Positions 1-32,896 of a stretch of DNA of 32,896 nt are shown in pieces. The notes beneath the pieces were generated by a model. That model was not told where the DNA came from. It saw only the letters and a program-made list of their open reading frames with translations, and did no database searches. The DNA comes from a virus, in the IMG/VR virus record IMGVR_UViG_3300021440_000083, positions 1-32,896 of that record, one strand, 5' to 3'. The stretch's first letter is position 1, and the number at the start of each line of letters is the position of its first letter. A program made the position numbers and the translations under genes.

Positions 1-41
1 ACCGCTTTTAAATCGGCTGCGTCTAAGTTAGCTGTACTCAT
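1..41 (-). CDS. Start of the presumed major capsid protein (partial)
   Basis: Only the first 13 codons are inside the window; the reading begins M-S-T-A-N-L-D-A-A-D-L-K-A and runs off the left edge. The ATG overlaps the TGA of the scaffold gene (ATGA), and a TGGAG ribosome site lies about 8 bases upstream. The call as major capsid protein comes only from position: in podoviruses with this gene order the capsid gene directly follows the scaffold. No capsid fold can be judged from 13 residues. Confidence 0.55.
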   Translation of the reverse strand, partial: MSTANLDAADLKA

Positions 42-1084
42 GTTTTTACTCCAGTATCAATAAGTAATTGTGCAATAGCGTCAGTTTCAGCAGCGCGTCT
101 TTGTGTACCAGTCGATGAAGCTGCGCGCTTAATTAGTTTGTCTAAGTGCGAAACATTGTTGCGCTTTAGACTTGTTTGTTTTTGGAAGTTAGGCTTTTGT
201 TGAACAATTTTTTGCTCAGCCTCCTTAACTCCACGCTTGAGCTTCATGGCATCTTTAAGAACTTCTATCATGCGATGATCGTTAATTGATGCAAATTCTT
301 GAGGCGTAAAGCCGTAGGCTTCTCCTGCAAAAGAACTTAAATCTTCGAGCGCACTTTTTAGAACTTTTTGATCTTTCCACTCAGGATTTTTTTCTAAGGT
401 CAATTCAATTTGTCTTTGGTGCAATTGCTTTTGGCCTTCTTGAAACTCATTTTGAAGTTGTTCAACCTCTGCATTTTTAGTAGAAGCAACAACTTCTAAT
501 ATTCTATCAAACTCAGCGCTCTGCATTTGAAAGTCTTGCACTAATGCAGCATACTCAGCCGGGTTCTGTTGTCTTATTAAAGACCAATTAACATCTTCAT
601 ACTGCTTCAAAAACTGCCCTTTAACATAAGCAGTAGCTTTTTCAAGAGAATCAAGCTTATCAGCATACTGCTTAGTTGTTTGCTCAACAGCAGTTTTAAA
701 CTGCCTTGTTTCTTCAGCTAATGATTGACTTTTTTGTGTATTATGCTTATTAAACTGATAGCCAGAAACAAGCTCTTTGAGTGGGACTTCTTCTTCCTGC
801 CCATCAATTTTTACTTTTACAGCTTTTAAGTTGCCTGTATCATCAAGAACAACAGCGGAGTCGTCAATACCAAGAGCTTTGCCCCATGTGACTTCTTCAT
901 CAACACTTTCGCTTTTTTGGTCAATGACTTCGTCATCTTCTTTTTTGTCATCAATAGGCAAATCATTATCTAAGCCATCGACATTAACAAGGAATTCTGC
1001 CATGTCGTCCATACTAGAAACAGAATCAAGCGAACTGCCTTGGCCATCTTCTAAATTTTGCAATCTACTTTTTAATTGGAACAT
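38..1084 (-). CDS. Scaffold-like protein
   Basis: 348 residues, strongly charged and mostly helical. The N-terminal 70 residues are acidic, then comes a short segment with the pattern VKIDGQEEEVPLKELVSGYQ (about residues 90-110) that is common in phage scaffold and head-assembly proteins. Residues 120-300 are predicted coiled coil with many Gln, Glu and Lys, and the C terminus is basic (KLIKRAASS), as in scaffolds whose basic tail binds the capsid protein. Position between a small head gene and the presumed capsid gene fits. The ATG has AAAGGTG upstream, and the stop overlaps the next ATG. Internal scaffold is inferred from composition and location. Confidence 0.75.
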   Translation of the reverse strand: MFQLKSRLQNLEDGQGSSLDSVSSMDDMAEFLVNVDGLDNDLPIDDKKEDDEVIDQKSESVDEEVTWGKALGIDDSAVVLDDTGNLKAVKVKIDGQEEEVPLKELVSGYQFNKHNTQKSQSLAEETRQFKTAVEQTTKQYADKLDSLEKATAYVKGQFLKQYEDVNWSLIRQQNPAEYAALVQDFQMQSAEFDRILEVVASTKNAEVEQLQNEFQEGQKQLHQRQIELTLEKNPEWKDQKVLKSALEDLSSFAGEAYGFTPQEFASINDHRMIEVLKDAMKLKRGVKEAEQKIVQQKPNFQKQTSLKRNNVSHLDKLIKRAASSTGTQRRAAETDAIAQLLIDTGVKT

Positions 1085-1093
1085 AACTCACCT

Positions 1094-1369
1094 TTAGGCA
1101 TCAAATTTATCAATCATTTTTTGAGCTACTTTACCGTCATTAATATGCGACTCTATCATATTTTTTAGGTCAAGTAAAGCGTCAAAACGTCTTTTTATGG
1201 GACAAAGCACCATAAAATCTTCGTCTAAATCAACTTTAGTGTGAATAAAATCATTTAGCAAGTCATCCTTGTATTTTTCAATGATATCCAAAAGATAAGA
1301 GTATGCACCTTCTGCTTTCTTAGCAAGTGCCATAGCCTTGGCGCAGTCATTTTTAGACGAAAGCGACAC
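1094..1369 (-). CDS. Small helical head-region protein, function unknown
   Basis: 91 residues, starting at a GTG that overlaps the TAG of the gene before it (TAGTG). Predicted all helical, with charged and hydrophobic residues alternating and no cysteine pattern or membrane segment. Small helical proteins of this kind often sit between fibre or portal genes and the scaffold in podovirus head operons. No family was recognised. The operon position suggests a virion or assembly role; this is inference. Confidence 0.6.
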   Translation of the reverse strand: MSLSSKNDCAKAMALAKKAEGAYSYLLDIIEKYKDDLLNDFIHTKVDLDEDFMVLCPIKRRFDALLDLKNMIESHINDGKVAQKMIDKFDA

Positions 1370-1515
1370 TATTCATCATCCTCTGAATAATCAACAACTT
1401 CCCAATCACTAGCAATAGCATCTTCAAGAGAAATACCTATAGCTGCATCCCAGGTTTTTCTACGCAAAATGCCTCCCGTCTCATGAAGTTCGTACAAAGC
1501 TTCTTCTAATTCCAC
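1369..1515 (-). CDS. 48-residue DUF2829-like (Tad2-like) small protein
   Basis: A GTG-started frame of 48 residues with AGGGG 7 bases upstream; its in-frame upstream limit is the TAG of the fibre gene, so no longer start exists. The N terminus (VELEEALYELHETGGILRRKTW) has the shape seen at the start of DUF2829 proteins: an amphipathic helix with AL at fixed spacing, then a basic turn followed by Trp. It ends ISLEDAIASDWEVVDY, close to the closing DWxxV element of that family. The middle beta region of full-length members (about 85 residues) is missing, so it is either a compact relative or a remnant. Its stop overlaps the next start. Confidence 0.5.
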   Translation of the reverse strand: MELEEALYELHETGGILRRKTWDAAIGISLEDAIASDWEVVDYSEDDE

Positions 1516-1524
1516 ATCAGTCCC

Positions 1525-2511
1525 CTATAATAACAATAAAATTTCTTCATCTTCTCGTCGAAGCATCTCTAAATACTGCTCAATAATTCTTTGTGCATTT
1601 AGACGTGCTTCTTCTAACGCTTGTTCTCGTGATACAGCGGCTTGAGTCTCACTAAACTTATCAATAACATTAGACACCACGGAATCAGCAAGAACGTCAA
1701 CGCTAGAAGTCTTAATGTTTGCATCTTTAATTACCTCTTTTGCTTCATTAAATAATAGATTGTAAACCTGTTGGTCTATTTCCTCAGGTCTCAGTTTTAT
1801 TATTTCTTGCTGTTTTTCACGCTTTACGTAAGTAACGTGCTTCTTACCGCTTATTCCTTTAGTGTCTTGCTGCGCCTCAGAACCATCTGAGGCAGTGCCA
1901 TTACTGCCAGTTATTAATACGCCAAAGCCAGAGCCGGACGCATTGCCATTTAAATTTGTAAATGCATTACCATTAGCACCAGTGATTTGTATATTAAAAC
2001 CAGCACCACTTGCACTTCCACTACTAGAAGCAGTCCCGTTGCTTCCTGTTATTTGTACGTTAAACCCTGAACCTGTAGCGCTCCCATTTACCCCTGTAGA
2101 AGCATTACCGCTTGCGCCTGTTAGCTGTACTTCAAATCCTGCCGCACTTGCATTGCCATTAGCCGAAGTAGATGCCGTACCATTAGCACTTGTTATTTGT
2201 ACATTAAAGCCAGAGCCAGTAGCGGAGCCATTAGTAGTTCCAGAAGCGCTACCACTACTACCCGTAAGCTGTACACTAAATCCTGCACCACTTGCATTAC
2301 CATTAGTCGCAGTAGACGCAGAACCACTACTACCGGTTAGTAGTACTTCGAATCCTGCACCAGATGCACTAGCGCTACCACTAGCATTTCCAGATGCTCC
2401 AGACAAAGTGACTGAAAATAGACTAGCACTAGCATTACCATTATTAGACGATCCTGCAGTAGTTAGGGCGCTTAATGGAGATTCGCTAAGTGAGCTAAAT
2501 CCTAGATTCAT
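1525..2511 (-). CDS. Repeat-rich virion fibre-like protein
   Basis: 328 residues. After a short head (MNLGFSSLSESPLSALTTA), residues 25-215 consist of about seven repeats of 22-24 residues with the pattern G-x-G-F-x-V-x-(I/L)-T-G-(S/A)-x-G-x-A-S, rich in Gly, Ala, Ser, Asn and Thr. Such repeats suggest a stacked beta structure. The C-terminal 110 residues change to a charged helical region and end in EEILLLL, a terminus seen in related phage structural proteins. It follows the Gly-rich fibre gene by one base. A fibre or decoration role is inferred from composition and neighbours; no catalytic motif is visible. Confidence 0.6.
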   Translation of the reverse strand: MNLGFSSLSESPLSALTTAGSSNNGNASASLFSVTLSGASGNASGSASASGAGFEVLLTGSSGSASTATNGNASGAGFSVQLTGSSGSASGTTNGSATGSGFNVQITSANGTASTSANGNASAAGFEVQLTGASGNASTGVNGSATGSGFNVQITGSNGTASSSGSASGAGFNIQITGANGNAFTNLNGNASGSGFGVLITGSNGTASDGSEAQQDTKGISGKKHVTYVKREKQQEIIKLRPEEIDQQVYNLLFNEAKEVIKDANIKTSSVDVLADSVVSNVIDKFSETQAAVSREQALEEARLNAQRIIEQYLEMLRREDEEILLLL

Positions 2512-2512
2512 A

Positions 2513-3454
2513 TTACCAGGTTGTTATAAAGCAGATGCTATCACCACCACGGCCAGTCTTGCCAGCTGCCGAGCCAGTTAATGCGCCGCCTGAGCCACCC
2601 CCACCACAACCGTAAGCACCATCACCGCCATTTGACTGTGCTAAGCCTGCACCTGTGGCCGTACCGTGCGTAGAGCCACCACCGGTACCGCCTAGAAAGT
2701 AATGATTGCCCAATACTACCCCTGGAGTGCCAAAACCTGCTGGGGTCGTTGCAGCAGCAGCTCCAACGCCACCGAGTCGGTTACCAATTTCATATGGCGA
2801 GCCGGTTTGCGCTGAGCCGTTAATCATGCCGCCATTGGTGCCAGCCGTAGCAGCAGCTGGCAAGCCGCCGCCACCTGTGCCCCCGGTTGTACACGCACCT
2901 GAGGTAGGCAGCGTTAAGGCGCCACCTGCAACAGTCGTACCGCCGATAATGCCCAACTGCCCAGCCATAAAGTTAAAGTTACCCCAGCCAGCAAGAATAT
3001 TGTTGGCAATAGTAGCAACAGCACCCGCTGTACCAGCAGCACCAGCTGTTGCACCAGCAGCGTTACCACCATTACCGCCGCTGTTAGCGATTAACAGTAA
3101 ATAGGATGCTGTGGGGCTTATAGTGGGCGTATTGGATGTCACCGATATATACGATGCAGCCGCACCGCCGCCTTGCATCACGTTGATATATAAGACGGGC
3201 GGCAGGAAATTCAATGGCACAGTTAATATGCTTACCCCACCCGAGCCACCGCCGCCTCCTCCTGCTGCTGTGCTGTTTGCACCAATTGCGCCAGCGCCAC
3301 CGTTGCCACCACAACCTACCAAGACAAATTGCGCCATGGTCTTATTACGTGGCTTGTGCCATATTTGCAGATGTCGCTGCGTGCTAGACGGAGCTGTAGC
3401 ATAGAATACATCTGTATTCATGCCATAGCCGGGTAGACACATAGGTGCTGACAT
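2513..3454 (-). CDS. Glycine-rich fibre or adhesin-like protein
   Basis: 313 residues, starting at an ATG that overlaps the previous TGA (TGATG). The first 40 residues are of ordinary composition; from about residue 40 there are long stretches of Gly with Ala, Thr and Asn, including GGGGGGSGG, separated by short hydrophobic strands. Glycine-rich domains of this kind are known from receptor-binding tips and fibre proteins, where Gly runs pack as polyglycine type II helices. The protein ends in a hydrophobic FITTW. Local G+C is higher than in its neighbours because of the Gly and Ala codons. Host-recognition role is inferred. Confidence 0.6.
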   Translation of the reverse strand: MSAPMCLPGYGMNTDVFYATAPSSTQRHLQIWHKPRNKTMAQFVLVGCGGNGGAGAIGANSTAAGGGGGGSGGVSILTVPLNFLPPVLYINVMQGGGAAASYISVTSNTPTISPTASYLLLIANSGGNGGNAAGATAGAAGTAGAVATIANNILAGWGNFNFMAGQLGIIGGTTVAGGALTLPTSGACTTGGTGGGGLPAAATAGTNGGMINGSAQTGSPYEIGNRLGGVGAAAATTPAGFGTPGVVLGNHYFLGGTGGGSTHGTATGAGLAQSNGGDGAYGCGGGGSGGALTGSAAGKTGRGGDSICFITTW

Positions 3455-3897
3455 CAGTAAGTCCCGTAGAACGGAATAAACTGCCAGCCAGCAGCAACAG
3501 CCGTACCTAAGCCGATGTATACCTTAGTCCCAGGCTCGAATGGCCTGTTGATAGCCCACCAAATATCGTTAGATGTGATACCAGCTGCTGCCGCTGTAGT
3601 TGCAGGCAACGGTAACTCGCTCAAGAACGTGTTATTTGTCGCCGTGGCGTTAGTTGAGCCATTGTTCAGGAACATACGTGCCACTGATGCAACGTTAGTG
3701 CCATTAGCTTTGCACATGAATCCCAGCAAGAATGAACCATTAACGCTATCCATAGTAGCCACTAGGACATTGTTAGCGTTTGTGCCATCAAAGTCATTGG
3801 CGGCAAGGGTAATCTTGGCTGAAAAAGTCTTGGTGCTGCCACCCGTAGAGCTATTGCTAACGGCTTTGACATACATGGGTAAATTATTGGCGGCCAT
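3454..3897 (-). CDS. Putative virion structural protein
   Basis: 147 residues, beta-rich, with many Asn, Thr and Ala and few charges. The ATG has AGGAATATT upstream. The end (KVYIGLGTAVAAGWQFIPFYGTY) is typical of small beta-sandwich virion proteins. It lies within a run of similar small genes between portal and fibres, all joined by overlaps or gaps of a few bases, so it is likely part of the head-tail interface or tail. No specific family was identified. Confidence 0.55.
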   Translation of the reverse strand: MAANNLPMYVKAVSNSSTGGSTKTFSAKITLAANDFDGTNANNVLVATMDSVNGSFLLGFMCKANGTNVASVARMFLNNGSTNATATNNTFLSELPLPATTAAAAGITSNDIWWAINRPFEPGTKVYIGLGTAVAAGWQFIPFYGTY

Positions 3898-3904
3898 AAT
3901 ATTC

Positions 3905-4270
3905 CTACATTAAGGGTACGTTGCCCATCGAAAGGGCATTAGCTAAGCCTAATTCGGTTAGCTGGTTAGCGATGTGCATTTGAATACTGACAAATACATC
4001 CTTAGTGCCTGCACTAAAGCTAACTAAGTTATTCGCATTTGATGACTCGGCTACCTGGTCACGGCTTAACGTACTAGACGTGACTAACGTACCATAGCCC
4101 GTTTCCCACTCGGTGCCCGTTTGCCCAACAATAGCATATGGTATCTGCGTATCGCCTACTGCAAAGTCAGTACTGAACGGGTTAAACTGACTAACAGCGC
4201 CCAATAACGTAACAGTGCCAGTTCCGGTAGTTGTCGTTGTTTCCTTGGTGCGGTCAGAGAAACGAGGCAT
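3905..4270 (-). CDS. Putative virion structural protein (DRxKETTTTTGTGT family)
   Basis: 121 residues. The N terminus SDRTKETTTTTGTGTVTLLG and the later segments YAIVGQTGTEWETGYGTL and SSNANNLVSFSAGTKDVF match a widespread small phage structural family usually found near tail or fibre genes, sometimes as the first domain of longer receptor-binding proteins. Here it is free-standing. The start is the ATG immediately after the upstream TAG. Family resemblance is from memory of the motif, and the exact virion location is unknown. Confidence 0.65.
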   Translation of the reverse strand: MPRFSDRTKETTTTTGTGTVTLLGAVSQFNPFSTDFAVGDTQIPYAIVGQTGTEWETGYGTLVTSSTLSRDQVAESSNANNLVSFSAGTKDVFVSIQMHIANQLTELGLANALSMGNVPLM

Positions 4271-4271
4271 A

Positions 4272-4703
4272 CTATACTCTTGTCACAAGAATATCACTTG
4301 TATATGTGATACTAAAGTTACCAGAAGAAGCAGTTACAGTGCCACCAAAATCAACAAATCCAACAAGGTAGTCAGTTGTGTTCGTACCACTATTTTTGTA
4401 CACAATAGCTCCAACCGCACTAAATGTAGCAGCAGTCCAGCCATTAACAATGTTTGTTAGCGTAATAGTGTTTCTATTGTTAGTTGTGTCTATTGCGTTG
4501 AACGTATAGGCTTGTGCAATACCACCAGCAGTATAGCCTGTGCCTGTTATCTCATTCGTGACATCAGACCGAGCAATCCATGTATCTAAGTTTGCTTCAG
4601 ACGGGACACTTGAAACAAGCAAAACTTTTAGTGTATCACTAGAAAAGTTATGCCTTGCTATACATAAATTTCTTGTTAAGTTTGTAAAACTAGTAGAAGC
4701 CAT
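4272..4703 (-). CDS. Putative virion structural protein
   Basis: 143 residues. The segment KVLLVSSVPSEANLDTWIARSDVTNEITGTGYTAGG matches a recurrent phage family with the pattern (K)VxLV(S/T)S.P..AN.DTW..RSDV.NE(V/I).GTGYTAGG, generally found next to portal or tail genes. The rest is Thr/Asn-rich beta. The start follows the stop of the 85-residue gene by one base. Likely a virion component; its exact place is not known. Confidence 0.6.
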   Translation of the reverse strand: MASTSFTNLTRNLCIARHNFSSDTLKVLLVSSVPSEANLDTWIARSDVTNEITGTGYTAGGIAQAYTFNAIDTTNNRNTITLTNIVNGWTAATFSAVGAIVYKNSGTNTTDYLVGFVDFGGTVTASSGNFSITYTSDILVTRV

Positions 4704-4704
4704 T

Positions 4705-4962
4705 TTATTCCTCTATAACATGCGTTATTAAGCCATTTTCATCACGTATTGGTCTTTTAATACGCGGCCTATTTACTGATTCGTGTAGTCCTTGTACAGC
4801 GCTCGCAAGGTCGTTAATTTGTTGCATAACTGCTTCGTTGTTTTGTGAGTGCATATCTGTCAGCGATTTGATAGGCTGTTCTAGTTGTTTCATAGAGATA
4901 GCGCCAAAGTTTTCAGTATATCGCATATACTCTGTCACAACGAGCTGCTCATAATTAATCAT
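4705..4962 (-). CDS. Small protein following the portal gene
   Basis: 85 residues, helical, with a C-terminal KRPIRDENGLITHVIEE. Short proteins ending in a similar (K)RPxRDxxGxIxxV motif are common just downstream of portal genes in podoviruses. The ATG overlaps the portal TGA (ATGA), implying coupled translation. The role is unknown; it may be a virion or assembly factor. Confidence 0.6.
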   Translation of the reverse strand: MINYEQLVVTEYMRYTENFGAISMKQLEQPIKSLTDMHSQNNEAVMQQINDLASAVQGLHESVNRPRIKRPIRDENGLITHVIEE

Positions 4963-7121
4963 GCTGCTTCACCCGGTTTGTTTTCTTTTGAGCTAGCATT
5001 AATCAATGCAATATCTTTTTGTGCATTAACTGTAGTAAGCGTCTTAAACACATCAACATCCATAGCTTTATGACGAAGTTCCATATCAGCACTCTTATTA
5101 GCATCATCTGCCAGTATTTTCATTTGCTCATACTGCTGTTCAATAATAGCTAGTTTAGCTTCATATTGATGTTTAGCCAAGTCAAGCTTTTGCTTATTGG
5201 CCTCAGCTTCCGCTTTGTACCTAACGCTTTGTTGCATAGCTTCCGCTTTGCCGAGCTCAGCTTGCGCCAAAGAAGCCTCCATCTGCATTTGAGCCACTTG
5301 TGCCTGCTCAGCTTTAGCACTAGCTTCCGCTTGGGACTGCTGTTGCGTTTGTTTTTGCTGCTTTGCAACATCAGATTGCGGGTCTAATACATACTTATAA
5401 GCAGAATGAAGCCCAGAAAGCTTACAAAACTCGTTAATCGTATTGTAAATTCGAGTATCGTCTAGCAAGTAAGTAAATGGCGAGCTAGCAAGTGTAGCTT
5501 GTATACTTTGTAGTTGGCCAATTGCGGCAAGCTTTTCTTGCTTATTGCCAGCGCCTAAGCCTACTTTTACAGTAGTTAAGCTTCTAGGAATCCACTCAGA
5601 AGGATTAACTTGGACCCATCTGCCTTTAAATTTGTAGTCTTCAATAGCATCAATGTGCTTATGTGCTAAATCTCTAATTTTTATGTAAATAGGCTTAAGA
5701 CCAGTTTCCGCTAAAACACGGACAATGAGCCCAGAAAGTGCTTCTTTAGCTGTCATTAGCTGCGCGACGCCCTGTGAGCCTACTCTGTCACCAATGTTTT
5801 GAGGAGCGGAGGGGCCGTCGGCAGAAACACCAGTGCGCCCAGCTTTCATTTCTGCCAAATACCGCATTAACAGAATTGGAGAGTCTGTAAAAGCTTGTAC
5901 TGGTATGGGGTTAATTGCACCAGCTTGCTTTACACGCTTAATGCCACCAGGCGTAGAAGTAAGTAACTCGTCCATATCAACAATAAGAGCTTGCACAACT
6001 TCTTTTTCTTGGTTATTTTGAAGATAAAAGTTGTCTAAAGTGGAGCGCAATACCGCTGTTGATTGGTCTTGTATTTCCTTTACTCTATCATAAATAGACA
6101 GGCCTCTAAACTTATGAGACATCAAAATAGCAGTACAACCAACCCAAGGTGAGCCATCAGGAAGAGGCTCAACAGAAATAAGATGTGTTGGAGTGCCTTC
6201 GCCTACTGTAGTGACTTTGACATACTCAGCTATGCCATCATTATTGTAGTCCATATATAAGTAAGACTCTTGCAAATCGTATTCCTGCATAGTCATGTCA
6301 ATAGAGCTACGTGAGCTTAAAACAGACTCGTTCTGAGCTTCTTGCCTAAACGAATTGCGGTAGCTATTGGCAAAAGGCAAGTCTTTTATAGTTTTTTCAG
6401 GTATGCCTAAATTGATAAGGTCAGTGTAAGTTTTGACCATTTCATGGCAAACAAATCGAGCATTTGTTAAATTAATAGAATTGTGGTCACTGTTAACCTT
6501 TATGTTCTCTAAAGGCACAGATTCAACATTTATTTTACCATAGGTGCAAGTATTTTTAAACTGAACATCATAAAAAGTGCCAAAGTCGGTTACATCTTCT
6601 TTTAAAGAGAAAATTTCTATGTCTTTCTTTGTGTTTACCAGTAAATGTAGCTGTTCTTGCGTAAGACCAGAATAAGAAACAGTTTCAGCTTTTTCTTCTT
6701 TAGTATAATAGACTTTGCTAATACCGTTGTTTTGCAAAAGCGCATCTTTTGTCATTTGATGAAGAATAACAAAGCCATCGTTTTTTTTCATTAAAACGTC
6801 GTATACATACTCTGTTTCTAGCTCCGCTTGCTCTTCATCTTCAGGATTAACGGGGTCAAATGAAACGCAATCAGCAGAGCCTAAGAATGCTTCCATCACA
6901 GAAGGCATAATCCACTCTATGCAGTCTGCGACATCTGTGGAGGTAACTTGTGAGCGACCTTCGACTTCTGTTCCATCAGGCTTTCCAAGGTAATAGTTAA
7001 GCGGAGTCTCTATGTCAATAGCTGTTCCACTTGAAAAGTTATTTGGAGAAAATGCTAGAGTTTGTTCCAACTCATTGTTGATTACAGAAAGAACAAAGGC
7101 GTCGTCTATTTTTTGTTTCAT
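4959..7121 (-). CDS. Portal protein
   Basis: 720 residues, the length expected of a large podovirus portal. The N-terminal 80 residues hold PLNYYLGKPDGTEVEGRSQV and TDVADCIEWIMPSVM, hallmark segments of the P22/BPP-1-like portal group. The centre is the stem and wing region. From about residue 590 to the end there is a long Ala/Gln/Lys-rich coiled coil that would form the extended barrel inside the capsid. It forms the dodecameric vertex through which DNA is packaged and ejected. The ATG lies two bases after the stop of a 19-codon frame, which may couple its translation to the upstream gene. Confidence 0.9.
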   Translation of the reverse strand: MKQKIDDAFVLSVINNELEQTLAFSPNNFSSGTAIDIETPLNYYLGKPDGTEVEGRSQVTSTDVADCIEWIMPSVMEAFLGSADCVSFDPVNPEDEEQAELETEYVYDVLMKKNDGFVILHQMTKDALLQNNGISKVYYTKEEKAETVSYSGLTQEQLHLLVNTKKDIEIFSLKEDVTDFGTFYDVQFKNTCTYGKINVESVPLENIKVNSDHNSINLTNARFVCHEMVKTYTDLINLGIPEKTIKDLPFANSYRNSFRQEAQNESVLSSRSSIDMTMQEYDLQESYLYMDYNNDGIAEYVKVTTVGEGTPTHLISVEPLPDGSPWVGCTAILMSHKFRGLSIYDRVKEIQDQSTAVLRSTLDNFYLQNNQEKEVVQALIVDMDELLTSTPGGIKRVKQAGAINPIPVQAFTDSPILLMRYLAEMKAGRTGVSADGPSAPQNIGDRVGSQGVAQLMTAKEALSGLIVRVLAETGLKPIYIKIRDLAHKHIDAIEDYKFKGRWVQVNPSEWIPRSLTTVKVGLGAGNKQEKLAAIGQLQSIQATLASSPFTYLLDDTRIYNTINEFCKLSGLHSAYKYVLDPQSDVAKQQKQTQQQSQAEASAKAEQAQVAQMQMEASLAQAELGKAEAMQQSVRYKAEAEANKQKLDLAKHQYEAKLAIIEQQYEQMKILADDANKSADMELRHKAMDVDVFKTLTTVNAQKDIALINASSKENKPGEAA

Positions 7122-7122
7122 G

Positions 7123-7182
7123 CTACTTTTTCTGCCGTTGTTGGCAAGGACAAGTGTCTTTGACTTTTTTCTTAGTTTTCAT
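7123..7182 (-). CDS. 19-residue coupling mini-ORF upstream of portal
   Basis: ATG with GGTGG 5 bases upstream encodes a 19-residue basic peptide (MKTKKKVKDTCPCQQRQKK). The ATG overlaps the TGA of the PcfJ-like gene (ATGA) and its TAG ends two bases before the portal ATG. The portal has no clear ribosome site of its own, so ribosomes finishing this frame may re-initiate there. The Cys-Pro-Cys and Lys cluster slightly recall SEC-C metal-binding motifs but are too short to assign. The peptide may have no function beyond coupling. Confidence 0.45.
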   Translation of the reverse strand: MKTKKKVKDTCPCQQRQKK

Positions 7183-8624
7183 AGTCCACCCTTTGAAAGA
7201 TAGTCAATAATAGAAGGCAGATACTCTTTTTGCTCTTTAGTGGGCTTGGCATTGAACTTACCTTTAGTTTGGACAACTCTTTTATTTTTAGGGTCCCATT
7301 CTAAAGTTAACACCGGCCTATTCTCTTTATTACGCAATGAGTATATTTCGCTTAAGCCCTTCTCAACATCTTCGCAGTAGGCGCCTACGCAGTGCCCTTG
7401 AACTTTGCCTTCTGCAGTAAGCGCCTCTGGGTCAGCTAGCTTCACCCAAGAATGGCCGTCGTCAAACTTATGTATGTCTGTCTTTTTAGCTAACTCCTTT
7501 TGTGTAGCTTCATTAAACAGCGCAGCCTGTGCTTTATTAAACGCTGCTTCGTCATAATTAGCGCTGTGTAGTAAAGCGTCTGATAACGACATCCTTTCGT
7601 TATACGGCACAACGTCCGCTATATGATTTAAGTAAATACCCCTGCTATATGCAGTGCCCAGCCTAGGCTGTATAGCCACTCCTGGCGCAAACTTATTCAC
7701 ATCTTTATTCTGGACATTCTTTTTGTAGTACTCGCTGTTAATAAGTTTTTGACGCCCTGCTTCGAAGCGGCGCGCCGCTTCTGCACTAGCATAAGGCATT
7801 TCCACAGGCGCTTCTAAAGCCCGAGGGTTCAGCGTGCTATTAAACAGAGCGTCCATGTCATTTAGATTCTCAAAGAACTTACCTGCAGGTGTAGCAGCCG
7901 ACTGCCCTGTGCCCAGCTTGTCTCTAATAAAGTCTGCCGTACTTTGCAAGTTGTCCGCAAAACGTTGCTTCACTTTACCTAGCGGCCTGCCTGCCCGAAG
8001 AGCGTCTAGTATGTCGTAGTTATCTACTGCAGACTTCGGCACAGGTGGGGCACCATACTGTGCCCCAAGATTTTTCAAAGTAGCGCCACTAACCCACAGG
8101 GCTAGCGGGCGCTGTCCTTGGAACGGGGTTCCTGCCGCCATGAAAGCCAGCCGCTTACCGCTATCTACATGCTTAACCAAAACATCATTGTCAGTAGCCC
8201 AGTTTTGACTATAGTACTTTCTCTTAGCTGCGTCTAAGATATCAGCCATTGGAGGGCTACCCTCTTCGCCCCTGCGGAGAGGGTAGCCATGTATCTCTGG
8301 AAACACTATGTCCTGAGGCCTTCTAACGCTGCCTACTGTACCTGCGCCCGTAGCGCCAAAGGGCATCGCGCCAGTTTGCAGTAACCCTGCTAAGTCTAAA
8401 CCTGCTTTAACTTGCTGCTCTCTGGAGGGCGTTAACCAAGGCATCGGATTATCTGCACGACTTTCAGGCGTACTCATACCAGCAGCAGTCTGCATACTGT
8501 TTTGCACAAACCGCATCAACTTATCAGCAGCCTTTACAGGATGCGCTATGGAGGACACTATTGTAGAGTCCCTGGGCCCAAAGTCTTGGGCCCTAGCTCG
8601 CTGTAAGAATTCTTCCAGTGTCAT
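7179..8624 (-). CDS. PcfJ-like domain protein between terminase and portal
   Basis: 481 residues. The C-terminal 90 residues carry HSWVKLADP (about 391), then GHCVGAYCEDVEKG (about 410-423), IYSLRNKENRPVLTLEW and VVQTKGKFNAKP. The order HCVxxY...G...IYSLR...P..TLE...Q.KGKxN is that of the PcfJ-like family, first named in the enterococcal plasmid pCF10 and later seen in phages; its biochemical function is not established. The N-terminal 350 residues are Ala-rich and unassigned. Placement between TerL and portal in the late operon suggests a protein packaged or injected with DNA. It could be a polyvalent-type protein; this is inference. Confidence 0.6.
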   Translation of the reverse strand: MTLEEFLQRARAQDFGPRDSTIVSSIAHPVKAADKLMRFVQNSMQTAAGMSTPESRADNPMPWLTPSREQQVKAGLDLAGLLQTGAMPFGATGAGTVGSVRRPQDIVFPEIHGYPLRRGEEGSPPMADILDAAKRKYYSQNWATDNDVLVKHVDSGKRLAFMAAGTPFQGQRPLALWVSGATLKNLGAQYGAPPVPKSAVDNYDILDALRAGRPLGKVKQRFADNLQSTADFIRDKLGTGQSAATPAGKFFENLNDMDALFNSTLNPRALEAPVEMPYASAEAARRFEAGRQKLINSEYYKKNVQNKDVNKFAPGVAIQPRLGTAYSRGIYLNHIADVVPYNERMSLSDALLHSANYDEAAFNKAQAALFNEATQKELAKKTDIHKFDDGHSWVKLADPEALTAEGKVQGHCVGAYCEDVEKGLSEIYSLRNKENRPVLTLEWDPKNKRVVQTKGKFNAKPTKEQKEYLPSIIDYLSKGGL

Positions 8625-8626
8625 TG

Positions 8627-10138
8627 CTACCTTACGCTTCTTAGTGTACGCGAGTAGTCCAGCTTCTTATGCTGTGACCCCCCTATAACTTGGTCAGAGC
8701 CTACTGCCCCCAGCACTAAGTACTGTAATGCATCGTGCACATGGGAGTACCTATTCTTGTCGGGCTTCTCAGCATACCTCTCGCTACCAACTACCTGCAT
8801 GCGCCGATACTCATAGCCGCCTAAGAACCCTTTACGCACCATAGTAGCCTTCTCTGTTACAACTAGTCTTGGCTTACCATCGGGCCCCAACTCTGTCAAT
8901 AACTTGGCTACTGCTTCACGCCTAATAGACACGTCATTCGTAAACGTAGGCCACGCTATAATACCTTGGTGAGCTAGTATCATATAGGGCGTCATCTCGT
9001 CGGTCTGCGCCCGTTGCTCCCCGGCGGGGTCACCATACACCTCTATGGTGCACTTACTATAAGCGGGGCTGCTAAGCATCCTATGCAGCATCTTTCCAAA
9101 GCTCACCGCGCCCATATTAAACGTTACTAGCTCATCAGCTACCACCAATTGCCCCAGCGGTGTCATAAACCCTATTACAGCTGCAGGCGTCAAGCCGAAG
9201 TCAATCCCTACGTAAATTGTCGTAGATGCCTGATTCAAGTGCCTTATTGGCTGCTCCACAAAGTGGAGGCTATCGTTATACTCGGGGTAAATCGCTTTTC
9301 CACTAGACACGAAGCCGTATTCTCCATGCACATACACGTTAACCCACTCTGGGTCTTTACCAGCCATCATATTCTCGTAGTAGCTGGGTGGCAGATTGTG
9401 CTTGTTTTCTGCACTGACGCTCACACCGCTGGGCTGCCTAAACAGCTTGTGGTTCTCGGGCCGAGTTTCTTCAAACAGCTTATACCACCAGTGGTCTGCG
9501 TCTGGCGGGTTGGTATCCATTAGTAGACCGAACCACGTAGGCCCACCATCCCGTTTGCTAGGGTACCTACCACAGCGCCCTTGCGCCATTTCTACTACTG
9601 CGCGGGGCACCTCTTTTGCCTCATTTATAAACGCGCCTGTTATTTCTAACGAAAGCAGCTTCTTCACATCATTAGGCCTATCCAGCGCGCGGAAGAGAAA
9701 TTCTGCATGCACGTAAGTGCCATCGGGCAACATTTGGTAGAGGGTGAACTGCATGTCCACTTTAGCATAGTTACCTAAGTGTTCTGGTATCCAGTCAAAA
9801 AAAGTCTTAACGGTGGTGTCTATTAGCTCCCTATAAGTATTCCGTATCACAGCCCAGCGTGTTTTACGGAGGCCTTTCTTGTTGGGCCTCTGACTAACGG
9901 CATGCTTAAGCATATCCATGATACAAGTGACAGACTTACCTGAGCCTATGGGGCCCATTATTGCCCTTACGAAGTCTTCAGCTATGTGAAATTTACTCCC
10001 CGTTGGGCTCGCTGCATACTCTAATACTTCCATGCTAATATAATAGCGCGTAACTCGATTTTTGTACACGTTTATTTTTCGTAAGTCTTTAGAAAGCTTG
10101 AATAGCGGGGGGGCTCTTCTGATTTTTATGGGGCTCAT
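8627..10138 (-). CDS. terL: Terminase large subunit
   Basis: 503 residues. A Walker A motif GPIGSGKS lies at residues 62-69 and a Walker B-type segment (LEITGAFINEAKEVP) follows near 170. The C-terminal nuclease half has YVGIDFGLTPAAVIGF, VYGDPAGEQ and YSHVHDALQYL, giving the acidic residues of the RNase H-like endonuclease that cuts packaged DNA. It powers translocation through the portal. The ATG at 10138 is preceded by GAAAGATATTAGTA, a weak ribosome site; an ATG at 10033 is possible but would leave little before Walker A. It is the first gene of the leftward late operon, directly downstream of three repeated promoter-like elements. Confidence 0.93.
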   Translation of the reverse strand: MSPIKIRRAPPLFKLSKDLRKINVYKNRVTRYYISMEVLEYAASPTGSKFHIAEDFVRAIMGPIGSGKSVTCIMDMLKHAVSQRPNKKGLRKTRWAVIRNTYRELIDTTVKTFFDWIPEHLGNYAKVDMQFTLYQMLPDGTYVHAEFLFRALDRPNDVKKLLSLEITGAFINEAKEVPRAVVEMAQGRCGRYPSKRDGGPTWFGLLMDTNPPDADHWWYKLFEETRPENHKLFRQPSGVSVSAENKHNLPPSYYENMMAGKDPEWVNVYVHGEYGFVSSGKAIYPEYNDSLHFVEQPIRHLNQASTTIYVGIDFGLTPAAVIGFMTPLGQLVVADELVTFNMGAVSFGKMLHRMLSSPAYSKCTIEVYGDPAGEQRAQTDEMTPYMILAHQGIIAWPTFTNDVSIRREAVAKLLTELGPDGKPRLVVTEKATMVRKGFLGGYEYRRMQVVGSERYAEKPDKNRYSHVHDALQYLVLGAVGSDQVIGGSQHKKLDYSRTLRSVR

Positions 10139-10149
10139 TACTAATATCT

Positions 10150-10275
10150 TTCTAATGCTTGAGAATATTGCTCTAAGAATTTTAAGACAGCTTTATAATG
10201 CTTGAGAATATTGCTCTAAGCTCTACGAATTTTAAGACGTCTTTATAATACTTGAGAATATTGCTCTAAGTTCTA
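10150..10275 (-). promoter_or_regulatory. Three repeated leftward promoter-like elements upstream of terL
   Basis: On the minus strand the 20-mer CTTAGAGCAATATTCTCAAG occurs three times without mismatch, at plus-strand 10251-10270, 10201-10220 and 10158-10177. Each is followed at once by a -10-like hexamer: TATTATAAAG, CATTATAAAG and CATTAGAAAG (the last weakened). No TTGACA-type -35 is present; the conserved 20-mer occupies that place. The outer two also share CGTCTTAAAATTC or CTGTCTTAAAATT downstream. The layout suggests late promoters that need a phage activator or altered polymerase. The copy nearest terL would leave an 8-base leader. Confidence 0.55.
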
Positions 10276-10279
10276 CGCT

Positions 10280-10316
10280 CTGGGCTGAGGCATTGCCGGC
10301 TTCGCACCGCCCCCAG
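10280..10316. other. GC-rich foldable segment in the control region
   Basis: A GC-rich island in otherwise A+T-rich DNA. CTGGG at 10280-10284 pairs with CCCAG at 10312-10316, enclosing a small GGC-ATT-GCC hairpin. It separates the leftward elements from the rightward repeats. There is no T-run, so a standard terminator is doubtful. Confidence 0.25.
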
Positions 10317-10331
10317 GCCACTATATTTAGA

Positions 10332-10376
10332 GCTTTAAATGCTTTAAATGCTTTAAATGCTTTAAATGCTTTAAAT
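10332..10376. repeat. Five tandem copies of GCTTTAAAT
   Basis: A perfect 9-bp repeat, five copies, leading directly into the first 100-bp unit. Each 100-bp unit ends with a related sequence (GCTTTAACTTAAATGCTA), so the 9-mers may have arisen from the unit end by slippage. Confidence 0.9.
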
Positions 10377-10432
10377 GCTAAAGTCTACTATAAATAGTAG
10401 TAGTTTATTTATTAGTTGCATTAAAATAAATG

Positions 10433-10461
10433 TTTACTTTTACTTTTAAACTTGCTATAAT
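10433..10461 (+). promoter_or_regulatory. Early promoter, copy 1
   Basis: TTTACT at 10433-10438, 17-bp spacer, perfect TATAAT at 10456-10461. Identical to the two following copies. Confidence 0.7.
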
Positions 10462-10532
10462 AGCTTTAACTTAAATGCTAAAGTCTACTATAAATAGTAG
10501 TAGTTTATTTATTAGTTGCATTAAAATAAATG

Positions 10533-10561
10533 TTTACTTTTACTTTTAAACTTGCTATAAT
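10533..10561 (+). promoter_or_regulatory. Early promoter, copy 2
   Basis: TTTACT, 17-bp spacer and TATAAT, exactly 100 bp after copy 1. Confidence 0.7.
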
Positions 10562-10632
10562 AGCTTTAACTTAAATGCTAAAGTCTACTATAAATAGTAG
10601 TAGTTTATTTATTAGTTGCATTAAAATAAATG

Positions 10633-10661
10633 TTTACTTTTACTTTTAAACTTGCTATAAT
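10633..10661 (+). promoter_or_regulatory. Early promoter, copy 3
   Basis: TTTACT, 17-bp spacer and TATAAT, exactly 200 bp after copy 1. Confidence 0.7.
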
Positions 10662-10679
10662 AGCTTTAACTTAAATGAC

Positions 10680-10707
10680 TTGACTTTTAAGCTGTATACT
10701 TTATTAT
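10680..10707 (+). promoter_or_regulatory. Fourth rightward promoter, nearest the 62-residue gene
   Basis: TTGACT at 10680-10685, 16-bp spacer, TATTAT at 10702-10707, about 22 bp before the ATG at 10730. Not part of the 100-bp repeat. Confidence 0.5.
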
Positions 10708-10729
10708 TAACTATTTAGAGGAAACTAAA

Positions 10730-10918
10730 ATGAACGCTATAGATATAGATATAAACTTTGCTGTAGAATTATTATGCAATAGCTTAGACTCTAGTTTGCA
10801 AAAAGACGAAGTTGAATCTGTGCTTTTAGCTTTAAAAGTCTTAAAACTTAGTAGAACTTTAGATACTACTACCTTAAATAAACTACAAGCAGAAGTAAAA
10901 CAAGATTTATGCTTTTAA
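10730..10918 (+). CDS. 62-residue acidic early protein, function unknown
   Basis: ATG with AGAGGA 8 bases upstream. 62 residues, acidic, helical, with two Leu-rich amphipathic segments and a C-terminal Cys-Phe; no known motif. It is served by up to four promoters in tandem and closed by two consecutive terminator hairpins, so it is probably a separate transcription unit made in large amounts soon after entry. Small early proteins in this position commonly bind host RNA polymerase or other host factors, but nothing in the sequence shows which. It could also regulate the palindromes upstream. Confidence 0.6.
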   Translation: MNAIDIDINFAVELLCNSLDSSLQKDEVESVLLALKVLKLSRTLDTTTLNKLQAEVKQDLCF

Positions 10919-10948
10919 TGACGCTAATAACTTGTTAGCTAACTTAAT

Positions 10949-10974
10949 AAAAGGTCTGAGCTCTTAGGCCTTTT
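10949..10974 (+). terminator. First terminator hairpin after the 62-residue gene
   Basis: AAAAGG (10949-10954) pairs with CCTTTT (10969-10974) around an inner CTgAGCTCttAG that can also pair. The stem ends in T's on both strands, so it may act in both directions. Confidence 0.6.
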
Positions 10975-10980
10975 AATTAA

Positions 10981-11032
10981 AAAGCCACTTAATAAAGGGT
11001 CTGAGCTCTTAGGCCTTTTATTAAGTGGCTTT
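10981..11032 (+). terminator. Second, long terminator hairpin
   Basis: A 16-bp perfect stem, AAAGCCACTTAATAAA at 10981-10996 with its complement at 11017-11032, followed by further T's. Its loop repeats about 22 bp of the first hairpin (GGTCTGAGCTCTTAGGCCTT), so the pair looks like a duplication. Confidence 0.8.
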
Positions 11033-11040
11033 TTTATTAG

Positions 11041-11092
11041 GCGACTTTTTAATTGGGGGCTTTTTATTAAGCGACTTTTTAATTGGGGGCTT
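11041..11092. repeat. Two direct copies of a 22-bp sequence
   Basis: GCGACTTTTTAATTGGGGGC followed by TT occurs at 11041-11062 and 11071-11092, 30 bp apart. It lies between the double terminator and the next promoter, in a stretch without a gene (10919-11312). No function is evident. Confidence 0.85.
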
Positions 11093-11227
11093 CGATTTTT
11101 GCAGTTATCTCAACAAGACTAATAACAATAATCATTATTACTAGCACTATCATTTATGTGCCTTGCACTTATTATATAACAAATTATTGTTAACTAAATG
11201 GAAACAGTCTATTTTATAAATAAGCTA

Positions 11228-11256
11228 TTTACAAAGTCAATTAGCTTGGGCATAAT
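11228..11256 (+). promoter_or_regulatory. Promoter of the 106-residue regulator-like gene
   Basis: TTTACA at 11228-11233, 17-bp spacer, CATAAT at 11251-11256. It is followed 6 bp later by a perfect dyad. Confidence 0.6.
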
Positions 11257-11262
11257 ATATCC

Positions 11263-11277
11263 AACATCAATGATGTT
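11263..11277. promoter_or_regulatory. Candidate operator AACATCAATGATGTT
   Basis: A perfect inverted repeat of 7-bp arms with one central base, covering the expected transcription start of the promoter at 11228. A bound protein there would block initiation. The gene it controls encodes a putative DNA-binding protein, so autoregulation is plausible. Confidence 0.5.
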
Positions 11278-11312
11278 ATCAACTTTTAACTTAATATACA
11301 GAGGCTAAGATC

Positions 11313-11633
11313 ATGACTAAGAAAGACCCAAAAGCTCAGGAACAATATAACCAATTAATGGAACTGCTCAAGACTTGTCCGCAAGACGAGTGGGGCCATT
11401 TTGTTAAAGCCATCGAAAGCCAAAGGCCTAAAAAGCCAACAACTTATAAGGCACCATTAAACATTGGAGTTGGTGCTTATATCAAAGGTCTTATACCTGA
11501 GGGGCATACTAACAAGGACATACTAGTTTTAGTAGAGGCTAAATATCAAAACAGCAACACCACTTATGCCTGTGTGGCCTGGTACCGTAATGACATGATA
11601 AAAAAGGGCCTAATTGAAAAACGCATAGCCTAA
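11313..11633 (+). CDS. Putative DNA-binding protein, paralogue of the 154-residue protein
   Basis: 106 residues. Residues 1-45 are charged and helical. Residues 50-106 contain GVGAYIKGLIPEGHTNKDIL, then VAWYRNDMIKKG. The same pattern, GVGAYIKxLIxEGxTNxxI...C(I/V)xWYRN...KxG, occurs in the 154-residue protein at 15205, so the two are paralogues in this domain. A short helical domain with WYRN and basic residues suggests a winged-helix or similar DNA-binding fold, but no named family was identified. It has its own promoter and dyad operator, and a hairpin just after the stop. Confidence 0.65.
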   Translation: MTKKDPKAQEQYNQLMELLKTCPQDEWGHFVKAIESQRPKKPTTYKAPLNIGVGAYIKGLIPEGHTNKDILVLVEAKYQNSNTTYACVAWYRNDMIKKGLIEKRIA

Positions 11634-11640
11634 CAATCCT

Positions 11641-11662
11641 AGGGCCTACGCTCGTAGGCCCT
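11641..11662 (+). terminator. Hairpin after the 106-residue gene
   Basis: AGGGCCTACG and CGTAGGCCCT form a perfect 10-bp arm pair with almost no spacer (effective loop of about 4). The T-tract is weak (TTCAACCTT), so termination may be partial. Confidence 0.5.
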
Positions 11663-11681
11663 TCAACCTTTGGAGAACAAA

Positions 11682-11801
11682 ATGATTAAGCAACTACTAG
11701 TAGGCCTGGCTTTTATTTTCATTGCTGAAGTGATAGTGATGTCAGTCTTTGACATCAAACCAACGGAGTTGGTGGAGGTGTATACTCAGGAGGGGCCTTA
11801 G
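11682..11801 (+). CDS. 39-residue small membrane protein
   Basis: ATG with TGGAG 6 bases upstream. The N-terminal sequence MIKQLLVGLAFIFIAEVIVM forms one hydrophobic helix, followed by a 19-residue polar tail with acidic residues. A single-pass inner-membrane peptide is predicted, tail probably outside or in the cytoplasm depending on the Lys at position 3. Small membrane proteins in early regions often serve in exclusion or membrane remodelling, but nothing specific is shown here. Confidence 0.6.
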   Translation: MIKQLLVGLAFIFIAEVIVMSVFDIKPTELVEVYTQEGP

Positions 11802-11807
11802 CTCGAG

Positions 11808-12204
11808 GAGCGACGCTCTTAGTCTAAATATCTAGTCTACCTGCTTAGCGGTAGCACAAAATATTGTTAGCCAAGTCTAAAAACTAGGAGCGTGGACCTT
11901 CGCGACTTATTCGGCGCGCTAAAGCTCAAGCCTTGCGATAAAAAGCGTTGGCAAGCGTTAAATGGGAGCGTAAGTCGTTGATTTTAAACATATTCTATTT
12001 ATCTATCTATTAATTAATATATAGAAGTAAAGTAAGGGTATATATTTATATTATTTTCGAAACGCTACTTAGATGGCAGTACTTAGACTGGAGAATCGAC
12101 GCTCGACGCTCCAAAGTGCTTGTTTTTAAACAACTAAAAATAAACGTTTATCTAAAAAACGTTTCGAGTTATAATAACGTATTTTCGACGCGGCGAAGAG
12201 CGTC
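11808..12204. other. Gene-free region with repeated GACGCTC motif; possible replication origin
   Basis: No convincing gene between 11802 and 12259. The heptamer GACGCTC or its complement occurs at 11812-11818 (within the palindrome GAGCGACGCTC, 11808-11818), 12098-12104, 12105-12111 (tandem) and 12198-12204, with near matches GAGCGTG and GAGCGTA around 11888 and 11966. The centre, 11985-12060, is a strongly A+T-rich tract including ATTAATTAATATATAG. Iteron-like repeats flanking an A+T-rich tract just before a primase-helicase gene fit an origin, but this is inference. Confidence 0.35.
12147..12175 (+). promoter_or_regulatory. Promoter of the primase-helicase operon
   Basis: TTTATC at 12147-12152, 17-bp spacer, TATAAT at 12170-12175. 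The palindrome TAAACGTTTA overlaps the -35 box and AACGTTT recurs in the spacer, a possible control site. Confidence 0.5.
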
Positions 12205-12259
12205 ATTTCTTCCCCGCAACAAAATACGTTTTTTACGGACATCCAGCAAAGAGGTGAAT

Positions 12260-12490
12260 ATGAGCAACCAAAATATAATACCTATCAAGCCCCAAACATT
12301 AATAATTACTCCCCCGAAAAAGCGATGCTGCACCTGTCGTAGTTTCAAAAGTCTTAGTGCCTTCGCTAATTGTGAAACATACAAAGACGGCAAAGCCCAG
12401 CGCTGTAGAAGTTGTTCCTCCGCTATACACAAAAAACGCTACCAAGCTAAAAAAGAAGCTTGGCAAAAAGAGCTTAGTGGAGAAAGCTAA
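12260..12490 (+). CDS. Small zinc-ribbon protein
   Basis: 76 residues. The ATG at 12260 has GAGGTG 5 bases upstream and is preferred to an in-frame ATG 48 codons earlier that lies upstream of the promoter. After a flexible N terminus, CCTCRSFKSLSAF is followed by CRSCSSAIHKKRYQ: two Cys-x2-Cys knuckles with a basic helix. This arrangement resembles the zinc part of phage endonuclease VII-like and related HNH proteins, but the catalytic His/Asn residues are not present, so nucleic-acid binding is the safer reading. Its TAA overlaps the primase ATG (TAATG). Confidence 0.6.
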   Translation: MSNQNIIPIKPQTLIITPPKKRCCTCRSFKSLSAFANCETYKDGKAQRCRSCSSAIHKKRYQAKKEAWQKELSGES

Positions 12491-14589
12491 TGAGCGACGC
12501 GCCTAATAATCTGTCCTCTATAGAAGAGGAAGCCCAAGCAAAATTGGCCTCCGTTAAAGAAACAATGGCAAACTTTCGGCTGCTCTCGTATGAGGAAAGT
12601 AGCCTAATATATAATCCTAAAGGGGAAAAGTGTAGGCTACTAGAAATACCTTATTATCAAATACCCCCGCAAAGTGAGCGCCCATTTAACAAGCCGCTAA
12701 AAAAGCTCGCCAATATAAAGCGCTATAGAGTTTTCTTAGAAAACAATGCCGTACCATTACGCAGATATACTCAACAAGAAGGAACTAGCTACGACGCGTA
12801 TGTGCCTGTAAATATAAGTATAGCAGACTTTTATAGTACTGCCTCCCCGTTATTTATAACAGAAGGAGAACTGAAAACTTGCGCGCTAGTAAACTATGGC
12901 TACACGGCGGTGGGGGTTGCTGGCGTAGACATGTTTAGGAAAGAGTCTACGGGCAGGCTCTGCGAGCAGCTAGAGAAAATACCCATAGGAAAACAGATAT
13001 ACCTAGCGTTTGATAAAGAGGAGCCGCGCTTCTTGGGAGGGTCTTTCACAGAAATAGACCCCCAGTGTGCATTTAGTAATGTGCAAAGAGCGTCAGCGGC
13101 ATTAGCGGCAATGCTCACAATAAGGGGCGCCGCGGTTAAGATAATAGAGCTGCCAGGCACTGGTAAGATACAAGTAGACGAGTATTTGCAAGTACACGGC
13201 AGCTTAGACCCGTTGATAAAAGTTGCTAAGGACTGGAAATATACTGGTTATAAGAAATTGCAGCTTCGTAAGCTGCAAAGTGAGTTTGTCATATTAGACG
13301 GAAGAGTCTACGATGTGAATAATTGGGCTATGATGACTGAGGCTTGCTTCAAAGTACAGTATGCTCACCTTACAAGTAAAGATGATAACGGCGATGAGAA
13401 GCCCCTAGTCAACAGCTTTAGTAAAGATAAGTATACTACAAAAATAAGAGGCGTTGAGTATGACCCAAGTACTACGCAGCGAGCATTGCCAAATGGGTAT
13501 TGGAACTTATGGCATGGCTGGAAAACAGAACCCGTAGAGGGCGACATCAGTAGGTTCCACAAAGTAGTACAAAGGATATTTCAAGAAGAGCCAGAGTTAT
13601 TGCCAGAGTTTTTTAAGACAATAGCCTTTATGTTTCAGAAGCCGTGGATAAAACAGCACAGATATTTGTTAATTAGGGGCTCCGCTGAAGGCATTGGTAA
13701 AAGCTTTTTATTAGAAATGCCTATGATGCTAATAAACGGGACGCCGCATGGCAATAGTATAGGCCACCTGAAGTATAGCCATGCTAGAATGGATGGCTGC
13801 GGCAAGCTGTTAGAGGCTACGCATAATGGTTTATTGATTGGAGTTAGCTACTTGTTAATGAATGAAGTAGATGACTTTAGTACTAAGAAGGTTAGTAACT
13901 ATATTAAAGCATTAACGACTGATGAAGAGCTGCAAGTTAATGAAAAGTATATTCCGCAAAAGATGATAACAAACAGGCTTTTAGTGGCTATTACTACTAA
14001 TGAACGGCGCTTGTTTCAAATTGGGGCTGGTTCAAGGCGCCCGCTAGTATTGCCCTGCGTAGAAACGGGCTCGGTATTAGAAAATGACTTAAAAGCGATG
14101 TGGCGCGAAGAGAAAGCAGCTGGCTTCTTTGAATGGTATAGGTCATTAGAAACTAGGCAAGCTCTGATGCACTTCTTTATGAACTATGACTTAGGAAATT
14201 ACGACGGAACACAAGAGCCCCCGCAAAGCTTAAGCAAGCTATCATTAGCCGATGACAATATGACAGACGCTGAGATATACTGCAAAGAAGAGCTAGGCCA
14301 AGTTAAAGCGGTTAACCCTAATAAAGAATACGAAAGATATAAAGTATATGCAGGTGATGCGCAAACTAGAAATAGAGACTTTAAAGGCGTATTAAAAGCT
14401 AACGGTTTTGTAAAGCCTGCATGCGACCAAACAAATGGCCAAGTGCATATAACCAATAAAGTTACGCAATTATTGGGGCTAACCGCGGGTAGTGACAGAG
14501 TAGTTATCTGGGTTCGCGAAGAGTTTAAAAAGTTGCCCGCGCAGGACCTAGTAAACTTAATAGTAGAAAGATACCATAGGAAAACTTAA
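12490..14589 (+). CDS. Primase-helicase (TOPRIM/DUF3854-like plus SF3-type helicase)
   Basis: 699 residues. The N-terminal half has PLFITEGELKTCALVNYG near residues 119-136 and YLAFDKEEP near 175, the TOPRIM-type acidic elements seen in DUF3854 primase domains. The C-terminal half carries a Walker A-type RGSAEGIGKSFLLE (about 395-408) and LLMNEVDDF near 455, then a conserved Asn-rich sensor region (LVAITTNERRLF), matching the DUF5906 primase-helicase group of superfamily 3. It would unwind DNA and may prime the polymerase encoded at 19377. It overlaps genes on both sides by one base, so it is part of an operon. Confidence 0.8.
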   Translation: MSDAPNNLSSIEEEAQAKLASVKETMANFRLLSYEESSLIYNPKGEKCRLLEIPYYQIPPQSERPFNKPLKKLANIKRYRVFLENNAVPLRRYTQQEGTSYDAYVPVNISIADFYSTASPLFITEGELKTCALVNYGYTAVGVAGVDMFRKESTGRLCEQLEKIPIGKQIYLAFDKEEPRFLGGSFTEIDPQCAFSNVQRASAALAAMLTIRGAAVKIIELPGTGKIQVDEYLQVHGSLDPLIKVAKDWKYTGYKKLQLRKLQSEFVILDGRVYDVNNWAMMTEACFKVQYAHLTSKDDNGDEKPLVNSFSKDKYTTKIRGVEYDPSTTQRALPNGYWNLWHGWKTEPVEGDISRFHKVVQRIFQEEPELLPEFFKTIAFMFQKPWIKQHRYLLIRGSAEGIGKSFLLEMPMMLINGTPHGNSIGHLKYSHARMDGCGKLLEATHNGLLIGVSYLLMNEVDDFSTKKVSNYIKALTTDEELQVNEKYIPQKMITNRLLVAITTNERRLFQIGAGSRRPLVLPCVETGSVLENDLKAMWREEKAAGFFEWYRSLETRQALMHFFMNYDLGNYDGTQEPPQSLSKLSLADDNMTDAEIYCKEELGQVKAVNPNKEYERYKVYAGDAQTRNRDFKGVLKANGFVKPACDQTNGQVHITNKVTQLLGLTAGSDRVVIWVREEFKKLPAQDLVNLIVERYHRKT

Positions 14590-15089
14590 TGAATACGTAT
14601 ATAGTACGACGGCAAACAGCTGAAATAGTAGGCAGAGACTGCGAAGGGGATCTATATGGAATAGAGTATGTAGAGCTGGCAGAGGATGACCCGTGGATAG
14701 AAGCTCAAAAAGTGCCGTTCTATGAGTGGCGGCTCAAGTATTTTAGTGAAGGGACTTTTGAGCAATACTTAGAAGCTATGGGCATGGCAGTAAAGGAGCA
14801 TGAGCAGCATCTGGTAGTGCACATACCTCCGCCAGAACCCGCGGTGAAGCCCGAAAGGACTACGTTCATAAAAGCATTAGAGGACGCGTTTTGGTTGTCT
14901 GGTGGGCCCAAACTACTCACTGAACTGGCCCGTGACAATCCGCTGGAGTTCATCAAGATATGCAGCAAGCTGATACCTGTGGACGTAACGAACAAGAGCC
15001 CACAAGGCGGATTTGCCATCTCGTTTAATATCAGTGCCCCGCCGGATAACGACAAGACAATAGAACATGAGGAGGCTCCGGATGACTAG
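14589..15089 (+). CDS. Unknown protein with terminase small-subunit-like C-terminal motif
   Basis: 166 residues. The first 75 residues are acidic and unassigned. The segment FWLSGGPKLLTELARDNPLEFIKICSKLIPVDV (about 98-130) closely resembles the GGxxYLxxLARENPxAFxxLLxKxLPxxV stretch found in many phage small terminase subunits and related DNA-binding proteins. The C terminus is acidic. A small terminase would normally stand beside terL; here it is coupled to the primase-helicase (TAATG), which is unusual. It may instead be a replication-associated relative. Confidence 0.45.
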   Translation: MNTYIVRRQTAEIVGRDCEGDLYGIEYVELAEDDPWIEAQKVPFYEWRLKYFSEGTFEQYLEAMGMAVKEHEQHLVVHIPPPEPAVKPERTTFIKALEDAFWLSGGPKLLTELARDNPLEFIKICSKLIPVDVTNKSPQGGFAISFNISAPPDNDKTIEHEEAPDD

Positions 15090-15118
15090 GCCCTAACATA
15101 ATAGCCGAGCGAAAATAG

Positions 15119-15148
15119 TTGTGTACAAGTCGTTTAAAACGTGATAAT
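15119..15148 (+). promoter_or_regulatory. Promoter of the 154-residue regulator-like gene
   Basis: TTGTGT at 15119-15124, 18-bp spacer, TGATAAT with the -10 hexamer GATAAT at 15143-15148. The -35 match is modest. Confidence 0.45.
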
Positions 15149-15154
15149 ATAAGC

Positions 15155-15176
15155 ACACTGTTAAGTAAAACAGTGT
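15155..15176. promoter_or_regulatory. Candidate operator ACACTGTT-6-AACAGTGT
   Basis: A perfect inverted repeat with 8-bp arms (15155-15162 and 15169-15176) over the expected transcription start. It could be an operator or a leader hairpin. Its sequence differs from the dyad at 11263, although the genes behind the two are paralogous. Confidence 0.5.
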
Positions 15177-15204
15177 TAACATTAACTTAATTAAGGAGGC
15201 TGTA

Positions 15205-15669
15205 GTGGCTAAGAACACAAGTGTAGTTGAAGATTTAACATTAGAACAAGCGCAAGCTGAAGAAGCTCAATTATCAGCTGAAGACCTGGCGCAACAAGCA
15301 GCGGACAAAGCCGCGGCAATCGAGGCTGCTCAAGCTAAGCTGGCCGAAGCAGAAGCCACGTTCAAAGAAGCTAAAGCAAACTTAAAAGCATTGCGAGGCC
15401 GTAAGCCAATAGGCGAAGTTAAGCGTGGGCCAAGCGGCGTAGGCGCTTACATCAAAAAACTCATTGGTGAAGGTATGACCAACGACGAAATTATGGCTGC
15501 TGTTACTGAAAACTGGCCTGCTAACTTCACTAATGTTGGTTGCATTAACTGGTACCGTAATGCTATTAAAAAGTGGGGCTCAGAAGGCAAACGCCCATCC
15601 GGTAAAGCTGCAGCAGTAGTTGAGACTTCTGAAGCTGATGACACAGCTGAAGAAACTGACGCGGCATAA
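15205..15669 (+). CDS. Putative DNA-binding protein with coiled coil and acidic tail
   Basis: 154 residues, starting at GTG with a full AAGGAGG ribosome site 7 bases upstream. Residues 10-65 are an Ala/Glu/Gln-rich coiled coil. Residues 75-130 hold the domain shared with the protein at 11313 (GVGAYIKKLIGEGMTNDEIM and CINWYRNAIKKWG). The last 25 residues are acidic (EADDTAEETDAA). Oligomerising helix plus a compact basic domain plus an acidic tail fits a nucleoid-type or regulatory DNA-binding protein. It has its own promoter and dyad. No named family was recognised. Confidence 0.65.
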   Translation: MAKNTSVVEDLTLEQAQAEEAQLSAEDLAQQAADKAAAIEAAQAKLAEAEATFKEAKANLKALRGRKPIGEVKRGPSGVGAYIKKLIGEGMTNDEIMAAVTENWPANFTNVGCINWYRNAIKKWGSEGKRPSGKAAAVVETSEADDTAEETDAA

Positions 15670-15686
15670 GCCAGCGTTATCATTAA

Positions 15687-15711
15687 AGAGTGCTCTTCAA
15701 AAGAGCGCTCT
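15687..15711 (+). terminator. Hairpin after the 154-residue gene
   Basis: AGAGTGCTCTT and AAGAGCGCTCT form an 11-bp stem with one G-U pair and a 3-base loop. No T-run follows, so it could be a partial terminator or an mRNA-stabilising end. Confidence 0.4.
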
Positions 15712-15737
15712 CGCTTACTATTACTTGGGAGTTTACA

Positions 15738-16067
15738 ATGAGTATTGAAGATACTTTGAAAGCGAGGGCCGTAACGCATGGCTCTTTTCGCCAGCATGCT
15801 GCAATAGCGCAAGGTCTTAAAGAAGAAATGGTTCAAACCAGTGGGTGGACTAAGCTAACCTTGGTTCAGAAAGAATCCTTAGAGATGATAGCGCATAAGA
15901 TAGCGCGCATTTTAAATGGCAGCCCCGACCACGAAGACCATTGGCATGACATTCAGGGCTATGCTGCTCTAGTTGAGCAAGCACTACAGGAGGAAAAAAC
16001 CAAAGAACTTAACCCTGGCGCAAAACAAGCCAGGCCTACACACAATGCTATATTGGAGAACTCATGA
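15738..16067 (+). CDS. DUF6378-like phage protein
   Basis: 109 residues from the ATG at 15738, which has TTGGGAG 6 bases upstream; an earlier in-frame ATG lies inside the hairpin region and is disfavoured. The pattern RAVTHGSFRQHAAIAQGLKE, then LTLVQKESLEMIAHKIARILNG, then DHWHDIQGYAALVEQAL is the DUF6378 signature: an all-alpha phage family usually placed among nucleotide-metabolism genes. It precedes the ThyA-family gene and overlaps its start (ATGA). The biochemical role is unknown. Confidence 0.65.
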   Translation: MSIEDTLKARAVTHGSFRQHAAIAQGLKEEMVQTSGWTKLTLVQKESLEMIAHKIARILNGSPDHEDHWHDIQGYAALVEQALQEEKTKELNPGAKQARPTHNAILENS

Positions 16068-16834
16068 AAGCGTATAAAGATCTGTGTAGTAGAGTATTAA
16101 ACCTAGGCATCCCCAATAGCAGCAGAGCCGGCGACACTATCTACCGCTTTGGGGAAACTCTCGAGCTTAATTTAAAAGATGGCTTTCCGTTATTAACTAT
16201 GCGCAAAATAGACTACACACAAGCTTTTGGTGAGCTAGCTGCGTTCATCCGCGGTGAGACAACTAAAGAAGCTTTCAGTAATTTAGGCTGCCATTACTGG
16301 AATACTACTGGCGGCGAAGTTAATGAGCTTGGGCCCATTTACGGCTACCAGTGGCGTAACTGGGGCGCTGACCAATTGTTAGGCCTTATTGACAACTTGC
16401 AGACCAACCCAGATTCTAGGCGGCATATCTTGGCAGCGTGGAACATAGAAGACTTAGACAAGATGGTGCTACCGCCCTGTCATATCTTGGCCCAGTTCGA
16501 CGTCTCGCCAGCCAAAAAGCTTAGCTGCATAGTTTATATGCGTAGCGTTGACATTATGCTGGGCTTACCGTATGACATTGCCGTCTACGCATTGTTGACA
16601 CATCTGCTAGCAGACGTCTGCGAATATACTGCAGGCGAGCTGAAGTTCTTTTTTGGTAATGCGCACATCTACCAAAACCATATAGCTCAGGCGGACGAGC
16701 TAATGCTAAGGCGGCCGTATAGCCTGCCCTACTTAGTGCTCGACTGTCCGAATATTTTAGAATTTCATCCCATGGAGGCACAGCTCGATGGTTACGTTTG
16801 TCAGCCCCCCATGAAATTTGAGCTTAACTTATGA
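16064..16834 (+). CDS. ThyA-family pyrimidine C5-methylase; Asp at the dUMP/dCMP-discriminating site
   Basis: 256 residues with the main thymidylate synthase elements in order: DGFPLLTMRK (38-47), the catalytic LPPCHILAQF with Cys139, SRRHILAAWN, and YMRSVDIMLGLPYDIAVYALL. In E. coli ThyA the last segment reads LGLPFNIASYALL; the Asn (N177) that binds the dUMP base is here Asp171. T4 dCMP hydroxymethylase has Asp at that place, and N-to-D changes in thymidylate synthase shift preference to dCMP. So it may methylate or hydroxymethylate dCMP rather than dUMP. The usual C-terminal PVAV/PVAI is also absent. It overlaps the genes on both sides. Confidence 0.85.
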   Translation: MKAYKDLCSRVLNLGIPNSSRAGDTIYRFGETLELNLKDGFPLLTMRKIDYTQAFGELAAFIRGETTKEAFSNLGCHYWNTTGGEVNELGPIYGYQWRNWGADQLLGLIDNLQTNPDSRRHILAAWNIEDLDKMVLPPCHILAQFDVSPAKKLSCIVYMRSVDIMLGLPYDIAVYALLTHLLADVCEYTAGELKFFFGNAHIYQNHIAQADELMLRRPYSLPYLVLDCPNILEFHPMEAQLDGYVCQPPMKFELNL

Positions 16835-17247
16835 GACTTAACTTTTTAGACTATGGCATGAAGCTCGCGGGAGTAGTATCTCTACGAGCGACGTGCCAGC
16901 GTGCCTCAGTGGGCTGCGTGTTCTTTGATGAACAGAAGCGCATATTAGCTACAGGGTATAACGGGCCACCTAAAGGCTTCAAGCACTGTAATGAGCGGTG
17001 CGCGGGTAAAAGTGGCTGCGATGACTGCCCCGCTACCCACAGTGAGATAAACGCCTTGATACAATGCGCCAAGCCAGATGACGTGTACTATGTATTCTGC
17101 ACTACGTTGCCCTGCTTCCGTTGTGTCAAGGCCTTACTAAACACCGGCATGAAGCACTTGTACTATGAGAAAACGCATTCAGACAAACAAAAAGTGCTGG
17201 AAATGCTAACTTTGGGAGGAACTAAACATGAGCTCATCTTTAAGTAA
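16831..17247 (+). CDS. dCMP deaminase-family protein
   Basis: 138 residues. THSEINAL provides the zinc His and the catalytic Glu (H-x-E), and TTLPCFRCVKAL provides the P-C-x2-C zinc pair. An inserted Cys-rich loop (CAGKSGCDDC) matches deoxycytidylate deaminases. The enzyme would convert dCMP to dUMP, the usual thymidylate synthase substrate; beside a ThyA protein with the dCMP-type Asp it might alternatively act on modified dCMP. It is coupled to the upstream gene by ATGA, and the MazG-like gene starts inside its end. Confidence 0.88.
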   Translation: MRLNFLDYGMKLAGVVSLRATCQRASVGCVFFDEQKRILATGYNGPPKGFKHCNERCAGKSGCDDCPATHSEINALIQCAKPDDVYYVFCTTLPCFRCVKALLNTGMKHLYYEKTHSDKQKVLEMLTLGGTKHELIFK

Positions 17248-17632
17248 TTTTGAAGACGTAAAGGCGCTCTACAACAAGTTTGAGATACCTATGCCGAAGA
17301 AGCCTGCTTTACAGCCCTGGAGCCTGGCTGAGTACCGATTAAACTTCTTAAAGGAAGAGCTAGACGAGATTCACAATGCTATGATTGTAGACGACTTAGT
17401 AGGCATTGCTGATGGCCTAGCAGACCTGGTCTACGTCGCGTTGGGCACAGCGGCTCATTATGGTATACCTTTTGATGAAGTGTGGCAACTAGTGCATGCT
17501 GCCAACATGACTAAACAAAGAGCACCCGCGGAGCAAACCAAACGTGGGCACCCACACGACTTAGTTAAGCCTGATGGTTTTGTCCCTCCCGACCTAGCGA
17601 TTGGCAGACTACTTTGGGAGAAGCAGCAATGA
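17228..17632 (+). CDS. MazG-like nucleotide pyrophosphatase
   Basis: 134 residues. RLNFLKEELDEIHNA and, after about 20 residues, DGLADLVYVALGTA give the ExxxE...DxxxD metal-binding pattern of all-alpha NTP pyrophosphatases. The C terminus GHPHDLVKPDGFVPPDL is typical of the phage branch annotated as phosphoribosyl-ATP pyrophosphohydrolase-like. It likely hydrolyses a dNTP to its monophosphate; dCTP would suit a cytosine-modifying pathway, but the substrate cannot be read from sequence. The start at 17228 lies inside the deaminase gene (20-base overlap). Confidence 0.75.
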   Translation: MSSSLSNFEDVKALYNKFEIPMPKKPALQPWSLAEYRLNFLKEELDEIHNAMIVDDLVGIADGLADLVYVALGTAAHYGIPFDEVWQLVHAANMTKQRAPAEQTKRGHPHDLVKPDGFVPPDLAIGRLLWEKQQ

Positions 17633-17997
17633 ACTATGGCGACCATATCGATACGCTCTACCAACTACGCTCACAGCGTTTAGCTCTTGAGAAAAAAGCG
17701 GAAGAGCTTAAGAAGCAAGAGAAAGAGCTCGAAGACCAGCTTATAAACGGCTTTAGCGAGATAGGCTTGACCTCCGCAAAAGGCCGCATGGCTAGCTTCA
17801 GCTTTGCCAATATTGACCAGCCCAATGTAAAGAACTGGGACCTGCTATATGAATTTATAGTGGAAAACAATGACTTTTCGCTGCTTCATAAAAGAGTTGG
17901 CGCAGAGGCGTGGCGGGATTACTTAGAAAACGATAATGTGCTAGTGCCCGGTACTGAGATATTCAAGAAAACGCAAGCTTATTTAAGAAAAATTTAG
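17629..17997 (+). CDS. Coiled-coil phage protein of unknown function
   Basis: 122 residues from the ATG at 17629, which has TGGGAG upstream and overlaps the previous TGA. Residues 10-45 are a strong coiled coil rich in Lys, Glu and Leu; the rest is mixed helix with several Trp and Tyr. Similar short proteins with an N-terminal coiled coil stand next to ssDNA-binding genes in other podoviruses, but no function is assigned. Position just before the ssDNA-binding-like gene suggests a replication or recombination accessory role. Confidence 0.55.
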   Translation: MNYGDHIDTLYQLRSQRLALEKKAEELKKQEKELEDQLINGFSEIGLTSAKGRMASFSFANIDQPNVKNWDLLYEFIVENNDFSLLHKRVGAEAWRDYLENDNVLVPGTEIFKKTQAYLRKI

Positions 17998-18006
17998 GAG
18001 ATAGTA

Positions 18007-18759
18007 ATGAGTAACCAAGAAATAGTAGAAAAGCAAGACGGCGAAGTGCAAACCTGGGAACAAGCGGTAGCTGCTAAGGCTGCACAGCAAAACGCTCAGA
18101 AAGCCGCGCTGTCACAAAAAACAGCCTTTATATCCTTCCGTGGTGGCGCGCTGTCTGTAGACAAGCTGCCTATACCAGGCAACCAGCTAGATGTTATTGT
18201 ACTGACGTTTTGCGGGGAAAACACCTGGTACAAAGGCAAGTTCGATCCCACTCAAACGCAGACGCCAGCCTGCTGGTCAGTCTATACTGAAACCGGCGCT
18301 ATGGTGCCTAACGAAAAGGCCTTAGACATGCAAGCTGAAAACTGCGAAGAGTGCCCTAAGTTCAAGTGGGGTTCAGACCCTCAAGGCGGCCGTGGTAAAG
18401 CCTGTAAGTCCAGGTATCGTGTGGCTGTGATACCAGCTTCCGTGTCTACCATTGGCGAAGTACAGGGCGCAGAGCTACGCTTCATGACCCTGCCAGTTAC
18501 AAGCGGGGCAGACTTTGACCGGTTCATGAGCACTTGCCAAATGGTCCACAACCGGCCGATGTTTGGTGTAGTGTCTACGCTCAAGGTAGCGCCCGACGTG
18601 AAGACACAATACAAAGTAACACTTGAGCCCCAGCGGCATGTACCTGGCGAGCTTATGATGGCTATGCTGAAGCGCGTAGAAGAAGCTGAGAAGCTTATTC
18701 AGTATGACTATCAAAGTCCTGAAGAAGAAGCGGCACCAGCTAAGCCACTGAAAAAGTAA
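18007..18759 (+). CDS. ssDNA-binding-like protein
   Basis: 250 residues, starting 9 bases after the previous stop with AGGAGATAGTA upstream. Four cysteines (89, 113, 116, 133), with NCEECP and GGRGKACK, form the zinc-like centre found in a family of phage proteins annotated as single-stranded DNA-binding proteins. The N-terminal 40 residues are charged and Gln/Ala-rich, the centre is beta-rich, and the C terminus is acidic then Pro/Lys (PEEEAAPAKPLKK). Acidic tails are typical of SSB partner binding. It would coat template strands for the polymerase at 19377. Function is inferred from motif and neighbours. Confidence 0.6.
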   Translation: MSNQEIVEKQDGEVQTWEQAVAAKAAQQNAQKAALSQKTAFISFRGGALSVDKLPIPGNQLDVIVLTFCGENTWYKGKFDPTQTQTPACWSVYTETGAMVPNEKALDMQAENCEECPKFKWGSDPQGGRGKACKSRYRVAVIPASVSTIGEVQGAELRFMTLPVTSGADFDRFMSTCQMVHNRPMFGVVSTLKVAPDVKTQYKVTLEPQRHVPGELMMAMLKRVEEAEKLIQYDYQSPEEEAAPAKPLKK

Positions 18760-18772
18760 CACAATGCGCCCA

Positions 18773-18803
18773 GCCGCTCGGCGCGCTCTCCCGAAAGAGC
18801 GGC
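18773..18803 (+). terminator. Hairpin after the ssDNA-binding-like gene
   Basis: GCCGCTC (18773-18779) pairs with GAGCGGC (18797-18803); a GC-rich interior may fold further. Followed by ACTTTAACTTT rather than a full T-run, so efficiency is uncertain. Confidence 0.4.
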
Positions 18804-18825
18804 ACTTTAACTTTGGGTAATAAAA

Positions 18826-19008
18826 ATGAAATACTTAATACTATTATTATGCTTAACTGGCTGCTCCCATGAGTTTTGGTTCGGCGATGGAAGACCTGTT
18901 GCGTACAGCCCAGAAGCGGAAGGCCATTACCAAAGAATGTTTGACCTTACAACAGTCTATCAGATGCAACGAAATGACCAATTGCGCGATATGAACAGGA
19001 GAAGGTGA
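18826..19008 (+). CDS. Small predicted lipoprotein
   Basis: 60 residues. MKYLILLLCLTGC is a short signal peptide with lipobox LTGC, so Cys13 would be lipidated and the mature 48 residues anchored to a membrane facing the periplasm. The mature part is polar, with an Arg-rich end (RDMNRRR). The residue after Cys is Ser, compatible with outer-membrane sorting. It lies between the ssDNA-binding-like and polymerase genes, far from the lysis cassette, so a spanin role is less likely than a superinfection-type role as in T5 Llp. That role is inference. Confidence 0.6.
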   Translation: MKYLILLLCLTGCSHEFWFGDGRPVAYSPEAEGHYQRMFDLTTVYQMQRNDQLRDMNRRR

Positions 19009-19063
19009 TAAAGCCTAGAGAACACAAAAGCAACAAAGATGAAAAAACTTGGAGAAATAAAGC

Positions 19064-19333
19064 ATGAAAGGCAAATACGTTGTAACGCATGTAAAACAGC
19101 GAGGCATAAAAGAAAATGGCGAGCATCTTGTCGAAACTGTATTTGATGCTAGCACTCATAGATACGAGTGGCTAGTAATCATGGGAACTCAAGTACTTAG
19201 AGTTATGGAGTGCCCTTCAATTCCAGCAGTAGTAAATCAATTTGCCAGCTCAAGTTTGTATGACCACAGCATGCAGTTCTGGGAGTTTTCTCAGCCTTGC
19301 ATAATTATGTATCAACCAGGAGAAAGTAAATGA
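19064..19333 (+). CDS. 89-residue protein of unknown function
   Basis: ATG with GGAG about 10 bases upstream. 89 residues, beta-rich, with several Val, Tyr and Trp, no membrane segment and no cysteine motif. Two short frames overlap its start, but this one is longer, has the better ribosome site and its stop overlaps the next frame (ATGA), which feeds into the polymerase gene. No family recognised; likely a small replication-region protein. Confidence 0.5.
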   Translation: MKGKYVVTHVKQRGIKENGEHLVETVFDASTHRYEWLVIMGTQVLRVMECPSIPAVVNQFASSSLYDHSMQFWEFSQPCIIMYQPGESK

Positions 19334-19380
19334 AACTTATGCACGTTAGTACTTCAAAGAAATGGGGCATAGCCTTATGA
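19330..19380 (+). CDS. 16-residue coupling mini-ORF before DNA polymerase
   Basis: The ATG overlaps the preceding TGA (ATGA at 19330) and its own TGA overlaps the polymerase ATG (ATGA at 19377). It encodes MKLMHVSTSKKWGIAL. The double overlap means ribosomes leaving the 89-residue gene could pass through it to the polymerase. Function of the peptide itself is doubtful. Confidence 0.4.
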   Translation: MKLMHVSTSKKWGIAL

Positions 19381-21161
19381 GCTTACCAAGCCGTATATCA
19401 ACTATAGACTTTGAAACAGAAGCCATAACAAGCGCCCTTCCACCAAAGCCAGTAGGCGTGTCTATTAAAATTGGCAGCGCGCCCTCAAAGTATTATGCTT
19501 GGGGACACCCTTCTGGTAACAACTGTACAATGGAAGAAGTAAAGCCTATACTCAAAGCTTGCTATGACGACAGCGCTTGCTTATTTCATAACGCAGCTTT
19601 TGACATAGCAGTGGCGAAGTACCATTTTGGTTTAGAGTTCCCAGCTGAGATACATGACACCATTTTACTACTGTTTCTGTATGACCCGCATGCTAAAGAG
19701 CTTGGCCTCAAACCAGCTTCTGAAAAGCTGCTAAAGATGCCGCCTGAAGAGCGTGACCTCGTAGCTGAATGGCTTCAGCGTAACTTAGGCATTAAGCCAA
19801 AAGACGCGGGGGCAAATATTTGTAAAGCGCCAGCATCTATAGTGGGGCCATACGCTTGTGGCGATACTGATAGAACATACAAGCTGTTTGAGCTTCTGTA
19901 TGAAAGACAGAAAGGGCCGGCCTACGAGCGCGAGAGACGGCTGCTGCCCATCTTAACTCAAAGTACTCTTGATGGCGTCCAGCTGCATACCAGTGCACTA
20001 GAAATTGACTATGCAGACTACCGCACTCACCACAGCGCAGTTTCAAAAATGATTTACAAAAAGCTAGGCGCAACGTTCAACATTGATAGCGCTGACGAGC
20101 TTGCTAATGCTATTGATAAAAGCGGCATGGACGTGCAGTGGGTCAAGACTGCCACAGGCAAGCGTTCCACTAGTAAGCCTAACATGCTGAAAGCTATTAA
20201 AGACGAAGAGCTCGTAAAGCTATTGGCCTACCGGTCTACGTTGTCTACCTACTTAGAGTCTTTCTTTAGCGCCTGGCTAACCAAGCAGCATAATGGTATG
20301 CTCCACTTCTCATGGAACCAAGTACGCAATACCGAGACTGGTGGCATGCTGGGCACAAGAACGGGTAGACTATCGTCGCAGCCGTCTATGCTTAACGTGC
20401 CAAAAGCACCACCAGTCTTTGAAGGCTTACCTCCGCTGCCCATTATGCGGAGTTACCTTCTACCCGACGAAGGCGCTAATTGGCTAAAGCGTGACTACCA
20501 GTCTCAAGAACTACGCATCTTGGCTCACTACGAAGACGGCGCTATGATGAGAGCGTTTCAAGAGCAGCCTGACTTAGACCTCCATGATATGATGGCTGCA
20601 CTGCTAACTAATGTCTTAGGCCGTGAGATATCGAGGCGTAATGCTAAGACCATCGCGTTTAGCTTGCTTTATGGTCAAGGCTTAGATGCTATGGCTGAGG
20701 GGCTTAAGAGCTCGCGTGAAGAAGCCTCGATATGTAAAGCAGCATACCTATCTGAGTTAGCGGGTATTAACGACGTGCAGCGCTCCATAAAGTCTAACTG
20801 GGACAAAAGCCTGCCTATTCAGACATGGGGCGGACGAGACTACTACAAAGAGCCTAGCAAGCTGATTAAAGACAAGCGCACTGGCAGAGAGCGCTATGCT
20901 GACTTTACCTACAAAGGGCTAAACTACCTTATTCAAGGGTCTAGTGCCGACGTAACCAAGCAAGCACTCATTAACTATAACAGCATTAAGAAAGACGGGA
21001 GATTCCTAATATCAGTGCATGACGAAATAAATCTAAGCGGCCCAGTATCAGAGCTAGGCGTACTGAACGAAGCTATGCTAGATATCCGCGTAGACGTGCC
21101 AATGCTTTCCGAAGGTTCTGCAGGCCCTAGCTATGGACAACTAAAAGTTTATGAAGCTTGA
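19377..21161 (+). CDS. Family A DNA polymerase with 3'-5' exonuclease
   Basis: 594 residues from the ATG at 19377, chosen because it overlaps the mini-ORF stop and is preceded by ATGGGG; an ATG 15 bases earlier is possible. The exonuclease domain has TIDFETEAI (Exo I), NAAFDIAVAKYHF (Exo II) and YACGDTDRTYKL (Exo III). The polymerase part has motif A KRDYQSQELRILAHYED (about 370), motif B RRNAKTIAFSLLYG (about 419) and motif C ISVHDEINLS (about 547). Motif B has Phe at the position that governs ddNTP use. No 5'-3' nuclease domain, as in T7-type enzymes. The phage replicase. Confidence 0.95.
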   Translation: MSLPSRISTIDFETEAITSALPPKPVGVSIKIGSAPSKYYAWGHPSGNNCTMEEVKPILKACYDDSACLFHNAAFDIAVAKYHFGLEFPAEIHDTILLLFLYDPHAKELGLKPASEKLLKMPPEERDLVAEWLQRNLGIKPKDAGANICKAPASIVGPYACGDTDRTYKLFELLYERQKGPAYERERRLLPILTQSTLDGVQLHTSALEIDYADYRTHHSAVSKMIYKKLGATFNIDSADELANAIDKSGMDVQWVKTATGKRSTSKPNMLKAIKDEELVKLLAYRSTLSTYLESFFSAWLTKQHNGMLHFSWNQVRNTETGGMLGTRTGRLSSQPSMLNVPKAPPVFEGLPPLPIMRSYLLPDEGANWLKRDYQSQELRILAHYEDGAMMRAFQEQPDLDLHDMMAALLTNVLGREISRRNAKTIAFSLLYGQGLDAMAEGLKSSREEASICKAAYLSELAGINDVQRSIKSNWDKSLPIQTWGGRDYYKEPSKLIKDKRTGRERYADFTYKGLNYLIQGSSADVTKQALINYNSIKKDGRFLISVHDEINLSGPVSELGVLNEAMLDIRVDVPMLSEGSAGPSYGQLKVYEA

Positions 21162-21621
21162 GTATACTAGAAATAATCAAAATTACTATTATGTTTTATA
21201 TTGGAATATTAAACTTAGGTGCTACAATATAAATAATCCTGACTATAAATACTATGGCGCAAAAGGTATTAGTTTGTTTAAAAACTGGTTAAGCAGCTTT
21301 GAGCAGTTTGTAGACTACGTGCTTAAAGAGCTAGGGCCCAGGCCTAAAAACATGACACTAGACCGTATAGACAGCACTGGAAATTATGAGCCTGGCAATA
21401 TTAGGTGGGCAACAGCCAAACTACAAGCGCAGAATAAGTCTAACTATACTTTTCCTAAACATGAGGGTATTACCTATGTAAAAGAATCTGGCACGTATCT
21501 CGCCAGCGTAAGTAAAGGCACAAAATATATATTTAGAAAACGATATAAAACTCTAGAAGCTGCTATAGCAGCAAGAGACAATTTTATTAACGAAGAACTA
21601 ATGGCCACCTCCAAAAACTAA
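21151..21621 (+). CDS. HNH homing endonuclease-like protein with AP2-like C terminus
   Basis: 156 residues. RCYNINNPDYKYYGAKGI, then LDRIDSTGNYEPGNIRWAT is the phage HNH pattern in which the usual LDHIN is LDRID. The C-terminal GITYVKESGTYLASVSKG...AIAARDNFI is an AP2-type DNA-binding domain. Its start lies inside the last codons of the polymerase gene. Its first 100 bases are clearly more A+T-rich than the polymerase gene. Free-standing mobile endonucleases often sit beside polymerase genes, and this fits; its target is likely in a nearby conserved gene. Confidence 0.85.
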   Translation: MKLEYTRNNQNYYYVLYWNIKLRCYNINNPDYKYYGAKGISLFKNWLSSFEQFVDYVLKELGPRPKNMTLDRIDSTGNYEPGNIRWATAKLQAQNKSNYTFPKHEGITYVKESGTYLASVSKGTKYIFRKRYKTLEAAIAARDNFINEELMATSKN

Positions 21622-21634
21622 TAAAGGAAGCAGC

Positions 21635-22288
21635 ATGAACCCAATAATATCAGTAAGCTATAGCAAATACTCAACTTGGCAGCAATGCCCAAAGAAATTT
21701 GAGTATCTCTATATTCATAAGCTTAAAGAGGCGCCCTCTGAAATTTTAGAGCGCGGCACTAGGCTACACAAAGAAGTCGAAGAGTTTATAAAGCTGGCCG
21801 ATATGCCATGCCCCGATTGTGCTAAGCCGTTTGAAAAATACCTCACGGAAATAAAGCCAAAAGCTGTCTCTGAGGAGTTCTGGCAATGTGACGAAAACTT
21901 TGAGCCTACAGCACCGTTCTCCCCCGCTACCCGCATGGTTGGTAAAGTCGACATTTATACTATTAAAGGCAACACGCTCTATATTATAGACATCAAGACG
22001 GGCAAAGTGCGTGATAAACAAATGGACCAGCTAGAGCTGTATGGCCTTATGGGTTTTAAAAAGTTTGACTTTGTGGATACTGTGGTCCTCAAACTTTTGT
22101 ACCTGGACAGCGGGGTAGAAGTAGAGCATACCTTTACAAAAGCGCAAGAGCCCTTGCTGCTTAAGATGTGGCAAGCTAGGCTACGCCCCTTCAAAGAAGC
22201 GCTTGAGTTTCCGGCGAACCCTACTGCTTTGTGTAACTACTGTAGTTTTTCAAAGCGTGCTTACGAGGGGCCTTGTGATGCTCACTAA
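21635..22288 (+). CDS. Cas4/RecB-like PD-(D/E)XK nuclease with iron-sulphur cysteines
   Basis: 217 residues. SYSKYSTWQQCPKKFEYLY gives Cys18, RGTRLHKEVEEF the conserved His region, and GKVDIYTIKGNTLYIIDIKTG the D...(D)xK nuclease core; QLELYGLMG is motif QxxxY-like. The C terminus CNYCSFSKRAYEGPC supplies three more cysteines (about 200, 203, 214), giving the four-Cys cluster of Cas4 and AddB-type nucleases. It would cut or resect DNA ends, probably with the helicase at 22979 in recombination or host-DNA degradation. It has an AAAGGAAG ribosome site. Confidence 0.8.
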   Translation: MNPIISVSYSKYSTWQQCPKKFEYLYIHKLKEAPSEILERGTRLHKEVEEFIKLADMPCPDCAKPFEKYLTEIKPKAVSEEFWQCDENFEPTAPFSPATRMVGKVDIYTIKGNTLYIIDIKTGKVRDKQMDQLELYGLMGFKKFDFVDTVVLKLLYLDSGVEVEHTFTKAQEPLLLKMWQARLRPFKEALEFPANPTALCNYCSFSKRAYEGPCDAH

Positions 22289-22679
22289 TTATAAGCAACG
22301 TAAAACTTTGTTTAAATATCCGCAAGGCAGTCAAAGTCATATAGCCAAAGTTTGCATGATACTAGGCTGGAAAGCTTTGCCGCCTAGTGTGCAGATACAC
22401 CACGTAGACTATGACGCTACAAATAACAGCAACTCTAATTTAGTAGTTTGTCCTAATGCCGAGTACCATAGGCTACTTCATACACGAACTGAGGCCTACA
22501 ATACTTGCGGTAATGCAGATTTTAGAAAATGCGCTTACTGTAAAGGCTACGACAGCCCAGAAAACTTAAAGTTTAAGCTACGCAAAGACTATAAACTACC
22601 TATGGCATACCATGCAAAATGCCACGCAGCTTATCAAAACAAGCTCTACCATAAAAAGAAGGAGAGGCAAAATGGCTAG
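22278..22679 (+). CDS. HNH endonuclease-like protein
   Basis: 133 residues from the ATG at 22278, which has GAGGGG upstream and overlaps the end of the Cas4-like gene; a far upstream ATG inside that gene is disfavoured. Residues 30-80 hold HHVDYDATNNSNSNLVVCPNAEYHRLLH: the His-His, Asn and His of a phage HNH. A Cys-rich segment (CAYCKGYDSPENLK) follows and the C terminus is basic. This is the second mobile endonuclease in the replication cluster. A role beyond homing cannot be excluded. Confidence 0.75.
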   Translation: MLTNYKQRKTLFKYPQGSQSHIAKVCMILGWKALPPSVQIHHVDYDATNNSNSNLVVCPNAEYHRLLHTRTEAYNTCGNADFRKCAYCKGYDSPENLKFKLRKDYKLPMAYHAKCHAAYQNKLYHKKKERQNG

Positions 22680-23007
22680 TGGCTCAGTCTCTAATCAGAA
22701 AAGACCGTCGCCACGTGAAGCAGACTTGCAAAGCCGTTGCCGCACGTGGGCCAAGACTACACATGACATCGACTCTCTTAAACTGACAAACAAAGTGGGA
22801 GTGCCTGACTGCTTGTTCTATGCAAAAGGCAGAGTGCTGTTTGTGGAGTTCAAAATACTAAACGCCCACTCACGGCCCATACAGACTTTTATGCAGGACC
22901 AAATAAAAGCACAAGGCTTTCAAGTAGAAGTGGTCGACGACGTACTGAAGTTTAAAAAGATTATAGAGGAGGCTTTCGGTGAAACACGAACTTTGGCTGC
23001 CCCATGA
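22672..23007 (+). CDS. VRR-NUC-type nuclease
   Basis: 111 residues from the ATG at 22672 (AAGGAGAGG upstream); its start overlaps the HNH stop. NKVGVPDCLFYAKGRVLFVEFKI contains the PD...ExK catalytic core of VRR-NUC domains, which cleave branched or structured DNA. A stand-alone VRR-NUC next to an SF2 helicase is the common phage arrangement. The end overlaps the helicase start by 29 bases, implying coupling. Confidence 0.85.
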   Translation: MASGSVSNQKRPSPREADLQSRCRTWAKTTHDIDSLKLTNKVGVPDCLFYAKGRVLFVEFKILNAHSRPIQTFMQDQIKAQGFQVEVVDDVLKFKKIIEEAFGETRTLAAP

Positions 23008-24340
23008 GTACCAAGTGCATGCCATTAACTTCACAATGGAAAACTTCAAGCGCGAAAGGTGTAGCGCGTTGTTCTTACAGCCGGGGCTGGGTAAGACTTC
23101 TATTACGCTTGAAGTATTCAGAATGCTAAGGCAGCAAGGCCTCGCCAGGAAGATGTTAGTCATAGCCCCGTTGCGCGTGGCTCAAAACACCTGGACCACC
23201 GAAATGTACCGCTGGCTTAACTTCAACGGTATGACTTACGCTGTGCTTCACGGCCCCAACAAAGACCGCGAAGCTCTTCGTGACGTAGATGTCTATATCA
23301 TCAACTACGAGGGTATACCTTGGCTGTTTAACAAGAGCAAGTTTTGGCAGTGCGACTTACTTGTTATGGACGAGCTAACCAGGCTAAAGTCTTGGACTGC
23401 TCAGCGGGTGAAAGTACTTAAGCCGTTCTTAGCTACTTTCAAGTATAGGCTTGGGCTTACTGGCACGCCAGCGCCTAATGGGCTGCAAGACTTGTTTAGT
23501 CAGATATACATGCTAGACTTGGGTAAGCGGTTTGGCCACAGGATAACTAAGTTCATGGACCGTTACTTTAAGCCACCAAGCCTTTACTCTTATAAGCGGG
23601 AGATACACCCATGGGCCGCAGAGCAAATACACGAAAAGCTTAAGGACTTAGCCTTTAGCTTAGACGCCAACGACTGGCTTAAGCTGCCCACTGAAATTCA
23701 TAATGTCATACATCTTGAGTTTCCGGAAAGCTTAAAGGCAAAGTACAACGCGCTCAAGAAAGAGTTTATACTACAGCTTGAAACAGCTGTAATAACAGCA
23801 CATAGCGCGTCGGTACTGTCAACTAAGCTGCGGCAGTTTTTAAGCGGGAGTGTTTATGTTGAGGGCATACCGCATCCTGCGCACTCTATAAAGTATGACT
23901 ACTTAAAGGAGTTCGTAGAAGACCTCGAGGGGCCGTTGCTCGTGGCGTATCAGTACCGGCATGAGGTAGCGCGGCTAAAAGCTTTGTTTCCGCAGGCTGT
24001 TGTCATTGATAATACTGTTAAGGCTGACGAGCTTAACAGCATAATACGCGCCTGGAATGCTGGTAAAATACGAATGCTAATAGGACACCCGCAAAGTGTA
24101 GGCCACGGTCTTAACTTACAAGCGGGAGGGAATAATATACTTTTCTTTAGCCTAGACTATAACCTTGAGACTTACCAGCAGTTTATTAAGCGGGTAAGCC
24201 GCCAGGGCCAGAAAGAGTCTCACGTATTTATACACTACCTGGTATTTCAAGGCACGCTGGATGAGCATGTGCTGGCTACGCTACAAGGCAAAGACGAAGT
24301 GCAACAGACGCTGCTAGACTTTTTAAATGAGGAGAACTAA
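22979..24340 (+). CDS. SNF2-like SF2 helicase
   Basis: 453 residues, starting at GTG with AGAGGAGG upstream, inside the VRR-NUC gene. Motif I is QPGLGKTS (about 34-41), motif II LLVMDELTRLKS (DEL-T instead of DEAH), motif III LGLTGTPAPN, and motifs V-VI GHGLNLQAGGN and FIKRVSRQGQKESHVF. These are the SNF2-type DNA translocase motifs seen in phages together with VRR-NUC. It likely remodels branched DNA during recombination or replication restart. The final residues are acidic. Confidence 0.88.
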   Translation: MKHELWLPHEYQVHAINFTMENFKRERCSALFLQPGLGKTSITLEVFRMLRQQGLARKMLVIAPLRVAQNTWTTEMYRWLNFNGMTYAVLHGPNKDREALRDVDVYIINYEGIPWLFNKSKFWQCDLLVMDELTRLKSWTAQRVKVLKPFLATFKYRLGLTGTPAPNGLQDLFSQIYMLDLGKRFGHRITKFMDRYFKPPSLYSYKREIHPWAAEQIHEKLKDLAFSLDANDWLKLPTEIHNVIHLEFPESLKAKYNALKKEFILQLETAVITAHSASVLSTKLRQFLSGSVYVEGIPHPAHSIKYDYLKEFVEDLEGPLLVAYQYRHEVARLKALFPQAVVIDNTVKADELNSIIRAWNAGKIRMLIGHPQSVGHGLNLQAGGNNILFFSLDYNLETYQQFIKRVSRQGQKESHVFIHYLVFQGTLDEHVLATLQGKDEVQQTLLDFLNEEN

Positions 24341-24341
24341 A

Positions 24342-24449
24342 ATGAACGAGCTAAAATATCGTCGTTTAAGGCGCGAAAATTTTAAGCTTAGTAGCGCAAG
24401 CCGTTTTAATTTTTGCGCTTCATTCGCGTATTATAAGCTCATCGGCTAA
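24342..24449 (+). CDS. Possible 35-residue basic peptide
   Basis: ATG with GAGGAG 7 bases upstream, two bases after the helicase stop. It encodes MNELKYRRLRRENFKLSSAS and 15 further residues, rich in Arg and aromatic residues. A hairpin (AGCGCAA at 24393-24399 with TTGCGCT at 24413-24419) lies inside it, so the stretch may equally be a 3' end with chance coding. Weak call. Confidence 0.25.
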   Translation: MNELKYRRLRRENFKLSSASRFNFCASFAYYKLIG

Positions 24450-24614
24450 CGTTTATTATTAATAAGCTGCTCGCGTAAACAAGCGGCTTAAAATATTCGT
24501 TTTCAGGGCACTAGTTTTAAATACGACAAGGCTTGTAGCTTACGAACTATAAACAGTAAGCGCACGCACTGCTGGAGAGCGCTTAATATTAATTACAATG
24601 TTTATTAATTGTGC
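24450..24614. other. Gene-free A+T-rich stretch upstream of accessory promoter
   Basis: No coding frame of note. Many TTAAT/ATTAA tracts; ACAAT (24594-24598) and ATTGT (24607-24611) can pair. It marks the boundary between the replication genes and the A+T-rich accessory module. Confidence 0.4.
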
Positions 24615-24643
24615 TTGACATTTGCTTAAAAGTATGACATAAT
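24615..24643 (+). promoter_or_regulatory. Strong sigma70-like promoter of the accessory module
   Basis: Perfect TTGACA at 24615-24620, 17-bp spacer, CATAAT at 24638-24643. It is the best sigma70 match in the window and lies 44 bases before the next start codon. Confidence 0.75.
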
Positions 24644-24686
24644 ACAGTCTCACTTAACGCGTTAACTAAAACTACCGGAGAATAAC

Positions 24687-24869
24687 ATGCTAGATATACA
24701 AGACAAAAAACAAATTAACCGCTTGCACGAAGAAATCCAGCAAGATGAATTTATGCTAAAGTCAAATATGGCAAAGTCACCAACAATTGCAAAAGCTATA
24801 CAAAAAAGAATTGAACAAAAACGCAATGAATTAACTGGTATTTATGAATTTGGAGGAGACTATAGATAA
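24687..24869 (+). CDS. 60-residue coiled-coil protein
   Basis: ATG with CCGGAGAA 5-6 bases upstream. 60 residues, charged, helical, Lys/Glu/Gln-rich from residue 5 to 48, ending IYEFGGDYR. No family recognised. First gene behind the strong promoter at 24615; the next ATG overlaps its TAA (TAATG). Confidence 0.5.
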   Translation: MLDIQDKKQINRLHEEIQQDEFMLKSNMAKSPTIAKAIQKRIEQKRNELTGIYEFGGDYR

Positions 24870-24976
24870 TGTTATTAATAATTGTTAAACTTATATTTTG
24901 TGTTTTTATAGCATACTATGTGTTGATCGTATTATCCATAAATGAAATAATCAAAAATAAGGAGCCTAAAAAATGA
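24869..24976 (+). CDS. 35-residue single-pass membrane peptide
   Basis: Overlaps the previous TAA and the next ATG, so it is held in a tight operon. MLLIIVKLIFCVFIAYYVLI forms a single hydrophobic helix; the tail is basic (IIKNKEPKK), so the C terminus should stay in the cytoplasm. Function unknown. Confidence 0.5.
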   Translation: MLLIIVKLIFCVFIAYYVLIVLSINEIIKNKEPKK

Positions 24977-25137
24977 GCAGAATAAAAGCCGTACAAAAAG
25001 GCGATAAGCTTTCTTTTGAAAGCTACGGAGAAACAGTTGCAGCAAAATATCATAAGCAATGGTCTCGCACGAAGCTTCTTACACCAGAGCTTGCAAATGA
25101 ACTAAAGCGGAGAATTAAACATGAAAACACTATATAA
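24973..25137 (+). CDS. 54-residue basic protein
   Basis: ATG overlaps the previous stop (ATGA) with AAGGAG about 12 bases upstream. 54 residues, basic, with VQKGDKLSFESYGETVAAKY and a Lys/Arg-rich end. Its last 17 bases overlap the ligase start. No family recognised. Confidence 0.45.
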   Translation: MSRIKAVQKGDKLSFESYGETVAAKYHKQWSRTKLLTPELANELKRRIKHENTI

Positions 25138-26185
25138 AATCAGCAACACTGGAGCAGTTCAAGAGTGGACTGTTAGAGACTTATGGGACCCATCTGCTAA
25201 AAGCCCAGCAATCATAATTGAATGGGGGCAAAAAGAAGGTGTTAAGCAGCTGCAAAGAGAATTTGTAGAAATGAACCAGTCGGGCCGCTCCTTGAAAGAG
25301 CAAGTGCATCTACGAATAGAGTCTCGCATTAATAGACAGAAAGACAAAGGCTATTGCGAGACAATTGAAGAAGCTAGAGATAGCAGGGGGCTTAATGCTA
25401 GTAAACTGCTTAAGCCTATGTTAGCAAAGACGTATAACAGTCAAAAAAATAACAAAAATGGATTTTGGCAATACAAATATAACGGCCACCGCTGTTTGAT
25501 AACACGCCAAGGCGACGAGCTTATTGCGTATTCTCGTAATGGAAAAATTATTAATACAGTTAGCCATATACTTGAAGAAATAGACATCCCAGAAGGCGCT
25601 ACGCTTGATGGAGAATTGTATATACATGGCAAGCCTTTACAGACTATTTCAAGTATTGTTAGACGCATGCAGCCCGCAAATAAAGAGCTTAAATACATTG
25701 TGTATGACCAAATAAGTGACGATGTTTTTTCTCAAAGGTTTAATTTATTGCATACTTATAAGCTAGGCCCTAATGTTATTGCTGCATTAACAGATAACGG
25801 GTACTCTTTTGAAATGTCAACTAAAAAGAATTTACAAGAAGCTCAAGCGCAAGGTTATGAAGGACTCATGTTTAGAGACAACGACAAACCTTATGAGCCA
25901 GGGTCTCGGTCATCACAGTTATTAAAAGTTAAGATGCGACTTGACATGGAAGTTATAGTTAACAGCATAATGCCTTCTAAGGATGGGTGGGCTATACTAA
26001 ACTGCGTTACACCCCAAGGTAAACGAGTTTCAGTTACCGCGCCTGGTACTATGGAGCAGAAATATGAAATTTACGAAAAAGCATATCTATACGTTGGTAA
26101 AATGCTAACAATCGAGTTTGCTGAATTTACAAAAACCGGTGTGCCTTTTCATCCTGTGGCAATTGCATTTAGAGAGGAAGAGTAA
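25121..26185 (+). CDS. ATP-dependent DNA ligase with N-terminal WGR-like domain
   Basis: 354 residues. Residues 1-85 (LYKISNTGAVQEWTVRD, GVKQLQREFVEMNQSGRSLKEQV) resemble a WGR domain, a nucleic-acid-binding fold better known from PARPs. The ligase core follows: adenylation motif I YKYNGHR with Lys119, motif III LDGELYIHG, IIIa YIVYDQIS, motif IV EGLMFRD and motif V LLKVKMRL. It would seal nicks at Okazaki fragments. The start lies inside the previous gene. Overall A+T-richer than the polymerase genes, suggesting it belongs to an acquired module. Confidence 0.9.
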   Translation: MKTLYKISNTGAVQEWTVRDLWDPSAKSPAIIIEWGQKEGVKQLQREFVEMNQSGRSLKEQVHLRIESRINRQKDKGYCETIEEARDSRGLNASKLLKPMLAKTYNSQKNNKNGFWQYKYNGHRCLITRQGDELIAYSRNGKIINTVSHILEEIDIPEGATLDGELYIHGKPLQTISSIVRRMQPANKELKYIVYDQISDDVFSQRFNLLHTYKLGPNVIAALTDNGYSFEMSTKKNLQEAQAQGYEGLMFRDNDKPYEPGSRSSQLLKVKMRLDMEVIVNSIMPSKDGWAILNCVTPQGKRVSVTAPGTMEQKYEIYEKAYLYVGKMLTIEFAEFTKTGVPFHPVAIAFREEE

Positions 26186-26313
26186 TGTTTATTTGTAAAT
26201 TACGCAAACAAAAAGGCAGTTCTATTATTGATATTGCACACCTACATGGCTGCGCCGCAAAAGTACAGCCAAACGCAGGGGCTAATATTGTCAAAATAGG
26301 GGGTTCACAATGA
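26185..26313 (+). CDS. 42-residue protein of unknown function
   Basis: Starts on the last base of the ligase stop (TAATG) and ends in ATGA with the Lar-like gene, so it is probably translated by coupling. MFICKLRKQKGSSIIDIAHL is followed by HGCAAKVQ and a Gly/Asn-rich end. No motif beyond two Cys. It may be mainly a coupling frame. Confidence 0.4.
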   Translation: MFICKLRKQKGSSIIDIAHLHGCAAKVQPNAGANIVKIGGSQ

Positions 26314-26705
26314 GCGTAGAGCTACTACCATGCCCCTTTTGTGGTAGCCAAGCCTATGTCTCCGAAGACCAATCAAGCGATTACGACATTCATTGGACAT
26401 GGCATGTTGATTGTACTGGGTGTGGCGCAACGATTGATTTTAAATCAACAAAAGAGCAAGCTGTCAATGCTTGGAACTCAAAAGTTTATGAGGATGAAAT
26501 GTCACCAGCCAAACATAAATTAAAAAATGATATAGAGCAAGCATTGAGGGCCTATTGGTCAAACAATGATTTTGATGTCGGTAGCGTTGAGATAACTATC
26601 GACTCTCACAGGGTAAGAGACATAAAAACTGAGTCTGGGCTTAGGATTGAAAACGACATTAATTTAAATGAATTTATTGCTTTGGTAGCTAATGGAAATA
26701 ATTGA
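26310..26705 (+). CDS. Lar-like restriction-alleviation protein with C-terminal extension
   Basis: 131 residues. LLPCPFCGSQAYV (about 5-17) and DCTGCGATIDFKSTKEQAVNAWN (about 35-57) form the zinc ribbon and the closing A-x-x-x-W-N of the Lar family, phage and prophage proteins that reduce type I restriction. Typical Lar proteins stop near residue 65; here 70 further residues (DIEQALRAYWSNN, acidic, beta-rich end) follow. The function of the extension is unknown. AGGGGG lies upstream of the ATG. Confidence 0.7.
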   Translation: MSVELLPCPFCGSQAYVSEDQSSDYDIHWTWHVDCTGCGATIDFKSTKEQAVNAWNSKVYEDEMSPAKHKLKNDIEQALRAYWSNNDFDVGSVEITIDSHRVRDIKTESGLRIENDINLNEFIALVANGNN

Positions 26706-26919
26706 CTTTAGTTTATGGAAATTTAGCCCTGATCTCACTGAGGGCTGTGAAATAAAATGCCACGAATGTGCTGAATGGTCTTGCCATACAGATTGGACCG
26801 AGACCGTGGTCTATTGTGAAGATTGCGGTGAACACTCGGCTATTGAATGCCCAAAATGTGGCGAAGTATTCGAGCATGTGTGGTCATCAACGTTTGAGAC
26901 ACGTGTGAAGAATTTGTGA
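26692..26919 (+). CDS. Multi-zinc-ribbon small protein
   Basis: 75 residues overlapping the end of the Lar-like gene by 14 bases. Cysteine pairs: KCHECAEWSC, YCEDCGEH and ECPKCGEVF, so at least two zinc ribbons are likely. Acidic overall, with several Trp. The pairing with a Lar-like gene suggests an anti-restriction or host-takeover partner, but this is inferred from location only. It is the last gene of the rightward block. Confidence 0.5.
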   Translation: MEIIDFSLWKFSPDLTEGCEIKCHECAEWSCHTDWTETVVYCEDCGEHSAIECPKCGEVFEHVWSSTFETRVKNL

Positions 26920-26986
26920 GCGGACGTGCTGAATGATCAGCAGCATAGCAAATCGGGAAGCAGTAGGCCTAACGTCCTGCCCGCTC
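26918..26986. other. Foldable segment at the convergence of early and late operons
   Basis: GAGCG (26918-26922) with CGCTC (26982-26986), GGACGT (26922-26927) with ACGTCC (26972-26977), and an inner hairpin TGCTGA-atga-TCAGCA (26927-26942). Together they could form a branched RNA. There is no T-run. It starts at the stop codon of the last rightward gene, so it may protect or end the early transcript. 26987-27006 shows nothing else. Confidence 0.35.
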
Positions 26987-27006
26987 GCCTCTACGCTTAA
27001 CGCGAC

Positions 27007-27199
27007 TTATACACCTAAATAGGTGCATATCAAAGCCAACCCCGCCAGAAACAACCAGAAAGCGGAAGGTAAAGGTACGCCCGGTGGTTCTTTATCTGGT
27101 AGCTCGGGTTGGTTAAGCTGAATTGATATGCCGCCCAATTGAGACTCAGGCGGCAGTATAGGGAGGGTTAAGCCAGTGTTTACAGGCGGCTTTTTTTTT
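27007..27199 (-). other. Coding frame reached by -1 slip on an A9 tract; VPLP-type hydrophobic C terminus
   Basis: In the frame -1 to the 124-residue gene, an open frame of about 60 codons runs from the A9 tract (27199-27191) to TAA at 27007-27009. It has no ATG or GTG start. It reads Pro-rich (PILPPESQLGG) and ends GVPLPSAFWLFLAGLALICT. VPLP followed by a Trp-Leu-Phe helix resembles the VPLP form of PEP-CTERM sorting signals, but the usual basic tail is missing. Access could be by -1 frameshift or transcriptional slippage at A9, by a TTG start, or the break may be a mutation or read error. Confidence 0.5.
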
Positions 27200-27554
27200 C
27201 TGTCATGCCTAAAAGCAGGTTTTCAGTTGTTAAGTTAGACTTAACAACTGGCTTACATGGTTCGTTTTGAAAGCGAGCAATCTCTTTATCGAGCTGCTTA
27301 CCTTTAAAGTCATTGTCTTCGATCATTTTAACTAGCTTTTGCTGGTCACCTGGCAGCTTAGCCAGCGCGTCCTGAATCACTTTATTGGCATCGCTTAAGC
27401 GTTCGTTCTGCTCGCTGAGGCGCTTGTTTTGGTCCTCAATCGTTCTTAGCGCATCCTTGTTAATCTCACAAGGCGGACTATAGGCGGCAATCGTGCCACC
27501 AACCGATACGGCGGAAACAATACCAGCCACCATGCCAAATTCACTCAGCCTCAT
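27180..27554 (-). CDS. Lysis-region protein with N-terminal membrane helix and coiled coil (spanin-like)
   Basis: 124 residues from the ATG at 27554, chosen for its AGAAGG ribosome site; a longer start would lie inside the holin-like gene. FGMVAGIVSAVSVGGTIAAY (6-25) is a membrane helix; residues 35-95 are a periplasmic-type coiled coil (EDQNKRLSEQNERLSDANKV). That is the plan of an inner-membrane Rz spanin. No lipoprotein Rz1 was found in an overlapping frame. It ends two codons after an A9 tract; a -1 slip would replace the last 3 residues with about 60 more and a second membrane helix. It overlaps the gene before it by 14 bases. Confidence 0.55.
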   Translation of the reverse strand: MRLSEFGMVAGIVSAVSVGGTIAAYSPPCEINKDALRTIEDQNKRLSEQNERLSDANKVIQDALAKLPGDQQKLVKMIEDNDFKGKQLDKEIARFQNEPCKPVVKSNLTTENLLLGMTEKKSRL

Positions 27555-27756
27555 CAGATGCACCTTCTGCCGGGTCGTTGTTAATAATCGTCGTGTTAGT
27601 GTTAGCCCGTGACCAATCACCCGACAAAGCCGCTACAATGATTGAGATCATACTGGCAATAATTGCTATCGGCTTATCCGCATGAATGACATAAACTATC
27701 AAGGCAAAGGCAAATACCAGCGTACTAAAGCGGATAGCAAACTCTAATCGACTCAC
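27541..27756 (-). CDS. Holin-like membrane protein
   Basis: 71 residues, GTG start overlapping the preceding TGA (GTGA). Two hydrophobic helices, LVFAFALIVYVIHA (about 13-26) and IAIIASMISIIVAALSG (about 30-46), then a polar, acidic C terminus (DPAEGASDEAE). Two short helices and location in the lysis cassette fit a class II-type holin that permeabilises the inner membrane for the endolysin. Which of the small membrane genes here is the true holin is unproven. Confidence 0.55.
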   Translation of the reverse strand: MSRLEFAIRFSTLVFAFALIVYVIHADKPIAIIASMISIIVAALSGDWSRANTNTTIINNDPAEGASDEAE

Positions 27757-27875
27757 GGCATCGCCTCTAATACCTTAAGCCCAAGCCATACCCATAGCGC
27801 AACGGTGCCGACAAATACTGAAAATATGAGCAATATGATTAGCCACATTGGTATGTTATCTGGACTTTGCTTCAT
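27753..27875 (-). CDS. 40-residue single-pass membrane protein of the lysis cassette
   Basis: ATG overlaps the previous TGA (ATGA) and its TGA overlaps the next GTG. MWLIILLIFSVFVGTVALWVWLGL (10-33) is a strong membrane helix with short polar ends. It may be an antiholin, a holin partner or a small pinholin. No lipobox. Not part of any family I recognise. Confidence 0.5.
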   Translation of the reverse strand: MKQSPDNIPMWLIILLIFSVFVGTVALWVWLGLKVLEAMP

Positions 27876-28144
27876 TCACACTCATACTCTGCTGGTTCGA
27901 ATATAGCACGTACCCTCCTAACAGTCTCGTGCTCAGCATTGCGCTCAAACTCAACGATGCGATAACGTTCCTTCCAGTCGGCACACTCAGCGCTAATGCG
28001 CTCAATATAAGGGTCGGTTTCTTTCACTATTTTAGTGAGATTCACCACTTTCAGAGCGGCATCGTGAAGTTCCGCGCGCTGCTGCAAATATTTGGCGGAA
28101 ACCAGCACCGAATAGACAAATAAAGCAATAACTGCCGCTTCCAT
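27872..28144 (-). CDS. Membrane-anchored coiled-coil protein of the lysis cassette
   Basis: 90 residues, ATG overlapping the endolysin TGA (TGATG). MEAAVIALFVYSVLVSAKYL is an N-terminal signal anchor; the rest is helical and charged (QQRAELHDAALKVVNLTKIV). This is an alternative candidate for the Rz-type spanin, so the cassette has two such proteins (see 27180-27554). Its order right after the endolysin is the more usual spanin position. Confidence 0.5.
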   Translation of the reverse strand: MEAAVIALFVYSVLVSAKYLQQRAELHDAALKVVNLTKIVKETDPYIERISAECADWKERYRIVEFERNAEHETVRRVRAIFEPAEYECE

Positions 28145-28800
28145 CAGGCCAACCCCAAAGCCTTAAACACTTTCTTAGTCTGAACTTTACGATCATCCAG
28201 TCCGTTAATGCCACCATTAACGCGCTTGGTTACCGTTAATATGCAACTGTCACTTGTGTCCACACACTTTTTATCGACGGCATTTTCGTTAAACCAGTAG
28301 AAAGCCGCTTGAAAATAAACTTTGGGGTTATCCTTTAAGCTATCCAAGTCGGTGTCTGCTGGCAAGCCTATGCTATCCAAGAACTTTGTAATGTTGGCCT
28401 TTCCAGTGAGCTGAAGCCCAAATATACCCCGATAACGCCAACCATCGCAGCTAGCTTCATCGCCGTTACCCATGCGGTTAGCATAGACATGATTAGCGAT
28501 AAGTTCGGGTTTGCGCTCATGCGCTGCTATTAATGCCTGATTGGGCACTAATTCATCCAGCTCATTACGCACCGTGTAATATTTCTTGAAAATATTAAGA
28601 AGCCCAGCCGCACCGTAGTTCAAGTTTTCCCGAAAGTGGGTATAAAGACCGCTCTCATGCGCTACCTGCCCGATAACATGTGCAAATAACAATTTATCGG
28701 TGATTCCCAAATCAGCCATCATCGCCTTAGCTGTATTTGGACCCATGACTCCATCTGGCGTTAAGCTCAAATGCTGCTGATATTTCTGTAAATAGTTCAT
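28144..28800 (-). CDS. GH19-type (chitinase-like) endolysin
   Basis: 218 residues from the ATG at 28800 with TAGG 6 bases upstream; an ATG 13 codons earlier is less likely. The first 35 residues (LSLTPDGVMGPNTAKAM) are a short peptidoglycan-binding repeat. The catalytic part starts AHVIGQVAHESGLYTHFREN and supplies both acidic residues expected in GH19 endolysins (Glu of HESG and Glu of REN). YANRMGNGDEASCDGWRYRG and FGLQLTGKANI complete the family signature. No signal peptide, so release depends on the holin. It cleaves the glycan strands of peptidoglycan. Confidence 0.88.
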   Translation of the reverse strand: MNYLQKYQQHLSLTPDGVMGPNTAKAMMADLGITDKLLFAHVIGQVAHESGLYTHFRENLNYGAAGLLNIFKKYYTVRNELDELVPNQALIAAHERKPELIANHVYANRMGNGDEASCDGWRYRGIFGLQLTGKANITKFLDSIGLPADTDLDSLKDNPKVYFQAAFYWFNENAVDKKCVDTSDSCILTVTKRVNGGINGLDDRKVQTKKVFKALGLA

Positions 28801-28836
28801 TTGCCTAGTGTCCTTTAACGAATAAAAGTAAAATAA

Positions 28837-28862
28837 CAAGGCTAGCTATTTCACCAGCCTTG
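28837..28862 (-). terminator. Leftward terminator upstream of the endolysin
   Basis: On the minus strand CAAGGCT (28862-28856) pairs with AGCCTTG (28843-28837), followed by TTATTTTACTTTTATT. It stands between the Tad2-like gene and the endolysin, so readthrough or an unseen promoter must feed the lysis genes. Confidence 0.55.
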
Positions 28863-28896
28863 CTAGATACGTCTAGTACGTAGCCTAGTTGGCCCA

Positions 28897-29154
28897 TTAG
28901 TCAACTAATACCCAGTCTTCCGCAAGGACATCTGTTTGTGAAGCTAACCAAGGTACAACTGTATTTTGCACAGTTTTCATGGCTATATAGGCTTGATAAG
29001 GCACAGTTTCACCAAACTCCTTCTTAGCTATTTCAGTTAGTGCTGCGTAACTGTTAGCAGCAACATAATATAGGTACATACCTTTGCCATTCCAGCCTGC
29101 TCTAGCAACCTTATTTCCGCGCTTAAGCTCAATTATTGCTTGACCGAAATCCAT
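28897..29154 (-). CDS. Tad2-like (DUF2829) anti-Thoeris candidate
   Basis: 85 residues. MDFGQAIIELKRGNKVARAGWNGKGMYLYYV is the DUF2829 signature (F-x-x-A-(I/L)-x-x-L-K-x-G-x-x-V-x-R-x-GWNGKGM), and the C terminus closes with DVLAEDWVLVD. DUF2829 proteins include Tad2, which sequesters the cyclic ADP-ribose-type signal of the Thoeris defence and so blocks abortive infection. Length matches the family. It stands among late genes, between a coiled-coil gene and the endolysin, although an anti-defence protein might be expected early. Whether this one binds the signal is not known from sequence. Confidence 0.8.
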   Translation of the reverse strand: MDFGQAIIELKRGNKVARAGWNGKGMYLYYVAANSYAALTEIAKKEFGETVPYQAYIAMKTVQNTVVPWLASQTDVLAEDWVLVD

Positions 29155-29155
29155 C

Positions 29156-29536
29156 TTACACCTCTAGTGCTGGGTCTACAGGCGCTGGAGCATCTGGGTT
29201 AATATCATCGAGGCTTTGCACAGATGCAGATAACTGCCCAGTAGTTGCAATCACAGCGTCTAGCGCTGCTTGTGCTTCTGGTGACAATTGTCCTGTTGCG
29301 AGCTGCCCTTGTAAAGCTAAAATTGCATCAAGCTGAGACTGAGTAGCAGCCCTAACTTCCGTAGACACTTTTGAAAGTTGTGTTAAAATATTGCTTAAAT
29401 TTGTATTTACCGCTGTCAATTGTGTTGCTAGTTCTTCTTGAGTAGACATAATAAGTTTCTCCAGTTTGTGAAGGTGATGTGTTAAATGATTAAACAGCTC
29501 TAAAAGCTCTGTTAAAAAATTTTGTTCATTGTTCAT
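29156..29536 (-). CDS. Coiled-coil protein with two possible starts
   Basis: 126 residues from 29536 (GGAG 6 bases upstream), or 97 residues from an in-frame ATG at 29449 (GGAG about 10 bases upstream, MSTQEELATQL). Both starts have ribosome sites. The body is a long Ala/Gln/Thr-rich helix, ending in a Pro/Asp-rich tail (NPDAPAPVDPALEV). Similar short helical proteins accompany tail or lysis genes in many phages; role unknown. One base separates it from the Tad2-like gene. Confidence 0.55.
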   Translation of the reverse strand: MNNEQNFLTELLELFNHLTHHLHKLEKLIMSTQEELATQLTAVNTNLSNILTQLSKVSTEVRAATQSQLDAILALQGQLATGQLSPEAQAALDAVIATTGQLSASVQSLDDINPDAPAPVDPALEV

Positions 29537-29583
29537 ACAATACTCCAGTAAGTTTAGCTCGTCTCGTGAGCCATTCGTCTAGC

Positions 29584-29808
29584 CTATACCTTAGGTAAAT
29601 CTGCACAATGGTCTCTTGGCTGAAGAGTGCCTATTGTATTATATTCGTTTAGTCCCGCTAACCAAGCAATACCCGCGGGTGTAGTGGCGCCGTGTGGATT
29701 ATTACCTGCAACAAGACCAGCAATCTTGCCTGCCCTGCCTTCTGCGTAAGCTTTTGCTTGCCTGAATGTAGGTTGATTAACGCCTGTTACTCTATATTTG
29801 CCTGCCAT
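29584..29808 (-). CDS. 74-residue protein of unknown function
   Basis: ATG one base after the internal virion protein stop, with AGGAG about 6 bases upstream. 74 residues, Gly/Ala-rich (AYAEGRAGKIAGLVAGNNPHG), no membrane segment. Likely a small virion or assembly protein by context. 29537-29583 shows no other feature. Confidence 0.5.
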   Translation of the reverse strand: MAGKYRVTGVNQPTFRQAKAYAEGRAGKIAGLVAGNNPHGATTPAGIAWLAGLNEYNTIGTLQPRDHCADLPKV

Positions 29809-29809
29809 T

Positions 29810-32341
29810 TTATTCTCCTGTTGAGTTATGCTTTAAAAGATCAGCTAAGCCTTTACTTACAATATCGCTTGTATCGTTAATGCCTTTGCCAGCATACTTA
29901 GCTGCTTTAATACCACCGCGTAGTAATTTATCGTGTGTCTGGCTGCTTTGAGCAGCGGCATGCGTATAAATACCAGGCCCTTCCCAGTATCTTCCCAGCT
30001 TAGCTCTGAACGGGCCAACAGGTAGAGTTGCTTCTGGATGCATGTTAAGGAAACCAGTAGTGCCTGGGTAGCCTTTCTTATAGGCCCACAGTAGGGGTGC
30101 CGCGCCTAGTTTTGTTAGCTGCGATAGCCCTGGCACGCTAGTCATTTGTCCAATACTTGTAAACACGCCTAAAGACTTAGGCTGCTTCATAGCACCAAAC
30201 GACTTATCTTGATGCGCTAGAATATCGCCCACTTTAGCTAGCTTTTGAAGAGCTTGCAGTTGTGGTGGCCCCTTGTCTAAAAAGAGCCTCATTGCGTCAT
30301 TTGAACGCAAATGGCTATATAGCCTTGTTGCGTCAATACCATTAGTGCCCATGCCATGCTCTAATACTAAGTTAGTCATAGCGTACTTAGTATTAAGGTC
30401 TTTCCAGTGCTTAGCGCTTGTAGTACCTTTAGAACGCGCAACGCCTCTTTCCGCCGCTTGGTCTAGCTCTTGCAGCAATGGTTGTAGCTGCTTGGCAGCA
30501 TTAGCGTCACCTACTTTGTAGGCTCCATCAATGCCATCTTTAAGCATAGATCTTATATTTTTGTACGTGGCACCATCAAAGTTTTTCCCTGTTTCAAGGC
30601 GGCCAGTAAGGCTACTCCTATTCTGCACTAACGTAGATTTTGCCATGTCTACAGCTTTTTGTGCAAGTTTGCTGTACTTAGCAGCTTCTGTAAATGGGCT
30701 TTCTGCAATAGCTTTAACGTGAGCGTCAAGACTGGCCAAGTTGGCTTTATCAAATACTGGAGTAGTGCTGGCCTCGAGTGCGTTATACTGTGCTTTCAAA
30801 GAATTTCTATGAGCGTCTAAAACTTCCGGCTCAACCTGTTTAATCATTTTGGTTTCTTTGTCAAAATAATGCTCAGGAGAAACACCCATAGCTTGGTAGG
30901 CTATTTTACTATTTGTAAGATTTTTACTTGCATCGTGCACTTGAAACTCATTTGAGTAGCCAATGCTTTTTCTTAACTGAGACTCTATTTGTTGGTGCGT
31001 TGAAGAGCCTGTCATTTCACCAGGTAAAAGGTTAGCCCCCTGTTTTTTGTACCAGTCAATTAGCTTTTGATTAGGCTTGCTGTAGTAGGACGGAAGCCTA
31101 TTTGTAAAAGGCCGTAAAGACTTGCCTGCTAGGCCGCCTACCACGCCTTCTAAAGCGCCGCCCGTAGCACTAGTGTCTATATTAGACGCGCCTTCTAAAG
31201 CGCCTGTTAGCGGGGCTGTTGTCAGAGTACGCTTTAAATCAGCAAACATAGGGTTGTTAACATTAGTAAAACGACTGTTCTTAGCTGTTTCTCTAGCAAG
31301 AACAGTAGGCTGTATCACGTCGCGTTCTAACATTTTACCAAAACCACGCGTAAGCGGGTTGCTACTAGCAGATAGCCCTGACGCGCCTTTAATACCCGCA
31401 TCGGTAGCAGCGCGAGCTCCAGCAACTATAGGCGCGCCTATTAAGTCGCCTAGACCAGCTGCAGCTTTAGCAGCTACAGGACCAATAGTAGGACCTGTAA
31501 CTAAGTATGGCAAAGCACCGCCTACCAGACCTGACCCTAACGGAGAGCTTACCTGAAAAGGCTCATAGGAATGAGTTTCATCAGCTCGCTTGGCGTTTAT
31601 AGCATCGTCCCTAGCAAAGCTTTCTCTCAACACTACAGGGTCATCCTCAAAAACTCGGCCTAGAAAGTTACTTGCTTTTTTGCCTTGCTCAATAAACCCA
31701 GAAGCTACGCGTCCAGCGTGTATCATTGCAGCTTGGCCCCATGGTGTGCGCAAGCCTATTTTAAATGCACCTTTTTGAGCAGGGTCAAAAAATTCTGTAG
31801 GGTCTGGCTGCGCAGGATGCTCCATACCAGCATGCGGGTCAGACGCAAACTGATTTTTAGTACTAGCCACACTGTCTGCTTGAGGCGTGCTACTTGGCGG
31901 TTCGTCCCATACTATCTTAGCTTCATTAGGGGCGCCTAAAACTTTGTTGATGTATGCAGCATCAGCATTTGGGCCCATAGCCGGTGCAGCTATACCGTTC
32001 TTTTGAACAGCACTGGGCCCAGCTTTATAAGCTGCTATGGCTTTAACCATATCTCCGCCAAATTGGTCTTTTAAGTCTTTTAAGTATCTAGCAGCAGCAT
32101 CAGCCGACTCATAAAAGTCGTCAGGGTTCTTCAAGCCGTACTCTTTTGCTGTGCTATTTATAAATTGAAAATGCCCTTTAGCAGAAGACAGCTTAGTTCT
32201 CATGTTCGAGCCTTTTGCAGACTCTGTGTTCCACAAGCCTTTTAACACGCCATTGTCTAAGCCATAGTGCTTTTCAAGGCCGCCTAAGTGAACCTCTTTA
32301 CTTAAGTTTGGGTCTATTTCATCGTCCCATGTAATAGCCAT
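29810..32341 (-). CDS. Internal virion protein with lytic transglycosylase domain
   Basis: 843 residues. Residues 20-115 are a soluble lytic transglycosylase (SLT) domain: LKGLWNTESAKGS with catalytic Glu40, AKGHFQFINSTA, and AIAAYKAGPSAV. The rest is Ala-rich and mainly helical, with a membrane-like Gly/Ala section around 265-320. Podoviruses carry such proteins inside the head and eject them first, to open peptidoglycan and extend the tail across the envelope. The large unassigned part resembles multi-domain injected proteins, without a specific match. ATG at 32341 with AGGTGAG upstream. Confidence 0.8.
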   Translation of the reverse strand: MAITWDDEIDPNLSKEVHLGGLEKHYGLDNGVLKGLWNTESAKGSNMRTKLSSAKGHFQFINSTAKEYGLKNPDDFYESADAAARYLKDLKDQFGGDMVKAIAAYKAGPSAVQKNGIAAPAMGPNADAAYINKVLGAPNEAKIVWDEPPSSTPQADSVASTKNQFASDPHAGMEHPAQPDPTEFFDPAQKGAFKIGLRTPWGQAAMIHAGRVASGFIEQGKKASNFLGRVFEDDPVVLRESFARDDAINAKRADETHSYEPFQVSSPLGSGLVGGALPYLVTGPTIGPVAAKAAAGLGDLIGAPIVAGARAATDAGIKGASGLSASSNPLTRGFGKMLERDVIQPTVLARETAKNSRFTNVNNPMFADLKRTLTTAPLTGALEGASNIDTSATGGALEGVVGGLAGKSLRPFTNRLPSYYSKPNQKLIDWYKKQGANLLPGEMTGSSTHQQIESQLRKSIGYSNEFQVHDASKNLTNSKIAYQAMGVSPEHYFDKETKMIKQVEPEVLDAHRNSLKAQYNALEASTTPVFDKANLASLDAHVKAIAESPFTEAAKYSKLAQKAVDMAKSTLVQNRSSLTGRLETGKNFDGATYKNIRSMLKDGIDGAYKVGDANAAKQLQPLLQELDQAAERGVARSKGTTSAKHWKDLNTKYAMTNLVLEHGMGTNGIDATRLYSHLRSNDAMRLFLDKGPPQLQALQKLAKVGDILAHQDKSFGAMKQPKSLGVFTSIGQMTSVPGLSQLTKLGAAPLLWAYKKGYPGTTGFLNMHPEATLPVGPFRAKLGRYWEGPGIYTHAAAQSSQTHDKLLRGGIKAAKYAGKGINDTSDIVSKGLADLLKHNSTGE

Positions 32342-32349
32342 ATCTCACC

Positions 32350-32895
32350 TTAGTATGGTGTAAAGTCAGTAGAACCGTCAGCGTGCATATACACTCTGCG
32401 ACCATTTTCATCAGTGCCTGCCCTAATTACTTTTCTTGAAACTTTAGTATTGCTTAGCTTAGGCACGTCATCGTTTCTTCTAGTCAGCCCTGCCGCAGGC
32501 TTCATAGCTTCTACGGCAATCTGCCTAGCTTCGGCTTTTTGTTTTTTTGTTTGCTCACCATCGCCTGGCATTTCAAAAAATGTCTTTTTAGCAGAGTCTA
32601 TATCATACTCAGTCAAATTCGCGCCAGATCTAAATCTATTGATAGAGTCTAAAAACTGGGCTTCTGCTTGAGTCAGACTCTGCTCATCGCCCGAAAGACT
32701 TTTGTTTAAAACCAAACTAGAAGCCTTGCCAATTACTGGAACCTCGCTTATTAGCTGCTCAGCTCTTATTTTACGAATATCAGCCTTAGGATACAACGTA
32801 TTTAAGTTTTCACTAGCTGCAGTAGCGGTAGTAAAGTAAGACGTAGCTTTCCCTTCCTCAGCAGTTAAAGACTTTTTATCTGGGTCAGCTGGGCC
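32350..32895 (-). CDS. Internal virion / DNA-ejection protein, C-terminal part
   Basis: The frame is open to the right edge (reading GPADPDKKSLTAEEGKATSY at the edge), so the true start lies outside. The order LTAEEGKA...A, EVPVIGKASSLV, LDSINRFRSGANLTEYDIDSAKKTFFEMPGDG matches a phage family with the pattern RxxSGAxIxxxEFxxAKxxYFPxPGD found near the SLT-bearing internal proteins. The last 40 residues are basic then polar (DGSTDFTPY). It likely acts with the 843-residue protein in DNA ejection. Confidence 0.65.
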   Translation of the reverse strand, partial: GPADPDKKSLTAEEGKATSYFTTATAASENLNTLYPKADIRKIRAEQLISEVPVIGKASSLVLNKSLSGDEQSLTQAEAQFLDSINRFRSGANLTEYDIDSAKKTFFEMPGDGEQTKKQKAEARQIAVEAMKPAAGLTRRNDDVPKLSNTKVSRKVIRAGTDENGRRVYMHADGSTDFTPY

Positions 32896-32896
32896 A

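Follow-up and report, generated by a model that had tools for sequence, protein, structure and literature searches.

A conserved A-run and a coding -1 frame suggest two length forms of the last protein in a phage lysis cassette

The DNA analysed here, hereafter called the window, is the whole stretch of 32,896 nucleotides of the IMG/VR virus record IMGVR_UViG_3300021440_000083. A lysis cassette, marked by a chitinase-like endolysin, is found on its minus strand, with the genes in the order endolysin, coiled-coil protein with an N-terminal helix, 40-amino-acid membrane protein, holin-like protein and a gene with a run of nine A near its end, hereafter called the A-run gene, which is the last in the operon and lies ahead of convergent genes (Table 1). 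A Tad2-like protein (PF11195, E 5e-28), belonging to a family that includes anti-Thoeris proteins, is encoded directly upstream of the cassette (28897-29154, minus strand). Elsewhere in the window, the minus strand codes for a repeat-built protein (1525-2511; NGNASG..GFNVQITG), antisense to which a long frame is open on the plus strand (1862-2581).

Table 1 Features of the lysis cassette and of the A-run gene (positions in the window; L001, L002 and L003 are the relatives named in the text)
Feature	Position	Strand	Remarks
Endolysin, chitinase-like	28144..28800	-	PHROG 181, E 2.4e-42; marks the lysis cassette
Protein with N-terminal helix and coiled coil	27872..28144	-	second i-spanin-like protein of the cassette; no confident family match
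40-aa single-helix membrane protein	27753..27875	-	
Two-helix holin-like protein	27541..27756	-	end overlaps start of the A-run gene; no confident family match
0-frame ORF of the A-run gene, 124 aa	27180..27554	-	N-terminal hydrophobic helix, helical hairpin flanked by Cys29/Cys100, SRL-stop past the A-run
A9 slippery tract (T9 on + strand)	27191..27199	-	A9/A9/A8 in L001/L003/L002
Slip heptamer A_AAA_AAA in 0-frame phase	27192..27198	-	intact in 4/4 phages; next codon AGC also conserved
-1 frame extension, 61 aa + stop	27007..27192	-	KPPVNTGLTLP...GVPLPSAFWLFLAGLALICTYLGV; proline-rich linker, VPLP motif, C-terminal helix
10-bp RNA hairpin	27129..27155	-	conserved; ~35 nt downstream of the slip site; putative role

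The 0 frame of the A-run gene codes for 124 residues, hereafter called the N part, and, as the original prediction had stated, it stops two full codons past the nine A (GAA AAA AAA AGC CGC CTG TAA), giving the C-terminus GMTEKKSRL. The N part starts with a Gly/Ala/Ser-rich hydrophobic stretch and contains the conserved residues Cys29 and Cys100, between which helices at residues 33-65 and 69-97 are predicted in a low-confidence model (mean pLDDT 64). Read from the tract, the -1 frame (AAG CCG CCT GTA ... GTA TAA) is open for 61 codons, close to the 60 first proposed, and its full translation, hereafter called the tail, is KPPVNTGLTLPILPPESQLGGISIQLNQPELPDKEPPGVPLPSAFWLFLAGLALICTYLGV, with the stop at 27007. 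ATG and GTG are absent from the tail, also as predicted, and the only common start codon in the tail of the window is TTG at codon 19. The positions and the description first given for the locus were thus confirmed. One A9 run was found in the window, compared with approximately two expected by chance from the composition, and the run alone thus proves nothing. A -1 frame open for 61 codons was found at only 0.7% of positions in the other minus-strand genes of the window. The feature that exceeds chance at this locus is its conservation and not the A9 itself.

A scan of IMG/VR with the N part identified three relatives, 3300021440_000075 (L001), 3300021440_000087 (L002) and 3300022747_000081 (L003), and the comparison set consisted of the window and these three, four sequences of uncultured phages from two metagenomes, all of them close. 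IMG/VR queries with the tail, an alignment of the N part, the joined protein, the holin-like neighbour and a DNA pattern returned the same three relatives each time. The N part was 89-96% identical in L001-L003, the L003 protein having a seven-residue insertion in its second helix. The phase of the tract, the 0-frame stop (in all relatives three codons past the last AAA codon) and the 61-codon open -1 frame were kept in all four phages. Neither a missing second frame nor a run of 8 or 10 A fusing the two frames, either of which would have spoken against the original prediction, was found: in L002 a GAA codon before the tract is substituted by CTA, leaving A8, yet A_AAA_AAA is intact, and since the shorter run results from a substitution and not from an indel, the frames remain separate. 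An in-frame fusion was not present in any of the four contigs. In 3300022747_000081, two extra genes (5965-6669) separate the gene for the coiled-coil protein from that for the small membrane protein.

No relatives were found among 50,697 named phages, where the tail alone gave chance-level matches, and the N part had no relative in the genome contigs collection. In 21 further contigs, nearly all terminase-related, neither the N part nor the tail was found, and the larger of these contigs contained no comparable slip-site tails. Vibrio phage VA-RY-3 and Cronobacter phage Ss1 have small membrane-type genes, which were considered as candidates and rejected because they have no similar tail.

The tail evolves as a protein in the -1 frame only and is under purifying selection. 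The pooled pairwise pN/pS of the tail was 0.195 in the -1 frame, the corresponding values for the 0 and +1 frames being 0.93 and 2.0, and 24 of the 43 variable tail columns were third positions in the -1 reading. When the same substitutions were scattered randomly over the tail of the window in 20,000 trials, the mean number of residue differences was 38, whereas 15 were observed, and none of the simulations gave a number as low. In the final 100 columns of the tail, DNA identity was 81-96%, and it dropped to 30-43% past the stop, where L003, inspected by eye, has a different, DNA-methyltransferase-like gene. Selection specific to one frame, together with the collapse of identity at the stop, indicates that the tail is protein-coding and ends at the -1 stop. 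Within the cassette, the N part and the tail were among the most conserved proteins, whereas the endolysin fell to 60% identity.

These results bear on the possibility, raised with the original prediction, that the two frames reflect an error in the sequence or a broken gene, in this case through an indel in the A-run; phase variation of the tract is considered along with it. Homopolymers mutate readily and are prone to errors, and assemblies may hide minority indels. The phase is nevertheless the same in four contigs, one of them with a substituted A8 in an unchanged frame, and a tail that is coding and conserved is not explained by a sequence error or a dead gene. This account is thus very improbable.

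Alternatively, the tail could be a separate small membrane protein, translated by re-initiation past the 0-frame stop at codon 14, which is TTG in the three relatives and CTG in the window. Genes of the Rz1 type are often located at the end of Rz, or within that end, in a different frame (PMC6139136), which fits such an arrangement. However, besides the lack of ATG and GTG, neither candidate start, at codon 14 or 19, has an evident Shine-Dalgarno sequence, the TTG at codon 19 is not conserved in the relatives just as that at codon 14 is missing from the window, and this reading does not explain why codons 1-13 and the A-run are conserved. A separately started tail is accordingly considered unlikely. 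The codons directly after the slip site, KPPVNTGLTLP, are conserved although no start codon precedes them, and joining of the tail to the N part in the -1 frame is the simplest account of residues that have nothing to start them.

The preferred reading, to which we assign a probability of roughly 0.68 from the sequence comparisons, is that the A-run gene, at the end of the cassette, makes two length forms by programmed -1 recoding on the A-run. Some of the output would be the 124-residue form, which has a single helix at its N-terminus and a helical hairpin predicted to be periplasmic. Some ribosomes would instead step back one base at A_AAA_AAA, or would translate an mRNA in which the run is longer by one A, and go on in the conserved -1 frame, resulting in a form of approximately 182 amino acids, which would gain the proline-rich linker, the VPLP motif and another helix at its C-terminus. 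That a slip would add a hydrophobic VPLP-type tail to a protein of the lysis region had been predicted originally, and the conservation of the tail and the selection on it in the -1 frame agree with this. The product would act in the envelope step of lysis, either in a spanin-like manner or by regulating that step.

Known poly-A -1 frameshifting, as in dnaX and IS elements, takes place on A_AAA_AAR heptamers (PMC4066793, PMC3711429). The phage gene resembles these cases in its in-phase A_AAA_AAA, its early 0-frame stop and its coding -1 frame without a start, but differs from them in having no recognised stimulator at the usual spacing, in belonging to a lysis cassette and in adding a membrane helix. 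In E. coli reporters, a site with nine A gave approximately 40% frameshifting and a site with seven A 10% (PMC3711429); efficient shifting on runs as long as that in the phage is thus possible in a foreign context. Two hairpins were found, a small one adjoining the tract (~0 nt) and the 10-bp one of Table 1 (z of -2.1, -3.6, -0.6 and -3.0 in the four phages); neither is at the usual spacing of a -1 stimulator, the 10-bp hairpin being too far away for the classical type. AGG is present 9 nt upstream of the slip site in three of the four phages and lost in L002. Rfam gave no match. A 12-bp hairpin located upstream was rejected as a candidate terminator-like stimulator of slippage, since it is broken in L001.

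The same two products could also be obtained through slippage of RNA polymerase on A9, a variant compatible with the preferred reading and quite possible, at somewhat less than even odds. Runs of nine A have the length known for transcriptional slippage (PMC1088944), and the missing classical ribosomal stimulator, as well as the single occurrence of A9 in the window, is in keeping with such a mechanism. Against it, L002 has only A8, the codons flanking its tract being altered while the ribosomal heptamer is retained. Sequence alone does not tell ribosome from RNA polymerase; the relative with A8 and an intact heptamer slightly favours the ribosome.

The likeness of the tail to PEP-CTERM signals, which are bacterial surface-sorting tags, was part of the original prediction and was found to hold for the core motif and not for the tail as a whole. 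The VPLPSAFWLF core, followed by a hydrophobic helix, is identical in 10 of 10 residues to a genuine Methylomonas PEP-CTERM tag, and the only confirmed match of the tail in the genome contigs was a genuine PEP-CTERM-type protein of Methylomonas sp. SURF-1, which has this core together with the basic end. With E values up to 1 accepted, a profile of the tail matched 23 places in the Methylomonas sp. SURF-1 genome, the motif being the aligned part in nearly all of them, and those inspected include further VPLP tags. The tail scored below the family cut-offs (17.3 compared with 20.7 bits for Pfam and 14.1 compared with 25.35 for TIGR03370) and lacks the basic C-terminal cluster, ending in CTYLGV, CAYLGV or CTYLGS. 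With the basic end missing and the scores under the cut-offs, the tail is PEP-CTERM-like by its core motif, as judged from the sequence, and no member of the family. It thus resembles PEP-CTERM and VPLPA-CTERM tags in core and helix, and differs from them also in being phage-borne and reached by proposed recoding. A search of 151 Methylomonas-order genomes for a CRISPR link to the host found none, the DNA matches being short and having no CRISPR repeats around them.

The position of the gene and the architecture of its product suggest a role in lysis. Matches of the predicted protein to spanin families were at chance level (PHROG 739, E 0.056), its architecture being i-spanin-like; the cassette contains two proteins with a predicted N-terminal helix and coiled coil, this one and that encoded at 27872-28144, either of which would be the candidate i-spanin, if there is one. 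Scanning the window and the relatives for lipoboxes gave a single lipoprotein candidate, at 18826 in another operon, and none near the A-run gene. This sole lipobox protein (18826-19008, plus strand, 60 aa) belongs to the early operon and is conserved in two relatives. As there is no lipoprotein partner nearby, the product of the A-run gene is no proven spanin. Among the features of unimolecular spanins, the C-terminal membrane helix is present and the N-terminal lipobox absent. The product may be spanin-like or spanin-controlling, and is not assigned to either spanin class. The long form, which has a helix at each end and no lipobox, could bridge the envelope, as first suggested, or could equally form a loop in the inner membrane.

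Compared with Rz/Rz1 (PMC6139136), the phage gene has a similar N-terminal helix and helical region with Cys, an out-of-frame, proline-rich second product and a position in the lysis cassette. Unlike Rz1, this second product has no lipobox, terminates with a membrane helix and, in the proposal, is joined rather than separately started. With the unimolecular spanin gp11 of T1 the long form shares a C-terminal membrane helix in one polypeptide, but it has no N-terminal lipoprotein signal, and its soluble part is helical and contains Cys, in contrast to T1 gp11, which is mainly beta, and to u-spanins, which have no periplasmic Cys (PMC6139136).

If the more far-reaching interpretation applied, a minor, -1-recoded form of a spanin-like protein would bear a host-type, PEP-CTERM-like tag in place of the lipoprotein anchor, the frequency of slipping would set the share of protein tethered at its far end, and the product would serve as a non-lipoprotein bridge or gate of the envelope in lysis; this we regard as speculative and rather doubtful. 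The G/GT tail-assembly chaperone of lambda is a case of a dsDNA phage protein made in two length forms by -1 recoding, as is proposed here, although the protein and cassette are different and unrelated. Among dsDNA phages, most known cases of recoding concern tail-assembly and capsid genes. In the open-access literature, as judged by titles, abstracts and term searches, no description was found of a spanin gene or lysis-cassette gene with an extension of this kind. Conserved recoding in a lysis cassette, adding or omitting a membrane tail, would, if true, be a new use of recoding. The locus is small and testable, and bears on how phages without a recognisable lipoprotein spanin handle the outer membrane. 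The VPLP tag in addition raises the question of whether an exosortase sorting signal has been borrowed by phages.
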